DNA of 64,000 nucleotides from Arcicella aurantiaca. GTDB lineage: Bacteria; Bacteroidota; Bacteroidia; Cytophagales; Spirosomataceae. Location: the NCBI RefSeq assembly GCF_003148625.1, contig NZ_QGGO01000001.1, positions 1-64,000 of the forward strand, read 5' to 3'. Positions 1 through 64,000 of this stretch are shown here, piece after piece. The translations under genes were made by a program, and so were the position numbers. Under the pieces are notes generated by a model, which worked only from the letters and a program-made list of their open reading frames with translations, ran no database searches and was not told where the DNA came from. Within the stretch, counting starts at the first letter, position 1; each line of letters begins with the position of its first letter.

Positions 1-241
1 AAAGGATAGCAACTTGTTGATAGTCAAATTCAAAATCTTTAAAAAATGCTTGTATTCTTCTTTCATTTGACTCCACTTTTGAGTCAGTTGTAAAATGTAA
101 TCCAACTTCTTTGAATTGGACATTTCTACTTTTTATGATACCGAGAGTGAACTCTGAAATAAACGTTTGTCTGGCTAAATTCTTGGCTAATGGGATTTCT
201 GAAAATAAATTTTTAATTTTGCTACTGATGATATTTTTCAT
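1..241 (-). mobile_element. IS4-type transposase, N-terminal part (cut by window edge)
   Basis: Reading the minus strand from an ATG at 241 gives 80 uninterrupted codons that run off the window. The protein begins MKNIISSKIKNLF, then has an IIKSRNVQFKEVGLHF segment and an RRIQAFFKDFEFDY segment. This is the usual N-terminus of IS4-type DDE transposases in Bacteroidota, with the region that precedes the catalytic core. The DDE residues lie outside the window, so integrity cannot be judged. The end of the element should lie between 241 and about 320, just upstream of fumC. I could not fix the terminal repeat or a target duplication because the other end is missing. A plus-strand reading frame over the same bases is a shadow. 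Confidence 0.7.
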
Positions 242-367
242 TAAAGGGCTGGTTTTGTTGCTTGAGAACTACAAATTTCAGCCTTTTTTTATTAATTCTA
301 ATTTTTCATCGGGTAGAGTAAGTAAACATTTATTTACTTAAATATAATTCGTATTCCGTTTCGTATT

Positions 368-375
368 TACCTTTG
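368..375 (+). promoter_or_regulatory. Possible -7 box for fumC
   Basis: TACCTTTG matches the Bacteroidota -7 consensus TAnnTTTG and would place the transcript start near 382, about 30 bases before the fumC ATG. No clear TTG lies about 19 bases upstream. An 8-bp inverted repeat (taagtaaa / tttactta, 319-340) sits just upstream and could be a regulator site or the edge of the insertion sequence. Confidence 0.35.
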
Positions 376-410
376 TGTTGCAATTTAAATTATAATTTTC
401 AATCTGAATA

Positions 411-1808
411 ATGGAATACAGAATAGAAAAAGACACAATGGGTAAGGTGCAAGTGCCTGCCAATGTTTACTGGGGTGCTCAAACCCAACGTTCAATCATG
501 AATTTTCCAATCGCCCAAGACATCAACAAGATGCCAAAGGAGATTATCCGTGCATTTGCTTATTTGAAAAAAGCAGCAGCCATTACTAACTTTGAAGCAG
601 GTGTTTTAGCTGAAGATAAGAAAAATCTTATCGGACAAGTTTGTGATGAAATCTTGGACGGAAAGTTAGATGACCAATTTCCATTGGTGGTTTGGCAGAC
701 AGGTTCGGGTACACAGTCGAACATGAATTGTAATGAAGTTGTCGCTTACAGAGCTCACGTAATCAACGGCGGGAATTTATTAGATGATGTAAAATATGTT
801 CATCCAAACGATGACGTAAATAAGTCTCAGTCTTCAAACGATACTTTCCCAACGGCAATGCACATTGCTGCCTATAAAATTTTGTTGGAAGTAACTATTC
901 CGGGAATTACAAAATTGAGAAATACTTTAGACGCAAAAGCTAAAGAATTTAAAAATGTAGTGAAAATTGGTCGTACTCACTTTATGGATGCTACGCCTTT
1001 GACGTTAGGTCAAGAATTTTCTGGATATGTTTCTCAACTTGACCACGGTTTACGTGCTATCAACAATACTTTAGCTCACCTTTCTGAGTTAGCGTTGGGT
1101 GGTACTGCGGTAGGTACAGGTATCAATACACCAAAAGGATATTCCGAAAATGTAGCGAAACATATTGCTGATTTGACAGGCTTGCCATTTATCACGGCTG
1201 AAAATAAATTTGAAGCATTGGCTGCTCACGACGCTATCGTAGAAGCTCACGGAGCTTTGAAAACTGTTGCAGTTAGCTTAATGAAAATCGGTAATGATAT
1301 TCGTATGCTTTCATCAGGTCCACGTTCGGGTATTGGTGAAATTTATATTCCTGACAACGAACCAGGTTCTTCAATTATGCCAGGAAAAGTAAATCCTACG
1401 CAATGCGAAGCCATGACAATGGTAGCGGCTCAGGTAATGGGTAATGATGTTGCAATCGGTATTGGTGGTTCAATGGGACATTTTGAATTGAACGTATTTA
1501 AGCCAGTAATGATTTTCAACTTCTTACATTCAGCACGTTTAATTGGTGACGTTTGTGTGGCATTCAACGATAAATGTGCAGAAGGAATCCAACCTTTACA
1601 CGACAATATCAAGAAGCACGTAAATAACTCGTTAATGTTAGTAACGGCATTGAACACCAAAATTGGTTATTATAAATCAGCAGAAATTGCTCAAACGGCT
1701 CATAAAAATGGCTCAACATTGAAAGAAACTGCCATTGCTTTAGGATACTTAACAGCAGAAGAATTTGACGCTTGGGTAAAACCTGAAGATATGGTTGGGG
1801 AGATTTAG
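411..1808 (+). CDS. fumC: Class II fumarate hydratase
   Basis: This is the oxygen-stable, iron-free fumarase that interconverts fumarate and L-malate in the TCA cycle, as a cytoplasmic homotetramer. The 465-residue length fits the family. The N-terminus ([20 protein letters not shown]) and the superfamily signature [13 protein letters not shown] at residues 319-331, which supplies the mobile catalytic Ser loop, are intact. The substrate-site motifs [10 protein letters not shown] and [16 protein letters not shown] are also present. It appears to be transcribed alone: a transposase points away on the left and a hairpin terminator lies at 1956-1987. The stop codon is the first part of a heptanucleotide repeat tract. 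The assignment is secure; aspartase is less likely given the [10 protein letters not shown] start. Confidence 0.97.
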
Positions 1809-1895
1809 TTATTGGTGATTAGTTACTGGTGATTAGTTATTGGTGATTAGTTACTGGTGATTAGTTATTGGTGATTAGTTATTGGGAATTAGTGT
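1805..1895 (+). repeat. Heptanucleotide tandem repeat after fumC
   Basis: About thirteen 7-bp units alternate ATTGGTG or ACTGGTG with ATTAGTT, beginning in the fumC stop codon. Similar 7-bp arrays are found at 17820, 54201, 60861, 60993 and 62847. Confidence 0.85.
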
Positions 1896-1955
1896 TGGGT
1901 GAATTTCAAAATCAGGCATAATTTCAGAGATAACTTGAAAATCATCAGAAAATAT

Positions 1956-1987
1956 AAAAGGTCAAGGATTCATTTCCTTGACCTTTT
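1956..1987 (+). terminator. Intrinsic terminator after fumC
   Basis: A perfect 13-bp stem (AAAAGGTCAAGGA / TCCTTGACCTTTT) encloses a 6-base loop and ends in TTTT. It lies about 150 bases after the fumC stop. Confidence 0.75.
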
Positions 1988-2020
1988 GTATTTCAAAAGC
2001 TATGGTTGCTTGACAATTCA

Positions 2021-2120
2021 TACTAATTTTAAAAAGGTATTGCGTATCTAAGTCTCAACGGAAGTCGTCGTTCAAAACGACGACTTCCGTAAAGTACGCA
2101 TCAAATCTTTAAAATTGGTA
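2021..2120. repeat. Nested palindromic element, MITE- or REP-like
   Basis: A 100-bp intergenic element with three nested inverted repeats. The outer arms are TACTAATTTTAAA (2021-2033) and TTTAAAATTGGTA (2108-2120), 12 of 13 matching. The middle arms are TGCGTA (2041) and TACGCA (2095). The core is a perfect 15-bp stem, ACGGAAGTCGTCGTT at 2058-2072 with its complement at 2076-2090. It lacks a T-run at the core and sits between convergent fumC and the DUF4105 gene. No coding sequence is seen in 1809-2175 apart from the repeats and terminator listed. Confidence 0.65.
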
Positions 2121-2175
2121 TCAGTTGTTTCGGAATTAACCAATTCTCCGTTTTCTAATCACCAATCACCACATC

Positions 2176-3456
2176 TTACTCAATACCATTTTCATGTTCG
2201 TAATGGATAACTTCTAACTTCCGTCCTTTGATAATTTTACGGAATTTAGCTTTGGTCATACGGTGTTCACGTTCAAAGGCTGCATGATAAAAGGCTCTTA
2301 TCAATAATACCAAAACCAAAGGTACGGTATCTAATGAATACTGAATTACATAGAAAAGCCCCATCACAATCATTAATCCCATTACAATAAAGTAGTAACC
2401 GTACCAATAGTCACGAGCGTCTTTTTTCTCAGAAAGCATCAGAATTATCGGAATATGCAAAGGAAATGCCCAAAGTAGATTTTTATTATAATTGGTTACT
2501 CCGTGGTCTGTTCCAAACCATAAAAAGATTAATAGCCAACCAAAAACTCCAATGATACCAAAAACAATTTTGTCATAAAAATATCCCTTTCGTCGTTTTT
2601 TCCAATCATTAAAAGTTACATAAATAGTCAGTAATAAAATCAAGCTAAACCAAAAACGTGGCGTAAGAAAAAACGATGGTTCATCATCAACAGGAGTTGT
2701 TGGAAATAAATTTTGCGTATTCCTTACAAAATAATAAACATGATGTTTTGACATTCGTCTGGCAGCCGCCATGCTTTTCATCAAATTTTCTGGAAGATAA
2801 CACGCATCGAATTGCAAAATACGTTTATCGGCAGGAGCTCCCAAAGCGGCATTCATACCTACTGCTGCCCAATAATGATGTTTTCTTAATAAACATTTGT
2901 TCATCCATTGTCGGTACGAACTATCATTCATGGCAGGAATATTATGCAAATGAACGCTATCTGTACAAGCCAACATCAAAGCATCTCGGATACGAGTAGA
3001 ACAGTTATCCGAGAAAAATTTGTACATATAATTTCTGGTGGAAGGATTATTATAGGTTCGTTCTAAATCATCATAAATCAATTGTTTTTGCTTAACGCCC
3101 AAACTCATGACTTGCTCTGTCATATTCCGATTATGCTTTTGGTAATATTCCTGATAAACATAAAGCGGTGCATAAGACATTTGATAAGGCAATTGTCCAC
3201 GAACAAATTTTACGTAAAACCCTTCTGTCTCATAATTATAACCTCCAAAATTATAAGCTTTATCAATGCCGTTTGAGGGGTCATAAATCCATAAAAGGGT
3301 ATGTCCGAAAGCATCATTCAATTCATCACCCGGAGCAATAGTTATTAAGCTAATTTTTGTGCTTTCCGATAGCTTTTGGGCGACAGATTGTAAGTTTAAA
3401 ACAAGCATTAATATGCTCAAAGAAAGGATTTTTGGTATAAAGTTGAGGTATTTCAT
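2176..3456 (-). CDS. DUF4105 domain membrane protein
   Basis: A 426-residue envelope protein. Residues 1-27 form a signal peptide (hydrophobic LSLSILMLVL, then VAQKLS). Residues 30-240 carry the DUF4105 hallmarks: GDELNDAFGHTLLWIYD, YNFGGYN, FVRGQLPYQMSY and FFSDNCSTRIRD, the last holding the conserved Asn-Cys-Ser. About five membrane segments follow (residues 265-395), and the tail is charged. DUF4105 proteins have a papain-like/NlpC-like arrangement of conserved His and Cys, but no activity is established here. It stands alone, 180 bases downstream of a MITE that lies in its promoter region. The domain call is fairly sure; the function is unknown. Confidence 0.75.
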   Translation of the reverse strand: MKYLNFIPKILSLSILMLVLNLQSVAQKLSESTKISLITIAPGDELNDAFGHTLLWIYDPSNGIDKAYNFGGYNYETEGFYVKFVRGQLPYQMSYAPLYVYQEYYQKHNRNMTEQVMSLGVKQKQLIYDDLERTYNNPSTRNYMYKFFSDNCSTRIRDALMLACTDSVHLHNIPAMNDSSYRQWMNKCLLRKHHYWAAVGMNAALGAPADKRILQFDACYLPENLMKSMAAARRMSKHHVYYFVRNTQNLFPTTPVDDEPSFFLTPRFWFSLILLLTIYVTFNDWKKRRKGYFYDKIVFGIIGVFGWLLIFLWFGTDHGVTNYNKNLLWAFPLHIPIILMLSEKKDARDYWYGYYFIVMGLMIVMGLFYVIQYSLDTVPLVLVLLIRAFYHAAFEREHRMTKAKFRKIIKGRKLEVIHYEHENGIE

Positions 3457-3480
3457 AGATTTTTACGACTTTGTGTTATT

Positions 3481-3639
3481 GAAGCTGTTTAAACTTTCCC
3501 TTACGACTTAAATGAAGCCTTTTTAAGCCTATTAGTTTGAAACTTTCTTACCATAGCTCTGCTATGCTTCGATAATTTCAAATTAACAGGTTCAAAAATA
3601 CAATAATTTCAGCCAGAAATGGAAAGTTTAAACAGCTTC
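3481..3639. mobile_element. MITE with 19-bp terminal inverted repeats
   Basis: A 159-bp non-coding element. GAAGCTGTTTAAACTTTCC at 3481-3499 is repeated perfectly in inverse at 3621-3639. The trinucleotide ATT lies directly outside both ends (3478-3480 and 3640-3642), as expected of a 3-bp target duplication. An internal hairpin (CATAGC / GCTATG near 3552) adds structure. It lies between rsmI and the DUF4105 gene. No transposase with these ends is in the window. Confidence 0.8.
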
Positions 3640-3664
3640 ATTTGTACTACTAAAATAACATTTT

Positions 3665-4339
3665 TTAGTTTTTTCCAGCCACGATGATGACAATTTCTCC
3701 TTTAATGGTATTGGGATTGAGCTGATAATGGGTCAAGATTTCTGCTAAAGTACCTCTTCGATTTTCTTCAAATATTTTAGTTAACTCTCTCGAAACACAC
3801 GCCTGACGGTCTGTTCCTAAATATTCTGCTAATTGCTCTAAAGTTTTTAACAAACGGTGCGGGGATTCATAAAAGATAATTGTTCTTTCTTCTTCCACTA
3901 AATTTTTCAGACGAGTTTGTCTTCCTTTTTTATGAGGAAGGAATCCTTCAAAAGTAAAACGGTCGGCGGGTAATCCAGAATTGACCAAAGCAGGTACAAA
4001 GGCAGTTGCTCCAGGAAGACATTCCACTTCTACGCCCTGTTTTAAACATTCTCTAACTAATAAAAAACCTGGGTCAGAAATAGCAGGCGTTCCTGCGTCA
4101 GACACTAAAGCTAAAACTTTTCCTTCTTTCAATAATTTGATAATTCCTTGTGTGCCATGATGTTCGTTATGTGCATGATGTGCATACAAAGGTTTGTTGA
4201 TGCCTAAATGTTTGAGCAAAACACCTGAATTACGGGTGTCTTCCGCCAAAATAGCATCAACGGATTGTAAGACTTTAATGGCTCTGAGTGTAATATCGTC
4301 AAGATTACCAATGGGAGTGGGTACTAAATATAGTTTCAT
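3665..4339 (-). CDS. rsmI: 16S rRNA (cytidine-1402-2'-O)-methyltransferase
   Basis: A SAM-dependent tetrapyrrole-methylase-fold enzyme that 2'-O-methylates C1402 in the decoding centre of 16S rRNA. The start MKLYLVPTPIGNLDDITLRA is the canonical RsmI N-terminus, with the glycine-rich PTPIGNL loop. AEDTRNSGVLLKHLGI, ALVSDAGTPAISDPG and FYESPHRL follow in family order. The 224-residue length fits the short Bacteroidota form without a C-terminal extension. The next gene upstream on the same strand, the carbinolamine dehydratase, starts its 3' end 22 bases away, so the two may be co-transcribed. Confidence 0.96.
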   Translation of the reverse strand: MKLYLVPTPIGNLDDITLRAIKVLQSVDAILAEDTRNSGVLLKHLGINKPLYAHHAHNEHHGTQGIIKLLKEGKVLALVSDAGTPAISDPGFLLVRECLKQGVEVECLPGATAFVPALVNSGLPADRFTFEGFLPHKKGRQTRLKNLVEEERTIIFYESPHRLLKTLEQLAEYLGTDRQACVSRELTKIFEENRRGTLAEILTHYQLNPNTIKGEIVIIVAGKN

Positions 4340-4361
4340 TTTTATTAAGCAAATTAACCTA

Positions 4362-4592
4362 TCATACTAATTTATCAATAGCAGCGGCAAGTTTTAGGTC
4401 TTTATCTGTTACGATATTTCCTGCATCGTGGGTATTGAGTTCGATGTTTACAGTATTATAAACATTTGACCACCAAGGATGATGGTCGTGTTTTTCTGCT
4501 AAAATGGCGACTCTGGTCATAAACGCAAAGGCTTCCGAAAAATCATTAAACTTAAACGTTCTTTTTAATTTGTTGTCTTCTTCTTTCCACAT
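4362..4592 (-). CDS. phhB: 4a-hydroxytetrahydrobiopterin dehydratase
   Basis: Pterin-4-alpha-carbinolamine dehydratase removes water from the 4a-hydroxy-tetrahydropterin made by aromatic amino acid hydroxylases. At 76 residues it is slightly short for the family, but the diagnostic segment is complete: [17 protein letters not shown], then [26 protein letters not shown] with the active-site His-His-Pro and the second His. No phenylalanine hydroxylase gene lies in this window, so its partner would be elsewhere, or it may serve molybdopterin or general pterin recycling. It lies just upstream of rsmI on the same strand. Confidence 0.93.
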
Positions 4593-4730
4593 AGTTTTAG
4601 CTTTATTAAACCTAAAATTACTCGTAATTAAGCCATTTTACAAGAAGGAATCTATATCAAAACAAAATCCGCAGATATTCTTATATTTTAGAACATCTAC
4701 GGATTCTGAAAATTTTTATCAATTAGAAAG

Positions 4731-5774
4731 TCAATTATGCTTATAATGCGTTTCGCTCAAATTTCTTAATTGTTCAGCGGCACGTTCTGGCGTAATGTCT
4801 CTTTGAGGGTTTGCCAATAGTTCGTAGCCAACCATAAATTTTTTAACCGTTGCTGAACGTAAAAGCGGAGGATAAAAATGAATATGCCAATGCCAACCTT
4901 CTAAATTATCGCCTTGTGTAGGAGCTTGATGAATACCCGCTGAATAAGGAAAAGAGGTGCTAAAAAGATTGTCGTATCGAGTTGTTAACCTTCTGACAAT
5001 ATCGGCTAAATCATCTTTTTCAACCTCAGTCATTTCTGAAATATACGCCATGGCTCTTTTCGGAACCAATAGCGTCTCAAAAGGCCAAGTTGCCCAAAAA
5101 GGAACAACCACGATAAAGTTATCATTTTCAACTACAATTCGCTCATTTTCAGAAGTTTCTAATTGAACATATTCTTCTAAAAGTGTCTTTTTATAAGTTC
5201 TAAAATGAACTCTCTGATTTTTGGTTTCTTTCTTGATTTCTACGGGAATATTGCTCGATGCCCAAATTTGCCCATGCGGATGCGGATTTGAACAACCCAT
5301 TATTTCACCTTTATTTTCAAAGATTTGAACATACTGAATTTCTTCACGTTGACGGAAATCTTCAAATTCTGAAATCCAAGTATCAACAACTTTGCGAATT
5401 TCTGGCGTGGTCATCTCTGCCAAAGTCAAGTCATGGCGTGGAGAAAAACAAATTACTCTACATTCGCCTTTTACACTTTCCGCTTTAAGTAAATTTCCTT
5501 TTTTGATTTCTCCGTTAGGTACATCCGACTGCAAAGCAGCAAAGTCATTTTGGAAAGTGTAAGTGTCTGTATAATTGGGGTTTACTTCGCCATTTGCACG
5601 AGTATTGCCAGCACATAGATAACAATTTGGGTCATGTTCTGGGCGAGAATCTTTGACAATATCTTCCGTTTTTCCTTGCCAAGGACGTTTCGTTCGGTGT
5701 GGCGAAACCATCACCCAATCGCCAGTCAAAGGGTTTTGTCTTATATGAGAATGTTCATTAAAATCGAAAAACAT
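4731..5774 (-). CDS. galT: Galactose-1-phosphate uridylyltransferase
   Basis: Leloir-pathway enzyme that swaps UMP between UDP-glucose and galactose-1-phosphate. The active-site motif SNPHPHGQIW holds the histidine that carries the uridylyl group. The zinc ligands are visible in DPNCYLCAGNTR (CxxC), and GWHWHIHFYPPLLR supplies the C-terminal HxH. The 347-residue length is normal. It follows galK by 41 bases on the same strand, so galK-galT is very likely one operon; galE and galM are not in the window. Confidence 0.97.
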   Translation of the reverse strand: MFFDFNEHSHIRQNPLTGDWVMVSPHRTKRPWQGKTEDIVKDSRPEHDPNCYLCAGNTRANGEVNPNYTDTYTFQNDFAALQSDVPNGEIKKGNLLKAESVKGECRVICFSPRHDLTLAEMTTPEIRKVVDTWISEFEDFRQREEIQYVQIFENKGEIMGCSNPHPHGQIWASSNIPVEIKKETKNQRVHFRTYKKTLLEEYVQLETSENERIVVENDNFIVVVPFWATWPFETLLVPKRAMAYISEMTEVEKDDLADIVRRLTTRYDNLFSTSFPYSAGIHQAPTQGDNLEGWHWHIHFYPPLLRSATVKKFMVGYELLANPQRDITPERAAEQLRNLSETHYKHN

Positions 5775-5815
5775 AATTTTGAGAAGTTAAATATAGAGAT
5801 TGTTTAGTTTTGTTA

Positions 5816-6976
5816 TCAGAGAATTTCGGTTCCATTGGCAGTTACGACACTGTACATTTTGAGGTCGATGCCTGTTTTTTCTTTATAGAGAATGGAAAGA
5901 CGAGCGTATAAATCATCAATTACATCAGCTTTGATAAGATTGATAGTACAACCGCCAAAACCTCCTCCCATCATTCTTGAACCCAACACGGCAGATTCAT
6001 GCCAAACGGCATCAACCAAAAAGTCTAATTCTTTACAACTTACTTCGTATAAATTGCGGAGACCTTCGTGAGTAGCCGTGAGTTTTATGCCGAAATCTCT
6101 TAGGTTTCCAACTTTCAAATCTTCACAAGCTGACAGCATTCGTTGATTTTCTTCGATTACATATTGGCAACGATTATACACCACAGGATTTAATTGGCTA
6201 CGACTTGCCTGTAACCATGCCAAAGGCACTTGACTAAGGTTGGGAATTGTTTCGTCAAAATGTTTTCTGAAAAAAGCCAAGCCTTCTTCACATTGCAAAC
6301 GACGCACATTATATTCAGAATCAACCAAATTATGTTTTACACCAGTATCAAAAAGAACAATTTTATAATCCCCGAGATTAAGTGGAAAATATTCATAATC
6401 AAGCGTTTCACAGTCGAGACGAAGCACATGATTTTCTTTTCCGTGAATGCTGGCAAACATATCCATAATGCCACATTTCACACCCATAAATTCGTTTTCG
6501 GCCTGTTGTGCTAATTTAGTTAATTCCTTCTTGCTCATGCCAAAACCATTCATATCATTAATGGCAAAAGCCACAGCACTTTCCAATGCTGCCGATGAAG
6601 ATAAACCAGAACCAATCGGAATATCGCCCGTTACAACACAATTGAAGGGAATAACTTGAAGTCCTCTTTTATAAAATTGTTCAACAACACCCAAAATATA
6701 TTCAGCCCAACGATGTTGAGGAAGAGGCTTAAATACGCCAAATTTAATATCAATACTTTTTTCAAAATCGACTGAAATCCATTTGCCCGTTTCAGCATTC
6801 GATGGAGCAATCGCTAAATAAGTTGACTTGTCAATAGCAGCAGGTAATACAAAACCTCCATTATAGTCCACGTGTTCACCAATTAAATTGACTCTCCCAG
6901 ACGACCTAACAATAGTAGGATTTGTAGAAAAGGTATCAAAAAATAGTTGCTTTATTTTTTCGGAAATTACATTCAT
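5816..6976 (-). CDS. galK: Galactokinase
   Basis: GHMP-family kinase that phosphorylates D-galactose at C1 with ATP. The substrate signature GRVNLIGEHVDYNGG (residues about 27-41), the ATP loop IPIGSGLSSSAALESAV, and the C-terminal motif GSRMMGGGFGGCTINL are all intact. The 386-residue length is typical. It is the first gene of the galK-galT unit. A divergent AraC regulator starts about 140 bases upstream, a common arrangement for a sugar-responsive switch. Confidence 0.97.
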   Translation of the reverse strand: MNVISEKIKQLFFDTFSTNPTIVRSSGRVNLIGEHVDYNGGFVLPAAIDKSTYLAIAPSNAETGKWISVDFEKSIDIKFGVFKPLPQHRWAEYILGVVEQFYKRGLQVIPFNCVVTGDIPIGSGLSSSAALESAVAFAINDMNGFGMSKKELTKLAQQAENEFMGVKCGIMDMFASIHGKENHVLRLDCETLDYEYFPLNLGDYKIVLFDTGVKHNLVDSEYNVRRLQCEEGLAFFRKHFDETIPNLSQVPLAWLQASRSQLNPVVYNRCQYVIEENQRMLSACEDLKVGNLRDFGIKLTATHEGLRNLYEVSCKELDFLVDAVWHESAVLGSRMMGGGFGGCTINLIKADVIDDLYARLSILYKEKTGIDLKMYSVVTANGTEIL

Positions 6977-7118
6977 TGTATTTGAAAAATATATAATTTT
7001 ATGATTGCTTTTATAGTTTAAATTTGGCTCAAAAGGTTAAATAATGAACTTAATGCAAAGTTTTTGAAAAAAATATTTGAATAAAAATAGTAAAAATTCT
7101 GAAAAGATAGAAAATATT

Positions 7119-7961
7119 ATGGATGAAAGTTTTTCTATAATCTTACCGCAAGCCCAACAACAGACATTGGCTTTGCATCCTGTATGTCAATCGTTGTATT
7201 TGACAGAAATGGGTTATCGTCCCAGAGCTTTTTCAGAAGATAGGGAACGACAAAAAGATACGCAACAATATATTTTGATTTACTGTACGGCGGGAGAGGG
7301 GCAATTTAGAGTTTTGAACCAAACTTACCAAGTGCTTGCTAATCAATTTTTTATTTTACCAGCCTACTGCGTACATAGTTATGCACCTAATCCTGATAAT
7401 CCTTGGACAATTTATTGGCTACATTTTTTTGGCACTAACGCCCGTGCAATGGTTACTTTTTTGCAAGGCGAAAATTTATATGCTCCTGTTGATGTTAAAT
7501 TTTCAGAGGATAGAATAAAATTGTTTCAAGAAATATTTTTACACGCTGAACAAACCCAAGATATTCATCATCTCATTCATGCTTGTAATTATTTAAGTCA
7601 CTTTTTGACATCGTTTAAATTACTTGAAAAAGAAAATACACTTCGAAGTTCAGGTATTGAAAAAGTGATAAAATTGATGAAAGAAAATTTAGATAAAACC
7701 TATATGCTAAATGATTTTGTAGAAGTATCAGGATTATCGGCTTCGCATTTTTCAGCCGTTTTTAAAGCAGAAATAAAACAAGCTCCAATGAGTTATTTTA
7801 ATTTCCTCAAAATTCAGCATGCTTGTCAGTTATTAAAAAATACCAATTTTTCTGTAAAGAAAATTGCAACGATGATTGGTTTTGATGATGCTTATCACTT
7901 TGCCAGAATATTTGAAAAAACAATGAGTATAGCTCCGGGAAGATTTAGAAAGAGAAGATAG
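7119..7961 (+). CDS. AraC-family regulator, probably of galKT
   Basis: About 280 residues. The N-terminal half is a cupin-like ligand domain of the AraC sugar-sensing type (YILIYCTAGEGQFRV, FILPAYCVHSYAPNPDNPWTIYWLHFFG). The C-terminal hundred residues form the double HTH: LNDFVEVSGLSASHFSAVFK and VKKIATMIGFDDAYHFARIFEK, ending in the usual PGRFRKRR. I place the start at the ATG at 7119; an in-frame TTG at 7077 would add 14 polar residues that do not look like domain sequence. Its divergence from galK suggests it senses galactose or a galactoside and controls galKT; this is inference from position. Confidence 0.85.
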   Translation: MDESFSIILPQAQQQTLALHPVCQSLYLTEMGYRPRAFSEDRERQKDTQQYILIYCTAGEGQFRVLNQTYQVLANQFFILPAYCVHSYAPNPDNPWTIYWLHFFGTNARAMVTFLQGENLYAPVDVKFSEDRIKLFQEIFLHAEQTQDIHHLIHACNYLSHFLTSFKLLEKENTLRSSGIEKVIKLMKENLDKTYMLNDFVEVSGLSASHFSAVFKAEIKQAPMSYFNFLKIQHACQLLKNTNFSVKKIATMIGFDDAYHFARIFEKTMSIAPGRFRKRR

Positions 7962-7970
7962 AAAAATAAA

Positions 7971-7997
7971 AAAGCCCATCCGATTTGGAAGGGCTTT
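7971..7997 (-). terminator. Terminator of tRNA-Ser
   Basis: On the minus strand AAAGCCC pairs with GGGCTTT around an interior with four more possible pairs, followed by TTTTTATTTTT (to about 7963). It directly follows the tRNA 3' end and may also serve the AraC gene, which converges on it. Confidence 0.8.
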
Positions 7998-7998
7998 C

Positions 7999-8086
7999 TG
8001 GTAGAGAGTGAGGGATTCGAACCCCCGGACCTGTTACAGTCAACAGTTTTCAAGACTGCCGCAATCGACCACTCTGCCAACTCTCT
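7999..8086 (-). tRNA. tRNA-Ser (anticodon UGA)
   Basis: The minus strand folds as a class II tRNA of 88 nucleotides. The 7-bp acceptor stem AGAGAGT/ACTCTCT is perfect. The anticodon loop is CTTGAAA with anticodon TGA. A long variable arm follows, and the T arm is GGGGG-TTCGAAT-CCCTC. The bases after the discriminator A read CCA, so the 3' end seems encoded. A terminator follows at once. Confidence 0.96.
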
Positions 8087-8325
8087 TTGTGTTTGATGAT
8101 GCAAAATTAGTGGTTTCTTTCTTTCCATACAAGTCTGAATGGAAAATATTTTTTCACTTTTTTGTCATCTGGCACTCCAATCCCTGATTATCAGATAGAT
8201 AAATTTGAAAAAACTTTTTAATATTTTTTTTCGTATATAGAAATAGGAGACGTTTTTGGTCTAAAATTCCATTTTTAGACAATTTTTTTAAAATCTTTAC
8301 ATTAAATCACAAATAAAAAATTATC

Positions 8326-8799
8326 ATGAAAGCATTAGGAATGATATTGTCGCTTGGCTTATTGATTTTGGCTTGCAGTAGTTATACGCAACAAGATAAA
8401 CCTCGTAAATTTGAAATTAGTAAAACTGAAATGGAATGGAAGAAGCAATTAACGCCCGACCAATATACAGTTACTCGGTTAAAAGGAACTGAACGGGCGT
8501 TCTCGGGTGAATATTGGGATAATCACCAAAAGGGAAAATATCAATGTGTTTGTTGTAAGTTAGATTTGTTTTCTTCTGATACAAAATTTGAATCAGGGAC
8601 AGGTTGGCCTTCGTTTTGGAATCCAATAAGTAAACAAAGTGTGTTGGTTGCTATTGATAATTCACATGGAATGGTACGTGATGAAGTAGTATGTAGCCGA
8701 TGCGGAGCTCATTTAGGTCATGTGTTTGATGATGGCCCTCAACCAACAGGTAAACGTTATTGCATGAATTCTTTGTCTTTACTGTTTGTAAAGAAATAA
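8326..8799 (+). CDS. msrB: Lipoprotein peptide-methionine (R)-S-oxide reductase
   Basis: Reduces methionine-R-sulfoxide in proteins. The 157-residue protein begins with a lipoprotein signal (lipobox LILAC, Cys17), so it should be anchored in the envelope and repair exported proteins. The zinc site is complete: C74/C77 and C123/C126. The catalytic Cys146 lies in RYCMNSLSL. GTGWPSFW and GAHLGHVFDDGP are family hallmarks. There is no MsrA partner or fusion nearby. It is an isolated gene between tRNA-Ser and the PBP1A gene. A cytoplasmic MsrB is less likely because of the clear lipobox. Confidence 0.94.
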   Translation: MKALGMILSLGLLILACSSYTQQDKPRKFEISKTEMEWKKQLTPDQYTVTRLKGTERAFSGEYWDNHQKGKYQCVCCKLDLFSSDTKFESGTGWPSFWNPISKQSVLVAIDNSHGMVRDEVVCSRCGAHLGHVFDDGPQPTGKRYCMNSLSLLFVKK

Positions 8800-8829
8800 C
8801 TCCTAAATTAAAATTAGATTAAAATTTAA

Positions 8830-8908
8830 AGGACTAAAAAGTTTATATAGGTTTAATTCCTTCAATATTAAGGATATTAGAGATTTACTGTTTAAACTTT
8901 TTAGTTCT
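8830..8908. repeat. Small inverted-repeat element
   Basis: AGGACTAAAAAGTTTA (8830-8845) and TAAACTTTTTAGTTCT (8893-8908) match in inverse at 15 of 16 positions. A weaker internal hairpin (TCCTT / AAGGA) lies between them. The element has no T-run typical of a terminator. Confidence 0.5.
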
Positions 8909-8991
8909 ATCGCTTTTTAACTATCTAACTTCTTTAACTCATCAAACTTTTATCGTAAATTGTCGCTTATTTTCGATAGATAATTAAGTGT

Positions 8992-11598
8992 ATGATGGAT
9001 AAAATAAAACAACTCATTAAAAATTCTTATAATAACCTCAAAACTCTTCTATTAAATGTCCTCAATTGGCTTTGGCTAAAATTGGATGTTTTATTGGTGA
9101 AAGTCTTTGGAGAAGAGAAAGTTGCTACTTTTTATAAAAGACTTGATGCCGTAAAAGCAACCTATTGGGATGCAAAACAAAAAGTAACCGATGCTGTTGA
9201 CCAAAGAATAGACAGAGAATCTTTTTATTATGCACAAGTAAAAAGACTTTGGAAAGGGTTTGCATGGATTGTATTTGCAGGTTGTTTCTATATTTTTTGT
9301 ATCGAAACTAATTTTTTGTGGCTGACAGGAGAAATGCCTTCGGTTGGTGAACTACAAAATCCGAAATTGTCTCAATCTTCTGAAATTTACTCTTCTGATG
9401 GTGTTTTAATGGGGAAATTCTTTTTAGAAAACCGTACTCCTGTAAAGAACTACAAAGATTTATCTCCTTATTTAGTAAATGCTCTGGTTGCTACTGAAGA
9501 CGCTCGTTTTTACCAACATTCAGGCATTGATTATAGAGCATTGTTTGGCGTAGCAGTTGGCGTAATGACTGGTGCAAGCGAACGTGGCGGAGGAAGTACC
9601 ATTACACAACAATTGGCAAAAAATCTTTTTAAAACTCGTAAGAAAGAAGGAGTAGCTAAAAAAGGAGTTTTAGGGTATGTTCCAGGGTTTAAAACGTTGG
9701 TTATCAAGACAAAAGAGTGGTTGACTGCCATTAAGTTAGAACGTTATTATACTAAGGAAGAAATCATTTTGTGGTATTTGAATACGGTTGATTTTGGTAG
9801 TAATTCTTACGGAATAAAAGTAGCAGCAAAAACCTATTTTAATACATCTCCAGATAGTTTGAATGTGCAAGAAGCTGCCGTTCTGGTAGGTATGCAAAAG
9901 GCAACAAATACTTATAATCCACGTAGAAATTATGATAAATCATTAGGACGTAGAAATACTGTTTTGTCAAGAATGGTGAAATATAATTATTTGCCAAAAT
10001 TGGCTTATGATTCATTAATAAAATTACCCATTACTTTGAAAGTCAATGAAGAGACACCTTATGATGGAACAAGTAATTACTTTAAATCTGCGGTAGCTAA
10101 AGCATTAGAAAAGTGGGCTGATACCAGTGATGTTGAATTAGACCTTTATCGTGATGGTTTAAAAATCAGAACAACTATTGACTCTCGAATGCAAACTCAT
10201 GCAGAAACTGCTGTTCAAGAAGGAATGAAGGTTTTGCAAAAAACATTTGATAATCACTGGTCAGGTAAAAATCCTTGGGCAGATGAAAAAGGAGTAGAAA
10301 TTCCGGGTTTTATTGATACTGTTGCTAAAAGAACAAGTTATTATAAATACTTGGCAGTAAAATACAAGAATAATCAAGATTCTATTTGGCATTATATGAA
10401 GAATGTCAAACGCAAAATGTGGGTTTTTTCTCGCAATGGTTCAGGCGAAGAGCAAATGACCATGAGTGCTTATGACTCTATTGCTTATTACAAACGCTTT
10501 TTGCAGTCGGGAATGATGAGTATGGACCCTTTTACGGGACATATTAAAGCATGGGTTGGTGGTCTTGATTTTCAATATTTCAAATATGACCACGTAAGTC
10601 AAGGTCGTCGTCAACCGGGTTCAACCTTCAAGCCTTTTGTTTATACTACTGCTATTGATGGACCTAAAAATATGTCGCCATGTTCACAAATTACTGATAA
10701 ACCTTTTGAGATTGAAATTGAAGAAAAAGGGGAAAAGAAAATGTGGAGACCTCATAATGCTGATGGACGTTTTAGCTATTCCACCATGTCGTTACGTAGA
10801 GCAATGGCTCGTTCAATCAACTCTTGTGCTGCTTGGCTGACTAATGAAGTTGGTCCTGATTCTGTGGTTTATTATGCTCATCAAATGGGCATTAAAAGTC
10901 CATTATCAGCAGTTGCGTCAATTGGCTTAGGGTCAAACGATGTAACGCTTTTTGAAATGGTAGGTGCGTATGGGTGTTTCTTGAACGAAGGTATTTTTAC
11001 AGAGCCAATGTTGGTTGTCTCTATTGAAGACCGTAATGGAAATACGATTCATACATTTGAGCCAGAACGTCATCAAGCAATCAAGAAAGAATCTGCTCTT
11101 TTGATGCGTTATATGTTGGAAGGAGGTTTGGAAGAACAAGGAGGAACATCACAAAATTTATGGTCGTTCAAGGATTTATTTGACGGAAAAGATAAATATA
11201 AATCAAGATTTGCAGGCAAAACAGGGACAACTTCTAACCACTCAGATGGTTGGTATATGGGACTAACCAGCAATTTAGTAACAGGTACTTGGGTAGGTGG
11301 CGACGACCGTTCTATTCACTTCCGAAGTGGAGCTTATGGTGAAGGTTCTAAAACGGCACTGCCACTTTTTGGGCGGTATATGTCTAAAGTTATTAAAGAT
11401 GCAGGCTTAGAAATGTATCATCCTGTTCCTTTTGAAAAGCTTGATTCTAAGCGAATTACAAAAGATTTTAGCTGTACCTCAGCGTACATTCCTCGAACAG
11501 ATACTTTGTATTATGATAGTACATTTGTAGGTTCAGATACCATAACAGCACCTGTAAGACCGTCGGCAGAAGCAAAGCCAGACTCGTCAAAACAATAA
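8992..11598 (+). CDS. Class A penicillin-binding protein 1A
   Basis: Bifunctional peptidoglycan synthase of 868 residues. An N-terminal cytoplasmic stretch of about 85 residues precedes one membrane anchor (about residues 90-110). The GT51 glycosyltransferase domain has catalytic Glu169 in ATEDARFYQHSG and the GGSTITQQLAKNLF motif. The transpeptidase domain has S544-x-x-K547 (GSTFKPF), the SIN triad (ARSINSCAAWL) and K743-T-G (GKTGTTSNHSDGW). All catalytic motifs are intact. hemF starts 12 bases after its stop, so the two are likely co-transcribed. The N-terminal pre-anchor region is longer than in E. coli PBP1a. Confidence 0.95.
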   Translation: MMDKIKQLIKNSYNNLKTLLLNVLNWLWLKLDVLLVKVFGEEKVATFYKRLDAVKATYWDAKQKVTDAVDQRIDRESFYYAQVKRLWKGFAWIVFAGCFYIFCIETNFLWLTGEMPSVGELQNPKLSQSSEIYSSDGVLMGKFFLENRTPVKNYKDLSPYLVNALVATEDARFYQHSGIDYRALFGVAVGVMTGASERGGGSTITQQLAKNLFKTRKKEGVAKKGVLGYVPGFKTLVIKTKEWLTAIKLERYYTKEEIILWYLNTVDFGSNSYGIKVAAKTYFNTSPDSLNVQEAAVLVGMQKATNTYNPRRNYDKSLGRRNTVLSRMVKYNYLPKLAYDSLIKLPITLKVNEETPYDGTSNYFKSAVAKALEKWADTSDVELDLYRDGLKIRTTIDSRMQTHAETAVQEGMKVLQKTFDNHWSGKNPWADEKGVEIPGFIDTVAKRTSYYKYLAVKYKNNQDSIWHYMKNVKRKMWVFSRNGSGEEQMTMSAYDSIAYYKRFLQSGMMSMDPFTGHIKAWVGGLDFQYFKYDHVSQGRRQPGSTFKPFVYTTAIDGPKNMSPCSQITDKPFEIEIEEKGEKKMWRPHNADGRFSYSTMSLRRAMARSINSCAAWLTNEVGPDSVVYYAHQMGIKSPLSAVASIGLGSNDVTLFEMVGAYGCFLNEGIFTEPMLVVSIEDRNGNTIHTFEPERHQAIKKESALLMRYMLEGGLEEQGGTSQNLWSFKDLFDGKDKYKSRFAGKTGTTSNHSDGWYMGLTSNLVTGTWVGGDDRSIHFRSGAYGEGSKTALPLFGRYMSKVIKDAGLEMYHPVPFEKLDSKRITKDFSCTSAYIPRTDTLYYDSTFVGSDTITAPVRPSAEAKPDSSKQ

Positions 11599-11610
11599 AA
11601 AACATCAACC

Positions 11611-12504
11611 ATGACTAAAGAACAAATATCAAGCTACTTTCAAGAACTTCAAGACCAAATCTGTCATTCATTAGAAAAAGCAGATGGTAAAGGAAAATTT
11701 CACGAAGATAATTGGCAAAGAGATGGTGGCGGAGGTGGAAGAAGCCGTGTTATCCAATCTGGAAAAATTATTGAAAAAGGTGGAGTAATGTTTTCGGCAG
11801 TTTGGGGAGATTTACATGAAAAAATGCTGGCGTCTATGGGCTTGACCGAAAAGGTCGATTTCTTTGCTACGGGAGTATCTATTGTGCTTCATCCTGTAAG
11901 TCCGAGAGTTCCAATTATTCACATGAATGTCCGATATTTTGAAATGTCAAATGGTACGTTTTGGTTTGGTGGAGGCATAGATTTGACCCCTCATTATGTT
12001 GTAGAAGAAGACGCAAAATGGTTTCATTCTTACTTGAAAAAAGCTTGTGATAAACACCATGAAGCGTATTATCCTAAATTTAAAACTTGGGCAGATGATT
12101 ATTTTTTCAATACTCATCGTAATGAAACTCGTGGAATTGGAGGAATTTTCTTTGATTACCAAAAGATAGATGAAACCAGAAGTAAAGAACAATTATTTGC
12201 TTTTGTAAAAGAAATTGGAGAATCTTTTGCTCCAATTTATACGCATTTCATGAAGAAAAATAAAGATTTGCCTTTCGCTGAAAAAGAGAAAACATTTCAG
12301 ATGTTACGTAGAGGAAGGTATGTCGAGTTTAATTTGGTACATGATAGAGGCACTAAATTTGGACTGGAAACCAATGGCAGAACAGAGTCAATATTAATGT
12401 CGATGCCCCCAGTTGCTAATTGGGTTTATGATTATAAACCTGAGCCAGATTCGGAAGAAGAAAAAACATTAGGTCTTCTTAAAAAAGGAATTGATTGGGT
12501 GTAA
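11611..12504 (+). CDS. hemF: Oxygen-dependent coproporphyrinogen III oxidase
   Basis: Converts coproporphyrinogen III to protoporphyrinogen IX using O2, a late step in haem synthesis. Family landmarks are complete: WQRDGGGGGRSRVIQSGKI, NVRYFEM, FGGGIDLTPHY, HRNETRGIGGIFFDY and RRGRYVEFNLVHDRGTKFGL. The length of 297 residues is normal. Presence of HemF points to an aerobic lifestyle. It sits 12 bases after the PBP1A stop, with a strong terminator at 12540, so it ends that transcription unit. Confidence 0.97.
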   Translation: MTKEQISSYFQELQDQICHSLEKADGKGKFHEDNWQRDGGGGGRSRVIQSGKIIEKGGVMFSAVWGDLHEKMLASMGLTEKVDFFATGVSIVLHPVSPRVPIIHMNVRYFEMSNGTFWFGGGIDLTPHYVVEEDAKWFHSYLKKACDKHHEAYYPKFKTWADDYFFNTHRNETRGIGGIFFDYQKIDETRSKEQLFAFVKEIGESFAPIYTHFMKKNKDLPFAEKEKTFQMLRRGRYVEFNLVHDRGTKFGLETNGRTESILMSMPPVANWVYDYKPEPDSEEEKTLGLLKKGIDWV

Positions 12505-12539
12505 ATCAGAATACTTATCAAGAACGGCATATTATTTGT

Positions 12540-12582
12540 AAACGGAGATAATAGTCTTTTGACTATTGTCTCCGTTTTTACT
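12540..12582 (+). terminator. Terminator after hemF
   Basis: A 17-bp stem (AAACGGAGATAATAGTC with one wobble mismatch in its complement) around TTTT, followed by a T-rich tail. Confidence 0.85.
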
Positions 12583-12650
12583 TTTTGAAGATTACCGCAA
12601 TTAAGTAAAGAAAGAGCTTTTATTTTACTCAATCGCTAAATACTTTATAT

Positions 12651-13424
12651 ATGAAACGTTTTTTGATTTTATTTATCTGTCTGTCACATCAACTTACAGC
12701 TCAAGATTTGAATCTCAAAGGGTTTACTCCAAACTATTATCAAACGGGAAATATTTCGGGAGGTTTAGGCTATAATCTTAATGTTTCATCGATAAGTTCA
12801 TTGTCTGAAACTATTGCCAATAAAGAATATCCGTCTGGTCAGTTACATTTTGTTGCTCAATTATTGCTTATTCAGAAGTTCAACAAACATTTGACTGCTG
12901 GTGTAGGCTACGGCTACGGAAATCATAATATTTTTGGTTTGAAAGAAACCGAAAACCGTTATATTGGACAAGTAGGATATTTGCACAATTTTGGGAAATT
13001 AGCCGTTACACATAGATTAAGATATGAATATCGCACGCCTAAAAATCTCAAAACAAATATAGTTGATGATGCCTCGATTTTAAGATACCAAACGTATTTT
13101 ACTTTACCGCTGTATAATCCAAAGGAAACAAAAAAAGGTTTTTATTTATCAGCTTCCAATGAAGCATTTTTATATTTAAAAGGTGCAACAAACGGGCCTG
13201 TAAGTGCAAAAAATGGTGTTTATGAAATGAGTAATCTCTCAGAAGACTGGGCTCATTTATCTTGCGGATACAATATGAGTGGTAAAGCAAGGGTTGAATT
13301 AGGCTATTGTTTTCAAGCATTAATTCGAGATAAACAATACGATGTTCGTTATCTAAATTTAGCCCAATTAAATGTTTATGTAAACCTTAATTGGGAAGAT
13401 TTACAGTCGTGGTGGTATTTATAA
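12651..13424 (+). CDS. Small outer-membrane barrel, DUF2490-like
   Basis: A 257-residue exported protein. Residues 1-17 form a signal peptide ending LTAQD. The rest is a run of amphipathic beta strands with aromatic girdles (LTAGVGYGYGNHN, YIGQVGYLHNF, LAVTHRLRYEYR, LNVYVNLNW) and ends in an aromatic-leucine (WWYL). The alternation and the LRYEYR strand resemble DUF2490 barrels. I cannot assign a substrate. It converges tightly on the TSUP permease gene (5 bases apart). Confidence 0.6.
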   Translation: MKRFLILFICLSHQLTAQDLNLKGFTPNYYQTGNISGGLGYNLNVSSISSLSETIANKEYPSGQLHFVAQLLLIQKFNKHLTAGVGYGYGNHNIFGLKETENRYIGQVGYLHNFGKLAVTHRLRYEYRTPKNLKTNIVDDASILRYQTYFTLPLYNPKETKKGFYLSASNEAFLYLKGATNGPVSAKNGVYEMSNLSEDWAHLSCGYNMSGKARVELGYCFQALIRDKQYDVRYLNLAQLNVYVNLNWEDLQSWWYL

Positions 13425-13429
13425 TTTTT

Positions 13430-14416
13430 CTAAGAACTTTTTCTTACACGAGCTAAATAGGTAAATAAGCCAATCCCCATAATTAAAATTGCTCCACAAA
13501 TAAGAGCTTGATTTAAAGAAGGCTTAATAACCCACATTGCTCCAAAAAACTGAACAATAAGAATAATATAAAGTAAAGTGGCAATGCCTTTTCTTGGCAT
13601 TTTGCTGATAACAAAAGCACCCAAAGGAGCAAAAAATGCTACAAATGGCACACAAGCTAACCAAATTTCAAAGGCTTCAGGTTGGAAATCATTGACAAGT
13701 TGAGTATGAATAAAAAGTCCTAAGATAGTCTCAATAGTCATAATGATAACAGAAGAAGGTGTTGCCACTTTTTCACTTACTCGATAATAAATGGTCATCA
13801 GACAGAAAGTAAAAATATTGATTCCTGTTCCAAAAATAGAAGAAATAATCCCTCCAATAAGTCCAAAAATGATAAGTCTTGCTTTGTCAGAATTTTGAAA
13901 GTTTTGAATACTTTCAAAAACTTCTCGTTGTGCCTTTCTATTTTGTAGCCATAAGGCAATGCCAAAACTTAGCCAAAGAGAAACAAAAAATAATTTTGCC
14001 TGAACTGGAGAAATGAGTGGTACAACATAGTAAGTACCTAAAAACAAACCTACTACTCCTCCAATGGTTACAAAGATGATATAATTCCAATCAACCTTTA
14101 ATTTCATTCCAATAATCAACAAACTTGCAGAAGTCATACCAATACTTTGAATAGCAAAGGCAAAATTGCGAGCAATGGCAGGTTGGATTTTAAGAATTAA
14201 TGTGAAAATTGGATATGCCACCGCAGCACTTCCTTCGGGACTTGCTCCCGCTATAAATGACCCAAAAATCATTGTAAGAACAGTTGCCCATTGACGAGTG
14301 TAAATAACAAAACTATCGTGTTCTATCATATACCAAAGCCAACAACTTAGAACTGTTATCAAAAAGAATAGGTATATCCAAGGAATTTTCGTTTTATGAA
14401 TTTTATTAGACTGCAT
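13430..14416 (-). CDS. TSUP-family permease (TauE/SafE type)
   Basis: A 328-residue integral membrane protein with about eight to nine hydrophobic segments. The family's glycine-rich half-repeat appears twice: FGSFIAGASPEGSAAVAYPIF and LIGGIISSIFGTGINIFTF, the G-x-G/GTG motifs that line the transport path. TSUP proteins export sulfite, sulfonates or organic anions, or import sulfur compounds; the substrate cannot be told from this sequence. No sulfur gene is adjacent. It is transcribed alone and diverges from the coiled-coil gene. Confidence 0.85.
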   Translation of the reverse strand: MQSNKIHKTKIPWIYLFFLITVLSCWLWYMIEHDSFVIYTRQWATVLTMIFGSFIAGASPEGSAAVAYPIFTLILKIQPAIARNFAFAIQSIGMTSASLLIIGMKLKVDWNYIIFVTIGGVVGLFLGTYYVVPLISPVQAKLFFVSLWLSFGIALWLQNRKAQREVFESIQNFQNSDKARLIIFGLIGGIISSIFGTGINIFTFCLMTIYYRVSEKVATPSSVIIMTIETILGLFIHTQLVNDFQPEAFEIWLACVPFVAFFAPLGAFVISKMPRKGIATLLYIILIVQFFGAMWVIKPSLNQALICGAILIMGIGLFTYLARVRKSS

Positions 14417-14493
14417 AATTTTTCTTACTTTTACTTTCCGATAGGGGTTTGTGCAAATTTATAGACAATTAAACCATAAAGATATTCTGTGCA

Positions 14494-14898
14494 ATGAAAA
14501 ATTTTGAAGAAATATTACAAAAATTGGTTGATGAACAAGAATTCTTGAAGAGTATTCAAGGACGTATTGTTGATAATTATGATATTATGATGCAAAATCA
14601 GCAACAAAATGCTGATAATCATGAGATGGTTATTCAAAATCAAACTACGATTATTCGTAATCAAGAGATTATTGTTAATAATCAAATGAATATTGTGAGA
14701 AATCAAAAGCAAATTGCTCAAAATCAGGTTACGCTTGATGTGATACAACAAACTCAAACGCATTTATTGAATATGGTAAAAAAAATGACGGGTGATGAAG
14801 AACCTTTGACCGAGACGAAGGCTTTTGTTGAAAATATTAGAAAATTAAGCGAAGAAAGCAGGAAAGGGCAAAATCTTAACGAATCTTCTACATTATAA
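14494..14898 (+). CDS. Cytosolic coiled-coil protein with Asn-Gln heptads
   Basis: 134 residues with no signal peptide or membrane segment. Residues 35-85 form an unbroken series of heptads in which NQ recurs every seventh position with a beta-branched residue three positions earlier: VIQNQTT, IIRNQEI, IVNNQMN, IVRNQKQ, IAQNQVT. This fits the IxxNTxx/IxxNQxx pattern of trimeric coiled coils that place Asn at core position d and bind anions. The C-terminal 45 residues are charged and probably flexible. A strong terminator follows. I do not recognise a named family and give no function. Confidence 0.7.
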   Translation: MKNFEEILQKLVDEQEFLKSIQGRIVDNYDIMMQNQQQNADNHEMVIQNQTTIIRNQEIIVNNQMNIVRNQKQIAQNQVTLDVIQQTQTHLLNMVKKMTGDEEPLTETKAFVENIRKLSEESRKGQNLNESSTL

Positions 14899-14934
14899 AA
14901 AAAGGGGCTATCAGTATTGATGCCCCTTTTTTTT
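14897..14934 (+). terminator. Terminator after the coiled-coil gene
   Basis: The stem AAAAAGGGGC/GCCCCTTTTT encloses an inner ATCA/TGAT pair, followed by eight T. It starts in the stop codon region and lies before the converging XRE gene. Confidence 0.85.
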
Positions 14935-14989
14935 ATAGACTTTCTCCGAAAAAATGTTGTTTAACGACTTAAAACACTTTCGTAGAAGC

Positions 14990-15442
14990 CTAATGATTTA
15001 ACTTTTCTTCAAGCAATTTTATTTGTACTTGTAATGATTTAATTTCGGATACTTTACTTTCAAATAATTGTTTAACCAATTGCAGTTGAATTTGAAGTCC
15101 ATCTACCTGTTGATTTAATAATTTATTTTGAAAAACTAACTGATTGTAAGGGTCGCTTAAATCATTTTTATCTTCTTCTTTCTTACTGGCACTTCTCAAT
15201 TTGGCATTTTGCTGAATTTCTTCTAATGACATTTCCGAAAAATCGGAATTTTGCAATTCGTCCAAATTTACGCCAAAATAATTGCCAATCGTCTCACAAA
15301 CATCCAATGAAGGAACAGTATGCCCATTCTCATAGTCAGATAATGCACTTTTACTAACTCCGAGAATCTTACCTAATATTTCTAATGTTAATTTATTCTT
15401 TTTTCTGAGAACCTTTATGTTACTCCCAAATTTATTTTCCAT
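14990..15442 (-). CDS. XRE-family regulator with coiled-coil tail
   Basis: 150 residues. Residues 5-65 are a Cro/CI-type helix-turn-helix (IKVLRKKNKLTLEILGKILG, VSKSALSDYENGHTVPSLD). A charged linker (SASKKEEDKND) precedes a C-terminal coiled coil (residues 100-150) likely to dimerise the protein. It faces the coiled-coil protein gene convergently and has palindromic sites directly upstream of its own start (15466-15547), which suggests autoregulation. The targets are otherwise unknown. Confidence 0.8.
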   Translation of the reverse strand: MENKFGSNIKVLRKKNKLTLEILGKILGVSKSALSDYENGHTVPSLDVCETIGNYFGVNLDELQNSDFSEMSLEEIQQNAKLRSASKKEEDKNDLSDPYNQLVFQNKLLNQQVDGLQIQLQLVKQLFESKVSEIKSLQVQIKLLEEKLNH

Positions 15443-15465
15443 TAAACAGGAATTTTTTAAATAAT

Positions 15466-15547
15466 ATTTCCAATATTTTGGAAATGAAAAGTATGATTGT
15501 TTATTTTGTTATCGCAATTTAATGTTTTTTCCTGAATAATGGAAAAA
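15466..15547. promoter_or_regulatory. Candidate operator pair upstream of the XRE gene
   Basis: ATTTCCAA-TATT-TTGGAAAT (15466-15485) lies 24 bases before the start codon. TTTTTCC-N8-GGAAAAA (15526-15547) shares the same TTTCC/GGAAA half-sites. Two related dyads beside a helix-turn-helix gene fit an autoregulatory operator. The region also faces the barrel gene at 15665. Confidence 0.45.
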
Positions 15548-15664
15548 CCTTTATTCTTTGTCATTGGCACACCGAAATTATAGATTTTTTAAAAAAACGG
15601 AAAAAAGCTTTACCTCTAAATTTATACTTAAAAATCATTTAATCAATTTTATTAACAATCCCAA

Positions 15665-16774
15665 ATGAAAAAAAAATACTATCTATCCTTTGCAATTGTA
15701 GGATTATTGTTCACTTCAAAAGTTGAAGTGGAAGCCCAAGGTTGTGTGGCGGTTCGTCACATGAGTTGTGCGGCTGGTTCGGGTGCTAATGCAACTTCTA
15801 TGATGCGTCCAGGTCAATGGCAGGTATCAATGGGAGTGCGTTCGTTTACTTCGCACCGCCATTTTGTGGGTACTGAATACCAAGAGCAACGCTTAATAAA
15901 TAACACAGAGGTAAAAAACTACTCGCAAGGAGTTGATATAGGCATAACATATTCTGTAACAGACCGTTTGAGTGTTTCATTGAATATTCCATTAGCATAT
16001 AATCTTCGTGATTCTAAATATGAACATTACGGAAATGGTACAACGGCTGCTCCAAATCCTTATTTTAGAACAAAATCATCAGGTTTAGGTGATATGCGTG
16101 TTGGGGTAAATTATTGGTTGCTTGACCCTCTAAAAAATATGAATGGGAATGTTTCGGTAGGTCTTGGCGTAAAAGCACCAACTGGAGATTCAAATGTTCA
16201 AGGGGATTTTCATAAATTAGATAAAGAAGGAAAAGACTATCTTTTAACAAAAGCGGTTGACCAATCTATTCAATTAGGTGATGGAGGCTGGGGTGTAAAT
16301 CTTGAAATTCAGGGTTATCAAAAGTTATTCTCAAATGCTTCTTTGTATTATAATGCCTTTTATTTGTTCAATCCTCGTAATGTAAATAATACTTATAATA
16401 ATATTTTGCAGGATAATGTACAGAATTCAATTACAGTAAAACATTCTGTGGCTGACCAGTTTGCTGCTCGTGCAGGTGTTGCTTATGCTTTAGTGCCTAA
16501 ATATGGCATTGCGGTAAGTTTGGGTGGACGTGTTGAAGGTGTACCATCAGAGGATGTTTTTGGATTGAGTGAAGGTTTCCGCCGTCCAGGGTACATTATC
16601 TCTATCGAACCGGGACTTACTTATATGAATAAGAATAATACTTTTGCCTTAAACGTGCCAATTGCTACAACCCGTAACCGTACTCGTTCATATTCTGATT
16701 TAAAATACGGTGGACAGGGAGATGCCGCTTTTGCTGATTATCTAATTTCAGCAACCCTTTCTCATCGTTTTTAA
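15665..16774 (+). CDS. Outer-membrane beta-barrel protein with Cys-bearing N-terminus
   Basis: 369 residues. A signal peptide (residues 1-24, KVEVEAQ) precedes a mature N-terminus with two cysteines spaced C-x7-C (GCVAVRHMSC), then strands typical of the transporter/phenol-degradation-type barrel group (VDIGITYSVTDRLSVSLNIPL, GLGDMRVGVNYWLL, NVSVGLGVKAPTGD). The protein ends in Phe (ATLSHRF), the usual outer-membrane insertion signal. A second barrel and a haloperoxidase-like lipoprotein follow on the same strand. I infer a joint envelope function, but the substrate is unknown. Confidence 0.65.
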   Translation: MKKKYYLSFAIVGLLFTSKVEVEAQGCVAVRHMSCAAGSGANATSMMRPGQWQVSMGVRSFTSHRHFVGTEYQEQRLINNTEVKNYSQGVDIGITYSVTDRLSVSLNIPLAYNLRDSKYEHYGNGTTAAPNPYFRTKSSGLGDMRVGVNYWLLDPLKNMNGNVSVGLGVKAPTGDSNVQGDFHKLDKEGKDYLLTKAVDQSIQLGDGGWGVNLEIQGYQKLFSNASLYYNAFYLFNPRNVNNTYNNILQDNVQNSITVKHSVADQFAARAGVAYALVPKYGIAVSLGGRVEGVPSEDVFGLSEGFRRPGYIISIEPGLTYMNKNNTFALNVPIATTRNRTRSYSDLKYGGQGDAAFADYLISATLSHRF

Positions 16775-16798
16775 GGGGAGGGGATTAAAATAAAATCG

Positions 16799-16806
16799 TA
16801 TTTTTG
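16799..16806 (+). promoter_or_regulatory. -7 box for the second barrel gene
   Basis: TATTTTTG matches TAnnTTTG, 22 bases before the ATG at 16829. It suggests that this gene has its own promoter in addition to read-through from the first barrel gene. Confidence 0.4.
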
Positions 16807-16828
16807 CATAAATAGATTAAATTATCAA

Positions 16829-17818
16829 ATGAAAAACTTTACAAAATTTAGCCTTTTGGCTATGCTTATTTTTACCAGTCTTTTTGCTAATGCCCAAATG
16901 ATGAATGACGGTATTTTTATGGCAAAAGGTAGCCTTTGCGGAGGTATCACGTACACGAATGATTCTTGGAAAAATTACTGGGAAGGTTCATTATATCGTG
17001 AAAACAAAAATATGGGTACAGTTACCACTCAGTCGGTAGCTTTAATGGGAAATTATGGTATTTCAGACAAACTCAATGTGTTGTTTTCTTTGCCTTACAT
17101 CACTACCAAACCTTCAGCGGGTGTTCTGCACGGAATGAGTGGGGTTCAAGATTTAACCTTAGCTGTAAAATATCGCTTAGTTCAAGCGGGTAATCTTTCT
17201 GTGATTGGTTCAGTTGGAGGGTCTATTCCCACGAATAATTATGTAGCAGATTTTATGCCTTTTTCTATTGGAAATCAATCTAAAACGGTATTTGCACGAG
17301 GAATTTTGTATTATACCTTGCCTGCAAACTTAGCATTGACCGTGAATGGAGTTTATACATCACGTGCTAATGTGAGAGTGGATAGAGAGATGTATTATTC
17401 AGACAAGGGATATTTTACAAACGAAATGATAATGCCTGACGTGGTAAACTTTGGAGCAAAATTAGGACATTATTCTTATCGTTGGCAATTAGAAGGTACT
17501 TATGACCAACAAGTTACAGGTGGTAGTATCGATATTCGTAGAAATGATATGCCAGGACTTTGTAATAAGTTTGATTATACAAGAGTTGGATTTATTGCAT
17601 CATATCGTGTTCCAGCCTTGAAAGATTTGCAAATTATGATAACGGGCGGAAAGATTTTATCGGGGCGTAATGTAGGAGAGTCAACTACTTTTTCGATAGG
17701 ATTGTCCAAAATAGTAGGTTTTAGCAAAAATAAAACGAGTGATTCTCAAAATCGTTTGATTTGCCGCCCAGGAGATAATCACGGTGGGATGGAAATGAAG
17801 AAAGAGGAACACAAGTAG
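16829..17818 (+). CDS. Outer-membrane beta-barrel protein, transporter-like
   Basis: 329 residues with a signal peptide (residues 1-22, FTSLFANAQ). The strand pattern resembles the preceding barrel: VALMGNYGISDKLNVLFSLPY, GVQDLTLAVKYRL, LSVIGSVGGSIPTN, VNFGAKLGHYSYRWQLEGTYD. This suggests the two are paralogues of the same transporter-like barrel group. Unusually, the tail is soluble and rich in His, Met and Lys (DNHGGMEMKKEEHK) rather than ending in a terminal strand, so it may be a metal-binding extension. It lies 54 bases after the first barrel and about 125 before the haloperoxidase-like gene. Confidence 0.6.
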   Translation: MKNFTKFSLLAMLIFTSLFANAQMMNDGIFMAKGSLCGGITYTNDSWKNYWEGSLYRENKNMGTVTTQSVALMGNYGISDKLNVLFSLPYITTKPSAGVLHGMSGVQDLTLAVKYRLVQAGNLSVIGSVGGSIPTNNYVADFMPFSIGNQSKTVFARGILYYTLPANLALTVNGVYTSRANVRVDREMYYSDKGYFTNEMIMPDVVNFGAKLGHYSYRWQLEGTYDQQVTGGSIDIRRNDMPGLCNKFDYTRVGFIASYRVPALKDLQIMITGGKILSGRNVGESTTFSIGLSKIVGFSKNKTSDSQNRLICRPGDNHGGMEMKKEEHK

Positions 17819-17819
17819 T

Positions 17820-17855
17820 TTTAGGGATTAGGAGTTGGGGATTAGGGATTAGGGA
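17820..17855 (+). repeat. Heptanucleotide repeat (AGGGATT type)
   Basis: Near-perfect 7-bp units AGGGATT or GGGGATT follow the barrel gene stop. They belong to the same class of 7-bp arrays found at five other gene ends here. Confidence 0.7.
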
Positions 17856-17943
17856 CAGCAGGCGTTCCTGTTAGTTTTTACCCTAAAGTTCTAAAATCTT
17901 TTCATACTGATTCAGAAAAATAAAATTATTTAATAAGATTAAA

Positions 17944-19563
17944 ATGAAAACTATCATTACTAAAAATATAAAATTAACTATTTCAGCATTTCTTTTAATA
18001 GCAGGAGTATCATCTTGTGAAAAGTATTTGGACAAAGAGGGAACAGAATTAGCCGCCTTGAATCCAACTAATACTGATGTAGCAGCTGGTGCTTGGAAAA
18101 CATATACAGGAACAGTAGTAGCGGATTATGCTACGGTAATTACAACCCCAGATGCTGTTACGTCTGCCAATTATCTGAAAGAGATTGAGGAAGTAAAAAC
18201 CGAAGTTGGTAAAATTGATGATACTCGTCGTGAAGCCATTCGTTATTGGAATGGTGGAGGTGTTTTGCGTTGGAATCAAATCATGCGTGAATTGGTGGCA
18301 AAGAATAATTTACCACCTGCCGAAAATACAGATTTTTCTAAAAGTACCACATTCCCATATCCATTACCAAGTTCAGCCACAACGGCGGCGGCGGATAATG
18401 CCGATAATGCTGTGGGAACAACCTTCCCATTTTCAAATCCTCCGTATGCAGCTCGTGCGTATGCGTATATGTCTGTTGCACAGTATGATGCCCTTGTAAT
18501 GACGATGGCTCTGAAAGCAAAATATGCTCGAAAAGCCCCTAATGCTGTAGATGCAAGTATCACTCCTGTGATTGTGGCAGCTCCAAAATTAAACTCATTC
18601 CCTTCTGAAGATGCAGTAATGGCAGCAGTAAGTTATGAGTTTATGAAAAGATTATTTCCTCGTTCGGCTGATACGCTTTATTTATACAAGAAAAAAGAAG
18701 AGCAAAAATGGTTTAAATTATGGGCAGGGGTTTCTACTCGCTCAGATATTGAAGCAGGCGAGAAATTAGGAAAAGCAATTTATGCTAAAGTTTTTGCTCG
18801 TTTCAGAACGGATGGTATGGCAAATGCCGTTGGTACACAAGCTAAATGGGACAGTTTGGCGAATAGAATTACTGAAAAAGGAGAAGTAGCTTGGAAGTCA
18901 ATGGAAGATGCTCCACGCCCTCCAATGTTGGCAATGTACGGAAACGTAGCCACTTGGAATATGGATAAAGCTGCTTTAAATACATTAAGTACATCAATTC
19001 CTCCACTTTCTACAAAATCAGCAGAGTTTAAAGCACAAGTAGCTGAGGTAAAATATTACACAGAAAACCCTACCCGTGAACGTATTGCCATTGTGCATTA
19101 TTGGGCAGATGGTGCAGGTACTCATGCTCCTCCAGGACACTGGAATCAGATTGCGGAAAAGGCAATTGTAGCCGCCAAAATGTCGGAAGTTAGAACGGCT
19201 CGAAATTTTGCATTATTAAATACCGCCATGATGGATGCTGCCGTAAGTTGTTGGTACACCAAGAGTTATTATTATTATCCACGCCCTTCGCAGATGGATA
19301 ATGGTATCAAAACTTTGACGGGCTTGCCTAATTTCCCTTCTTATACATCAGGACACTCTACATTCTCGGCGGCAGCTGCTACGGTTTTGAGTTACATTTT
19401 CCCTGAAAATGCAGCATCTTATCAAGCTCAGGCAGATGAGGCTTCTAAATCTCGTTTATACGGTGGTATTCACTATAAAATGGATTGTGATGGCGGTTTG
19501 AAAATCGGGAAAGCAGTAGGTGATAAAGCTGTATTGAGAGGACAAAGCGATGGTGCTCAATAA
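17944..19563 (+). CDS. Vanadium haloperoxidase / PAP2-like lipoprotein
   Basis: 539 residues. The N-terminal signal has a lipobox-like site (GVSSC, about Cys25), so it is probably a lipoprotein. All three PAP2/vanadate-binding motifs occur in the C-terminal third: KSYYYYPRP (KX6RP), FPSYTSGHS (core SGH) and SRLYGGIHYKMD (SRX5HX3D). The architecture and length match the bacterial VCPO/acid-phosphatase-like group, so it could be a halide-oxidising enzyme or a phosphatase; motifs cannot separate these. It follows two barrels on the same strand, suggesting a shared envelope process. A terminator follows at 19664. Confidence 0.8.
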   Translation: MKTIITKNIKLTISAFLLIAGVSSCEKYLDKEGTELAALNPTNTDVAAGAWKTYTGTVVADYATVITTPDAVTSANYLKEIEEVKTEVGKIDDTRREAIRYWNGGGVLRWNQIMRELVAKNNLPPAENTDFSKSTTFPYPLPSSATTAAADNADNAVGTTFPFSNPPYAARAYAYMSVAQYDALVMTMALKAKYARKAPNAVDASITPVIVAAPKLNSFPSEDAVMAAVSYEFMKRLFPRSADTLYLYKKKEEQKWFKLWAGVSTRSDIEAGEKLGKAIYAKVFARFRTDGMANAVGTQAKWDSLANRITEKGEVAWKSMEDAPRPPMLAMYGNVATWNMDKAALNTLSTSIPPLSTKSAEFKAQVAEVKYYTENPTRERIAIVHYWADGAGTHAPPGHWNQIAEKAIVAAKMSEVRTARNFALLNTAMMDAAVSCWYTKSYYYYPRPSQMDNGIKTLTGLPNFPSYTSGHSTFSAAAATVLSYIFPENAASYQAQADEASKSRLYGGIHYKMDCDGGLKIGKAVGDKAVLRGQSDGAQ

Positions 19564-19663
19564 CAATGAGTAGAAAAAAAAATAGTTTGTCTTTACTTCA
19601 TAAGAAGAATGATTTCATGAGATAACTAAATTAAGAATTTAATAAAAATGGTTAGTGTTATAG

Positions 19664-19700
19664 ACTTCTGCCGAGGATAATCGGCAGAAGTTTTTATTTT
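19664..19700. terminator. Bidirectional terminator
   Basis: A perfect 11-bp stem (ACTTCTGCCGA / TCGGCAGAAGT) with a 6-base loop and a T-run on the plus strand. On the minus strand it follows the L,D-transpeptidase stop. It separates two convergent genes. Confidence 0.8.
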
Positions 19701-20482
19701 TTTACGGTATATTCTCCTGTGTTTTTTACCGATATTTTAGGTAATTGATGGGTTTCTTCAAAAATATCATAACCTTCTTTTAGCTTTCTCCAAAATACAA
19801 TAAACTTTTCTGTATCAATATTTTGCCCATTTTTTAAAGCAGTCCAATAATCAACGAAATTACTTGATTTGACAATTTTTTGTAATTCCACCAGATTTTT
19901 ATCAGTCAATTTTGCAGGGAAAATATGCACAGGAATTTCGGTTTGTCCTGCGTTTTTAGCTTCTACCGCCAACAAATAAATCTCTTTGATTTTATCATCA
20001 GTCATGGGCAAACAACCAACTGTCATACTTGCTCCGTGAATAAAAATATCATTCCCTAAATGACCTTTTTCGCCTAAAATTTTATCAGAAGCATTTGGGT
20101 AATTGATACCCAATGATAAATAAAAATTACTGATAGGATTGAATCTTTCGATATAATAGAACCCTTCTGGCGTTTGCATATCGCCTTGTTTTCTTTTAGG
20201 TCCTAAATTGCCAGAAGAAGCCGCTATTGGATAAGTCTTTAATAATTGGAAAGATTTATCTTCTGAATTTTTAGCCCAAATTTCTAAAATTTCTTCTTTC
20301 TTAAAAGCCCGAAAATAAAGCTGAAGTTTTTGAGGAGAAAGTGATTTATCGCTCAATAAAGCAAAAACCGCCTCTGATTTTTCTTCATAGGCGGTTTTTA
20401 CTCGCTCGTATTTGAGCTGTTGAGTCTTGAAATTTGTTGGAACGGATAGCATTAAAATGATTAAAATGACTAATAATTTCAT
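19694..20482 (-). CDS. YafK-type L,D-transpeptidase
   Basis: 262 residues with an N-terminal signal peptide (LVILIILMLSVPTNF). The YkuD catalytic motif is FIHGASMTVGCLPMTDDKI, with catalytic Cys and the preceding His; the GCLPM form rather than GCIRM is characteristic of the YafK subgroup. The LDT core spans about residues 85-190 (YPIAASSGNLGPKRKQGDMQTP, EGFYYI). YafK/DpaA-type members cut or make cross-links between peptidoglycan and other partners; which applies here is not clear. It is transcribed alone. Confidence 0.88.
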   Translation of the reverse strand: MKLLVILIILMLSVPTNFKTQQLKYERVKTAYEEKSEAVFALLSDKSLSPQKLQLYFRAFKKEEILEIWAKNSEDKSFQLLKTYPIAASSGNLGPKRKQGDMQTPEGFYYIERFNPISNFYLSLGINYPNASDKILGEKGHLGNDIFIHGASMTVGCLPMTDDKIKEIYLLAVEAKNAGQTEIPVHIFPAKLTDKNLVELQKIVKSSNFVDYWTALKNGQNIDTEKFIVFWRKLKEGYDIFEETHQLPKISVKNTGEYTVKK

Positions 20483-20643
20483 TCTCTAAAGATTGGTGAA
20501 TTATTTACTAAACCGTTGTATTAAGCAATGGAAAAATAAGGCACGTTTTTAAGCTTTCATCTACTATTGATAACCAAGTTTATGGTAATCGTCAATCGTA
20601 ATCGCTACGGCTAACCGTTCTTAAATCGTCACTGTACCTACGC

Positions 20644-21045
20644 TTATGCTTTCCAGACAACTTTTTTGTTTTTACCAACTTGCAACACAATTCTTACGGG
20701 CGTTGGTAATAACAACAATTTAGCATTTGCAGCTGGGTCTTCTTCTAATTCAATTTCTACACCCGCATTTTTACCTACTTCGATAGAACCGTCTGCCGCA
20801 ATTTTAAATGATTTTGCCAAATATGCAGTTGGTAATAAAACGTCAGATTCTGGACAATATTCCTTATGAATATCCGAAAGAATTCCCTCCAAATAATCAC
20901 CGTATTTATCATTGAAATCGTCTTCTAAATCGTGAAGGGCTTCTTCTACATCATCATAATCTTTATGGTCGTAGCCCATTTGGCTAAGTTCTACTCTTTT
21001 TTCAAATAAAGAAAGGAGTTCTTGGTCGAGTGCTTGAATATTCAT
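20644..21045 (-). CDS. Conserved hypothetical protein, acidic
   Basis: 133 residues from the ATG at 21045 (an in-frame TTG at 21063 would add six residues). The first 85 residues are helical and acidic (LDQELLSLFEKRVELSQMG, DVEEALHDLEDDFNDKYGDYLEGILSDIH). The C-terminal 50 residues are beta-rich (GSIEVGKNAGVEIELEED, KLLLLPTPVRIVLQVG). There is no signal peptide or membrane segment. It seems to be a small cytosolic protein conserved in Cytophagales, but I do not recognise a named domain and propose no function. Confidence 0.6.
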   Translation of the reverse strand: MNIQALDQELLSLFEKRVELSQMGYDHKDYDDVEEALHDLEDDFNDKYGDYLEGILSDIHKEYCPESDVLLPTAYLAKSFKIAADGSIEVGKNAGVEIELEEDPAANAKLLLLPTPVRIVLQVGKNKKVVWKA

Positions 21046-21174
21046 TGATTTTAATTTTTTCAATTAATTTGATTCTGCAAAATTGCAAACTCCTGAATTA
21101 AACTCAAACTATTACTTGAAAAACTTATCGTGAAGGGGATTTTTGGAGAGAAGTTTATGCGTTGATGGTACTTA

Positions 21175-21205
21175 GGTTAGTCAACTTTTTTAAAGTTGGC
21201 TAATC
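21175..21205. repeat. Intergenic hairpin
   Basis: GGTTAGTCAACTTT and AAAGTTGGCTAATC pair at 12 of 14 positions around three T. It lies between menC and the hypothetical gene on the minus strand. The T-run needed for a terminator on that strand is weak. Confidence 0.45.
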
Positions 21206-21248
21206 TCTCTGCCACGTTTGAAAATCAGCGTAACCAGCCAGCTAAATC

Positions 21249-22343
21249 TTATACCAAAAACTCTAAAATGTCTAAATCCCAAATTTTATCAGGATTATGA
21301 AAGATTTTTCCGTGATTAATTTCAAGCGGAGAGTTAATATTATTGTGGTATAACTGACCTGTGCCAAGTCCTTGTGGGAGAGGATTATTAAATTCTGCGG
21401 TGAATTGAGTGATGGCATTTAAACCAATATTTGACTCCAAAGCGGAGGTCATCCACCAACCAATTTTTAGCCGATTGGCGTTTTCAATCCATTCTCTACA
21501 TTGCTGAAAACCACCCAAAAGAGTAGGTTTTAGAATAATGTATTGAGGCATTATTTTTTTGAGAAGTTTATATTTATCGGTGTATTCTCTGATGCCGATA
21601 AGTTCTTCATCTAAAGCAATTGGGATAGGGGTATTCTGACAAAGTTCAGCCATTACATCTTCATTTCCTTGACGAATGGGCTGTTCAATAGAATGAAGGT
21701 TATATTTTGCTAATCTTTGCAGTTTATCCAATACTTCATGTACCGAAAACGCTCCGTTGGCATCTACTCTGAGGGTTATTTTACTTTCATCGTAGCGGTC
21801 ACGGATATAAGCCAAAATATCACATTCTTTATTAAAATCAATCGCTCCTACCTTCATTTTAATGGTATTGTAACCAGCCTCCAATTTTTCATCAATTTGC
21901 TTGAGCATGAAGTCTTTATTGCCCATCCAAACTAATCCATTGATATTAATGGTACGGTCTGCTTTGGCAAAACCATTATTGAAAACCACTCTTTTGCCCC
22001 CATTCATGAGGTCGAGCATGGCAGTTTCAAAACCAAAAACAATGGAAGGAAAGGATTTATCTAAAACTTGGTCGAGAATGATATTCAAATTCCAAGGATA
22101 AACTTCAAGGTCGAGCGTATTGAAGTTTTCACAGATACTTAATAGTTGTAAATCGAAGTCAGGGCGGTCATCAATACTTAATCCTTTTAATGGGGAACAT
22201 TCGCCCAAACCATAAGCCGAAGGATTGTCAGAGTCAAAAATCTTGACAAAATAACTATCTTTATGCGTAAGCACACCCCGAGACGTACCTGCCTCGAATT
22301 TGAAATCAAGTGTATGTTTTGTGAATACCGCTCTAAGACTCAT
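21249..22343 (-). CDS. menC: o-Succinylbenzoate synthase
   Basis: Enolase-superfamily enzyme that dehydrates SHCHC to o-succinylbenzoate in menaquinone synthesis. The barrel signatures are NTIKMKVGAIDF (KxK acid/base lysine), LRVDANGAFSV (metal Asp), SIEQPIRQG (metal Glu) and IALDEELIG (metal Asp/Glu). The 364-residue length suits the Bacteroidota MenC. Dipeptide epimerases share this fold, but they usually carry a different KxK context and DxD tail, so MenC is favoured. No other men gene lies in the window. Confidence 0.85.
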   Translation of the reverse strand: MSLRAVFTKHTLDFKFEAGTSRGVLTHKDSYFVKIFDSDNPSAYGLGECSPLKGLSIDDRPDFDLQLLSICENFNTLDLEVYPWNLNIILDQVLDKSFPSIVFGFETAMLDLMNGGKRVVFNNGFAKADRTININGLVWMGNKDFMLKQIDEKLEAGYNTIKMKVGAIDFNKECDILAYIRDRYDESKITLRVDANGAFSVHEVLDKLQRLAKYNLHSIEQPIRQGNEDVMAELCQNTPIPIALDEELIGIREYTDKYKLLKKIMPQYIILKPTLLGGFQQCREWIENANRLKIGWWMTSALESNIGLNAITQFTAEFNNPLPQGLGTGQLYHNNINSPLEINHGKIFHNPDKIWDLDILEFLV

Positions 22344-22619
22344 TATATATTGTAAAGATTGATTTTGGCAAAAGTTTGCAACCTAACATTTTTTGAAAAG
22401 TTAGTTGATTTTTTAATCATTAATTACCTGACTTTATGTGTGTTAAGATTGTTGGAGGAGACTTTAGCCGAAAAATTAATCGTTAAAGTATCTTAAAAGG
22501 GGTGTGAATATACTAAAAAGTCAGAACTCTTTTAGAATTTTGCACCACCAAATTGTTATTTTTTATTAAATGGCAGTTTTTCTCATAAATTATTCACGAA
22601 ACTGATTTTACTCTAACAA

Positions 22620-23663
22620 ATGCAATTTTTTCTCCTTCCTTTTTCGTGGTTATATGGTTTTGTAACAGATTGCAGAAACTATTTATATGATAGTGAATGC
22701 TGGAAAACAACTCTTTTTGATAAACCCATTATTAATGTTGGCAACCTGACCGTTGGCGGAACAGGAAAATCTCCACACGTTGAATACCTGATTCGCTTAT
22801 TAAAAGATAAATATGAAGTGGCAACGTTAAGTCGTGGATACGGACGCAAAACTAAGGGATTTATCCATGCAGATACAAGTGCCAATGCAAAAAAAATTGG
22901 CGACGAGCCTTTACAGTTTTATCAAAAGTTTAAGAACGATGTCGATGTCTATGTTGGAGAGAATAGGGTAGAAGCTTTGCAGAAAATATTTACAGAAAAT
23001 CCTAAAACCGATGTGGTTATTTTAGATGATGCTTTTCAACATCGTCCTGTAAAATCGTCTTTGAATTTGCTTTTGGTGGATTATAGTCGCCCAATTGATA
23101 AAGATTATCCTTTTCCAGCGGGTCGTCTGCGTGAGCGAAGACACGGAGCAAAAAGAGCCGATGCAGTTATTGTTACCAAATGTCCAGATTTATCAATTGA
23201 TGAACGTTCTCAATTAAAACTCAGACTGAATAATTATTTGGAAAATAATATCCCCATCTTCTTTACTAAAATTCTATACGGAAAACCTCAAAATTGCCGT
23301 TCTGAAATTAAAAATGGAGATTTGCAAAAGGTTTTATTACTTTCTGGAATTGCTAATCCAAAACCCTTTGAAGAATATGCAAAAGCTAATTTTGAGGTAA
23401 TTGAGCATTTGATTTATAAAGACCATCATGACTTTTCAGAGAAGGATTTGGAAGAAATTTTGGCTAAAATTCAAGATGATTCAACGACTATTTTAATGAC
23501 AGAAAAAGATATGGTGAAATTTAAACCCTTTCTGAATCATTCATTATTAGCGAATACGGCATTATATTATTTGCCAATTGAGATTGGTTTTTTAGAAGAT
23601 TCTATGAAAAAAGATTTTGATGAAATGATATTTTCTCAATTTGAAAAAACTATTTATAAGTGA
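22620..23663 (+). CDS. lpxK: Tetraacyldisaccharide 4'-kinase
   Basis: Inner-membrane-associated kinase that adds the 4'-phosphate of lipid A. The P-loop NVGNLTVGGTGKSPH, the LSRGYGRKTKG segment and ILDDAFQHRPVK (catalytic Asp, His) match LpxK. The N-terminal hydrophobic stretch serves as the membrane anchor. At 347 residues it is full length. The presence of lpxK confirms an outer membrane with lipid A. It is divergent from menC across about 275 bases in which I see no further gene. Confidence 0.96.
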   Translation: MQFFLLPFSWLYGFVTDCRNYLYDSECWKTTLFDKPIINVGNLTVGGTGKSPHVEYLIRLLKDKYEVATLSRGYGRKTKGFIHADTSANAKKIGDEPLQFYQKFKNDVDVYVGENRVEALQKIFTENPKTDVVILDDAFQHRPVKSSLNLLLVDYSRPIDKDYPFPAGRLRERRHGAKRADAVIVTKCPDLSIDERSQLKLRLNNYLENNIPIFFTKILYGKPQNCRSEIKNGDLQKVLLLSGIANPKPFEEYAKANFEVIEHLIYKDHHDFSEKDLEEILAKIQDDSTTILMTEKDMVKFKPFLNHSLLANTALYYLPIEIGFLEDSMKKDFDEMIFSQFEKTIYK

Positions 23664-23801
23664 TAGAGATTTGCAAATATAAATTATCTAAGCGATTGTT
23701 TTTTAGTGATTTATTTATTCGCTTTCTCGCAAATCGCTTTTCGCTTAGGATAAAATACTTTAATCAGCTTTATCTAATCCCTTTTTACCTAAATTTGTAG
23801 T

Positions 23802-25817
23802 GTGAAATTAAGAATATATATACTTACCATAATTGGGCTTTTGTTTTCGGGTTTGTTAAAAGCTCAATTCCCTTCGACAACTCAGGAAGGTGGAAGTGCC
23901 TTTCCTACCAACGGTTTTCCTACTGAAAATCAGAAGGATAAAGATGCTAAAAAAGCCGCAAATTCAAACGGCAGAATCGGACTCGACGATTCTACGAAAG
24001 TAGTCTATGGACCCACTTCAACAAGATATTTTTTGGAAGAAGACGTTGTGAACAATCGCAAACGACTTTATAATATCGATACAATTATTGATGGAATTCA
24101 TAATTATAATTTCGTTCAAAGAAATAAAAACCTCTATCAAGATTTAGGGAATTTAGGAACTGCTATTCGTCCTGTTTTTTACAAAGCACCTGAGCAAATC
24201 GGAACACTTTTGGGATATGATGCCTACACTCTTTATACTTTTAAGCCCAATCAGGTAAGATATTATAACACAAAATCGCCTTTTACCAATATTATTTATG
24301 TACCGGGTGGAGGCGAACAAGACCTCTTACAGTTTGAATTGAGCAGAAATATTGACTCTCTCTGGAACGTTGGACTGAACGTGCAAAGAATAACTGCCAA
24401 TAAAACTTTAATTGACCAAACTTCAACAGGTGATAATTCGTCTATTGGGCATTGGGATTTTATGGTTCATTCTAATTATCAGACAAAAAATAAAAAATAT
24501 TCGCTTTTAGCATATCTCAATTTATCAGACCATAATTCAAACGACCAAGGCGGAGTAGTGGTGGAAACGGGTCGTGATTATCAAGGAATGTTGGCTTTGG
24601 CGGATAATCGTCCAATATTGACCGTTGCTTCTACTCGTGATAATTCCTATAATCTTCATGTTTATCATGAATATGTAGGCTATAAAGCTTTTCAGATTTT
24701 CCAAAACATTGATTATCAGACTCGTAGAGTTCGTTTTGGTGATAAAGGTTTTAGTGCAGCATGGCAAACAGGTTTTTATCCTTATGCTTTTAAAGCAAAT
24801 TCCGAAACTGCTTATCGTTATTCTGCTGATACTTCCGTGACAAATCATGTTGTTTTAGACTCACTTTATAATGAAAGCAAATACACGAATTTTGAGGTAA
24901 AAACAGGTATTAAAGGGTTTTACAAAGGTTTTAATTATCGTATGCACTTACGAACACGTATTTATAATTACACAAATCCGCTAAAACCTGCTTATAATAT
25001 TTCTAACAAAAACGAAAACTTTTTGGGACTGTGGCTCAATCAGTATTTTAAAGATAGTACCAGAGTTTTTGGCGAAGTTGAATTTTCTACCGACCTACAA
25101 AATCTCAGAATTAATGGTGAATTTCAAGGGAAATGGCTAAATGTTGGCGGAAGTTTTATTTCAACGCCAGCCACATTGGTTCAGCAACGAACCTATAATA
25201 ATGGTTTTAGATGGACGGGAGAATTGGATAATGTCAAAACTACAAACGTGTATGCTTACACAAATTTGAAATTTAAGCAATTGGTTTTACGCCCAAGTGC
25301 GGATATTACTAAAATTGCCAGCTACGCTTATTTTGATACTTTGGCTTATGTTCAGCAATCGAAAAAGGATATTGAAATTTATCGGGTAGGTTTAGGATTT
25401 GATTTTAGAAAAGGACATTTTTCAACCACAAATCAAATTTATTACACAACGACTGGCGATGAAGATAAATTAATGAGAATTCCGAAATTATTTGCCAATT
25501 CTCGTGTAGCCTTTGATTTACTTTATCGCAAGAAATTATTTATCCAAACGGGTTTAGAGTTTCATTATAAGTCAAGTTATTATGCAGACGCTTATATGCC
25601 TGCTATTCAGCAGTTTCATTTGCAGGATAAACAACTTATTGAAGGCTATTTACAAGCCGATGCTTTTGCCGATATGCGAATTAACCGAGTGAGAATTTTT
25701 GTAAAATTTGCTCACGTAAATAAGGGACTTTTGGGCAATGGCTATTATGCGTCACCGGGTTTTGCAGGAATGGGTAGAGTATTGGCATTTGGTGTACATT
25801 GGTTACTTTTTGATTGA
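23802..25817 (+). CDS. Putative porin, Porin_10 type
   Basis: 671 residues. I keep the GTG at 23802 as the start because it yields a clean signal peptide (IYILTIIGLLFSGLLKAQ). The mature protein begins with a low-complexity linker, then DDSTKVVYGPTSTRYFLEED, and continues as a large barrel with repeated aromatic strands, ending FGVHWLLFD. This is the pattern of the Bacteroidota putative porin family (Porin_10). The substrate is unknown. A TAAATTTG box at 23790-23797 would put the transcript start almost at the GTG, so the mRNA may be leaderless. A 39-bp tandem array follows the gene. Confidence 0.75.
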   Translation: MKLRIYILTIIGLLFSGLLKAQFPSTTQEGGSAFPTNGFPTENQKDKDAKKAANSNGRIGLDDSTKVVYGPTSTRYFLEEDVVNNRKRLYNIDTIIDGIHNYNFVQRNKNLYQDLGNLGTAIRPVFYKAPEQIGTLLGYDAYTLYTFKPNQVRYYNTKSPFTNIIYVPGGGEQDLLQFELSRNIDSLWNVGLNVQRITANKTLIDQTSTGDNSSIGHWDFMVHSNYQTKNKKYSLLAYLNLSDHNSNDQGGVVVETGRDYQGMLALADNRPILTVASTRDNSYNLHVYHEYVGYKAFQIFQNIDYQTRRVRFGDKGFSAAWQTGFYPYAFKANSETAYRYSADTSVTNHVVLDSLYNESKYTNFEVKTGIKGFYKGFNYRMHLRTRIYNYTNPLKPAYNISNKNENFLGLWLNQYFKDSTRVFGEVEFSTDLQNLRINGEFQGKWLNVGGSFISTPATLVQQRTYNNGFRWTGELDNVKTTNVYAYTNLKFKQLVLRPSADITKIASYAYFDTLAYVQQSKKDIEIYRVGLGFDFRKGHFSTTNQIYYTTTGDEDKLMRIPKLFANSRVAFDLLYRKKLFIQTGLEFHYKSSYYADAYMPAIQQFHLQDKQLIEGYLQADAFADMRINRVRIFVKFAHVNKGLLGNGYYASPGFAGMGRVLAFGVHWLLFD

Positions 25818-25822
25818 TTTAT

Positions 25823-26098
25823 TTGAAGCGAAAATAAGCGATTTTAGAAAGCGAAATTGAGCGAATAGCGAGTAATAAGCGATTTTACTTTAATCAATTT
25901 GTGAAAATAAGAATCGCTCATTTTCGCTATTCTCAAATCGCTCAAAACGGAATCGCTCATTTTCGCTATTCTCAAATCGCTCAAAACGGAATCGCTCATT
26001 TTCGCTATTCGCAAATCGCTCAAAACAGAATCGCTCATTTTCGCTATTCTCAAATCGCTCAAAACGGAATCGCTCATTTTCGCTATTCTCAAATCGCT
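25823..26098. repeat. 39-bp tandem array with degenerate flank
   Basis: Four and four-fifths copies of a 39-bp unit beginning AATCGCTCATTTTCGCTATT occupy 25911-26098, nearly identical between units. The preceding 90 bases (25823-25910) hold scattered inverse pieces of the same words (AGCGATTT, GCGAAAAT). The array ends five bases before the miaE ATG. As 39 is a multiple of three, both strands stay open, giving false reading frames (repeating RIAKMSDSVLSDL on the minus strand). Related words occur in the leader of the porin gene (23697-23750). Confidence 0.9.
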
Positions 26099-26103
26099 TA
26101 TAT

Positions 26104-26721
26104 ATGAATACAGAACAAAGAAATAACGCTACAAAAACGATGTTGGGCTTGAAACTCCCGACTGACCCACGTTGGGTAAATGTGGCAGAAAAAAATATTG
26201 CTGAAATCTTGATTGACCATGCTTATTGTGAGCAGAAGGCGGCTTCCTCGTGTATTTCATTGATTATTCAGTACCCTGAAAAAGAGAAACTAAGAGAAGT
26301 TTTAATGCCCGTAGTGTCTGAAGAATGGGCTCATTTCAGAATGGTTTTGAAGGAAATGAACACTCGTGGAATTGAGTTAGGTCCTCAAAGAAGAGACGAA
26401 TACGTTCATTTATTATACAATTCAATGCGTCATGGCGGTACACGTGACCAACAATTGGGCGAAAGACTTTTCTTAAATGCCTTAATTGAAGCGAGAAGTT
26501 GTGAACGTTTTAGAATTTTATCACAAGAAATTTCTGATGAATCTTTACGTGATTTTTACCACGAATTAATGATTTCAGAAGCAGGTCATTACGTAAATTT
26601 TATTGACCTTGCCAAAGAATATTTATCTGCCGAATACGTAAAAACTCGTTGGGAAGAATGGCTTGAAACCGAAGCCGAAGTAATTAGAAATTTAGAAGTT
26701 AGAGGCGATAGAGTGCATTAA
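26104..26721 (+). CDS. miaE: tRNA-(ms2io6A) hydroxylase
   Basis: Non-haem di-iron monooxygenase that hydroxylates the isopentenyl group of ms2i6A37 in tRNA. The ferritin-like iron ligands are visible: CEQKAASS, SEEWAHFRM (ExxH), LNALIEARSCERF and ISEAGHYVNFI (ExxH). The length of 205 residues is typical. miaA lies 28 kb away in this window, so at least the first and last steps of this tRNA modification are present. A 39-bp tandem array directly abuts the start codon and must be part of its leader or promoter. Confidence 0.95.
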   Translation: MNTEQRNNATKTMLGLKLPTDPRWVNVAEKNIAEILIDHAYCEQKAASSCISLIIQYPEKEKLREVLMPVVSEEWAHFRMVLKEMNTRGIELGPQRRDEYVHLLYNSMRHGGTRDQQLGERLFLNALIEARSCERFRILSQEISDESLRDFYHELMISEAGHYVNFIDLAKEYLSAEYVKTRWEEWLETEAEVIRNLEVRGDRVH

Positions 26722-26727
26722 AAGTGA

Positions 26728-26788
26728 TAGGGGCGAATTGCATTCGCCCTTGTAAATTTTGGAATTGGGCGAATGCGATTCGCCCCTA
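26728..26788. repeat. Inverted pair of REP-like palindromes
   Basis: Two 22-bp arms (26728-26749 and 26767-26788) match in inverse with one mismatch. Each arm is itself a palindrome (GGGCGAAT-N3-ATTCGCCC), preceded by TAG or GTAG. The layout, a short GTAG tag plus palindrome as an inverted pair, is that of REP doublets. It separates convergent miaE and the Nudix gene and may also act as a terminator. Confidence 0.8.
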
Positions 26789-26794
26789 CGAAAT

Positions 26795-27370
26795 TCAAAT
26801 CAACCCATTAATCTGTACATATTGCAAAAGCATAATCGTCTTAGCATCTTTAATTTCGCCCGTTTTTATCATATCAAATGCTTTTTGAAAATCTAATTCC
26901 AAAACATCAATTTCTTCCTCTTCTTCAACGCCACCACCGTCGTTAATTTTTTGTTCTTTGGTGTAGGAAGCCACAAAAAAATACAAAATTTCAGTAACCG
27001 AACCGGGCGACATATAGACTTCAAAAATTTTCTGAACATCTGTAATTTGATAACCTGTTTCTTCTTGCGTTTCTTTTTTGATGCAATCTTCTGGATTATC
27101 AGCGTCTAATAAACCCGCACAAGCTTCAATCAACATTCCGTCTGGATTTCCGTTTAAGTACGTCGGCATTCTGAATTGGCGAGTTAAAATCACGGTTTTT
27201 TTCTCCTGATTATACAGCAAAATCACTGCTCCGTTGCCTCTATCATAAGCCTCACGACTTTGGGTTTGCCATTGTCCATTTTTCTGTAAGAAATCAAATG
27301 TAACTTTGCGGAGGACGTACCAATTATCAGAAAGGACTTCCGTCTTTATATTTTTAATTTTTGAATTCAT
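26795..27370 (-). CDS. nudK: NudK-type Nudix hydrolase (GDP-mannose pyrophosphatase)
   Basis: 191 residues. The Nudix box reads [22 protein letters not shown], close to the unusual E. coli NudK form with its one-residue offset, and the upstream [11 protein letters not shown] and downstream [15 protein letters not shown] (catalytic loop Glu) match that subfamily. NudK hydrolyses GDP-mannose and related nucleotide sugars. The DeoR regulator is divergent, with overlapping promoter boxes. ADP-ribose pyrophosphatase is an alternative within the same superfamily. Confidence 0.85.
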
Positions 27371-27375
27371 TTTGA

Positions 27376-27414
27376 TTGAAAATGATTAAATGTGATTATT
27401 TTTGAACAAAATTA
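27376..27414. promoter_or_regulatory. Overlapping divergent promoters, nudK and deoR-type gene
   Basis: On the plus strand TTG (27376-27378), 18 bases, then TATTTTTG (27397-27404) lie 20 bases before the regulator ATG. On the minus strand TAATTTTG occupies 27414-27407, before nudK. Both are good TAnnTTTG boxes and only two bases apart. Confidence 0.55.
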
Positions 27415-27424
27415 AAATAAGCAC

Positions 27425-28180
27425 ATGAATTTCCAAATCAGAAAGCAAAAAATACTTGAAAAATTAGAGCAAGATGCCATTCTTGATGTGAAAGAATTAG
27501 CAATTCTGCTCGAAACCTCCGAAATAACAGTTCGTCGAGATTTAGCAATTTTGGCTGAACAAGGTTTATTGGTGCGTACACACGGCGGAGCTATGAAAGT
27601 GAGTCTTTCGCAAATGCCTGTGAGTTTTGCTCAAAAATCGGCAATAAATGCAGAGCAAAAAGATGAAATTTGCAAAATAGCCGTTAGCCAAATTCAAGCA
27701 GGAGACGTGGTGTTTTTAGACTGTGGTAGCACCGTTTTTAGAATGTGTCCTTTTATTCGGAATATGAAAATAAAAGTGGTAACTAATTCATTACCAATAA
27801 TTAACGAGTTGGTTGGTTCGGAAGTGAGTTTGAATTTTGCGGGAGGAGAAATTGATTTTGAACGACAAGCGGCACACGGAAAAATCGCCATAGAACATTT
27901 TCAAAGATACCGAGCTGATAAAGCTTTTGTGGGCATTGATGGTATTTCACTGAAAAATGGATTGAGTGCTTCGAGCGAAAAAGAGGCAGAAATAACGATG
28001 GCTTTGGCTCAAAATGCTCGTGAAGTTTTCTTCCTTTGTGATTCGGGGAAGTTAGAAAAAGACCGATATTTACCTTTTGCTCCGATTAACTTTGTCCAAA
28101 ATCTCATTACCGATTCTTCGGTTTCGCAGGAATTATTGGCAGAATATAAAAAGGCAGGTATTAATGCTTTGAAAAGTTAA
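27425..28180 (+). CDS. DeoR/GlpR-family transcriptional regulator
   Basis: 251 residues. The N-terminal winged HTH (RKQKILEKLEQDAILDVKELA, SEITVRRDLAILAEQGLLVRTHGGAM) contains the DeoR signature. The C-terminal DeoRC sugar-phosphate sensor (residues 75-240) includes VFLDCGSTVFRM, KVVTNSLPIINEL, DKAFVGIDGIS and EVFFLCDSGKLEK. Such proteins respond to phosphorylated sugars. Its divergent neighbour nudK is a candidate target. No sugar operon is adjacent. Confidence 0.92.
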   Translation: MNFQIRKQKILEKLEQDAILDVKELAILLETSEITVRRDLAILAEQGLLVRTHGGAMKVSLSQMPVSFAQKSAINAEQKDEICKIAVSQIQAGDVVFLDCGSTVFRMCPFIRNMKIKVVTNSLPIINELVGSEVSLNFAGGEIDFERQAAHGKIAIEHFQRYRADKAFVGIDGISLKNGLSASSEKEAEITMALAQNAREVFFLCDSGKLEKDRYLPFAPINFVQNLITDSSVSQELLAEYKKAGINALKS

Positions 28181-28198
28181 GGGTTATCTATGAAATTC

Positions 28199-28231
28199 AC
28201 CTTCCCGAAAGTTTGAAACTTTCGGGAAGGT
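28199..28231. repeat. 33-bp perfect palindrome
   Basis: ACCTTCCCGAAAGTTT (28199-28214) and its exact complement (28216-28231) are separated by one G. There is no T-run, so it is not a classical terminator, though it follows the DeoR-type gene. Confidence 0.75.
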
Positions 28232-28237
28232 CTCCTT

Positions 28238-28364
28238 AGTCGCTCGCCTCTGGCGAGTGACGACTATTATCAGGCTTCCAGCCATTTTGAATACAATGTT
28301 TAAATCGTAGATAGATAGGGCTGGAAGCCTATTAATAATAGTAACTCGCCAGAGGCGAGCGACT
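28238..28364. mobile_element. MITE- or REP-doublet-like element
   Basis: A 127-bp element. The outer 21-bp arms, starting AGTCGCTCGCCTCTGGCGAG (28238-28258), are repeated perfectly in inverse at 28344-28364. Each arm contains its own palindrome CTCGCC-TCT-GGCGAG. Inner arms around AGGCTTCCAGCC (28272-28283) and GGCTGGAAGCCT (28319-28330) also pair, so the whole element can form one long hairpin. No target duplication is evident. Confidence 0.75.
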
Positions 28365-28425
28365 GTTATTATTTGTTTAGACTATTGTATTGGTGTTTTC
28401 GCTTACTATATAAATTAAAAAAATA

Positions 28426-31400
28426 ATGCAAACTTTCCTCGACCGTTCGGCACAATATATTTATTCACAACATTCTCATAATCAGCTTTCTAAAGTTTGT
28501 ATTGTTATTCCATCTCGTCGTGGAGTTTTATATTTCAAGCAAGCACTCGCACAACTTTCTGATGTTCCGTTTTTAGCTCCTGATGTTTTATCGGTAGATG
28601 ATTTTGTAATGCAAATGACGGGGCTTCGGCAGATTGACCAAGTGGCTTTGTTATTTGAATTGTACGATGTTTTTAAGGAAATTGACCCAAATGTGGCGTT
28701 TGAAAAATTCATGACTTGGGCAAGTACGCTCCTGAATGATTTTGATAAAATTGACCAATATTTAGTGGATGCCAAAGCATTGTTTAGCTATATGTCGGAA
28801 GCGAAGGCTTTAGAACGTTGGCAAATGCAATTGGGTGAATCTCAGAAAGATAAGAATCTAAAAACCGACCGAACCGACCGATATTTTAAATTATTCGAGA
28901 ATATTTTTAGTGTTTATCAAAACTTGCGAAACCGTTTATCTGAACAAGGTTTGGTTTACCGAGGCATGGCTTATCGTGATTTAGCCGAAAACGTTGATAA
29001 ATATATTCTTGAAAAAGACAAGCACCTTAAATATTATTTTGTTGGATTTAACGCCCTCAGTGATGCCGAAGAACGCATTATTAGAACTTTGTTAAAACGT
29101 AGAGATTTTGCCGAAACACTTTGGGATACAGATACTTACATCCTGAAAAATAAAGACCAAAAAGCGGGTGCTTGGTTGCGTTATTATAAAGAAGGAGATG
29201 ATAAAAATGGGATTCCGCCACTTTATAACAAAGAATGGCTTTGGGAAACGGATGAGTTAGTAAAAGGAACGAAAAATATCCAAGTAATTGGCGTTTCTAA
29301 TGCCAGTATTCAAGCAAAAGTGGCAGGGCATATTTATCGAAGTTGGAACGCTGAGAAAGAGGAAGGAGAAAAGGTGAAAGAGGAAAATGCTCAGACGGCT
29401 ATTGTTTTGGGAGATGAAAACTTGCTTGTCCCTGTCATGAATTCATTGGATGAATCGGTGAAGGATTTTAATATTACAATGGGTTTATCGTTGAAAAATT
29501 CCATGCTTTTCACCTTGATTGATTCACTTTTTGAGTTACAACGTAATTTAGTAGAATTCAAAACTGAAGATGGTGGAACGGTAAGAATCCCAAAATTCTC
29601 TCATCGGCAGGTTGTTAAAGTTTTAAATCATCCGTTTTTGAGGCGTTGGGAGTTGATGAAGTATAGTGATAAACCTCACCCGAAGCGTCGGTCGCCCCAG
29701 CCCCTCTCCGATGGAGAGGGGGGCATTCGACCTAACCAATTTGCGGACGAAAACTCCCCTCTCCATCGGAGAGGGGTTGGGGCGACCGACGCTTCGGGTG
29801 AGGTTTTAGAACATAAATTCTACCAAAAATCTGGATATGAGGAGTGGAAATATTTAAAACAATTTGCCAGAGATAATCGTAAAAACCCTACCGAATCAGA
29901 AGAAATACTTTGGGAAAAACTCAGAAATAAACAATTGGGTGATTTCAGAGTAAGAAGACAGCATTCTATAAATTCATTTATAGTTGATTTTGTATTTTTA
30001 AAACAAAACCTAATCATCGAACTCGACGGAGGAATTCACGAAGTTGATGATAATCCTAAATACGATGAATATCGAACTCAAGAGCTTAATGCAGAGGGTT
30101 TTAGAGTGTTAAGATTTAAGAATGAAGAAGTTTTAGAAAATGTAGATGAGGTTCTTAAAACGATTTTATACTATTTGAATAACATAACCAAACAATCAGG
30201 TATCGAAGTGTCGGACGAAAACTCCCCTCTCAGCAGGAGAGGGGTTGGGGCGACCGACGCTTCGGGTGAGGTAAATACTGAGGCCCTAAACCCAATCCGC
30301 AAAACACTCCGAGAAATCACTGAACGAAATCGAGTTTTTCTTAGCTCAAAAGAACTTTTAGAAATTGCTGAAAATGACTCGCTTTTTGAAGTGATTTTTA
30401 AACATTGGAATAACAATCCTCAAAATGCTATTAAGTGTTTTTATGCTCTAATTGACTTACTGAGAGATGTTTACAAGGAATCACAAGATGCCGTTGAAAC
30501 GGAATATCTGTATCAGTTTTATCTGATTTTGCAGAGAATGGAAGGTATTTTAGAGGCTCGAAAAGACACCGTAACCATGCGGAGTTTCAAGACTTTTTTG
30601 TTTGAGTTTATCAAGCAAACTAAAATTCCGTTTGAGTCAGAAACCGATGAAAGTTTGCAGATAATGGGGATGTTGGAAACCCGAACGTTGGATTTTGAAA
30701 AGGTAATAATTCTTTCGGTAAACGAAGGAACTTTACCGCAAGGAAAGCGACAAAACACTTTGATTCCATTTGATGCTTTGAGCGACCCGCAGTTCAATTT
30801 ACCAACCCATAATCATGCGGATTCGGTAATGGCGTATCACTTTTTTAGGCTTTTACAACGTGCCAAAGAAATTGTTTTGGTTCATGTTTTACCTTCTGAT
30901 ACGTATGGAGCAGGCGAAAAAAGTCGTTTCCTTTTACAAATTGAGCATGAATTAGCCAAATTCAATAAAAATATAACGCTCTCATACCCAACGGTCAAAT
31001 TTATTGCGGGCGATGAAGAACGGGAAGAAGAAACCAAATTAGAAATTCAGAAAACAGATGATATTTTAGCATTCATTGAAAAGGAAATTACCGAAAAAGG
31101 CATTTATCCTTCGCACATGAATCAGTATTTAGATTGTTCACTGAAATATTATTTTAGCAAGATTGCGGGCATTGCTGAGGAAGAAACCGTGGAGGAAAAA
31201 ATAGGAGTGGATACCTTCGGAAATTGGATTCATAAAACCTTTGAAAACATTGATTCTGAATTTGTTGCCAATGGTGGAGTCGTAGAAAAAGAGGATTTAG
31301 AAACGGTCTTGAAAAATATTCAATCTTATCTAAAACAGGCTTTTAAAGAAACCAATCAAGGGTTAAGAGCAGAAGAAGGAATGAACTATATTTTGTATCA

Positions 31401-32013
31401 AGTTGGAGAAACGATTGTAAAGAAGTTCTTGCGTTATCAGCTTGATAATGAATTATTTCCGTTAGAATTATTAGATGTTGAAAAGACTTTGAAAGTGCAA
31501 TTTGTAGCTCAGGTGAATAATAAAACTTTGCCTGTAAAAATTGCAGGTCGTATCGACCGAATGGACAGAGCAGGTGGCAATAAGATTCGTGTAATCGACT
31601 ATAAAACGGGAAAAGTTGAAGCTAAAGATTTGAAAATCAATATAGAAGATTTGGCTGAAAACCTTTTGATAGACAAAGAAAAGGATAAATTTCGACAATT
31701 GTGGTTGTACAAATACATGGTTTTGAAGCAGATGACTTCAAAAAATGGGTTAACAATTAATGGTATAAAATTGAATGAAGTTGAAAATGAAGTAAGCTCA
31801 GGAATTTACTCTTTCCGAAATATTGAAGCAGGACTTTTACAGCAAAGTATTGAGTTTCAAGAAGGTGAAACAATCCAAGATTTTATTTTTGAATCTGAGA
31901 AGTATCTACAAAATTTCGTTAGTGATTTGTTAGACCCCGAAAAACCATTTGAAAAGCGAAAAGACGTAGAAAATTGCGTTTATTGTGATTATCGACGGAT
32001 TTGTGGGAGGTGA
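28426..32013 (+). CDS. AddB-like PD-(D/E)XK nuclease/helicase with in-frame DUF559 insertion
   Basis: 1195 residues. Residues 1-415 and about 617-1195 together form an AddB-type protein of about 995 residues, a subunit of the AddAB double-strand-break resection enzyme. The N-terminus VCIVIPSRRGVLYFKQAL is AddB-like. The C-terminal nuclease shows GRIDRMD and VIDYKTGK (Asp1058, Lys1060). The iron-sulfur cysteines are Cys904, Cys1184, Cys1187 and Cys1193. Residues about 416-616 are foreign: a palindromic, Pro/Arg/Gly-rich peptide, a DUF559 nuclease-like domain (about 465-585) and a repeat of the peptide. The frame is open throughout, so the host protein may still be made. No addA lies in the window. 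Confidence 0.8.
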   Translation: MQTFLDRSAQYIYSQHSHNQLSKVCIVIPSRRGVLYFKQALAQLSDVPFLAPDVLSVDDFVMQMTGLRQIDQVALLFELYDVFKEIDPNVAFEKFMTWASTLLNDFDKIDQYLVDAKALFSYMSEAKALERWQMQLGESQKDKNLKTDRTDRYFKLFENIFSVYQNLRNRLSEQGLVYRGMAYRDLAENVDKYILEKDKHLKYYFVGFNALSDAEERIIRTLLKRRDFAETLWDTDTYILKNKDQKAGAWLRYYKEGDDKNGIPPLYNKEWLWETDELVKGTKNIQVIGVSNASIQAKVAGHIYRSWNAEKEEGEKVKEENAQTAIVLGDENLLVPVMNSLDESVKDFNITMGLSLKNSMLFTLIDSLFELQRNLVEFKTEDGGTVRIPKFSHRQVVKVLNHPFLRRWELMKYSDKPHPKRRSPQPLSDGEGGIRPNQFADENSPLHRRGVGATDASGEVLEHKFYQKSGYEEWKYLKQFARDNRKNPTESEEILWEKLRNKQLGDFRVRRQHSINSFIVDFVFLKQNLIIELDGGIHEVDDNPKYDEYRTQELNAEGFRVLRFKNEEVLENVDEVLKTILYYLNNITKQSGIEVSDENSPLSRRGVGATDASGEVNTEALNPIRKTLREITERNRVFLSSKELLEIAENDSLFEVIFKHWNNNPQNAIKCFYALIDLLRDVYKESQDAVETEYLYQFYLILQRMEGILEARKDTVTMRSFKTFLFEFIKQTKIPFESETDESLQIMGMLETRTLDFEKVIILSVNEGTLPQGKRQNTLIPFDALSDPQFNLPTHNHADSVMAYHFFRLLQRAKEIVLVHVLPSDTYGAGEKSRFLLQIEHELAKFNKNITLSYPTVKFIAGDEEREEETKLEIQKTDDILAFIEKEITEKGIYPSHMNQYLDCSLKYYFSKIAGIAEEETVEEKIGVDTFGNWIHKTFENIDSEFVANGGVVEKEDLETVLKNIQSYLKQAFKETNQGLRAEEGMNYILYQVGETIVKKFLRYQLDNELFPLELLDVEKTLKVQFVAQVNNKTLPVKIAGRIDRMDRAGGNKIRVIDYKTGKVEAKDLKINIEDLAENLLIDKEKDKFRQLWLYKYMVLKQMTSKNGLTINGIKLNEVENEVSSGIYSFRNIEAGLLQQSIEFQEGETIQDFIFESEKYLQNFVSDLLDPEKPFEKRKDVENCVYCDYRRICGR
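29671..30272 (+). mobile_element. Palindromic element encoding a DUF559 (Vsr-like) nuclease, inserted in frame in addB
   Basis: About 600 bp. Its left side is a huge inverted repeat: 51-bp arms at 29671-29721 and 29756-29806 with one mismatch, each holding CCCCTCTCC-GAT-GGAGAGGGG. A coding region for a DUF559 domain follows (EEWKYLKQFARDNRKNP, EEILWEKLRNKQL, FRVRRQHSINSFIVDF, LIIELDGGIHE, FRVLRFKNEEV), a PD-(D/E)XK-like fold with Asp and ExD residues in place. A second copy of the right-hand 61 bp (29744-29804) recurs directly at 30212-30272 and gives peptides SPLHRRGVGATDASGEV and SPLSRRGVGATDASGEV. All parts stay in the addB frame. Confidence 0.85.
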
Positions 32014-32045
32014 TTTGTAAGTAAATTAAAATGTGAATATATTTA

Positions 32046-33080
32046 ATGATGATATTAAAAACCACCTTTACTGATTTATCTGATTGGATTCCAAAAGAAT
32101 GGGAACGTCCACAAAAAGGGTCAAGTTCCATTACGATTTTTGAACAGCCAGAAACCTCAGAAGTTTATTTTTTTAAAGAATCTCATACACGCTACGAACT
32201 TGAATTTTGGTCAGAAATTATTTCCAGTAAATTTGGTCAAATGCTCGGATTGAATGTTTTGGATTATAATATAGGCTACTACAAAGGCAATTTAGGCTGT
32301 CTATCCAAAAGAATGGTTAATCCTGACGAAGGACAGGTACTTTATCATGGAGTTGAAATTCTTAATGACCATATAGAAACATTTATAATGTCTGATAAAC
32401 CATTTTTTAGTTATCAAGATATTGAAGAACTTTGCAAAAAAGATGATTTTAACCATTTATTGACTCATTTCCATGAATTAATAATTTTTGATGCTCTAAT
32501 TGGTAACACTGATAGACATACCGAAAATTGGGCTTTTATTAGAAATTTCTCAGCAAAAATAGATTTACCAAAACTTAATCCCAATAGCAATCCAACGCTA
32601 TTCAAGTTAATTTTCCATTTTTTATTAAACAGAAAAAAATATAGCAATTATTTTCAAAATAATGATTCAAAACTGAAACTTTCAATAAGCACAACCCACA
32701 TATCTTCTTCTATCTATGATAGTGGTTGCTGTTTGGGAAGAGAAATTGAAGAAATCAAGATTCAAGATTTTATAAAGGATAAAAAAAGAATTGAAAGTTA
32801 TACAGAAAAAGGTAAAAGTGAAATTAGGTGGAATAAAGACAGAATTGGTCTTTTTGAAATAGTTAGACAGATTCACGATACGGATAATCAATCGCTTAAA
32901 TCTATTTTCAACCAATTAAAAATAGATAATTTGCACGATTCTATCAAATCCATTGTTACTCAAATAGACGAACAAATACCTTTAGAAATTCAGAAATCAA
33001 GGCTAACTTTGCATCGCAAACATTTTATAACAGAATTATTGATTTTCAGATTTCAAAAACTTAAAAATATACTTGATTAG
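32046..33080 (+). CDS. HipA-like protein kinase
   Basis: 344 residues. It matches the HipA C-terminal kinase fold without the HipA N-subdomain. Lys44 (FFKES) is the likely ATP lysine. The segment SEIISSKFGQMLGLNVLDY follows. The catalytic loop is GNTDRHTENW (Asp156, Asn161) and the metal Asp lies in IYDSGCCLGRE (Asp225). All key residues for phosphotransfer appear present. It overlaps the HIRAN gene by eight bases. No HipB-like HTH gene is beside it, so it differs from classical hipBA. It starts 32 bases after addB. Confidence 0.75.
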   Translation: MMILKTTFTDLSDWIPKEWERPQKGSSSITIFEQPETSEVYFFKESHTRYELEFWSEIISSKFGQMLGLNVLDYNIGYYKGNLGCLSKRMVNPDEGQVLYHGVEILNDHIETFIMSDKPFFSYQDIEELCKKDDFNHLLTHFHELIIFDALIGNTDRHTENWAFIRNFSAKIDLPKLNPNSNPTLFKLIFHFLLNRKKYSNYFQNNDSKLKLSISTTHISSSIYDSGCCLGREIEEIKIQDFIKDKKRIESYTEKGKSEIRWNKDRIGLFEIVRQIHDTDNQSLKSIFNQLKIDNLHDSIKSIVTQIDEQIPLEIQKSRLTLHRKHFITELLIFRFQKLKNILD

Positions 33081-33711
33081 GGTCATTTACATATCTTGGA
33101 GAAAACAAGCGGGTAGTCGCAGACACATCGTTGCTAAAATGAAACGTAATGCATCGGGAGTAATATTTCAATCTTTCCCCAAAGCATTAGAAAAAGCAAA
33201 AGCTGATGGATTAGACTATTTAGCAGGTTTTCATGATTTGGAAAAGGTTACAAATAAAGATGTTACTCAGTTGATTAATCACAGAGTCATTGGAAAAGAC
33301 AGACCTGATAGGCAACATTTTTTATCTTTTTGGGAAGCTGAAAAAGCTGTTGATAATTTTGAAATTTTAGCACTAACACAAGGTAGTTCACCAACCGATA
33401 ATCTCGAATTCTTAGGGGAATATCATCCACAAAAGGGAATGAAGTTTGTTACAGACCTTGCTGGATTAAGTCATATTGAATTACCAAAAGATTTTTTTAA
33501 AATTGGAGATAAACTTACTTATAAAATTGAAAAGGATAATCCAATTGATAAAAAAGCAGTAGCCGTTTATAAAGACAGGACAAAAGTGGGTTATATAAAA
33601 CAAATTCACAGTCGTTTTTTTCAAGATTTAAAATACCCCGTATCCTTAACTGTAAAAGCATTAGACCAAAATGGACGCATCAAGAATGTATTTATATTAG
33701 TTGAGCTTTGA
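33073..33711 (+). CDS. HIRAN-domain protein paired with the HipA-like kinase
   Basis: 212 residues from a TTG at 33073, overlapping the kinase stop; an internal ATG at 33139 would remove a conserved-looking start (VIYISWRKQAGSRRHIVAKM). Residues 1-100 resemble the N-terminal region seen with some stand-alone HIRAN proteins and recall the small HipA N-subdomain. Residues about 105-212 fit HIRAN (FLGEYHPQKGMKFVTDLAG, NPIDKKAVAVYKDRTKVGYIKQIHSRF), a domain that in HLTF-type proteins binds DNA 3' ends. The overlap implies translational coupling with the kinase, and I infer a partner or antidote role. Confidence 0.65.
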   Translation: MIRVIYISWRKQAGSRRHIVAKMKRNASGVIFQSFPKALEKAKADGLDYLAGFHDLEKVTNKDVTQLINHRVIGKDRPDRQHFLSFWEAEKAVDNFEILALTQGSSPTDNLEFLGEYHPQKGMKFVTDLAGLSHIELPKDFFKIGDKLTYKIEKDNPIDKKAVAVYKDRTKVGYIKQIHSRFFQDLKYPVSLTVKALDQNGRIKNVFILVEL

Positions 33712-33729
33712 TTGAAATAAATTCTTGTC

Positions 33730-33768
33730 AAAAGGAGTCGCCTAATATTAGGTGATTCCTTTTTTGTT
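33730..33768 (+). terminator. Terminator after the HIRAN gene
   Basis: A near-perfect palindrome with arms starting AAAAGGAGTCGCCTAAT and two wobble pairs, followed by a run of T. It closes the addB-kinase-HIRAN strand run. Confidence 0.75.
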
Positions 33769-33896
33769 GGATATATGATGAGTTATTAACGTACATATAA
33801 TAGTGTTAAAATAAAAAGTAACATTTAGTGTGAAAATCCGAGTCAAGTAAAAACTATTTGACCATTCCTAGGCTTTAACTATTATAACTTAAAGAC

Positions 33897-34871
33897 ATGA
33901 AACCCATAAAACCCACCCGTCAATTCCCAAATGAGTTAATGGATAAACTCCGTCAAACGGGAGATTTATTAGCAGATGACGTAATTTTTCGTCTGCACGA
34001 AACACATGGAATTACGAGTGTGAGAGAAATGTTTGTTTGGTTAAATAGTTCAGAGTCAGCGTCTAAGTTTGAAATTGTTAATCAGTTTATTAATCAAAAT
34101 AGCTTTCTGCCAGATTTTGCGGATAAAAAACTGATGAAACAAGGTATCGATTTCTTTCAGAAAAATCAGCAACAAATCGGGGTATTATTGGTGTGTTTGT
34201 CACTTCCGTATTGTTACGCAGGAGCAGACGGTGCAAAGGTTTTGGCAATGTCGCAACGTATTCAAACCGATACCCTAAAACGTTTGGAAGAAACTGGCGA
34301 ATTTATTCAGATTATTACCCAAGAAAAAAACTGGAATAACGGAGAAGCCTTTCATGAAATATTGAAAGTGAGATTGATGCACGCTGCAATTCGTTTTCTT
34401 ACTGAATATCACGGCACTTGGAATTTAGCTTGGGGAAAACCCGTAAACCAAGAAGATATGGCAGGAACAAACGGAGCATTTTCATATATTGTGATTCGTG
34501 GAATGAGAAAGTCGGGAGATGAACCTTCTGAATCAGATTCGGAAGCCTATTTACATCTTTGGAATGTTATTTCAGTAATCATGGGAGTTGATAAAGTATT
34601 GATTCCTAATAATTTAAGAGAAGCGTTTGTGTTGGATAAAATAATTGCCAAACGCCAATTTAGACCTTCCGAAGAAGGAAAATTATTGACAAAAGCATTA
34701 TTGAATACGATGGAGAAATTTGTAGAGAATCCTTTATTAAAATCTTTTCCTGCGGCTCAAATGCGGTTTTTGATGGGCGATAAAGTGGCAGATATTTTAG
34801 GAATTCCTGCTGTAACTTTCGAGAAAAAACTAATCCCTTTTATTCCAACTTCCATTCTATTTAAGCAATAA
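33897..34871 (+). CDS. MpaB/Lcp-type oxygenase (DUF2236)
   Basis: 324 residues, with no signal peptide or membrane span. Family features include VLLVCLSLPYCYAGADGAKVL, the helix KVRLMHAAIRFL with the His-x3-Arg haem environment, and NQEDMAGTNGAFSYIVIRGMR. It belongs to the haem-b oxygenase family that includes latex-clearing protein and fungal MpaB. Its substrate is unknown; rubber cleavage is not implied. It stands alone between the HIRAN gene and a dipeptidase gene. Confidence 0.78.
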   Translation: MKPIKPTRQFPNELMDKLRQTGDLLADDVIFRLHETHGITSVREMFVWLNSSESASKFEIVNQFINQNSFLPDFADKKLMKQGIDFFQKNQQQIGVLLVCLSLPYCYAGADGAKVLAMSQRIQTDTLKRLEETGEFIQIITQEKNWNNGEAFHEILKVRLMHAAIRFLTEYHGTWNLAWGKPVNQEDMAGTNGAFSYIVIRGMRKSGDEPSESDSEAYLHLWNVISVIMGVDKVLIPNNLREAFVLDKIIAKRQFRPSEEGKLLTKALLNTMEKFVENPLLKSFPAAQMRFLMGDKVADILGIPAVTFEKKLIPFIPTSILFKQ

Positions 34872-34988
34872 TATCGTCTCACAGACTCGACTATATCAAT
34901 TTTCGTATAATTTTACGCTATAAACCTGTAAAATCATTATGCTGAGATTGGATAAATATCGAATTTTTAGCATCGAAACTGATAAATT

Positions 34989-36317
34989 ATGTGTGATACT
35001 TTTATTGCCTTACCTCCTGTAACTAAATCAAATAGCGTAATTTTTGGTAAAAACTCCGACCGTGAACCCAATGAGGCTCAGGCAATTGTGCGTTATCCAA
35101 GAATGAAGCACATCGAAGAAACATTGCGTTGTACTTATATTGATATTCCGCAAGTTGAAGAAACTTTTGAGGTTATTTTGTCAAAACCTTTTTGGATGTG
35201 GGGTGCCGAAATGGGCGTAAATGAATACGGTGTAACCATTGGAAATGAAGCCATTTTTACCAAAGTTAAACATCAAAAAACCAATCAAGGATTGACAGGA
35301 ATGGATTTGTTGAGGTTGGCTCTTGAACGTTCAAAAACGGCTGATGAAGCTTTAAAATGTATCATTGAATTACTCCAAAAATACGGTCAAGATGCTTGTG
35401 GAGGTTATCAAAATCGTGATTTTTACTATGATAATTCCTTTATTATTGCCGATGCTGAAAATGCTTTTGTTTTAGAAACGGCTGGAAATCAATGGGTAAC
35501 TAAAAAAGTAAATACTTATGCAAGCATTTCAAATGGTTTAACCATTACGGATGATTATGATTCAATTTCTGAGAAAGCTATCACTTTTGCTCAAGAAAAA
35601 GGATTTTACAAATCAGGGAAATTTAGTTTTGCAAAAGTATATTCAGACCCCCTCATGACTTGGGTGAGTTCTTGTAAAACTCGACAGAATGTAACCATGA
35701 AAGGTGCTGAAAAACAAGGGTTTAATATTCAGTCAGCCATCGAAATATTGTCTTCACATTATTTATCTGACGATAAATTTGCTCCTTATAAAGCCACAAC
35801 AAAAGACGTGTGTATGCACGCAACGGGCAAACTGAACCCTAACTCGACGGTAGGTTCAATGATTGTAGAAATTAGAAAAGATAAGCCTGTAACTGTTTGG
35901 TTAACAGGGTCTTCAAATTCGAGTTTGTCAATTTATAAGCCATTTTTCTTTGGAGAAAATGGAGTATTGAATGATGTTTATCAAGTACCTGATGTAAAAT
36001 TTGACCGTAAAACCCTTTGGTGGATTTCAGAAAGGTTATACCGTTTAGGAAATCTTAATTACCAAGCTTTAGTTGGGATTGTGAAACAAGAAAAAGAGCA
36101 AATTCAACAACGTTTGATAGAAGAAGAACAACAATTTTTTAAAGGAAATCCAACAGAAGAAACTTTGCAGAATTTCTCGAAAAATAGTTTTCAAACCTCA
36201 TTTAAAGCTTTAATAGATTGGAACAATAAAGCATCAAAAATCGCTTGGCGACCAGCATCTTGGAATCCGTTTTACTACTTTTTCTGGCGAAATTTGAATA
36301 AGAAAGTGGGTTTGTAA
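34989..36317 (+). CDS. C69-family dipeptidase
   Basis: 442 residues. The start MCDTFIALP exposes Cys2 as the N-terminal nucleophile after Met removal, the hallmark of the Ntn-hydrolase peptidase family C69/U34. IFGKNSDREPNEAQAIVRYPR, WMWGAEMGVNEYGVTIGNEA and LTGMDLLRLALERSKTADEAL follow as in secernin/dipeptidase A proteins. No signal peptide is seen, so it is cytosolic. The 3' end lies in a 32-bp direct repeat that brackets the HNH cassette downstream. Confidence 0.92.
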   Translation: MCDTFIALPPVTKSNSVIFGKNSDREPNEAQAIVRYPRMKHIEETLRCTYIDIPQVEETFEVILSKPFWMWGAEMGVNEYGVTIGNEAIFTKVKHQKTNQGLTGMDLLRLALERSKTADEALKCIIELLQKYGQDACGGYQNRDFYYDNSFIIADAENAFVLETAGNQWVTKKVNTYASISNGLTITDDYDSISEKAITFAQEKGFYKSGKFSFAKVYSDPLMTWVSSCKTRQNVTMKGAEKQGFNIQSAIEILSSHYLSDDKFAPYKATTKDVCMHATGKLNPNSTVGSMIVEIRKDKPVTVWLTGSSNSSLSIYKPFFFGENGVLNDVYQVPDVKFDRKTLWWISERLYRLGNLNYQALVGIVKQEKEQIQQRLIEEEQQFFKGNPTEETLQNFSKNSFQTSFKALIDWNNKASKIAWRPASWNPFYYFFWRNLNKKVGL

Positions 36318-36341
36318 CACGAGAATCTTTCCCGTGAAATC
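36310..36341 (+). repeat. Direct repeat, left flank of the HNH cassette
   Basis: GGTTTGTAACAC, three variable bases, then AATCTTTCCCGTGAAAT. It shares 29 of 32 bases with 37083-37114. It contains the last codons and stop of the dipeptidase gene. Confidence 0.8.
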
Positions 36342-36375
36342 TTATCTTTAACTACCTATGGATTCAAAATATTTT

Positions 36376-36383
36376 TATATTTG
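36376..36383 (+). promoter_or_regulatory. -7 box of the HNH cassette
   Basis: TATATTTG fits TAnnTTTG and lies 18 bases before the ATG at 36402. It overlaps the alternative TTG start at 36381, which argues for 36402 as the true start. Confidence 0.5.
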
Positions 36384-36401
36384 TACAAAACAAATGAAAT
36401 C

Positions 36402-36635
36402 ATGGTTCAAACAGTTTATGATGAAGTTGCCAGTTTCATGGCATCAATGAATCCCGAAAAAGTAATAGCTTTTAAACCTTCAAAAGCTAATCAAAATAGA
36501 CTTGACTTTTTATTAGATAAACAAACAGAAAAAAGACTTTCAAAAGATGAATTAAACGAGTTAGAGCATTATCTTATGCTGAATCGGATTATTGGACTTG
36601 CCAAAGCACGTGCATTGAGTCTTGTGTCGGCATGA
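36402..36635 (+). CDS. Small helical protein paired with an HNH nuclease
   Basis: 77 residues from the ATG at 36402. It is predicted mostly helical: VYDEVASFMASMNPEKVIAFKPS, then NQNRLDFLLDKQTEKRLSKDELNELEHYL and NRIIGLAKARALSL. There is no signal or membrane segment. The gene overlaps the HNH gene by four bases (ATGA), so the two are translationally coupled. Small proteins of this type are often found just before such HNH genes in Bacteroidota and cyanobacteria, to my recollection. It could be an antitoxin or accessory subunit; this is unproven. Confidence 0.7.
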   Translation: MVQTVYDEVASFMASMNPEKVIAFKPSKANQNRLDFLLDKQTEKRLSKDELNELEHYLMLNRIIGLAKARALSLVSA

Positions 36636-37036
36636 GAAAAGGAATTTCTGCCAAATTAAAGCAACAAATTGCACTGCGAGCAAATTTTAGATGTGAATAT
36701 TGTCTATTGCCCGATAAAGTTTCATTCTATAATTTTCATATTGACCATATTCGTAGTTTAAAGCACGGAGGAAGTTCGGAAGTAGATAATTTGGCTTATT
36801 GTTGCCCCGATTGTAATCACTTTAAAGGAACGGATATTGGTAGTTATACTATTGATGATGAGCTTGTTAGGTTCTTTAATCCTCGTATAGAATTATGGAA
36901 AGATAATTTTGAAATTATTAATGGATTAATTTTGAGCAAGACAGATATTGCAAAAGTTACCGAGCAAATTTTTAAATTCAATGATGTAGATAGAGTTATT
37001 TTTAGAATCGAATTAATAAAACTTGGACTTTACTAA
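36632..37036 (+). CDS. HNH endonuclease
   Basis: 134 residues. The HNH motif is complete: the zinc cysteines C21/C24 (CEYC) and C58/C61 (CPDC), the catalytic region FHIDHIRSLKHGG and the Asn of VDNLAY, ending CNHFKGTDIG. The C-terminal half (about 60 residues) is helical and of unknown role. The domain predicts a metal-dependent DNA nuclease. It overlaps the small upstream gene and both lie between 32-bp direct repeats, so the pair looks like a movable cassette. Confidence 0.88.
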   Translation: MRKGISAKLKQQIALRANFRCEYCLLPDKVSFYNFHIDHIRSLKHGGSSEVDNLAYCCPDCNHFKGTDIGSYTIDDELVRFFNPRIELWKDNFEIINGLILSKTDIAKVTEQIFKFNDVDRVIFRIELIKLGLY

Positions 37037-37082
37037 CGATTATCCTGTAAGAGCTTCTTATGGGATTTTTTATTGAGGTACT

Positions 37083-37114
37083 GGTTTGTAACACAGTAAT
37101 CTTTCCCGTGAAAT
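37083..37114 (+). repeat. Direct repeat, right flank of the HNH cassette
   Basis: Second copy of the 36310-36341 repeat (29 of 32 bases identical), same orientation. It still carries the TTTGTAA of the dipeptidase stop, as a relic of the gene end. Confidence 0.8.
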
Positions 37115-37159
37115 ACCAATAACTTGGCATTAAAATTTCCCAATCTCCATACAATATCG

Positions 37160-37167
37160 TAATTTTG
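37160..37167 (+). promoter_or_regulatory. -7 box for the ABC-F gene
   Basis: TAATTTTG matches TAnnTTTG, 34 bases before the ATG at 37201. Confidence 0.5.
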
Positions 37168-37200
37168 TACTTTATTAAGAATTAAGCAAATACAAGATAA

Positions 37201-38820
37201 ATGTTAAACGTATCAAATGTTTCACTCCGTTTCGGAAAACGGGTACTTTTTGAAGATGTAAATATCAAGTTTGTAGAAGGAAACTGCTACGGTTTGATTG
37301 GTGCAAATGGTGCAGGAAAGTCAACTTTCTTGAAAATTCTTTCGGGTGAAATCGACTCGCAAACAGGTTCTGTATCGATGAACCCCGGTGAGCGTATGTC
37401 AATGTTAAAGCAAAACCATTTTGAATATGAGGAAGTTCCTGTATTACAAGCGGTTATCATGGGGAATAAACGCCTTTATGATATTATGGTTGAGAAAGAT
37501 GCTATTTATTTAAAAGAAGATTTTACAGAAGAAGACGGAAACCGTGCTGCTGACCTCGAAGCAGAATTTGCTGAAATGAATGGTTGGGAAGCTGAATCTG
37601 AAGCTGGGCAATTGTTAAGTGGCTTGGGAATTAAAGAAGATTTGCATTATACCTTGTTAAAAGATGTTTCGGGTTCTGAAAAAGTAAAAGTGCTTTTGGC
37701 ACAAGCTTTATTTGGTTCTCCAGATATTTTGTTATTAGATGAACCTACCAACAACTTAGATATTGAGTCTATTCTTTGGTTAGAGAATTTCTTGACAAAT
37801 TTTAAAAATACCGTAATTGTTGTTTCTCACGACCGTCACTTCTTAGATAACGTTTGTACGCACATTGCCGATTTAGATTTTGGAAAAATTCAATTATACG
37901 GGGGTACTTACACTTTCTGGTACGAATCATCACAATTAGCGGCTCGTCAGCGTGCTGACCAAAACAAGAAAACTGATGAAAAACGTAAAGAATTGGAGGA
38001 ATTTATTCGCCGATTCTCTGCTAACGTTGCGAAGTCAAAACAAGCAACTTCTCGTCAGAAAATGTTGGATAAATTACAAGTTGAAGACATTAAACCTTCA
38101 TCACGTCGTTATCCATTTATCAACTTCAAACCTGAACGTGAAGCAGGTGACCAATTACTTTCAGTAGAAGGTTTGTCAGCTAAAAATCCAGAAGGAGAAT
38201 ATTTGTTTAAAGATGTGTCATTCACTTTAACGAAAGGAGATAAATTAGCCGTTCTTTCTCGTGACTCATTGGCTGTTAGTGCTTTATTTGATATTTTGAT
38301 GGGCGAAAGAACTGCCGATGCAGGAACTTTCAAATGGGGAGTGACTACCACTCAGGCATATTTGCCAAATGATAATGCTAAGTATTTTGAAGATGGTTCA
38401 TTAAACTTGGTAGATTGGTTACGCCAATATTCAACTGAAAAAGACGAATCATTTATTCGTGGATTCTTGGGTAGAATGTTGTTCTCAGGAGACGAAGCCT
38501 TGAAAAAATGTACTGTAATTTCTGGGGGTGAAAAACAACGTTGTATGTTCTCAAGAATGATGTTGTCGGGTTCAAACGTAGCCATTTTCGACGAACCAAC
38601 CAACCACTTAGACTTAGAGTCAATTACGGCATTGAACAACGGAATGGTTGATTTTGCAGGAACAATTTTATTTACTTGTCATGACCACCAATTAACGCAA
38701 ACCGTGGCAACACGTATTTTAGAACTTGGACCAAAAGGTTATTTAGATAAATTAATGACTTTTGATGATTACATTACTGACGAGCGTGTAAAAGCTCAGA
38801 AAAATGAAATTTACGGATAA
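37201..38820 (+). CDS. ABC-F ATPase, YbiT-like, with degenerate second Walker A
   Basis: 539 residues, two ABC domains and no membrane segment, the layout of ribosome-associated ABC-F translation factors. Domain 1 has a normal Walker A (GANGAGKSTF), an unusual signature (VSGSEKVKV) and Walker B with LLLDEPTNNLD. Domain 2 has a normal signature (ISGGEKQR) and Walker B (IFDEPTNHLD), but where Walker A should be it reads LSRDSLAVSALF, lacking the GK[ST] core. A charged linker (about residues 245-300) joins the domains. It may bind ATP in only one composite site. It is transcribed alone and ends in a strong terminator. Confidence 0.9.
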   Translation: MLNVSNVSLRFGKRVLFEDVNIKFVEGNCYGLIGANGAGKSTFLKILSGEIDSQTGSVSMNPGERMSMLKQNHFEYEEVPVLQAVIMGNKRLYDIMVEKDAIYLKEDFTEEDGNRAADLEAEFAEMNGWEAESEAGQLLSGLGIKEDLHYTLLKDVSGSEKVKVLLAQALFGSPDILLLDEPTNNLDIESILWLENFLTNFKNTVIVVSHDRHFLDNVCTHIADLDFGKIQLYGGTYTFWYESSQLAARQRADQNKKTDEKRKELEEFIRRFSANVAKSKQATSRQKMLDKLQVEDIKPSSRRYPFINFKPEREAGDQLLSVEGLSAKNPEGEYLFKDVSFTLTKGDKLAVLSRDSLAVSALFDILMGERTADAGTFKWGVTTTQAYLPNDNAKYFEDGSLNLVDWLRQYSTEKDESFIRGFLGRMLFSGDEALKKCTVISGGEKQRCMFSRMMLSGSNVAIFDEPTNHLDLESITALNNGMVDFAGTILFTCHDHQLTQTVATRILELGPKGYLDKLMTFDDYITDERVKAQKNEIYG

Positions 38821-38828
38821 AAAACAAA

Positions 38829-38854
38829 ACCCTGAGAATTTTCTCAGGGTTTTT
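38829..38854 (+). terminator. Terminator after the ABC-F gene
   Basis: A perfect 10-bp stem (ACCCTGAGAA / TTCTCAGGGT) with a TT loop, followed by TTTT. Confidence 0.9.
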
Positions 38855-39333
38855 ACATTTATTAACAGTTAGGTATGTTTTATTTGATGTCTTAGGCTCT
38901 TTTTTGAGAGTTAGGGTATTGTAATAACTTTGTGGTTAGGCAATAATTGAATGTTATTAGTGGTTGGTGTTTAGTCCCGACTCCAATAGCCGCCACTATC
39001 TTCATCGGGTTTGTAATTGTATTATTCTAATTACATACTTATAACGTTAAAGCTTTTCTAAAGTCACAAAACTTACCAAATGTGAATTTTTTTAAATCTG
39101 TTAATATTTGTTAATACGCTTTTTTTTAAGGTTTTATATTAAATTTCATGTACTAATTCCAAATTTTCTTTTGTTTTTGAGAAAGAAAAAAGCGATAAAA
39201 AAATATAATTTTTTTCATAAATTCATCATGTCTTCCTTCAAAACAATAATTTTATTATTTTTATATGGATTAAATACTAACATTTAATCATAAACAGTTA
39301 TAAACACATCACATATTTTAACAAACCCAAACA
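38855..39333. other. Gene-free AT-rich stretch
   Basis: About 480 bases between the ABC-F terminator and the lipoprotein gene. I see no credible reading frame, tRNA or inverted repeat. The promoter of the lipoprotein gene must lie in its last part, but no clear TAnnTTTG box is visible. Confidence 0.5.
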
Positions 39334-39783
39334 ATGAAAAACCTATCAATAATTTTGGCAATGGTCATTTTAGGATTCGTATCATCTTGTAAAAAAGACG
39401 AAACAACGACTCCAGCAAAAACAAAAACTGAGTTAATTACAGCGAAAGTATGGATAATCAATGAAGTAATAGCGTTAGGTACACCAGTCTATACAAAAGG
39501 CGGAACAGATGTTCTAAACTTAGGATTTGCAAAAGTTTCGTTATCCTTTAAATCTGATGGTAGTGTGTCAGGATTTGATAATAATGGAAAAACGCTTCCA
39601 ATATCTGCAAAATGGAGTTTGTCAACAGATGAAACTAAAATTATAATTTCTGGTTCTGGCATTACAGGTTTAGACGGAGAAGCTTTAATAATTCAGTTGA
39701 CTGATACCAATTTTGAAGTCAAAGGAAAGGTAACTTATCAAGGAATAACGGGAGATGCTAATTTAAAAATGATTCCACAGTAA
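39334..39783 (+). CDS. Small lipoprotein, lipocalin-like
   Basis: 149 residues. The signal ends at a lipobox (GFVSSC, Cys19) followed by KKDETTTPAKT, a typical Bacteroidota surface lipoprotein start. The rest is beta-rich with the pattern of lipocalin-like domains in this phylum: TAKVWIINEVIALG, ANVxLSFKSDG-type strand (AKVSLSFKSDGSVSGFD), AKWSLSTDETKIIISG and ALIIQLTDTNFEVKG. The ligand is unknown. It is transcribed alone and has its own terminator. Confidence 0.75.
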   Translation: MKNLSIILAMVILGFVSSCKKDETTTPAKTKTELITAKVWIINEVIALGTPVYTKGGTDVLNLGFAKVSLSFKSDGSVSGFDNNGKTLPISAKWSLSTDETKIIISGSGITGLDGEALIIQLTDTNFEVKGKVTYQGITGDANLKMIPQ

Positions 39784-39808
39784 AATATTTTTAAATGTAA
39801 ATTTCTTA

Positions 39809-39845
39809 AAATCAGTCAGTTGTAAAATTGACTGATTTTTTTTGC
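39809..39845 (+). terminator. Terminator after the lipoprotein gene
   Basis: The stem AAATCAGTCA / TGACTGATTT is followed by eight T. Confidence 0.8.
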
Positions 39846-39916
39846 ATTTTTTTCTTGTTTCTGCTTTGTATTTTAAAATTAATCTCCTAATTTTGCAGTC
39901 CCAAACAACGGGAAAT

Positions 39917-39990
39917 GGTTTCGTAGCTCAACTGGATAGAGCATCTCACTACGGATGAGAAGGTTTGGGGTTCGAATCCCTACGAGATCA
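39917..39990 (+). tRNA. tRNA-Arg (anticodon ACG)
   Basis: A 74-nucleotide cloverleaf: acceptor GGTTTCG/CGAGATC with two G-U pairs, D arm with AGCTCAACTGGATAGAGC, anticodon loop CTACGGA with anticodon ACG, T loop TTCGAAT. CCA is not encoded after the discriminator A. A terminator follows at once. Confidence 0.96.
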
Positions 39991-39992
39991 CT

Positions 39993-40027
39993 AAAAGCCT
40001 CTCTACGTAATGTAAAGAGGCTTTTTT
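39993..40027 (+). terminator. Terminator of tRNA-Arg
   Basis: AAAAGCCTCT pairs with AGAGGCTTTT, followed by T residues; it ends just before the stop of the converging DUF4450 gene. Confidence 0.85.
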
Positions 40028-40031
40028 GTTT

Positions 40032-43000
40032 CTATTCTTCAACTGTCACCGCCATCAATCCAATAATTACATCGTTGTTTAAAGCAATCATTTGAATTGC
40101 TTTAATTGGAGTTTTAGGAATATTTATTTCATAAACATTTGCAGCTCCGCCATCAATGGCTTTATTGCTGAATCCTTTAATGCTGTTGTATTTAATATCC
40201 TCTTTGGTAAACTTTCCTGTTTTTAACAATAGTCTGGTCGGACGCTCGGTCTGAGAATATTTAAACGCTTTTCCATCGTAAAAAAAATCCTGTTCTATTG
40301 GCCACCAATTGTTTGGGTTATTCAAATGAAATTCTTGTTTACTGTCGTTTTCAAAAGTTATTACCACTTTCCCATTATTCATTTGGCTTTGCATAGGATT
40401 GGTCGTTCCTGCCATTAATAAATGCAATCTTTGTCCTGTGAGGCTTTCCGTTTTTATGGATAACGTATCTGGAAAATTATCCCATTTGCTGACAAAGGCA
40501 ATATTGTTCTTTTGAGCGTCTGAGGGTGTACGGAACGGTATCTTGTCAAAGAATATTTGTTCGTTTTCTTCTTGGGCATTTTTGCGTAAGCCAGAATCAT
40601 CAATTATGGCGTCGGTTAATGGATAGCACCAATTGCCAATTCCTTGTGTTGGAAGTTGTAATGTTGCGGATTGTGGGCGTGGACTCAGATATTCGTTTTT
40701 GAAAATATTGGTTACTTTCTCGTTGAACGTTTTACTTAAATCAATTGTGTGGAAAATGTTAGAATAGAGTTTTCTTTCGATTTTACTTTCTGATACTTTT
40801 TCAACGATATTTTTGCTTTCTTCTCTTATTTTTTCTTCTCCATAAATAATTTCAATTTTAAAATCTTTTCCTTTTGTAGTCGTGAAAGAAAGAAAAGTTA
40901 AATCTCCTTTTTTCAATAAATGGCTTTCAACTTTCTTTCCGTTTACATTGACTGATTTTACGGTTGAATATTCGCAAGGAATAAACATGGATAATTCAAT
41001 GGCTTGGTTAAATCCTGTTTTGATATTGTATATTGATTTTTGTTTATTTCGTTTAAAATCAAATGAAATATCTTTAGTTTTCAAACTTGCAAAATCCCAT
41101 GTTTTAGGAAAACCTTGTTCAATGGTTAATTTCCCTGCTAATAAATGCGGTTTTATGCCAAATAAGCCCTCAATTAGGCTTCTGCCTGCCATTCCTATAC
41201 CATCGGCAAAATCACGGTATAATTCGCCTCGCATGGCGTCTAAGCTTGATAGTTGCTCAAATCCTCCCGGAGAAGCGGAGGTGTAAAAGCTTTCAATGAT
41301 GTTATTTCGCCAAATATTGTATGCTAAAGTTGGGTTTCCGCCTTGCCAACAAGCTAAAGCCGTATGCAAATTTTCGCCCAATGCCACATTGTTGATACTC
41401 CATGTGTAAGGTTGCCAATTGGTGGTGCTGAGGAGATAAAAGTCTTGTTTGAGTTCTGGAATAGAAAATGGAATTTTTGGAATATTTTTATCAATATACT
41501 TCGTCATGCTAAATTGTTGTTCAGACGATGCCGCTTCTGAATCTATGGCATGGTAAACTGTCCAAACTGCTGCCGATGGATGAGTTTGTTGTAAGCCCAA
41601 AGCGTCTTTGTATTCTGCAAAACAACCTGTTTCATTTAGCCATAATTTTTCTTGTAAAACTTTATAAATCTTATTGGCTTCATCTTGAAAAGGCTTATCG
41701 TTTTTACCCAAAATTTTGGCTAATTGTGCCGCTGAACGAAATGCACGGTAATTGTAAGCGGTTGAATGCGTAACGCCTCCACCGCTGTATTGAAGTGCAT
41801 CGCTCGCCCAAATGCAGCAATAAGCATCAAATAGACCGTCATTGTCTGGGTCAAAATTGTGTTTTTCCCATGCTAAATGTTTTTCAATAACGGGGAATAT
41901 TTCTCGTAAATAAGTGGTGTCGCCTGTCCAATTAAAATGATTAAGAAGTTGGTCGATATACACCAAATTCATATCATAGTGATGTGCTTTTATGTCACCA
42001 TTTGGATTTCGACAAATGTAACCATCGGTAAAAATTGCTTTCCCAATTTTTTCAACTTGTCGAGCCATATTCATCGCTGTATCTGGCAAAAAATCTGTTA
42101 ATGGAACATTACTTCCAACTTGCGATTTTGCATAAGCCGAAAAATGAGTTTTGGCACGGTCATGTTGCCCCAAAACGTCAGCAATATAAGGTCCTCGCCA
42201 AGCAGGCAAACGCATTCGCCAAGCAATTGCTCCGTGCATATACGTTGGATTTTCCCAAATGGCATCTGCCGCTAAACTTAAAGCTTGTCCGAGTGGATTG
42301 AGTAAAGAATCGGGCGTATTTATCTGAATTGTATTGAGGATTTGCTGACGTAAAACATCGTTTTCTTGAGCAAATGTTGAAATTTTTTCATACTCAAAAG
42401 CAAGATTTCCTTTCTGAATATAACAAAACTGGCTCGTATTTTTTAATGTACCCGAAGCTATCAAACAAGGCGTTGCGGTGTGTTCTTTAGTAGAAATTAT
42501 ATTTTGAGGTAAATTTACATTGACTGCGTTGGCGATGGCTAATTCATAATTTTTAGGGAAAATCCCTGCCATTATTTGTGTAGAATCTTTGGGGTTATAC
42601 TGAACTTTAAATTGATTTTTATTCAACTGAAATTGATTATTTAGGCATTTTTCGGGTGTTAAATAAAAGACACTTTCTGGGTCTGCACCAATGTCCCCGT
42701 CACGATTGAATTTTTTGCCTGTAATTCCTCCGTAAAGAAAAATTATCTTTAAATTCTTCGGAATATTCCCAATTGCTTGGTAATCAATTAGCATTCCTTC
42801 GGTGCTATAAGTTGCGGTAACTTTTAGTTTTAAAATGGCAGAACCCAATAAATCATCTTTAATTTGATAAAACATTGCCCCATCTTCATAGATAGTTTCG
42901 ATGTTTTTTGCTTCTGAAATCCATTTGCTTTTACCTTCATTAATTAAACCAATCTTACAGTTTCCGCCCATGCCTGGTAAGTACATGGCAAATTCTGGAA

Positions 43001-43196
43001 AATCCCCTGTTTCTACTCGAAAAGCAGTATTTGAGCCGTATAAAGCACGATTAAATTTCTGCTTGGGATTTTCACAACGAAAACCTTTGCCGTGAGTTGG
43101 ACTATAATGTAAATGTTTGATGATGGGCGTTGTTTGTCCGAAAATGGTTTGGACACAACCAAAAAATAAAAATAAAAGAGCGATTATGTTACGCAT
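40032..43196 (-). CDS. DUF4450 glycosidase-like protein, secreted
   Basis: 1054 residues with a signal peptide (IIALLFLFFGCVQTIFGQ). The N-terminal region (HLHYSPTHGKGFRCENPKQKF, NRALYGSNTAFRVETGD) matches DUF4450. The middle third is an (alpha/alpha)6-type catalytic barrel: AIAWRMRLPAWRGPYIADVLG, YDMNLVYIDQLLNHFNWTGD, DNDGLFDAYCCIWASDALQYSGGGVTHSTAYNYRAF, GEFADGIG-like YRDFADGIGMAGRSLIEGLFG. The C-terminal part holds beta domains. It is probably a periplasmic polysaccharide-degrading enzyme. The substrate is unknown; no SusC/SusD pair is nearby, so this is not a typical PUL. Confidence 0.75.
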   Translation of the reverse strand: MRNIIALLFLFFGCVQTIFGQTTPIIKHLHYSPTHGKGFRCENPKQKFNRALYGSNTAFRVETGDFPEFAMYLPGMGGNCKIGLINEGKSKWISEAKNIETIYEDGAMFYQIKDDLLGSAILKLKVTATYSTEGMLIDYQAIGNIPKNLKIIFLYGGITGKKFNRDGDIGADPESVFYLTPEKCLNNQFQLNKNQFKVQYNPKDSTQIMAGIFPKNYELAIANAVNVNLPQNIISTKEHTATPCLIASGTLKNTSQFCYIQKGNLAFEYEKISTFAQENDVLRQQILNTIQINTPDSLLNPLGQALSLAADAIWENPTYMHGAIAWRMRLPAWRGPYIADVLGQHDRAKTHFSAYAKSQVGSNVPLTDFLPDTAMNMARQVEKIGKAIFTDGYICRNPNGDIKAHHYDMNLVYIDQLLNHFNWTGDTTYLREIFPVIEKHLAWEKHNFDPDNDGLFDAYCCIWASDALQYSGGGVTHSTAYNYRAFRSAAQLAKILGKNDKPFQDEANKIYKVLQEKLWLNETGCFAEYKDALGLQQTHPSAAVWTVYHAIDSEAASSEQQFSMTKYIDKNIPKIPFSIPELKQDFYLLSTTNWQPYTWSINNVALGENLHTALACWQGGNPTLAYNIWRNNIIESFYTSASPGGFEQLSSLDAMRGELYRDFADGIGMAGRSLIEGLFGIKPHLLAGKLTIEQGFPKTWDFASLKTKDISFDFKRNKQKSIYNIKTGFNQAIELSMFIPCEYSTVKSVNVNGKKVESHLLKKGDLTFLSFTTTKGKDFKIEIIYGEEKIREESKNIVEKVSESKIERKLYSNIFHTIDLSKTFNEKVTNIFKNEYLSPRPQSATLQLPTQGIGNWCYPLTDAIIDDSGLRKNAQEENEQIFFDKIPFRTPSDAQKNNIAFVSKWDNFPDTLSIKTESLTGQRLHLLMAGTTNPMQSQMNNGKVVITFENDSKQEFHLNNPNNWWPIEQDFFYDGKAFKYSQTERPTRLLLKTGKFTKEDIKYNSIKGFSNKAIDGGAANVYEINIPKTPIKAIQMIALNNDVIIGLMAVTVEE

Positions 43197-43318
43197 TACA
43201 AAGAGTTTTAGAGAATAAAATTGATAATCAAGACATTAAGATTGTAAGGGTTCAATTTTTACTCAAAGTCTTGACCAATCTTTCCCAGAAAATGGAATAC
43301 CTTTATGGTCAAAATTGA

Positions 43319-43786
43319 ATGAAATTAAGCATGAAAATTAAGATTAAAGAGTGGATAAAGCGATATGGCTGGGCTGAAGTAATTTCTTTAATGCTTACCG
43401 TTTTATCATCTTGGCTTGCTTTTAAACTAACCAATAGTAAAATTACAACGGCATTAATTGGCACTTGGATAGGGAATATTGGCTATTTTGGAACAATTTT
43501 AATAGGTGATATTTTGCTCGCACAAAAGCAATTACGAAGTATTGATAAACCATATTCCCTTACAACTTTCTATAAAAACATCAGGGCCTTATTGGTAGAA
43601 TTCGGGATTGCTGAATTATTTGATAGTCTGTTTATTCGTCCTGTCTTGATGTATTATTTACCAATTTGGATGGATAATTTGTCGGTAGGAGTGGTGTTGG
43701 CGAAACTATTGGCAGATATAACTTTTTACATTCCTGCTATTGTGAGTTACGAATTATCGAAGAAGAAATTACGCAACTTTGAGTAG
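43319..43786 (+). CDS. Small integral membrane protein
   Basis: 155 residues with about four hydrophobic segments (VISLMLTVLSSWLAFKL, TTALIGTWIGNIGYFGTILIG, VLMYYLPIWMDNLSVGVVLAKLLA, ITFYIPAIVSYEL). The N-terminus is basic (MKIKIKEWIKRYG), suggesting that the start could be either the first Met or Met5. I do not recognise the family. It is divergent from the DUF4450 gene and converges on the RecD-like gene, from which a 35-bp-arm hairpin separates it. Confidence 0.6.
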   Translation: MKLSMKIKIKEWIKRYGWAEVISLMLTVLSSWLAFKLTNSKITTALIGTWIGNIGYFGTILIGDILLAQKQLRSIDKPYSLTTFYKNIRALLVEFGIAELFDSLFIRPVLMYYLPIWMDNLSVGVVLAKLLADITFYIPAIVSYELSKKKLRNFE

Positions 43787-43789
43787 GGT

Positions 43790-43870
43790 TGATAGCACAC
43801 AGATTTAATGGATTAGACACGGATTTAATAATTCTATCCGTGTCTAATCCATTAAATCCGTGTGCTATCA
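43790..43870. repeat. Inverted repeat with 35-bp arms
   Basis: Arms 43790-43824 and 43836-43870 match in inverse with one mismatch and an 11-base loop. They contain TAATGGATTAGACACGGAT. Such ATT-rich ACACGGAT repeats are common between Bacteroidota genes. It lies exactly between two convergent genes and could act as a transcription barrier, but has no T-run. Confidence 0.85.
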
Positions 43871-43872
43871 TC

Positions 43873-45309
43873 TCAGTCAAAAAAATCATTGTGGAAATTC
43901 AACAAAAACACTTCATGGGTTGCTCTGGTAATGGCAGTGTAAAGCCAACGAATAAAATCTTCATTGATAAGTTCATCGGTTAAATAACCTTGTTCAATAA
44001 AAACAGCATTCCATTGCCCACCTTGCGACTTATGACAAGTAAGAGCATAAGCAAATTTTACTTGTAAAGCATTCAAATATTTATCTTTACGGATTTCCTC
44101 ATTGCGTTCTTTTTTAGTAAGAATATGGGCATAATCTGCCGAAACGGACTCATAAAGGGCTTTGTTTTCATCTTTCGACATCGCAGGTGTGTTGGTATAA
44201 AGCGTATCCAACATCACTTTTGCTTCAATGTGTGGATGGTCTTCATAATCCAAAAGTCGCAAGGTCAAAGTTGCAAATCTGAATCCGTGCATCTCCTCAA
44301 TTCCTCTGATTTTCATAACTTCCACAAAATCGCCATTTGCCAAAAATCCTGCGGGAGAATCTTCGCTTAACCAATGATAATTATTTCGTACAATCATCAA
44401 TAAATCTCCTGCTGCCAATTCATCTTCTTGAGAGAAAATTCTTTGTCGGATATAGCGATTATACTGAACCGCAGTTTTGTTGGAACGGGTGAGAATAATG
44501 GTATTTTCACGGTCAAATTTTCGGTAGGCATAATTTAATCCATCTTCCAATTTTTCGCCCGTCATTTTATAAAAATCTCTAAAACCTTTGGTCGTAAAGC
44601 TGATTTTAGGAGCATTTTCTCTTAATAAATCTCGTAATTTGGTAGCATTAAATAAGATGCCAGAGTCGGCATCCTGACGCATTACATCGGTTAATTCCTG
44701 CTCTAAAACGCCAATATGAAATTGCCCTTCCATGTACGATTTTTCTAAAGCAGGAGAATTTAATTTGCCCACAGGAGGTAATTGTGCGGTATCACCCACA
44801 AAAATCACCTTGTTACCGTTATAATCAGTTTCGGGATTAGTGAAAATAAATTCCATCAAATCAGTCAATAAACCTGCTGTGCCAAATTCTGCATCGTCAG
44901 AAATCATGGAAGCCTCATCAATAATAAAAACCGTATTAGTGGCGTAATTATTTTGACGTTGAAATTCCAAATTTCCCGTAAAAGCATTGGCAACTTGACG
45001 ATAAATTTTCTTATGAATCGTCAAAGATTTTTTCTTGGAATAATTACTCATCACCTTCGCTGCTCGACCCGTAGGAGCAAGAAGTACTGACTTTAATCCA
45101 AATTTTGGTAAAACCTTAATGATAGTACTAATAACGGTAGTTTTACCCGTACCTGCGTAACCTTTCAACAGAAAACAAAGTGGACCAAAATCATCTTGAT
45201 TGGTCATGAAATTATCCATTTTTTGGAATAATTCGACTTGCCCAGTAGTTGGTTCAAAAGGAAATTTTTGACGGAGGAGGAAGGAAGGAGTTGGGTTTTC
45301 GGTGGACAT
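43873..45309 (-). CDS. RecD-like SF1 helicase
   Basis: 478 residues. SF1 motifs in order: Walker A GYAGTGKTTVI, LAPTGRAAKVM (Ia), FIIDEASMISDD (II), VGDTAQLPPVG (III), ILTRSNKTAVQYN (IV), YALTCHKSQGGQWNAVFIEQG (V) and WLYTAITRATHEVFLL (VI). It is a RecD/Pif1-type 5'-3' DNA helicase with the UvrD-like C-terminal fold, without RecB or RecC partners, as is usual in Cytophagales. It lies ten bases downstream of the PtuB-like gene on the same strand, so it may be co-transcribed with the defence pair. Confidence 0.88.
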   Translation of the reverse strand: MSTENPTPSFLLRQKFPFEPTTGQVELFQKMDNFMTNQDDFGPLCFLLKGYAGTGKTTVISTIIKVLPKFGLKSVLLAPTGRAAKVMSNYSKKKSLTIHKKIYRQVANAFTGNLEFQRQNNYATNTVFIIDEASMISDDAEFGTAGLLTDLMEFIFTNPETDYNGNKVIFVGDTAQLPPVGKLNSPALEKSYMEGQFHIGVLEQELTDVMRQDADSGILFNATKLRDLLRENAPKISFTTKGFRDFYKMTGEKLEDGLNYAYRKFDRENTIILTRSNKTAVQYNRYIRQRIFSQEDELAAGDLLMIVRNNYHWLSEDSPAGFLANGDFVEVMKIRGIEEMHGFRFATLTLRLLDYEDHPHIEAKVMLDTLYTNTPAMSKDENKALYESVSADYAHILTKKERNEEIRKDKYLNALQVKFAYALTCHKSQGGQWNAVFIEQGYLTDELINEDFIRWLYTAITRATHEVFLLNFHNDFFD

Positions 45310-45319
45310 TTATTGGGAT

Positions 45320-45955
45320 TTATAGGAGTTGTTCTATAAAATTTCTATAATCGTAATCATTTATATTTAGTTGAGTTCCTGAATTAGACTTTTCACTTAA
45401 AAAATTCTTGATTGCTTTTTTCCGTTTTTTCACAATACTTGGATGATTCAAATTAAAAACGTCTATTGTGGTAATTGCACGTTCTACATATTCTTTTCCC
45501 TTTGTCTCATTAATTTCTATTATGCCAGTAATTGGGTCAAAGAAAAAATAATCTGATGCGATATAATTATCGGCATCAGGTCGTAAAATTAGGTCACTGT
45601 ATTGGGCTAATTTCGATTTGTTACATCCGCCACAAGATAAATACAAATTTGTCCATTCGTAAGCTAAATGAATAAATTCAGTTTTACTAATTGGCTTAAA
45701 ATGGTCAATTTGATTATCAATTTTAGCTCTTTCATCCAATGGATACTCGTCGCAGTATGAACAGTGGAAATCTGTTATTTTGCCAAGTGACTGAGATATT
45801 TTATCGTGATAATTTACTCTATTTTTAATCCAACTGTGTTTGTATTTTGGGTTTACTTTTCTTTTAGCAATAAAATCATCTGTCCACTCTTTTCCTTTAT
45901 CTTTCAGTATTTGTGGTTCAGATTCAGTACGTTTGATGTTTGGAATTTTATACAT
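45320..45955 (-). CDS. ptuB: PtuB-like HNH endonuclease (Septu-like)
   Basis: 211 residues. The HNH core shows zinc cysteines C65/C68 (CSYC) and C108/C111 (CGGC), catalytic DHF (Asp84-His85) and WTNLYLSCGGCNKSK. The flanking segments RPDADNYIASDYFFFDPITGIIEIN and TIDVFNLNHPSIVKKRKKAI are those of the HNH family found in Septu and retron-associated PtuB proteins. It follows the ATPase gene by eight bases. The expected role is DNA cleavage in anti-phage defence when released or activated by the PtuA partner. Confidence 0.8.
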   Translation of the reverse strand: MYKIPNIKRTESEPQILKDKGKEWTDDFIAKRKVNPKYKHSWIKNRVNYHDKISQSLGKITDFHCSYCDEYPLDERAKIDNQIDHFKPISKTEFIHLAYEWTNLYLSCGGCNKSKLAQYSDLILRPDADNYIASDYFFFDPITGIIEINETKGKEYVERAITTIDVFNLNHPSIVKKRKKAIKNFLSEKSNSGTQLNINDYDYRNFIEQLL

Positions 45956-45963
45956 TTGAGAAA

Positions 45964-47274
45964 TTAGGCTACAACTTGATTACGAATTCTGTTAATTTGA
46001 CGTATTTGAGGGGTTATGTATGACATGATTTCATCTGGACGTTCTTGATTTTCAAAAAATAGAATTATTTCATTCCATCTAACTAATCTATGTTCATTAC
46101 CTTTTAAAATTTCTTTGGTAATATCACTAAACTCTTTAAGTTTTATTTCAATTTCATCTCCAAAACGTTCTTTAATTCCAAAAATTTCTTCCAAAATAGT
46201 ATCATAACTTTCTGCATCTTCCGACAAAACAGGCTCACCATCCAATACAGCAAAACCATCATCACCTTTCTTCAATTTATGCACCCAAGCCCCATCGACC
46301 GACCCCACCACAAAAGGCGAATGCGTGGAAATGAAAATTTGTGCATTTTTAAAGAGTTTTTGCACAACGGGTAAAATTTTACGTTGCCAAGCTGGATGAA
46401 GATGGACTTCAATTTCGTCGAGGAAGAGGATGAAGTTTCTTTCAAAAATGGGTGTATCGTTTTCCCATTTCAATCTGTGCAATCTAATAACTAAATCTGC
46501 AACCCAACCAAATACACTTTTAATTCCATCGGGTAATTGGTCAAATGATAAAAAATGATTTCTTATCTTCAGTTGAATTTGAAATTTATCCTCTTCTAAT
46601 TCAATTCTTACATTTTCTTCATTTTTAGCACAAATTATTTCAGAAATAATCTTTTCTATATCTAATATCTTTTGAGCAAAAAGTAATGATTTATTTTCGT
46701 CCCCTTTGCCTTTTGCTATGTATTCTTTACTTTTTGTATTGGCTAACCATTGAAGTATCGTTTTAGGGTTTATTGATTTTTGAAAACTTAGAGCATTTAC
46801 CATAGAGTTTTCTAAATTCTCGTCAATTCCTGATACTTTTACATCACTAAAACTTCTGTGTCCACTGTAAGCAATAGTTACAAAATTAAAAGTATAATCA
46901 TCTGGATTATTTAGTCTTTCACTGTAATTAAATATCTTTTCTTGAAATTTTATTTGCCCTAATTTATTTATACCTAATGTGTTATTTTGTTTTAAAACGT
47001 CAAAATCAAGAATTGAGTTTAAGTTTTCGGAAAAGTGAACATCTGCTATACCTGTATCATCCCACAATTTTTTAGGAAGAAAATTTATATTTGCCCCTGT
47101 TCCGAATGACTGTGCCAAAGACTCTAAAACCGTACTCTTCCCAGTCCCATTTTCCCCAGTCAAAATATGAATTTCAGCTTTATCTGGGTCAGTCTTTTTA
47201 GGAAAGTCCATTTTTATATGCTCAAAAGCTCCTATTTTATTAATTTCAAGGCTTTCTATTCTGAAATTTTCCAT
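45964..47274 (-). CDS. ptuA: PtuA-like AAA ATPase (Septu-like)
   Basis: 436 residues of the SMC/OLD-type AAA class: Walker A TGENGTGKST (residues 39-48), an internal helical insertion (about 95-235), then Walker B FILFLDEIEVHLHPAWQ and the switch His in ISTHSPFVVGS. In Septu, PtuA is the ATPase that holds PtuB. No reverse transcriptase or retron RNA is seen, so a retron version is not supported. The pair interrupts an otherwise housekeeping stretch (recD-like helicase, aminotransferase, mnmA). A palindromic element lies directly upstream (47317-47383). Confidence 0.78.
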   Translation of the reverse strand: MENFRIESLEINKIGAFEHIKMDFPKKTDPDKAEIHILTGENGTGKSTVLESLAQSFGTGANINFLPKKLWDDTGIADVHFSENLNSILDFDVLKQNNTLGINKLGQIKFQEKIFNYSERLNNPDDYTFNFVTIAYSGHRSFSDVKVSGIDENLENSMVNALSFQKSINPKTILQWLANTKSKEYIAKGKGDENKSLLFAQKILDIEKIISEIICAKNEENVRIELEEDKFQIQLKIRNHFLSFDQLPDGIKSVFGWVADLVIRLHRLKWENDTPIFERNFILFLDEIEVHLHPAWQRKILPVVQKLFKNAQIFISTHSPFVVGSVDGAWVHKLKKGDDGFAVLDGEPVLSEDAESYDTILEEIFGIKERFGDEIEIKLKEFSDITKEILKGNEHRLVRWNEIILFFENQERPDEIMSYITPQIRQINRIRNQVVA

Positions 47275-47316
47275 ATTAATTCTTTACTTGTTTTCTCAAA
47301 AATAATCATTTTTTCC

Positions 47317-47383
47317 GTAGGACAGGTTTCCAACCTGTCAATTTACTGAATAATCGTAGATACAGGTTGGAAACCTGTGCTAC
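47317..47383. repeat. REP-like inverted pair that forms the end of the aminotransferase gene
   Basis: Arms of 22 bp (47317-47338 and 47362-47383) match with one mismatch. Each starts GTAG and holds the palindrome ACAGGTT-N3-AACCTGT. The right arm is coding: it supplies the C-terminal residues STGFQPVST of the neighbouring protein, whose stop lies in the loop. Confidence 0.8.
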
Positions 47384-47939
47384 TCAACTCCCGAAAGGTA
47401 TTTATCAGACAAACTCCTTGATAGTTTTCTAAGTCTTTAATCTTAATTTCTTTTTCTGTAATTTCTTGTCTATCAAGCAATTGTTGTCTTTTCGTTCCTT
47501 TTAATAATGGCGTTGAAGGCGTGACCCAATTTTTACCATCGTAAAATGCTAAATTTGCGATTGTACAGTCAGTAATGAAACCATTTTTAGTCATGATTAC
47601 TTCGTCAACTTTTTGGTTTTCAGTGAGTAATTTCGTTAAAAAACTACGGTCGGCGTATTTATAGGAATAATCCCAATCGCCAATATCAACCAATTTTAAG
47701 GTTCTAATTTCTTTGTAAACGTAAGGTACAAACGTAATTTCTTCAATTTCTTTTGAATAAATCACACGACAACGAAAAATACCTTCTGAACACTCAGAAG
47801 GTATTTTCATGATATTTTCTAACTTCAAAATATCTTGACAATCAAATAAATCAGCTCGTGAAGCATTCAAGCGATTATTATGGTATTCGATATGTTGAAG
47901 CGTTCCGTTTTTTATTTGTATGGTTTCTAATAGTTGCAT
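47343..47939 (-). CDS. Aminotransferase class IV, aminodeoxychorismate lyase-like
   Basis: About 198 residues from the ATG at 47939 (family members start three residues before FETI/LETI); an ATG at 47954 would add five. It is a PLP fold type IV enzyme: IEYHNNRLNASRADLF, the PLP Lys in YKYADRSFL, EVIMTKNGFITDCTIANLAFYDG and TPLLKGTKRQQLLD. The likely role is 4-amino-4-deoxychorismate lyase (folate synthesis), though D-amino acid or branched-chain aminotransferases share the fold. Its last residues (STGFQPVSTIIQ) are encoded by a palindromic repeat, so the original C-terminus was altered. Confidence 0.75.
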   Translation of the reverse strand: MQLLETIQIKNGTLQHIEYHNNRLNASRADLFDCQDILKLENIMKIPSECSEGIFRCRVIYSKEIEEITFVPYVYKEIRTLKLVDIGDWDYSYKYADRSFLTKLLTENQKVDEVIMTKNGFITDCTIANLAFYDGKNWVTPSTPLLKGTKRQQLLDRQEITEKEIKIKDLENYQGVCLINTFRELSSTGFQPVSTIIQ

Positions 47940-47972
47940 GGATTTTATAATCATATTGCAAAAATCACTTAA

Positions 47973-49130
47973 TCATTCACTCAATGTAACTGCTGCATAA
48001 ATGCCTGTATCGGCATTTTGTTTGAACGATTTTAGAATCCATCCGCCGCCAATTACGTCGTTTCCTTCGTAAAAAACTGCTGCTTGTCCCGGAGCAATTC
48101 CAGAAACTGAATCCTTAAAATGCACTTTCATTTTATCGCCTTCTTGCCAAATAGTAGCGTCTGCTCCTGCATCTTTATAACGAACTTTGGTAACGGTTTC
48201 AATTGGATTTTCGATGGACGCATATTTTGATAAATTCAACTGTCCGACCATCATTCCGTCTCTTTCCAAATCTTTATCACGACCCAAAACTACTTCGTTG
48301 GTTTCTTTTCTGATTTCAGTCACAAAAGCAGGATAACCCAAAGCGATTCCTAAACCTTTCCGTTGTCCGATGGTATAAAATGGATAACCTTCGTGTTTGC
48401 CTAATATTTTACCGTCAGTATCCAAGAAATTTCCGCCTTTTACTCTTTCCTCTAAACCATCAACACGACGTTTGATAAAACCTCTATAATCGTTATCCGG
48501 TACAAAACAGATTTCGTAACTTTCTGCTTTATTGACTAAATCCATAAAGCCACGTTCAGTAGCCATTTCACGGATTCTTGCCTTGGTCAAATGTCCCAAA
48601 GGCAATTTTGTACGAGCTAAACTCTCTTGCGAAACGCCCCAAAGAACATAACTTTGGTCTTTCCAAGCGTCAAATCCTTTAGAAATAATATGTCTGCCGT
48701 TTTCTTCTCTGATGTTGGCGTAATGTCCCGTCGCTATAAATTCACAGTCTAATTTATCGGCACGTCTCAAAAGTGCGTCCCATTTGATGTGCGTATTACA
48801 CATTACACATGGATTTGGCGTGCGTCCTTCTATGTATTCGCCTGTAAAATAGTCGATTACAGCATCACCAAATTCATTTCTGATGTCTAAAATATAGTGG
48901 GGAAAACCCAATTGAACTGCCACATTACGGGCATCATTGATGGAATCTAAAGAACAACAACCTGTTTCTTTTTTTGTACCGCCAGAGGAGGCATAATCCC
49001 AAGTTTTCATCGTCATTCCAACGACTTCGTAGCCTTCTTCATGTAGCATTACCGCTGCCACCGAACTGTCAATACCGCCACTCATGGCTACTAAAATTCT
49101 TCCGTGTTTACTCATTTTGTTTGTCTGCAA
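47973..49130 (-). CDS. mnmA: tRNA-specific 2-thiouridylase
   Basis: Makes the s2U34 of tRNA-Lys, -Glu and -Gln using sulfur from a relay. The PP-loop GGIDSSVAAVML, the catalytic Cys in TPNPCVMCNTHIKW and the second Cys in AESYEICFVPD are present, as are GTGHYAN-type and KDQSYVLWGV segments. The length of 385 residues includes five before the more likely start MSKHGRILVAMSGG at 49115. A -7 box TAACTTTG (49187-49180, minus strand) lies upstream. Confidence 0.96.
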   Translation of the reverse strand: MQTNKMSKHGRILVAMSGGIDSSVAAVMLHEEGYEVVGMTMKTWDYASSGGTKKETGCCSLDSINDARNVAVQLGFPHYILDIRNEFGDAVIDYFTGEYIEGRTPNPCVMCNTHIKWDALLRRADKLDCEFIATGHYANIREENGRHIISKGFDAWKDQSYVLWGVSQESLARTKLPLGHLTKARIREMATERGFMDLVNKAESYEICFVPDNDYRGFIKRRVDGLEERVKGGNFLDTDGKILGKHEGYPFYTIGQRKGLGIALGYPAFVTEIRKETNEVVLGRDKDLERDGMMVGQLNLSKYASIENPIETVTKVRYKDAGADATIWQEGDKMKVHFKDSVSGIAPGQAAVFYEGNDVIGGGWILKSFKQNADTGIYAAVTLSE

Positions 49131-49286
49131 GGGTTCAAAGCCCTTCGTTAATTATAAAAGATTCTTTTGAATCGAAATGCAAAGTTACAACAAACCAACA
49201 AATACTTTGGTTCTAAGGCTTGCTAATGATAGTTTTGTTGAAAATTTAGGAACAAATTTCGATTCAGAAGAATCAAATTACATATT

Positions 49287-49886
49287 ATGCTAAAAACAAC
49301 AGTAAAAGTTTCCAACCTTAATAATCTTTCTGACGCTCGTTATTGTGCAGGAATGGGCGTAGAAATGTTAGGTTTTTCGATGGATGAATTAGACTTTGAG
49401 AAGTTTAAAGAAATGCGGGGCTGGCTGGCAGGTGTACAGATAGTCGGCGAAACGGATTCGCAAGATGTTAAGAAAATAATAGAACTTAACGAACAATACC
49501 AACCTGATTTAATCCAAATTAGTGACGAGACCCTTGTGGCTGAACTTCAAAGAATTGGCAAGCCGATTATTATGAAAGTTGATTTTGCAACGGCTAATTT
49601 GCCAGCACTTTTCCAAACGTTAAAAGGGAATGTTGAATACTTTTTATTAGAAAATTCTGATGATTTTGGCGTAATTGATAATGATGTATTGAGTCAAATT
49701 GATGCGTGGTCGTTTCAATATCCAATTATTTTAGGATTTGGCGTGAAAGAATCTAACGCAAACGATTTACTGGAACAAACCCAATTGTCTGGACTTGCTC
49801 TAACGGGTGGAAATGAAATCAGACCGGGATTTGGTGATTTCGATGAATTAATGAATACTTTAGAAGCCTTAGAGTCAGACGACTAA
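49287..49886 (+). CDS. TrpF-like barrel lacking catalytic residues
   Basis: 199 residues with the phosphoribosylanthranilate isomerase fold pattern: KVSNLNNLSDARYCAGMGVEMLGF at the start, QPDLIQISDETLVAEL in the middle and LGFGVKESNANDL near the end. The catalytic Cys of the KICG motif is Ser9 here (KVSN), and the general-acid Asp strand reads YFLLENSD with Glu. The GGTG phosphate loop is missing. No other trp gene is nearby. It may be a divergent enzyme or a non-catalytic paralogue. It is divergent from mnmA and overlaps a small convergent gene by four bases. Confidence 0.65.
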   Translation: MLKTTVKVSNLNNLSDARYCAGMGVEMLGFSMDELDFEKFKEMRGWLAGVQIVGETDSQDVKKIIELNEQYQPDLIQISDETLVAELQRIGKPIIMKVDFATANLPALFQTLKGNVEYFLLENSDDFGVIDNDVLSQIDAWSFQYPIILGFGVKESNANDLLEQTQLSGLALTGGNEIRPGFGDFDELMNTLEALESDD

Positions 49887-49996
49887 GCGTTTTTTGTAGG
49901 TAGTCGTTTATCTTTATTGATGGTTACTTTAAAGCTGAGATATACTCCCATACCCAGCAAAAGCATTGCGAAGAGGACGAAAATCATGGCAGTCAT
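49883..49996 (-). CDS. 37-residue single-span membrane protein
   Basis: Minus-strand ATG at 49996 to TAG at 49883. The protein is MTAMIFVLFAMLLLGMGVYL followed by SFKVTINKDKRLPTKNA: one strong transmembrane helix and a basic tail, the sort of microprotein associated with respiratory or transport complexes. Codon use is ordinary and the convergent overlap with the TrpF-like stop is short. It is below the usual annotation length limit. I see no named family. Confidence 0.5.
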   Translation of the reverse strand: MTAMIFVLFAMLLLGMGVYLSFKVTINKDKRLPTKNA

Positions 49997-50362
49997 TTTT
50001 TTAGTAAGGATTGTTTTTCATAATTTTTAATTTTTAACGTGTAAATATTAAAAAAGTAACATATATGCTTGGTTTAGAACAAATATTAATCCAAAAATAG
50101 TTGAAAATCAATTACTTCCAAATAAATATCTGCTTTATAATCTAAAATCTTATTATTTGGTATCATATTGATAATGAATATGTTACTACATGATAAATTT
50201 TGATTTATGAAGTCAATTTAAAGAATGTTTTTCTAAAATTGTTTACCATTTACTCAATAACCTTTCTCTTTTATTTTTAATGAGAAATAAAATCCTTCAA
50301 AAGACATCATAGTGTCTGTCGATGTCAAAAATTGCTAATCATCATTTTCTTGGATTCATTGC

Positions 50363-50390
50363 AAAACAGGTATTTCTACCTGTTTTTTTG
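50363..50390 (+). terminator. Orphan intrinsic terminator
   Basis: A perfect 10-bp stem (AAAACAGGTA / TACCTGTTTT) with loop TTTC, followed by TTTTTTT. No plus-strand coding gene ends within 470 bases upstream. It could end a small RNA, or be an attenuator for the ThDP enzyme gene 160 bases downstream. A GACATC-N12-GATGTC hairpin lies just before it (50303-50326). The rest of 49997-50548 holds nothing else that I can support. Confidence 0.6.
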
Positions 50391-50548
50391 TTGATTTTGT
50401 TCCATAGTTTAGCATGAAATTTATGATTAAGTCGATAAAGTAGTTTTCATTGCAGATTTTAATGGACGAAAGAGTGAGGGGATGGGTGGCCTTAAATTTC
50501 TAATTATAGCACACAAGTAACAAACCGTATAATTTAAACTGATAACTA

Positions 50549-52507
50549 ATGAAAAAGGCTACTATTGAAAATCCAACTCGTTGGACAAGGGATTATTTGT
50601 TCGATGCGTTAAAAGAATTGGGTATTCATTACATTTTTGGTGTTCCCGGAACAAATGAGATTCCGATTATTGATGGAACTTCGTATCCAGAAAACGAAGT
50701 AAAGTACATTGAATGTCTGCACGAAAATATTGCGATTGGGGCAGCAATGGGTTCGGCAAGAATGACAGGAAAACCCGGAATTTTAGTAGTTCATGTCACC
50801 CCCGGAATTGCCCATAGTATTGGCAATTTATTTAATGCTTATCGTTCAAACACACCTTTGATAATTCTTTGTTGCCAACAACAAAATGAATTAGTAACCC
50901 AAGAACCCCTTTTAGCTTCAAATTTGGTTGATTTAGCTCGTCAATATACCAAATGGGCTCATGAAGTTCGCACGCCCGAAGAAGTTCCTTTAGTTTTACA
51001 ACGTGCTTTTAAAGAAGCGATGGCTCCACCAAATGGTCCTGTTTTCATTTCTATTCCTTGGGAATTTATGATGGTTGCTATTGAAGACGACCAAAAAATG
51101 GAAGGAATTACACGTATTTCTCCTCATTTTACGGGCGATGATGCTTCAATAAAACAAGCGGCTGATATTTTAGCCAATGCCAAAAATCCATTAATTGTGG
51201 CAGGCGATGCCGTTGGTTATGCTGATGCTTGGACAGAAATTCAAGAATTAGCAGAATTAATTGGAGCTCCAGTGGTTCAACAAACTTTTAGTAGTGTTGC
51301 CAATTTCCCAAATAACGATTACCATTGGCAAGGCGAATTACCGGGAAGTCAGGCGGGAGTGCAGTCGGTTTTTAAAAGACATGATGTAGCATTTTTAGTT
51401 GGTTTTGGGGCTCAGGCTCAATTGGCGGTTTTCAAATATTCAGATGGACCATTGATTCCAAAAGAAGTCACTCAGGTTTATTTGACGAACAATACGTGGG
51501 ATATTGCCAAAAATTTCTATGGAGAATCAGCCATTTTAGGGGACGTAAAAGCTACTTTACCTATTCTGAATAATTACATCAAACCTCAGCGTCCAGAGGG
51601 GGCTATCTCTCGAAATAATAAACTTGAAAAGTTAGCCCAATTACGTGTTCATCAATGGGAATCTTATTTGGAAGAAGCGATGCAACAATCTGATATTTGG
51701 GCAGTTGTGATTGCAAAAGCACTGAAAGATGAAATTAAAAAACGAGAAATGGTTGACAATTTCGTGTATGTTCACGAAGCGGTTTCTGATGGAGCACCTT
51801 TCCAATATTATCTTCCTTTTAGTACCGAAGGAGCAAAACCAATCAGTTATTACTGTGTGGCAGGCGGTTCTTTGGGTTGGTCGATGCCCGCATCTTTAGG
51901 GATAAAATTGGAAGAAAAAACAACGCAAGGCATTGGTACTAAATTAGTTATTAATGCTGTGGGAGATGGTTCGTCTTTATTTTATCCTCAAACTTGGTGG
52001 ACGGCTGCTCACGAAAAACTCCCGATTTTATATATCATTACCAATAATCATGAATATCATACGCTTCAATTAGGTTTGCAACAAGTGGTGGCAGCGTATG
52101 GGTCAGAGGCTGGTTATGGTTGGAAACCTAAAACGATAGACCCGAGCTATTTGCGTTTAGAACGCCCAAAGATGGATTTTGTAAATCTTGCCAAAGCATT
52201 TGGAGGTGAACACGGAGAAGTGGTACAAACACCAGCCAACGTTCATGAAGCCGTAGCAAGAGGAATTGACCACGTTTTGAATCATAAAACGTCCTATATT
52301 TTGGATATGAGAATTGCTTCAAATACACCAACAACGCCAGTAACGACTCCTGATGGAAGTATGATTTCGGTTGATAAACGCTATTTATTACAACCAGAAT
52401 TGAATGTTTTTCATGCAGATTCTGTCGAAAGCGATACGCCAATGTTGAAAGCTGGGCGTGGTTCAGCAGATGAAAAAGCGAATTTTAATCTGCCTTCTCT
52501 TTTCTGA
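50549..52507 (+). CDS. ThDP-dependent decarboxylase/synthase-like enzyme
   Basis: 652 residues. The catalytic Glu59 lies in ECLHENIAIGAAMG. The central domain includes ILANAKNPLIVAGDAVGYADAW. The ThDP/metal motif GDG (residue 472) runs GDGSSLFYPQTWWTAAHE and ends in ITNN. It belongs to the acetolactate synthase/benzoylformate decarboxylase superfamily. It is longer than the usual 530-570 residues: an extra C-terminal tail of about 50 residues (VDKRYLLQPELNVFHADSVESD). A flavin amine oxidase follows 79 bases later on the same strand, suggesting a 2-keto-acid decarboxylase acting on its product. The true substrate is unknown. Confidence 0.8.
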   Translation: MKKATIENPTRWTRDYLFDALKELGIHYIFGVPGTNEIPIIDGTSYPENEVKYIECLHENIAIGAAMGSARMTGKPGILVVHVTPGIAHSIGNLFNAYRSNTPLIILCCQQQNELVTQEPLLASNLVDLARQYTKWAHEVRTPEEVPLVLQRAFKEAMAPPNGPVFISIPWEFMMVAIEDDQKMEGITRISPHFTGDDASIKQAADILANAKNPLIVAGDAVGYADAWTEIQELAELIGAPVVQQTFSSVANFPNNDYHWQGELPGSQAGVQSVFKRHDVAFLVGFGAQAQLAVFKYSDGPLIPKEVTQVYLTNNTWDIAKNFYGESAILGDVKATLPILNNYIKPQRPEGAISRNNKLEKLAQLRVHQWESYLEEAMQQSDIWAVVIAKALKDEIKKREMVDNFVYVHEAVSDGAPFQYYLPFSTEGAKPISYYCVAGGSLGWSMPASLGIKLEEKTTQGIGTKLVINAVGDGSSLFYPQTWWTAAHEKLPILYIITNNHEYHTLQLGLQQVVAAYGSEAGYGWKPKTIDPSYLRLERPKMDFVNLAKAFGGEHGEVVQTPANVHEAVARGIDHVLNHKTSYILDMRIASNTPTTPVTTPDGSMISVDKRYLLQPELNVFHADSVESDTPMLKAGRGSADEKANFNLPSLF

Positions 52508-52586
52508 TAGGAATTGTATTTGAAATCTCGAATAACAAACATCAAACTTATAACTATTTAACAGCAGAAAACTGCAAGAAAAATTT

Positions 52587-54197
52587 ATGACAACTGAACA
52601 CATTGACATCGCTATTGTTGGCGGTGGAGTTTCGGGCGTGTATAGTGCTTGGAAGCTCAAAACGAAGTATCCTGATAAGAAAATTGTGGTTTTTGAAGGA
52701 AGCGACCACATTGGCGGACGTTTACTTTCGGTAAAACCACCTGAAATTCCGAATATGGTGGCAGAATTGGGTGGAATGCGAATTTTGGAAAATAATCAAA
52801 AATTGATTGTCAATTTAATTGCTGAATTGAATGCAAAATTGCCAAAAGATAATCAAATTGAATTGTACGATTTCCCTGTTGACCAACCGCAAAACATTGC
52901 TTATTTGAGAGGTGAGCATTTACGTTTGTCTGATTTTACGACAAATCCTGATAAAGTACCTTATCATTTATCGTTTTTGGAAAGAGGAAATTCTTCGGGA
53001 ACAATCGTGGTGAATGCCATTGAGCAAATTGTTCCGGGAATTACTGACCCCTCTTTAACGGAAGACGACCGTTTACGCATGACTCAAACGGCTACCTTTG
53101 AAGGAATTCCTTTGCATAAATTAGGTTTTTGGAATTTGCTTTATCGTGTCATTAGCGGTGAAGCGTATCAATTTAGCATGGATTCGGGGGGATATAATTC
53201 TACTTTAGTCAATTGGAATGCCGCCGATGCAATTCCTTGGTATTTATCCGATTTTGGTATTACACCGCAATATAAAGGTTTCAAAAAAGGCTTTCAACAA
53301 GTACCCATTACGGTGGCTAATTTCTTTGAAAGTATTGGTGGAGAAATTCGTCTGAATGCCAAATTAGAGTCTTTTGATTGGAATGGAAGCAATTTTGACT
53401 TGCAAATTGATGGAGAATCTTTAACGGCTGGACAATTGATTTTGGCAATGCCACGTCGTTCGCTTGATTTATTAGCACCGACTTGTCCGAAATTACAAGA
53501 AATTCAATCGCTTATTGGTAGTGTTACGCCACGTCCATTATTTAAAGTTTTTACCACTTATTCAAGTCCTTGGTGGCGAGTGGCGGGTTATACCGACGCA
53601 TCGGGAAAATATATTCCTTTGCAATCGGGAAGAACGGTGACAGATTTACCTGTTCGACAAACCTATTATTGGCCAAATAGTGATGGTTCGCCTGCGACAA
53701 GCGGAAACTCGATGCTATTAGCAAGTTATGACGATGGCTCAAATATTGGTTTTTGGGATGGATTGCGTCCTCAGCGGAAAAAAACATGGAGCAGAGGATT
53801 GGCACATACTCAAATTGAAGACCCATTTGTGGGAGAAGAAGGCGTAGAATTAAAAGCAGAAGCAAATGAAAGTGATGGATTGAATCAAAATTGGCACCAA
53901 TACAAAGCTCCACGCAGAATGATTGAGGAAATGAGCCGTCAATTAAGACAAATTCATGACCTTGATTTTACACCATGTGTACGCAGTGCAGCCTTCCGTG
54001 ATTGGGGCGAAGACCCGTTTGGAGGAGGTTGGAATAGTTGGAATATTGGTGTGAAAAGTTGGGAAGTGAGAGATAAAATAGTTCACCCAATTGATGATTG
54101 TCCGCTATTTATTTGTGGGGAGGCTTATTCAGATGCTCAAGGTTGGGTAGAAGGAGCTTTGCAAACGGCAGATATTATGCTGAAGCATCTTTTGTAG
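52587..54197 (+). CDS. Flavin-dependent amine/L-amino acid oxidase
   Basis: 536 residues. The FAD dinucleotide motif is IAIVGGGVSGVYSAWKL, followed by VVFEGSDHIGGRLLSV and the substrate-domain motif ELGGMRI. The C-terminal FAD site is FICGEAYSDAQGWVEGALQTADIML. This is the monoamine oxidase/L-amino acid oxidase class (VioA/RebO-like in layout). No signal peptide is seen. Its partner gene upstream encodes a ThDP decarboxylase-like enzyme; the two could convert an amino acid to a keto acid and then an aldehyde. The operon ends at the terminator at 54245. Confidence 0.85.
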   Translation: MTTEHIDIAIVGGGVSGVYSAWKLKTKYPDKKIVVFEGSDHIGGRLLSVKPPEIPNMVAELGGMRILENNQKLIVNLIAELNAKLPKDNQIELYDFPVDQPQNIAYLRGEHLRLSDFTTNPDKVPYHLSFLERGNSSGTIVVNAIEQIVPGITDPSLTEDDRLRMTQTATFEGIPLHKLGFWNLLYRVISGEAYQFSMDSGGYNSTLVNWNAADAIPWYLSDFGITPQYKGFKKGFQQVPITVANFFESIGGEIRLNAKLESFDWNGSNFDLQIDGESLTAGQLILAMPRRSLDLLAPTCPKLQEIQSLIGSVTPRPLFKVFTTYSSPWWRVAGYTDASGKYIPLQSGRTVTDLPVRQTYYWPNSDGSPATSGNSMLLASYDDGSNIGFWDGLRPQRKKTWSRGLAHTQIEDPFVGEEGVELKAEANESDGLNQNWHQYKAPRRMIEEMSRQLRQIHDLDFTPCVRSAAFRDWGEDPFGGGWNSWNIGVKSWEVRDKIVHPIDDCPLFICGEAYSDAQGWVEGALQTADIMLKHLL

Positions 54198-54200
54198 TTT

Positions 54201-54231
54201 GATAACTGGTTACTGGAAATTGGTAACTGGT
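54201..54231 (+). repeat. Heptanucleotide repeat (TAACTGG type)
   Basis: Four 7-bp units: TAACTGG, TTACTGG, AAATTGG, TAACTGG. They follow the amine oxidase stop. Confidence 0.65.
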
Positions 54232-54244
54232 CAATTTAGATGTA

Positions 54245-54290
54245 AAAAATCTCCTAAGATTTTTTGAAATTCTTAGGAGATTTTTATTTT
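54245..54290. terminator. Bidirectional terminator
   Basis: A perfect 15-bp stem (AAAAATCTCCTAAGA and complement) around 11 bases with T-runs on both sides. The right arm is inside the last codons of miaA. Confidence 0.9.
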
Positions 54291-55184
54291 TTCAATTAAT
54301 TCTTCCAACGGATTTTGAGATGATAACCAATTGATTTCTAAACCATCACGTTCCATTTTTCTAAAATACGTCATTTGTCGTTTGGCAAATTGATGAATGG
54401 CTACATTGAGGCGTTCTACCATAATTTCATAGGTCATTTCATCTGTTAAATATTGGGTAATAAACTTATATTCCAAGCCATAAAAAATGAGTTTGTCGGG
54501 AGAAATTCCATGCTCAATTAACGTTCTAACTTCCTCAATCATACCATTGGCTAAACGCTGATGAAGGCGTTTTGTAATTCTTTCTCTACGGATTTCTGTA
54601 TCGGGATTTAATCCAAAAATGATTGAGTTTGGAATGGTAGGTTTGGGAATTTTAAAATCTGGATTTTGACTTAAAAACTGACTAATTTCGAAAGCTCTGA
54701 TGAGTCGTTTCTTGGTGGATAAATCAGGCTTAAATCCATTTCTGCGGACAAGGCTGTCTGCATTACTCAATAATTCTTCGTATGATTTTGAGATTAAGGT
54801 TTCTCTGTAATTTTCATCAATTGGAATGGATGTAAATTCATAGCCTTTCAAAACTGCTTCTAAATACATTCCAGAACCTCCACAAAGAATTGGTATTTTT
54901 TCTCTTGCAATAATATCATGGTAAGCCTTTAAAAAATCTTGCTGAAATTGGTGAATATGATACTGCTTGCCAGCGTCGATGATGTCAATTAGATGATGCG
55001 GAATTGCTTGATTATCAATGGTATATTCGTCTAAATCTTTTCCCGTTCCAATATTCATTCCACGATAAACCTGACGAGAATCTGCACTGATAATTTCGCC
55101 ATTGAGTTTATGGGCGAGTTGAACGGCTAAATGCGTTTTTCCGCTGGCAGTTGGTCCAAGAATAACAATGAGTTGTTTGTCCAT
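54273..55184 (-). CDS. miaA: tRNA dimethylallyltransferase
   Basis: Adds the dimethylallyl group to A37 of tRNAs reading UNN codons. I start it at the ATG at 55184 (MDKQLIVILGPTASGKTHLA), because 24 further residues upstream would lie within nuoH and are not conserved. The P-loop, ISADSRQVYRGMNIGTGKD, LCGGSGMYLEAVLKGYE and the C-terminal RQMTYFRKM are characteristic. The stop of nuoH and this start overlap as TAATG, so translation is coupled to nuoH. MiaE, which acts later in the same modification, is in this window too. Confidence 0.95.
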   Translation of the reverse strand: MDKQLIVILGPTASGKTHLAVQLAHKLNGEIISADSRQVYRGMNIGTGKDLDEYTIDNQAIPHHLIDIIDAGKQYHIHQFQQDFLKAYHDIIAREKIPILCGGSGMYLEAVLKGYEFTSIPIDENYRETLISKSYEELLSNADSLVRRNGFKPDLSTKKRLIRAFEISQFLSQNPDFKIPKPTIPNSIIFGLNPDTEIRRERITKRLHQRLANGMIEEVRTLIEHGISPDKLIFYGLEYKFITQYLTDEMTYEIMVERLNVAIHQFAKRQMTYFRKMERDGLEINWLSSQNPLEELIEKIKIS

Positions 55185-56275
55185 TACACCATCAAAAGTC
55201 TCCAAATTGCTGATAAAAATATACCTAAAATGGCAAAAGGAGTAAGCACTTTCCAAGTTAAGTACATCAATTGGTCAACTCTCAAACGTGGGTAAGTCCA
55301 ACGAATCCACATTTGTACGAAAATGGCTAAATATGCTTTTAGCAATAACCAAAGCATTCCCCAAATTACACCAATCCAAGAATCAGGCTCGCCCGATGTC
55401 CAGTCTGCCAACTTCAAAAATCCGATATTGGGTAGGGGAGTATTCCAACTTCCTAAAAATAAAATTGCTCCTAATAGACTGACTAAAAGCATCATGCCGT
55501 ATTCAGAAAGGAAAACTAAAGCCCAACGAATTCCAGAATATTCGGTATGAAAACCACCGACTAATTCAGATTCCGCTTCGGGTAAATCGAATGGAGCTCT
55601 ATTACATTCTGCTAACGAAGCGATGAAGAAAATAACGTAAATCGGGAAAAGGAAAGGAATTCTGACGATGTTCCAAGAGAGGATTCCGCCCACATTAGTA
55701 ATGTCAATATTCAAGAATTTTAAGCCGAATAGATAGGTTGTTTCTTGGGTATAAACTCCTTGTTGAAAGCTAATTTCTTGCAAATTTAAGGTCTGAGAAA
55801 TCATCACAACGCACATGACTGAAAGTGCCAAAGGGATTTCGTAAGACACAATTTGAGCTACTGAACGCATCGCTCCGAAGAGAGAATATTTGTTGTTGGA
55901 AGCCCAACCTGCCATTAAAACCCCAATAATATCAATTGAAATGATAGATAGTAAATAAAATACACCAATATCCGCTTTTGAACCCTGTAAAAACTCACTT
56001 GGTCCCAAAGGCATCACAGCAAAACCCGCAAAAATGGCGATAAAAATAAGAGCAGGTGCAATCAGAAATAGCCTTTTATTAGCTAAAGTAGGCACAATGT
56101 CTTCTTTTTGAAGCAATTTTAGTAAGTCCGCAAAAATTTGTAGCAAACCGTATTTCCCAACTTCCATTGGGCCAAGACGGTCTTGCATAAAAGCAGATAT
56201 TTTTCGCTCGCCATACACGCCAATAACAATATTAGCGAGAATTAGACCGAGGCATATTAGTAAGGCTATGTACAT
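55184..56275 (-). CDS. nuoH: NADH-quinone oxidoreductase subunit H, isolated
   Basis: The membrane subunit of complex I next to the quinone site. About eight membrane segments are present with family motifs ERKISAFMQDRLGPMEVGKYGLLQ, AGWASNNKYSLFGAMRSVAQIVSYEI, AECNRAPFDLPEAESELVGGFHTEYSGIRWA and WIRWTYPRLRVDQLMYLTWK. The 363-residue length is normal. No other nuo gene is in the window: upstream is an AAA/PD-(D/E)XK gene (9 bases), downstream is miaA. The other complex I genes must lie elsewhere, or the gene order was broken by the accessory gene. Confidence 0.95.
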   Translation of the reverse strand: MYIALLICLGLILANIVIGVYGERKISAFMQDRLGPMEVGKYGLLQIFADLLKLLQKEDIVPTLANKRLFLIAPALIFIAIFAGFAVMPLGPSEFLQGSKADIGVFYLLSIISIDIIGVLMAGWASNNKYSLFGAMRSVAQIVSYEIPLALSVMCVVMISQTLNLQEISFQQGVYTQETTYLFGLKFLNIDITNVGGILSWNIVRIPFLFPIYVIFFIASLAECNRAPFDLPEAESELVGGFHTEYSGIRWALVFLSEYGMMLLVSLLGAILFLGSWNTPLPNIGFLKLADWTSGEPDSWIGVIWGMLWLLLKAYLAIFVQMWIRWTYPRLRVDQLMYLTWKVLTPFAILGIFLSAIWRLLMV

Positions 56276-56284
56276 TTGTTAGGT

Positions 56285-57805
56285 TTATGCGGAAAATTTC
56301 TTCCAAATAAATTCTTTTACTTTCTTTTCTTCCTTAGAAAAATTAACTCCAATGCCGATACACGTTTTGTTTTGATGCAAATATGGAGTCAAATATTCTT
56401 TCTTTTCAATTTGAGCCAAAGCCATTTCTGCCGATTCGTCAAGTTTAAACTCAAAACAGTAAACATACTTTTCTAATCTCACAAGTGCATCCATTCTTCC
56501 ATCCGAAGTCTGGACTTCTGAATCCGCATAAATGCCTAATAGCTTAAAAATCAAGTGAATAATGGCGTGATAGAAATGTTCATTCTCCTTTTGCCAAAGT
56601 GTATATGGAATGGATTTGAATAGGGTGTTTAGGATTTGTTGGACTTTTTCTAAATCACCATTCTCTAAACTATGTTTTAATTTATTCGCTAAAATAGCTC
56701 CCGAATTTGCATCATCTTGAATGTAAGCATTGGCTAAAACGCTCAGAAAAGACCTTCTTACTTCAAGATTCGGATAATCTAATTCATACGAATCATCTTC
56801 ATTTTGTTTTTTGAGAGTCAAATATCCAGTTTGAAACATTAATGGAACTAAATCTATTTTTTCGATTCCATACGCACCTAACTCCTCCAAATACAGAGTA
56901 ATCCCCTCAAAATCAAAAAAATGTCTTTTCTTACTAAGATTAATTAAGAAAGTTGGCGTACCTGTAACAAACCAATAATTTTTAAATTCGCCCTGTTCTA
57001 CAAAAAAATTAAGTAAAGAAAATGGATTGTAAACCTTAGTGTTCAAATCCCAAGTATAACCATTATACCACAATTTAATTTTCTCGTTATCATAAAGTCT
57101 TAATTCTTCCGTAAAATTATTCTCTAACTCCTTCTGTGTAATCCCGCAAATCCCTGCAAATTCTTTATTGGTTGTCAAATCTCGAAGATTATTCAAATCA
57201 GAAAAAATACTGACTCTCGAAAACTTAGAAACTCCCGTAATAAAAACCATCCGCAAATAATCATCAGCATCTTTCAGAATGGAATAAAAACCTTTCAGAA
57301 TACTCTGATTTTCAAGGGCTTTGTCTGTGTCTTCTCCTAAATAATCAATAATGGGTTTATCGTATTCGTCTATCAATACAACGACTTTCCCATTTTTTTG
57401 GGCAATGGTTTCTATTAATTCTCTGAACATCAGACCATTACTTTCCGATTCTAATTCAAATCCATTTTTCTTGGCAAGGCTTCTTAGTTCAATTTTGATT
57501 GCTTTTGAAAGTCCAATTTCTTTGTGGTCAATATTGCTGAAAGATATTTTTATGACGGGATTTGTTTGTTCCCAATTCCATTTATCTTCAATAAAAAGCC
57601 CCTTAAATAACTCTTTTTTACCTTGAAATAATGCCTCTATTGTATTGACAAACAAGGACTTCCCAAATCTGCGGGGACGAGATAGGAAATAATAGCCCGC
57701 CGAATTTACTAAGTCGTGTAAAAACGGTGTTTTATCAATATACAAGAAGTTTTCTTCTCGTAATTTATCAAAACTTTGTATGCCTATGGGGTATTTTTTG
57801 GGCAT
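56285..57805 (-). CDS. AAA-ATPase-like / PD-(D/E)XK nuclease protein (DUF1703)
   Basis: 506 residues. The N-terminal AAA-ATPase-like domain (FDKLREENFLYIDKTPFLHDLV, a P-loop variant SRPRRFGKSLFVNTIEA, VVLIDEYDKPI) is followed by a C-terminal PD-(D/E)XK domain (GRMDALVRLEKYVYCFEFKLDES, with Asp, Glu and Lys). The family is abundant and variable in Bacteroidota, often many copies per genome, and behaves like accessory or mobile DNA. The cellular role is not established. It ends nine bases before nuoH and has a MITE-like element right upstream (57836-58000). Confidence 0.88.
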   Translation of the reverse strand: MPKKYPIGIQSFDKLREENFLYIDKTPFLHDLVNSAGYYFLSRPRRFGKSLFVNTIEALFQGKKELFKGLFIEDKWNWEQTNPVIKISFSNIDHKEIGLSKAIKIELRSLAKKNGFELESESNGLMFRELIETIAQKNGKVVVLIDEYDKPIIDYLGEDTDKALENQSILKGFYSILKDADDYLRMVFITGVSKFSRVSIFSDLNNLRDLTTNKEFAGICGITQKELENNFTEELRLYDNEKIKLWYNGYTWDLNTKVYNPFSLLNFFVEQGEFKNYWFVTGTPTFLINLSKKRHFFDFEGITLYLEELGAYGIEKIDLVPLMFQTGYLTLKKQNEDDSYELDYPNLEVRRSFLSVLANAYIQDDANSGAILANKLKHSLENGDLEKVQQILNTLFKSIPYTLWQKENEHFYHAIIHLIFKLLGIYADSEVQTSDGRMDALVRLEKYVYCFEFKLDESAEMALAQIEKKEYLTPYLHQNKTCIGIGVNFSKEEKKVKEFIWKKFSA

Positions 57806-57835
57806 TTTGGTTGAAATACTTTAAATATATTAATT

Positions 57836-58000
57836 GAGTGGTGATACAATTAAATTGTCTTGATAATCAATGAGTTACGAAATAGCAAACTGATTGAGAA
57901 TTCGATGAAACATTATAAAGACCCGACCCTTTCGCCTGCTTTATCAAAACGTCATTAAGTTCAGACATCAAAATCATAGATTTAATTGTATCACCCCTCA
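57836..58000. mobile_element. MITE-like element with about 20-bp terminal repeats
   Basis: TGAG-T-GGTGATACAATTAAAT (57836-57855) is repeated in inverse at 57980-58000, with one mismatch in the extended arms and a perfect 16-bp core. The 120-bp interior has no reading frame. It lies between the AAA-ATPase gene and metZ. No target duplication is certain. Confidence 0.65.
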
Positions 58001-58041
58001 TTGGCTATAATTCATAAATTAGCATGATACATTTTGCAAAA

Positions 58042-59226
58042 CTACCCTACCAAACTCCCCACCATTGCCTTCTCCAAAGCCTGTTCAAAGTCTGCAATTA
58101 AATCTTCTACGGCTTCCAAACCAACGGCTATTCTTACTAATCCGTCCGTGATGCCTACTTCGGCTTTTTGGTCGACAGAAAGTTTTGAGTGCGTTGTTGA
58201 AGCTGGGTGCGTAATAATTGTTCTGGTATCTCCTAAGTTTGGAGAAACCGAAGCAATGGTTAAATGTTTTGACATTTCGTTTACTGCTTCAAAACCACCT
58301 TTTACGTCAATCGTTAGAATAGCACCACCCATTTTCATTTGCTTTTTCGCTAATTCGTATTGTGGATGCGATGCTAAGAATGGATATTTTACGGCATTTA
58401 AGGCTGGATTTTTCTCTAAAGCTGCGGCTAATTTTGCGGCATTATCTGAATGTTTTTCCATGCGTAAGTGCAATGTTTCTAAGCTTTTAGATAAAACCCA
58501 AGCATTGAATGGCGACATTGATGGACCAGTATGACGTGCAAAGAAGCGAATTTCTTTAATCAAATCTTCACGACCGCAAATAACACCACCAAGCACACGA
58601 CCTTGTCCGTCGATATATTTTGTGGCTGAGTGAATTACTAAATCCGCACCCCAATCGGCAGGTGTTTGAATAATTGGCGTGGCAAAGCAGTTGTCAATTG
58701 CCAAAATCAAATTATGCTTGGCTTTCAACTGACAAATGGCTTCAATATCAATTAATTCTAATCCTGGATTTGAAGGACTTTCACAGAATAAAAATTTCGT
58801 ATTTTCTTGAATTGCCGCTTCCCATTGTGCCAAATCAATACCATCAACGAAAGTGCAAGTGATACCCCATTTTGGAAGAATTTTTGTCAAAATCTGGATA
58901 CATGAACCAAAAAGTGCTTTTGAAGCCACCACGTGGTCGCCTGATTGAAGCAAACCGCCCATCGCTGCAAAATTGGCAGCCATACCCGTAGCAAAAGCAA
59001 TTCCGTCTTCGGTATTTTCAAGCATACACATTTTATCTACAAATTCGTCCACGTTTGGATTCATGTAGCGTGAGTAAATATTTCCTGCTTGTTCTTCGGC
59101 AAAAATGGCACGCCCTTGTTCGGCGTCTTCAAAAGTAAAACTTGAGGTAAGATATAATGGTACAGAATGTTCACGATTTTGAGAACGTTCTGCTTGAATT
59201 CTGATAGCTTTTGTCTGTTTTTTCAT
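58042..59226 (-). CDS. metZ: O-succinylhomoserine sulfhydrylase
   Basis: PLP enzyme of the Cys/Met metabolism family that makes homocysteine directly from O-succinylhomoserine and sulfide. The N-terminus HSVPLYLTSSFTFEDAEQG and NIYSRYMNPNVDEF, and the PLP Lys motif HSATKYIDGQGRVLGG, match MetZ. The length of 394 residues fits. Cystathionine gamma-synthase (MetB) is the closest alternative; the GQGRVLGG after the lysine favours MetZ. It is transcribed alone with a leader of about 100 bases. Confidence 0.88.
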   Translation of the reverse strand: MKKQTKAIRIQAERSQNREHSVPLYLTSSFTFEDAEQGRAIFAEEQAGNIYSRYMNPNVDEFVDKMCMLENTEDGIAFATGMAANFAAMGGLLQSGDHVVASKALFGSCIQILTKILPKWGITCTFVDGIDLAQWEAAIQENTKFLFCESPSNPGLELIDIEAICQLKAKHNLILAIDNCFATPIIQTPADWGADLVIHSATKYIDGQGRVLGGVICGREDLIKEIRFFARHTGPSMSPFNAWVLSKSLETLHLRMEKHSDNAAKLAAALEKNPALNAVKYPFLASHPQYELAKKQMKMGGAILTIDVKGGFEAVNEMSKHLTIASVSPNLGDTRTIITHPASTTHSKLSVDQKAEVGITDGLVRIAVGLEAVEDLIADFEQALEKAMVGSLVG

Positions 59227-59334
59227 CTGATTAAATGTAATTTAATACGAAAGTATTTGATAAAATTCATCACCTACCTTGTATGTTATTAACGATTTGA
59301 AACGATAAGTGTCTCGTATCAATGATATTTTTTG

Positions 59335-59342
59335 CAAAGTTA
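59335..59342 (-). promoter_or_regulatory. -7 box for metZ
   Basis: TAACTTTG on the minus strand matches TAnnTTTG and would give a leader of about 100 bases before the metZ ATG. Confidence 0.45.
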
Positions 59343-59411
59343 CGTTAAAACTATAAAATGAATAGACTATTTAATGCTGTTAATTCATATTAGTGTCTAT
59401 TTTCAGAGGTT

Positions 59412-60086
59412 TTATTTATCGTAATATTTTTTCAAAACATATCTGATAGAAGAATATGAATTGATTAAAGCCGCTTTTACTTGACTTTTATTCATCCATT
59501 CTAACTTTTCAATATCTTCTTCAACTTGTGGTTTCATTTTAGAATCATTCAATAATTCCATTGCATACCATTTGGTTTGTTTTAAAATATCTTCATTTTT
59601 GTAAGTATATGTATGAAATGTGGTACATATTTTTTCTCCTAATTTTGCTTTTACGTTACATTCTTCTTCAACTTCTCTAATGGCTGCAACCTTTGAACTT
59701 TCGCCTTTGTCGAGTTTTCCTTTGGGTAAATCCCATTTTTTTAAGCGATACATCATTAAGATTTGACCAAAATTATTTGTCACTACTCCGCCTGCTGCTT
59801 TCAAAACTTTGTATTGCGACTTGATAAGCAACTCTGTCGCTTCTTTATTCTCAGAAATTAATGTAATAGATTGTAAATGAGAAAGTTTTTCGGTTTTTAT
59901 GATAGAGAAAAGGCGATTGATTGTGGGTGGAAGCACATTGATAATCATAACGTGTCCTTCCAAATTTTGAGGTCTAATAGACTCTAATTGAGCATCAATC
60001 AAGTGGTCAAATTCTGTCGTAGATAAGGTTTGAGCCTTCTTATGTCCGATGATTTTGATAATAAATTCGTTGATAAAAATTATCAT
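59412..60086 (-). CDS. Nudix hydrolase with N-terminal extension
   Basis: 225 residues from the ATG at 60086. An upstream ATG at 60167 would add 27 residues but lies before the probable -7 box at 60148-60141, so I reject it. The C-terminal 140 residues carry a Nudix box GKLDKGESSKVAAIREVEEECNV, with N in place of the usual G, after WDLPKG. The N-terminal 100 residues (FINEFIIKIIGHKKAQTLSTTEFDHL) are not Nudix and I do not recognise them. The substrate is unknown. It is divergent from pyrE. Confidence 0.8.
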   Translation of the reverse strand: MIIFINEFIIKIIGHKKAQTLSTTEFDHLIDAQLESIRPQNLEGHVMIINVLPPTINRLFSIIKTEKLSHLQSITLISENKEATELLIKSQYKVLKAAGGVVTNNFGQILMMYRLKKWDLPKGKLDKGESSKVAAIREVEEECNVKAKLGEKICTTFHTYTYKNEDILKQTKWYAMELLNDSKMKPQVEEDIEKLEWMNKSQVKAALINSYSSIRYVLKKYYDK

Positions 60087-60140
60087 TTGGTTTGGTTGTT
60101 CGCTGTTTGGAATGTTAGTTATGAGTTTACTAACTAATAA

Positions 60141-60188
60141 CAAAATTAAACTTTTGTAGTGAAACATTACTGAGAGTTTCTAATTTTG
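60141..60188. promoter_or_regulatory. Divergent -7 boxes, Nudix gene and pyrE
   Basis: TAATTTTG appears twice in opposite orientations: 60181-60188 on plus, 27 bases before the pyrE ATG, and 60148-60141 on minus, before the Nudix gene. The -33 elements are weak. Confidence 0.55.
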
Positions 60189-60214
60189 TATGATAGAAAT
60201 TAACAAAACCACCA

Positions 60215-60856
60215 ATGACACAACGTACTCTCGCTGAAAATGTCGCTTCAATGTTGCTTGAAGTTAAAGCCGTAAGACTTAATCCTGACCAACCTTTTAA
60301 ATGGGCATCTGGATGGAATTCTCCTATTTACTGTGATAACCGTATCACGTTGTCATATCCAAAAGTGCGTACAGCCATCAAAAATGGTCTTGCTTCGGCG
60401 GTACAAGCCTATTTTGGTGATGTTGATATTATTGCAGGTGTGGCTACTGCTGGTATTGCACAAGGTGCTTTAGTTGCCGATTGGTTAGAATTACCTTTCT
60501 GTTATGTGCGTCCTGAACCTAAAAAACACGGAATGGGTAATCAGATTGAAGGAGCAAGCATTAAACCCGGTCAAAAAGTTGTTTTGATTGAAGATTTAGT
60601 TTCAACAGGAGGAAGTTCGCTAAAAGCCGTAGAAGCCTTGCGTGAAGCAGGTGCAAATGTCTTAGGAATGGTTGCCATTTTTACTTATGGTTTTGAAATT
60701 GCCAGAAAGAATTTTGCAGATAAAGGCTTAAATTTTTATACACTAAGTGATTATGAAACACTTATTGGTGAAGCAGTTACTAAAAAATATGTAACAGAAA
60801 GCCAATTAATTACCCTTCAAGAATGGAGACAAAATCCTGCTGAATGGGGAGTTTAA
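60215..60856 (+). CDS. pyrE: Orotate phosphoribosyltransferase
   Basis: Joins orotate to PRPP to give OMP in pyrimidine synthesis. The PRPP loop VVLIEDLVSTGGSS, the catalytic loop RPEPKKHGMGNQIEGA and the N-terminal FKWASGWNSPIYCDNR are intact. The 213-residue length is normal. It has its own promoter and is followed by a heptanucleotide tract rather than a clear terminator. Confidence 0.96.
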   Translation: MTQRTLAENVASMLLEVKAVRLNPDQPFKWASGWNSPIYCDNRITLSYPKVRTAIKNGLASAVQAYFGDVDIIAGVATAGIAQGALVADWLELPFCYVRPEPKKHGMGNQIEGASIKPGQKVVLIEDLVSTGGSSLKAVEALREAGANVLGMVAIFTYGFEIARKNFADKGLNFYTLSDYETLIGEAVTKKYVTESQLITLQEWRQNPAEWGV

Positions 60857-60860
60857 TTCA

Positions 60861-60914
60861 GTGAACAGTTATCAGTTATCAGTTATCAGTTATCAGTAAA
60901 CAGTTATCAGTAAG
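60861..60914 (+). repeat. Heptanucleotide repeat (CAGTTAT type)
   Basis: Units of CAGTTAT, six in near-tandem, right after the pyrE stop. The complementary words occur in the opposed tract at 60993-61032, so the two arrays can pair. Confidence 0.85.
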
Positions 60915-60992
60915 TAATTTGTAAATAAATAGCCAGTGTATAATTAATTATCAATGAAAAAGTAATGAGTTCCAAATTTCATTCTTCATAAA

Positions 60993-61032
60993 AACTGCTT
61001 ACTGCTTACTGCTTACTGCTTACTGATAACTG
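60993..61032 (+). repeat. Heptanucleotide repeat (CTGCTTA type) running into dprA
   Basis: Four CTGCTTA units then CTGATAACTG. The array enters the 3' end of dprA and encodes its final residues SYQ and stop. Confidence 0.85.
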
Positions 61033-62138
61033 ACCTTATATTTCTTCCCCACCAAAGACTTTACAAATCCTTGAAATTCAAGATTTAATAGTAATGACGA
61101 AAGTTTAGCCATCGAAATTTGAGACTGCCAAGCTAAATCATCAATGTGCATTTCTTGATTTTTGTGGAGCAATGCCATTACCTGACTTTCTTCTTCGGTA
61201 AAATTTGAAAAATCAATTTCAGATTCTTTATTTTTACCTTTTTCATGCCCTGCCAAATCCCAATTTAACGCTTCTACAATGTCTTTTATACTCGTAAAAA
61301 TCTGTGCTTTATTCTCTTTTATCAATTTATTACATCCTTCTGAAAACGATTTTCCAATCTGCCCCGGAACAGCAAAAACGTCTCTGTGGTAATTATTAGC
61401 ATATTCTGCCGTAATTAATGCACCACCTTTGACGGCTGCTTCTACCACAATCGTCACGTCTGCCATTCCTGCAATAATTCTATTTCTTTGTGGAAAAAAA
61501 CGTTGGTCGGGTTGCGTTCCAAAAGTCTGTTCTGTCAATAATCCGCCAATTTCTTGTATTTGAATCGACGTATTTTTGTGTTGATAGGGATAAATCAAAT
61601 CAATTCCGCTCGCCATCACGCCAATGGTTGGAACATTATTTTTTAGGCAAGATTTATGAGCAACGATGTCAATTCCATAGGCTAATCCGCTAACAATTAA
61701 GGGATTGAAAGTGCTTAAATCAGAAACAATTTGTTCAGTTACGATTTTGCCGTACTCTGTTGATTGTCGTGTGCCAACAATGGCAACCGTTTTTGTATTA
61801 TTCAAATTTGCTTTGCCTTTGTAGTAAAGCAAAACAGGCGAATCATATAAAGTTTTGAGTCGAGTTGGATATGTTTTGTCGGTATAAAAAAGAAGTTCAA
61901 CGCCTTGTTTATCAGCTTCTTGAATAATTTTCCAAGCGTTTTCTATCACCGATTTATCTTGAAGATTTTGAGCAAGCGTTTTCCCAATATTCGGAATTTT
62001 TAGAAGTTTTGGAACGGGCGTTTTAAACACTTGTTCCGCTGAACCACAATAGCTAATGAGCTGACGGACAAGCACATCCCCAATTTTTGGAATGAGCGTA
62101 AGGGCAATTTGGTAGAGTTTTTCTTGTGTAGTGGACAT
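61020..62138 (-). CDS. dprA: DNA-processing protein DprA
   Basis: Loads RecA on incoming single-stranded DNA during natural transformation. The Rossmann-like core has VAIVGTRQSTEYGKIV, VSGLAYGIDIVAHKSC and GVMASGIDLIYPYQHK, with FFPQRNRIIAGMADVTIVVEAA and GGALITAEYA. A SAM-like helix-hairpin-helix N-terminus (LIPKIGDVLVRQLIS) and a C-terminal winged-helix (EESQVMALLHKNQEMHIDDL) complete the 372 residues. Its last residues are encoded by a DNA repeat tract. It implies a competence or DNA-uptake capacity. Confidence 0.95.
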   Translation of the reverse strand: MSTTQEKLYQIALTLIPKIGDVLVRQLISYCGSAEQVFKTPVPKLLKIPNIGKTLAQNLQDKSVIENAWKIIQEADKQGVELLFYTDKTYPTRLKTLYDSPVLLYYKGKANLNNTKTVAIVGTRQSTEYGKIVTEQIVSDLSTFNPLIVSGLAYGIDIVAHKSCLKNNVPTIGVMASGIDLIYPYQHKNTSIQIQEIGGLLTEQTFGTQPDQRFFPQRNRIIAGMADVTIVVEAAVKGGALITAEYANNYHRDVFAVPGQIGKSFSEGCNKLIKENKAQIFTSIKDIVEALNWDLAGHEKGKNKESEIDFSNFTEEESQVMALLHKNQEMHIDDLAWQSQISMAKLSSLLLNLEFQGFVKSLVGKKYKVSYQ

Positions 62139-62231
62139 TTATTTGTAGGGTGACGTTTATTAAAAGTAGATTTTTATTTTCTGATTTTATCAGATGTGTT
62201 TTAGGGTAGAATTATCCTAATCTCAGATATT

Positions 62232-62597
62232 TTAATCTATTTCATCCTCATCATTTAGTTCTCCATTTTCGCTTTTTTCTAATGAATCTCTTAAAAAAGT
62301 CATGAATGATTTTACTTCAATTAATTTATCAATGACCGCTTGATTTGTATTCTTTTTTTTCTTTTTCCCTTCCAATGCTTTTTTTGCACCTTCAATGGTA
62401 TATCCCTGACCGTCAACTAATTCTACAATTTCTTTGAGGTGTTTTATATCATCTTGGGTATATTTTCTATCGCCCGCACGGTCACGTTTGGGTTGGAGCG
62501 TCGGGAATTGTTCTTCCCAAAAACGAAGTTTTGAGATATTCATCTCAAACATCTGGGCAACTTCAGAAATTGAATAGTAACGTTTGGTAAGTTCCAT
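62232..62597 (-). CDS. MerR-family regulator
   Basis: 121 residues. The winged-HTH (YYSISEVAQMFEMNISKLRFWEEQFPTL, DRAGDRKYTQDDIKHLKEI) is MerR-like. A Lys-rich stretch (GKKKKKNTN) and a short helical tail follow in place of a ligand-binding domain with cysteines, so it is not a metal sensor. Proteins of this layout are well kept in Bacteroidota; the targets are unknown. It is transcribed in the same direction as dprA, about 90 bases upstream. Confidence 0.85.
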   Translation of the reverse strand: MELTKRYYSISEVAQMFEMNISKLRFWEEQFPTLQPKRDRAGDRKYTQDDIKHLKEIVELVDGQGYTIEGAKKALEGKKKKKNTNQAVIDKLIEVKSFMTFLRDSLEKSENGELNDEDEID

Positions 62598-62702
62598 AAA
62601 TTAAAAACACGGTTAGGTTGTGTTTTGAAAACAAAGCGGATTAATTTGAGAAATCTGTATTTAGTTTTCGTAAACCTGTCAGGTATCAAAGACAATTTTA
62701 TG

Positions 62703-62710
62703 TAAATTTG
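62703..62710 (+). promoter_or_regulatory. -7 box for alaS
   Basis: TAAATTTG matches TAnnTTTG and would give a leader of about 165 bases that includes heptanucleotide repeats. Confidence 0.4.
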
Positions 62711-62846
62711 CAGACTTTTTAATTAAAATTTGAATATTTTTCAAGTTAAGCAACAAATTATTCTTTCGGAAATATCCATTGGTTATTAGTTATCTGTTAA
62801 TTGTTATGAGTTAATAGATTTATACAAAAGACTTTCATCCTGTCTT

Positions 62847-62882
62847 TAACTAATAACCAATAACTAATAACCAGTAACTAAA
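62847..62882 (+). repeat. Heptanucleotide repeat directly before alaS
   Basis: Units TAACTAA, TAACCAA, TAACTAA, TAACCAG, TAACTAA end one base before the ATG. Inverse words (GTTATTAGTTAT) are present at 62780-62815, so the leader may fold. Confidence 0.8.
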
Positions 62883-62883
62883 C

Positions 62884-64000
62884 ATGACTTCCAGACAAAT
62901 ACGTCAGCAATTTTTAGATTTTTTCGCTTCAAAAGGTCACTTAATTGTTCCTTCTGCTCCATTGGTAGCTAAGAATGACCCTACTTTGATGTTTAATAAC
63001 TCGGGTATGGCTCAGTTCAAAGATTTTTTCTTGGGTAATGGCACGCCTCCTTCAAAAAGGATTACCGATACTCAAAAATGTTTGAGAGTGTCAGGAAAAC
63101 ACAACGATTTGGAGGACGTAGGATTTGATACCTATCACCACACCATGTTTGAAATGTTGGGAAACTGGTCGTTTGGTGATTATTTCAAAAAAGAGGCTTT
63201 ACAATGGTCTTGGGAGCTTTTGACCGAAGTTTACAAATTGCCAAAAGATAGAATTTACGTTTCAGTTTTTGAAGGAAATGAAAAAGATGGCGTGCCTTTC
63301 GACCAAGAAGCATGGGATATTTGGTCAGCAATGGTTGGCGAAGACCGTATCATTTTAGGAAATAAAAAAGATAATTTCTGGGAAATGGGCGATACAGGTC
63401 CGTGTGGTCCTTGCTCAGAAATTCATATAGATTTAAGAAATGCTGACGAAGTTGCGGCAGTTTCGGGTAAGAGTTTAGTAAATGCTGACCACCCACAAGT
63501 GGTTGAAATTTGGAACAACGTATTTATGCAGTTTGAGCGTATGGCGGATGGTTCGCTTGTACCACTTCCTGCCAAACACGTGGATACAGGTATGGGCTTT
63601 GAGCGTCTGTGCATGGCGATTCAAGGCAAACAGTCGAATTATGATACGGACGTTTTCTCAAATACCATCAAATTTATTGGCGATAAAGCTGGTAAAACTT
63701 ACGGAGACGAGAAGTGGGCTGACATTGCACTAAGAGTAATTTCTGACCATATTCGTGCGATTGCTTTTGCCATTGCTGACGGACAATTACCGTCAAATAA
63801 TAAGGCTGGTTACGTAATCAGACGTATTTTGCGTCGTGCGGTTCGTTACGGATATACTTATTTAGGATTCCGTGAGCCGTTTATGAATACAATTATTCCT
63901 TTGTTAGCTGACCAATTTGATGGTGTTTTTCCAGAATTGAAAGCTCAACAAGATTTTGTTCAAAAAGTAATTTTGGAAGAAGAAAATTCTTTCTTGAGAA
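62884..64000 (+). CDS. alaS: Alanyl-tRNA synthetase, N-terminal part (cut by window edge)
   Basis: 372 codons are visible from the ATG at 62884 to the end of the window. The class II catalytic core is present: [51 protein letters not shown] (motif 1/2 region), [31 protein letters not shown] and DTGMGFERL. The protein continues as expected towards the tRNA-binding domain ([13 protein letters not shown]). It is complete at the start; the editing and C-Ala domains would lie outside. AlaS charges tRNA-Ala. Confidence 0.97.

Follow-up and report, generated by a model that had tools for sequence, protein, structure and literature searches.

We found that an addB-like gene in the window (the whole stretch of 64,000 nucleotides analysed) carries, in frame, a DUF559 nuclease between palindromic arms, and that nucleases of this family lie in frame inside many other genes of Bacteroidota. 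The insert is most probably a non-splicing, in-frame homing cassette, with cleavage and homing being inferred. The in-frame state, the empty sites in relatives, the clustering of nuclease lineages by host gene, the kept active site and the association between palindromes and DUF559 are shown. Nuclease divergence discordant with that of the host was also shown in some pairs, together with one conversion-like tract.

An addB-like gene stays open through a palindromic nuclease insert

The addB-like gene (28426-32013, forward strand), supported by its ORF, Pfam, an N-terminal search and a fold match, remained uninterrupted for 1195 aa despite an insert of about 600 bp. As defined by the empty sites of six relatives (G001-G005 and G007), the stretch replacing a short variable host linker runs from 29665 to 30288 on the forward strand, between ...RRWELMKY and NPIRKTL.... 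A repeat search placed the left arm of the palindrome (CCTCACCC...CCCCTCTCC-GGAGAGGGG) at 29671-29732 on the forward strand and the right arm at 29745-29806 on the reverse strand; these extended arms of 62 nt are 92% complementary, and the arms at 29671-29721 and 29756-29806 match over 51 nt with 1 mismatch. A third arm copy (30212-30272, reverse strand) was identified by repeat comparison as a direct repeat of the right arm at an offset of 468 nt, or 156 codons. The direct repeat extends over 72 nt (29733-29804 versus 30201-30272, 88% identity), and the last 61 nt of the third copy carry 4 mismatches. The DUF559 or EDxHD/Vsr-like nuclease domain (29851-30177, forward strand), supported by Pfam, alignment, a fold model and a structure match, occupies AddB aa 476-584 with D521, E532, D534 and H538, and Pfam detected it as PF04480 with an E-value of 1.2e-33 for the whole protein. 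An earlier note, made from the sequence alone, had described an in-frame palindromic element with DUF559 inside addB, and this held, as frame, arms, third copy and domain were all confirmed.

The host protein further carries a PD-(D/E)XK domain (PF12705, aa 895-1193; Pfam). The name addB is correct, since Foldseek placed AddB of Bacillus AddAB (4cei_B, E 1.5e-19) first for the whole AlphaFold model; the window protein reached no NCBIfam AddB cut-off. The model has a mean pLDDT of 73.5; the value falls below 50 at aa 416-480 and at aa 587-618, two regions that contain the peptides encoded by the arms, while the nuclease core between them shows strands and helices with mixed confidence. From this low pLDDT around a folded core in the model, we read the arms as flexible linkers by which the nuclease domain is tethered. 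With no in-frame ATG, GTG or TTG at aa 416-500, the nuclease of this gene is unlikely to have a start of its own.

A cryptic intein or intron, by which the insert would be removed from the protein or RNA after all, appears highly improbable. In its favour, inteins likewise occupy conserved motifs of housekeeping proteins, and the authors of a Thermosynechococcus study placed a DUF559 gene, as an EDxHD homing family, under inteins (PMC9403480). Against it, no intein or Hint domain was detected by Pfam in AddB (E up to 0.01) or in eleven other hosts (LeuRS, MetH, IleRS, RecG, MnmE, the mutase-like protein, UvrC, the UvrD-like helicase, HsdR, HsdM and the Eco57I-type enzyme; E up to 1e-5 or 1e-4), and the junctions vary in residue and length. 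A group I or II intron was rejected as well, with no Rfam intron in 27900-32400 and the insert open in the host frame. The earlier claim that the insert is neither an intein nor a group I intron thus held. In the same interval, Rfam returned only sub-threshold miRNA and snoRNA look-alikes, which lie on the hairpin.

The addB site is empty in most relatives

The N-terminal 415 aa of AddB had matches in 51 of the 59 genomes searched, the window's own genome included; the latter has one such match and one DUF559. Among the seven other genomes of the genus, the addB site was empty in six (G001-G005 and G007), where a variable linker of 5-9 aa was read by eye, and was filled with DUF559 in G006. 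In the closest relative, G005, the site is empty even though the N-terminal 414 aa share 96% identity with those of the window protein. An insert in the same AddB linker was found in G035, which belongs to another genus. An assembly error as the source of the insert is unlikely, because both G006 and G035 have DUF559 in this linker. Two explanations that would have undone the earlier note, a segment common to all AddB homologues and a faulty assembly, were thus respectively excluded and made improbable. Between the window and G006, DUF559 is 69% identical and the host 87%, and this larger divergence of DUF559 could reflect faster evolution. Inverted arms are present, and no target-site duplication was noticed by eye at addB or recG.

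In-frame DUF559 domains are spread through many host genes

Fifteen of the 17 named relatives of the window nuclease belong to Bacteroidota. In a phylum sample of 392 genomes, taken as Bacteroidota, 222 had a DUF559 match, and 40 of the best 150 matches by E-value lay in open frames of at least 600 aa (more matches exist). The 59 genomes near the window, its own included, gave 25 with DUF559, and 16 of 36 listed matches were in frames of this length. By contrast, none of 149 Y1_Tnp control matches was in such a frame (best matches only; p 9e-14 versus DUF559), and the best GIY-YIG control matches were all in frames of at most 293 aa; one weaker GIY-YIG insert exists. The plasmid search returned 36 records with a DUF559 match.

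We collected 60 regions with 61 DUF559 matches; 52 of these lie in frames of at least 600 aa and the other nine in frames of 373-496 aa. Six named loci were added. Of the listed frames of at least 600 aa, all are included except that of a weak G040 match (1040 aa). Host genes were grouped by BLAST and reading by eye, and representatives were checked with Pfam and NCBIfam. The hosts comprise leuS (at two sites), ileS, metH, recG, mnmE, uvrC, an icmF-like gene, UvrD-type helicases and restriction enzymes, so the view of the earlier note that such an insertion is unusual for a repair-nuclease gene needs correction, addB being one of many hosts. Host identity was supported by Pfam or NCBIfam for LeuRS, MetH, IleRS, RecG, MnmE, the methylmalonyl-CoA-mutase-like protein, UvrC and the UvrD-type helicase, and HsdR, the Eco57I-type enzyme and HsdM were checked in the same way. 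AddA-like, icmF, hemF, hisF, hemD and other terminal fusions were named by eye only. Even with the insert, LeuRS, MetH, IleRS, RecG, MnmE and UvrC score above an NCBIfam cut-off for the family to which each belongs. In all nine genomes searched that have a leuS insert, the interrupted frame is the sole strong match to the LeuRS editing domain; the second match is weak (33-43 bits) and lies in another frame of 878-932 aa, which we take to be another class I synthetase. Between -60 and +12 aa, 20 of 58 interior inserts have no ATG and 5 have no start-type codon at all. For inserts that do have start-type codons, an internal start giving a free nuclease remains open as a possibility.

It could be argued that DUF559 is a useful extra nuclease domain for repair or restriction, kept by host selection. 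Many hosts indeed act on DNA (AddB, UvrD-type helicase, RecG, UvrC, HsdR, HsdM and the Eco57I-type enzyme), and a protein joining DUF559 and a SPOUT methyltransferase was described in 2007 (PMC1829167). DUF559 is also under purifying selection, with a dN/dS of 0.05-0.10 in the three pairs that gave a finite non-zero estimate; these values are rough, as dS exceeded 1.6 in each, and dS was infinite in five of nine pairs. However, a DNase is of no evident use to LeuRS, IleRS, MetH, MnmE or the methylmalonyl-CoA-mutase-like protein, the presence of the domain is patchy (3 of 58 for recG), and in the AddB model it is flanked by the long low-confidence stretches (pLDDT <50) at 416-480 and 587-618. 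We consider this domain-gain explanation unlikely.

Most inserted nucleases keep their active site

Of the 72 in-frame or fused rows, 66 retain the four residues D521, E532, D534 and H538 (AddB numbering). The six exceptions, which we show apart in this count, form one decayed leuS clade of the Tenacibaculum/Polaribacter type, in which D534 is replaced by S and H538 is missing in all six rows; this pattern is as expected of a nuclease decaying once its insert is fixed. Free DUF559 rows keep the four residues in 29, 29, 28 and 29 of 29 cases, respectively. A profile of 44 domains gave matches to 3hrl (E 6.5e-35) and to 3r3p, which is the homing endonuclease I-Bth0305I (E 4.9e-7). When the nuclease was modelled alone with 44 aligned sequences, the mean pLDDT was 88.6, and Foldseek ranked 3hrl and I-Bth0305I first (3r3p, E 8.5e-6), with Vsr far lower. 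Among solved structures whose role is known, I-Bth0305I is the closest. The PRK09767 model matched the nuclease below its cut-off.

Nuclease lineages cluster by host gene

We built a tree from 108 columns of 101 DUF559 domains, of which 29 were free and 72 were in-frame or fused. Many of its forks are unresolved, and it omits the leuS loci L059, L061, L063 and L066-L068 together with two weak matches, L045 and L046. Host labels changed 33 times on this tree, versus a mean of 68.2 after shuffling, and none of 200 shuffles was as low. The addB nucleases form one clade (SH-aLRT 100), those of recG, mnmE, hemF and hsdM each form a single clade, and the ten metH rows, from families f1, f25, f35, f53 and f64, require two changes. 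Clustering was unclear for leuS_B, TypeIIG and ileS (4, 4 and 2 changes, with 34, 26 and 500 of 500 shuffles as low). Judged by eye, the insertion point is constant in 10/10 metH, 8/8 leuS_A and 5/5 leuS_B proteins, and in both proteins each of ileS, mnmE, icmF and hsdM.

More than one insertion point or gene is covered by the labels hsdR, TypeIIG, addA and otherRM, and in addA L165 stands apart from L052 and L167 in its insertion point. Lineage and insertion site are not strictly bound, because two hsdR loci break the pattern: L148 is inserted at a point other than that of L150, L152 and L162, with the four nucleases forming one clade, and L176 shares the point of L162 but its nuclease comes from another clade.

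Clustering by host gene would equally be expected from an old, vertically inherited insert. We therefore set the identity of DUF559 beside that of the host, the latter computed over whole proteins. For several pairs, the divergence of DUF559 departs from that of the host, contrary to pure descent. The mnmE pair is 80% identical in the host and 55% in DUF559, leuS_A G159-G429 79% and 57%, hsdR G318-G168 75% and 41%, and leuS_A G351-G087 73% and 78%. In metH, G014 and G013 share 89% in the host and 70% in DUF559, whereas G014 and G375 share 59% in the host and also 70% in DUF559; the other metH pairs are mostly alike (DUF559 51-75%, host 56-78%), so that only the close pair G013/G014 deviates. 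The leuS_B pair G136/G194 (host 94%, DUF559 85%) and hsdM fit vertical descent.

A conversion-like tract was detected in one of five profiled pairs, that of recG, and in none of icmF, metH, leuS_B and hsdM. Comparison of recG from G140 and G344 gave third-position differences at 2 of 129 insert sites versus 126 of 690 flanking sites (p 2.4e-8), and identity drops on both sides of the insert. The genus sample of G344 comprised 61 genomes, 58 of which had a RecG match; the insert was present in 3 and absent in 55. Nine empty recG sites read ...KLWKKN(D/E/V)(I/V)PPH..., which lies between two conserved helicase motifs.

The arms recur as dispersed solo palindromes

The arms matched 16 further places in the own genome (40 of 82 candidates scored), which holds 45 CCCCTC/GAGGGG palindromes, and the possibility raised beforehand that the arms occur nowhere else was thus ruled out. 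The earlier note had also asked whether the arms always flank DUF559 and fall in frame. The first failed, as the other copies in this genome are solo, because it has only one DUF559; the second applied only to some copies. Ten of 15 solo copies examined lie in no frame longer than 145 aa, two (L006 and L018) are inside long frames, and the other three are close (about 30 codons or less) to where a frame of at least 444 aa starts. The solo matched stretches measure 59-122 bp, and most end AAACCTCACC...GGTGAGGTTT. Fourteen solo palindromes leave a mean of 3.5 of six frames open, versus 2.0 after single-base shuffling. The host of L018 is a penicillin-amidase gene, in which the solo palindrome is in frame (own genome, G000). 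Different palindromes are in frame at the same place in G005 and G006, and the place is empty in G001, G002, G003 and G007 (the eighth genome, G004, is outside the comparison).

Repeats scoring at least 16 were found beside 40 of 71 in-frame or fused DUF559 domains versus 2 of 140 control windows, the arms being under this threshold in the other 31 cases, and beside 24 of 27 free DUF559 genes versus 1 of 48 controls; L188, L034 and L120 were excluded for their short flank. Similarly, CCCTCTCC lay beside 44 of 95 DUF559 loci versus 2 of 95 control flanks. Co-variation between arms and nuclease lineages was tried and rejected: the Mantel r was 0.14, with 0 of 2000 permutations as high, and it found no support beyond control flanks, which gave as strong a rank correlation with nuclease lineage as the arms did (0.10 versus 0.08).

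We then counted CCCCTCN{2,14}GAGGGG in the 392 genomes and compared the 166 genomes whose DUF559 match had an E-value below 1e-15, a set selected manually, with the other 226. The median was 7.5 palindromes with DUF559 versus 1 in the others (p 2.5e-25), none of 5000 within-family permutations reached this association, and a reversed control pattern showed no clear difference over the same 392 genomes (p 0.09). DUF559 was present in all 21 genomes with at least 40 palindromes. The bond is not absolute, because a strong DUF559 match is missing from 10 genomes with at least 15 palindromes, and fewer than 5 palindromes occur in 60 of the 166 genomes with DUF559. Y1_Tnp had no effect on palindrome number in the absence of DUF559 (p 0.58) and added a weaker effect in its presence (p 0.004). 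The effect of DUF559 persisted in both Y1_Tnp strata (p 5.5e-10 and 2.7e-13), and with family effects included t was 7.7 for DUF559 and 2.6 for Y1_Tnp. RAYT as the main palindrome partner is therefore unsupported by the Y1_Tnp test, save for this weaker added effect. Since solo arms exist and their number goes with DUF559, the cassette is probably a nuclease-bearing member of the palindrome family; that the nuclease moves the palindromes is inferred.

These data raise a rival explanation, which remains possible: DUF559 would mainly move or maintain REP/MITE-like palindromes by hairpin nicking, in-frame copies would be by-products, and there would be no homing from allele to allele. For it speak the palindrome counts, which go with DUF559 whether Y1_Tnp is present or not, the solo palindromes in frame in the penicillin-amidase gene of G000, G005 and G006, the repeats beside 24 of 27 tested free DUF559 genes, and the two hsdR points occupied by one nuclease clade. 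However, this explanation fails to predict nuclease clades common to one insertion point across families (metH) and the conversion-like tract in recG, and the active site is intact in many in-frame copies whose arms have decayed.

A proposed homing model and its relation to known systems

We propose that a compact EDxHD/Vsr-like nuclease (DUF559) is carried as a homing cassette between palindromic arms that contain no stop codon in the frame used. In the first step, which is shown, the cassette occupies linkers or loops in frame without closing the host frame. On the proposal, the host gene would be translated straight through; in AddB, the nuclease is predicted to hang between the domains on two flexible arm-encoded linkers. 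In the second step, inferred from homology, the kept active site and the lineages, the nuclease would recognise its own host gene where the site is empty, and cut that uninterrupted allele when alleles meet through gene transfer. Several host sites (addB, metH, recG, mnmE, hsdM and others) each hold nucleases of a single lineage. In the third step, also inferred and supported by the discordant pairs and the one tract, the filled allele would mend the break, copying the cassette and some flanking DNA. In the fourth, shown in the one leuS clade of the Tenacibaculum/Polaribacter type, the nuclease decays after fixation and the insert stays. What the arms do is the least secure point of the proposal: they may act as linkers, as in the model, and perhaps as homology or hairpins that give the cassette access to new genes, which is inferred. 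The direct arm repeat 156 codons apart would permit an in-frame collapse to a solo palindrome, again by inference. Against homing stands that no cleavage, target site or transfer event was observed. The suggestion of the earlier note that the nuclease could promote its own spread is thus supported as a reading, with cleavage and homing inferred.

A bolder reading, which as a whole we would neither favour nor dismiss, is that homing genes have a third life style in essential genes besides introns and inteins, one without splicing: the nuclease would be permanently tethered by open, disordered arm linkers and would spread site by site through Bacteroidota, with solo arms as non-autonomous partners. 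The host list for this reading is leuS, ileS, metH, recG, addB, mnmE, uvrC and restriction enzymes. What matters here is that homing-type nucleases are found within housekeeping enzymes, including the only strong LeuRS match of nine out of nine genomes, with no splicing element found. If true, the reading would describe a new way of life for selfish nucleases, would offer natural domain insertions at places where a tethered nuclease of about 110 aa is tolerated, and would supply, in DUF559, a partner gene for the palindrome family. The open-access literature searched (subscription papers were outside the search) gave us no description of DUF559 cassettes lying in frame at recurrent sites, of an association between DUF559 and palindromes, or of a partner gene for the palindromes. 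We regard the cassette as a variant of homing genes that may well prove to form a separate class.

The closest analogue is the I-Bth0305I family (EDxHD, PDB 3r3p), with which the cassette shares a catalytic domain homologous by profile and fold and a patchy occupancy of one point in orthologous genes; a link between DUF559 and EDxHD homing endonucleases has been described (PMC9403480). I-Bth0305I differs in being a mobile intron protein, whereas the DUF559 cassette lies in the coding frame with palindromic arms and no splicing element found, and cleavage by its nuclease has not been shown. Inteins are likewise in frame at recurrent points of housekeeping proteins and carry a homing-type nuclease, and intein nucleases decay after fixation, as in the DUF559 leuS clade. 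Unlike inteins, the DUF559 insert lacks a splicing domain, and the host appears to tolerate it permanently.

Rickettsia palindromic elements are palindromic, dispersed and in frame in protein genes (PMC10969869), and solo palindromes of the DUF559 family are also dispersed and found in frame in protein genes. The Rickettsia elements are about 150 bp long, with no nuclease mentioned in the relevant sections of that paper, whereas the present family carries DUF559 and belongs to another phylum; the likeness was drawn without sequence comparison. The resemblance to these elements proposed in the earlier note therefore held in part, the closest analogue being the I-Bth0305I family and not the Rickettsia elements alone. 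REP/RAYT systems (REPtrons) are similar in that the abundance of their dispersed palindromes is associated with an enzyme gene, but here the number goes with DUF559 and not mainly with Y1_Tnp. Inverted arms as in a MITE or composite transposon are present in the cassette, and no duplication was noticed by eye at addB or recG. Finally, NGO0050 (3hrl), Caulobacter VsrA, which carries DUF559 (PMC12907096), and the PRK09767 family, which we take to be E. coli YcjD, have the same domain as the cassette nuclease but are described as separate proteins and not as inserts.

Nuclease inserts in other host genes

We found that a single metH gene of a related genome (L129, genome G014) carried two differing DUF559 inserts at two sites within one 1645-aa open frame. 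The LeuRS proteins of Tenacibaculum, Polaribacter and their kin (L056, L057, L060, L062, L064 and L065) retained a DUF559-like insert that had lost the active-site residues D534 and H538 (numbered as in the window AddB). Judging from sequence alone, this insert is likely a dead or re-used nuclease.

A different nuclease was identified in the HsdR of locus L162 (genome G318), which carried DUF559 and also contained an in-frame GIY-YIG domain at aa ~230-345. The GIY-YIG insertion point was the RFM(T/S)W point, where the HsdR of another locus, L148, has its DUF559. This one spot is occupied by two different homing-type nucleases, GIY-YIG in L162 and DUF559 in L148. Moreover, five GIY-YIG matches with equal scores and a spacing of exactly 450 bp were detected at G292:C1:120132-122135, putatively small nuclease genes in a tandem array, and three with a spacing of 317 bp at G188:C1:1733881-1734727.

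Sequences flanking addB and a further arm match

The gene pair directly after addB (window 32046-33711) matched PDC-M03A and PDC-M03B, both of which PADLOC classes as candidate defence families. A Pfam scan identified a HIRAN domain in the second gene and returned no match for the first, which, as judged by eye, resembles a HipA kinase.

Directly upstream of addB, repeat analysis of the window revealed a second palindrome (28238-28364), unlike the addB-insert arms in sequence, with 46-nt arms of 89% complementarity and containing GCTCGCCTCTGGCGAG and GGCTTCCAGCC parts.

Elsewhere in the same genome, one of the further places matching the addB-insert arms (L006, G000:C27:11931-11989) was a half palindrome within a 902-aa frame, directly following the apparent signal peptide of a TolC-like protein (both identities judged by eye).
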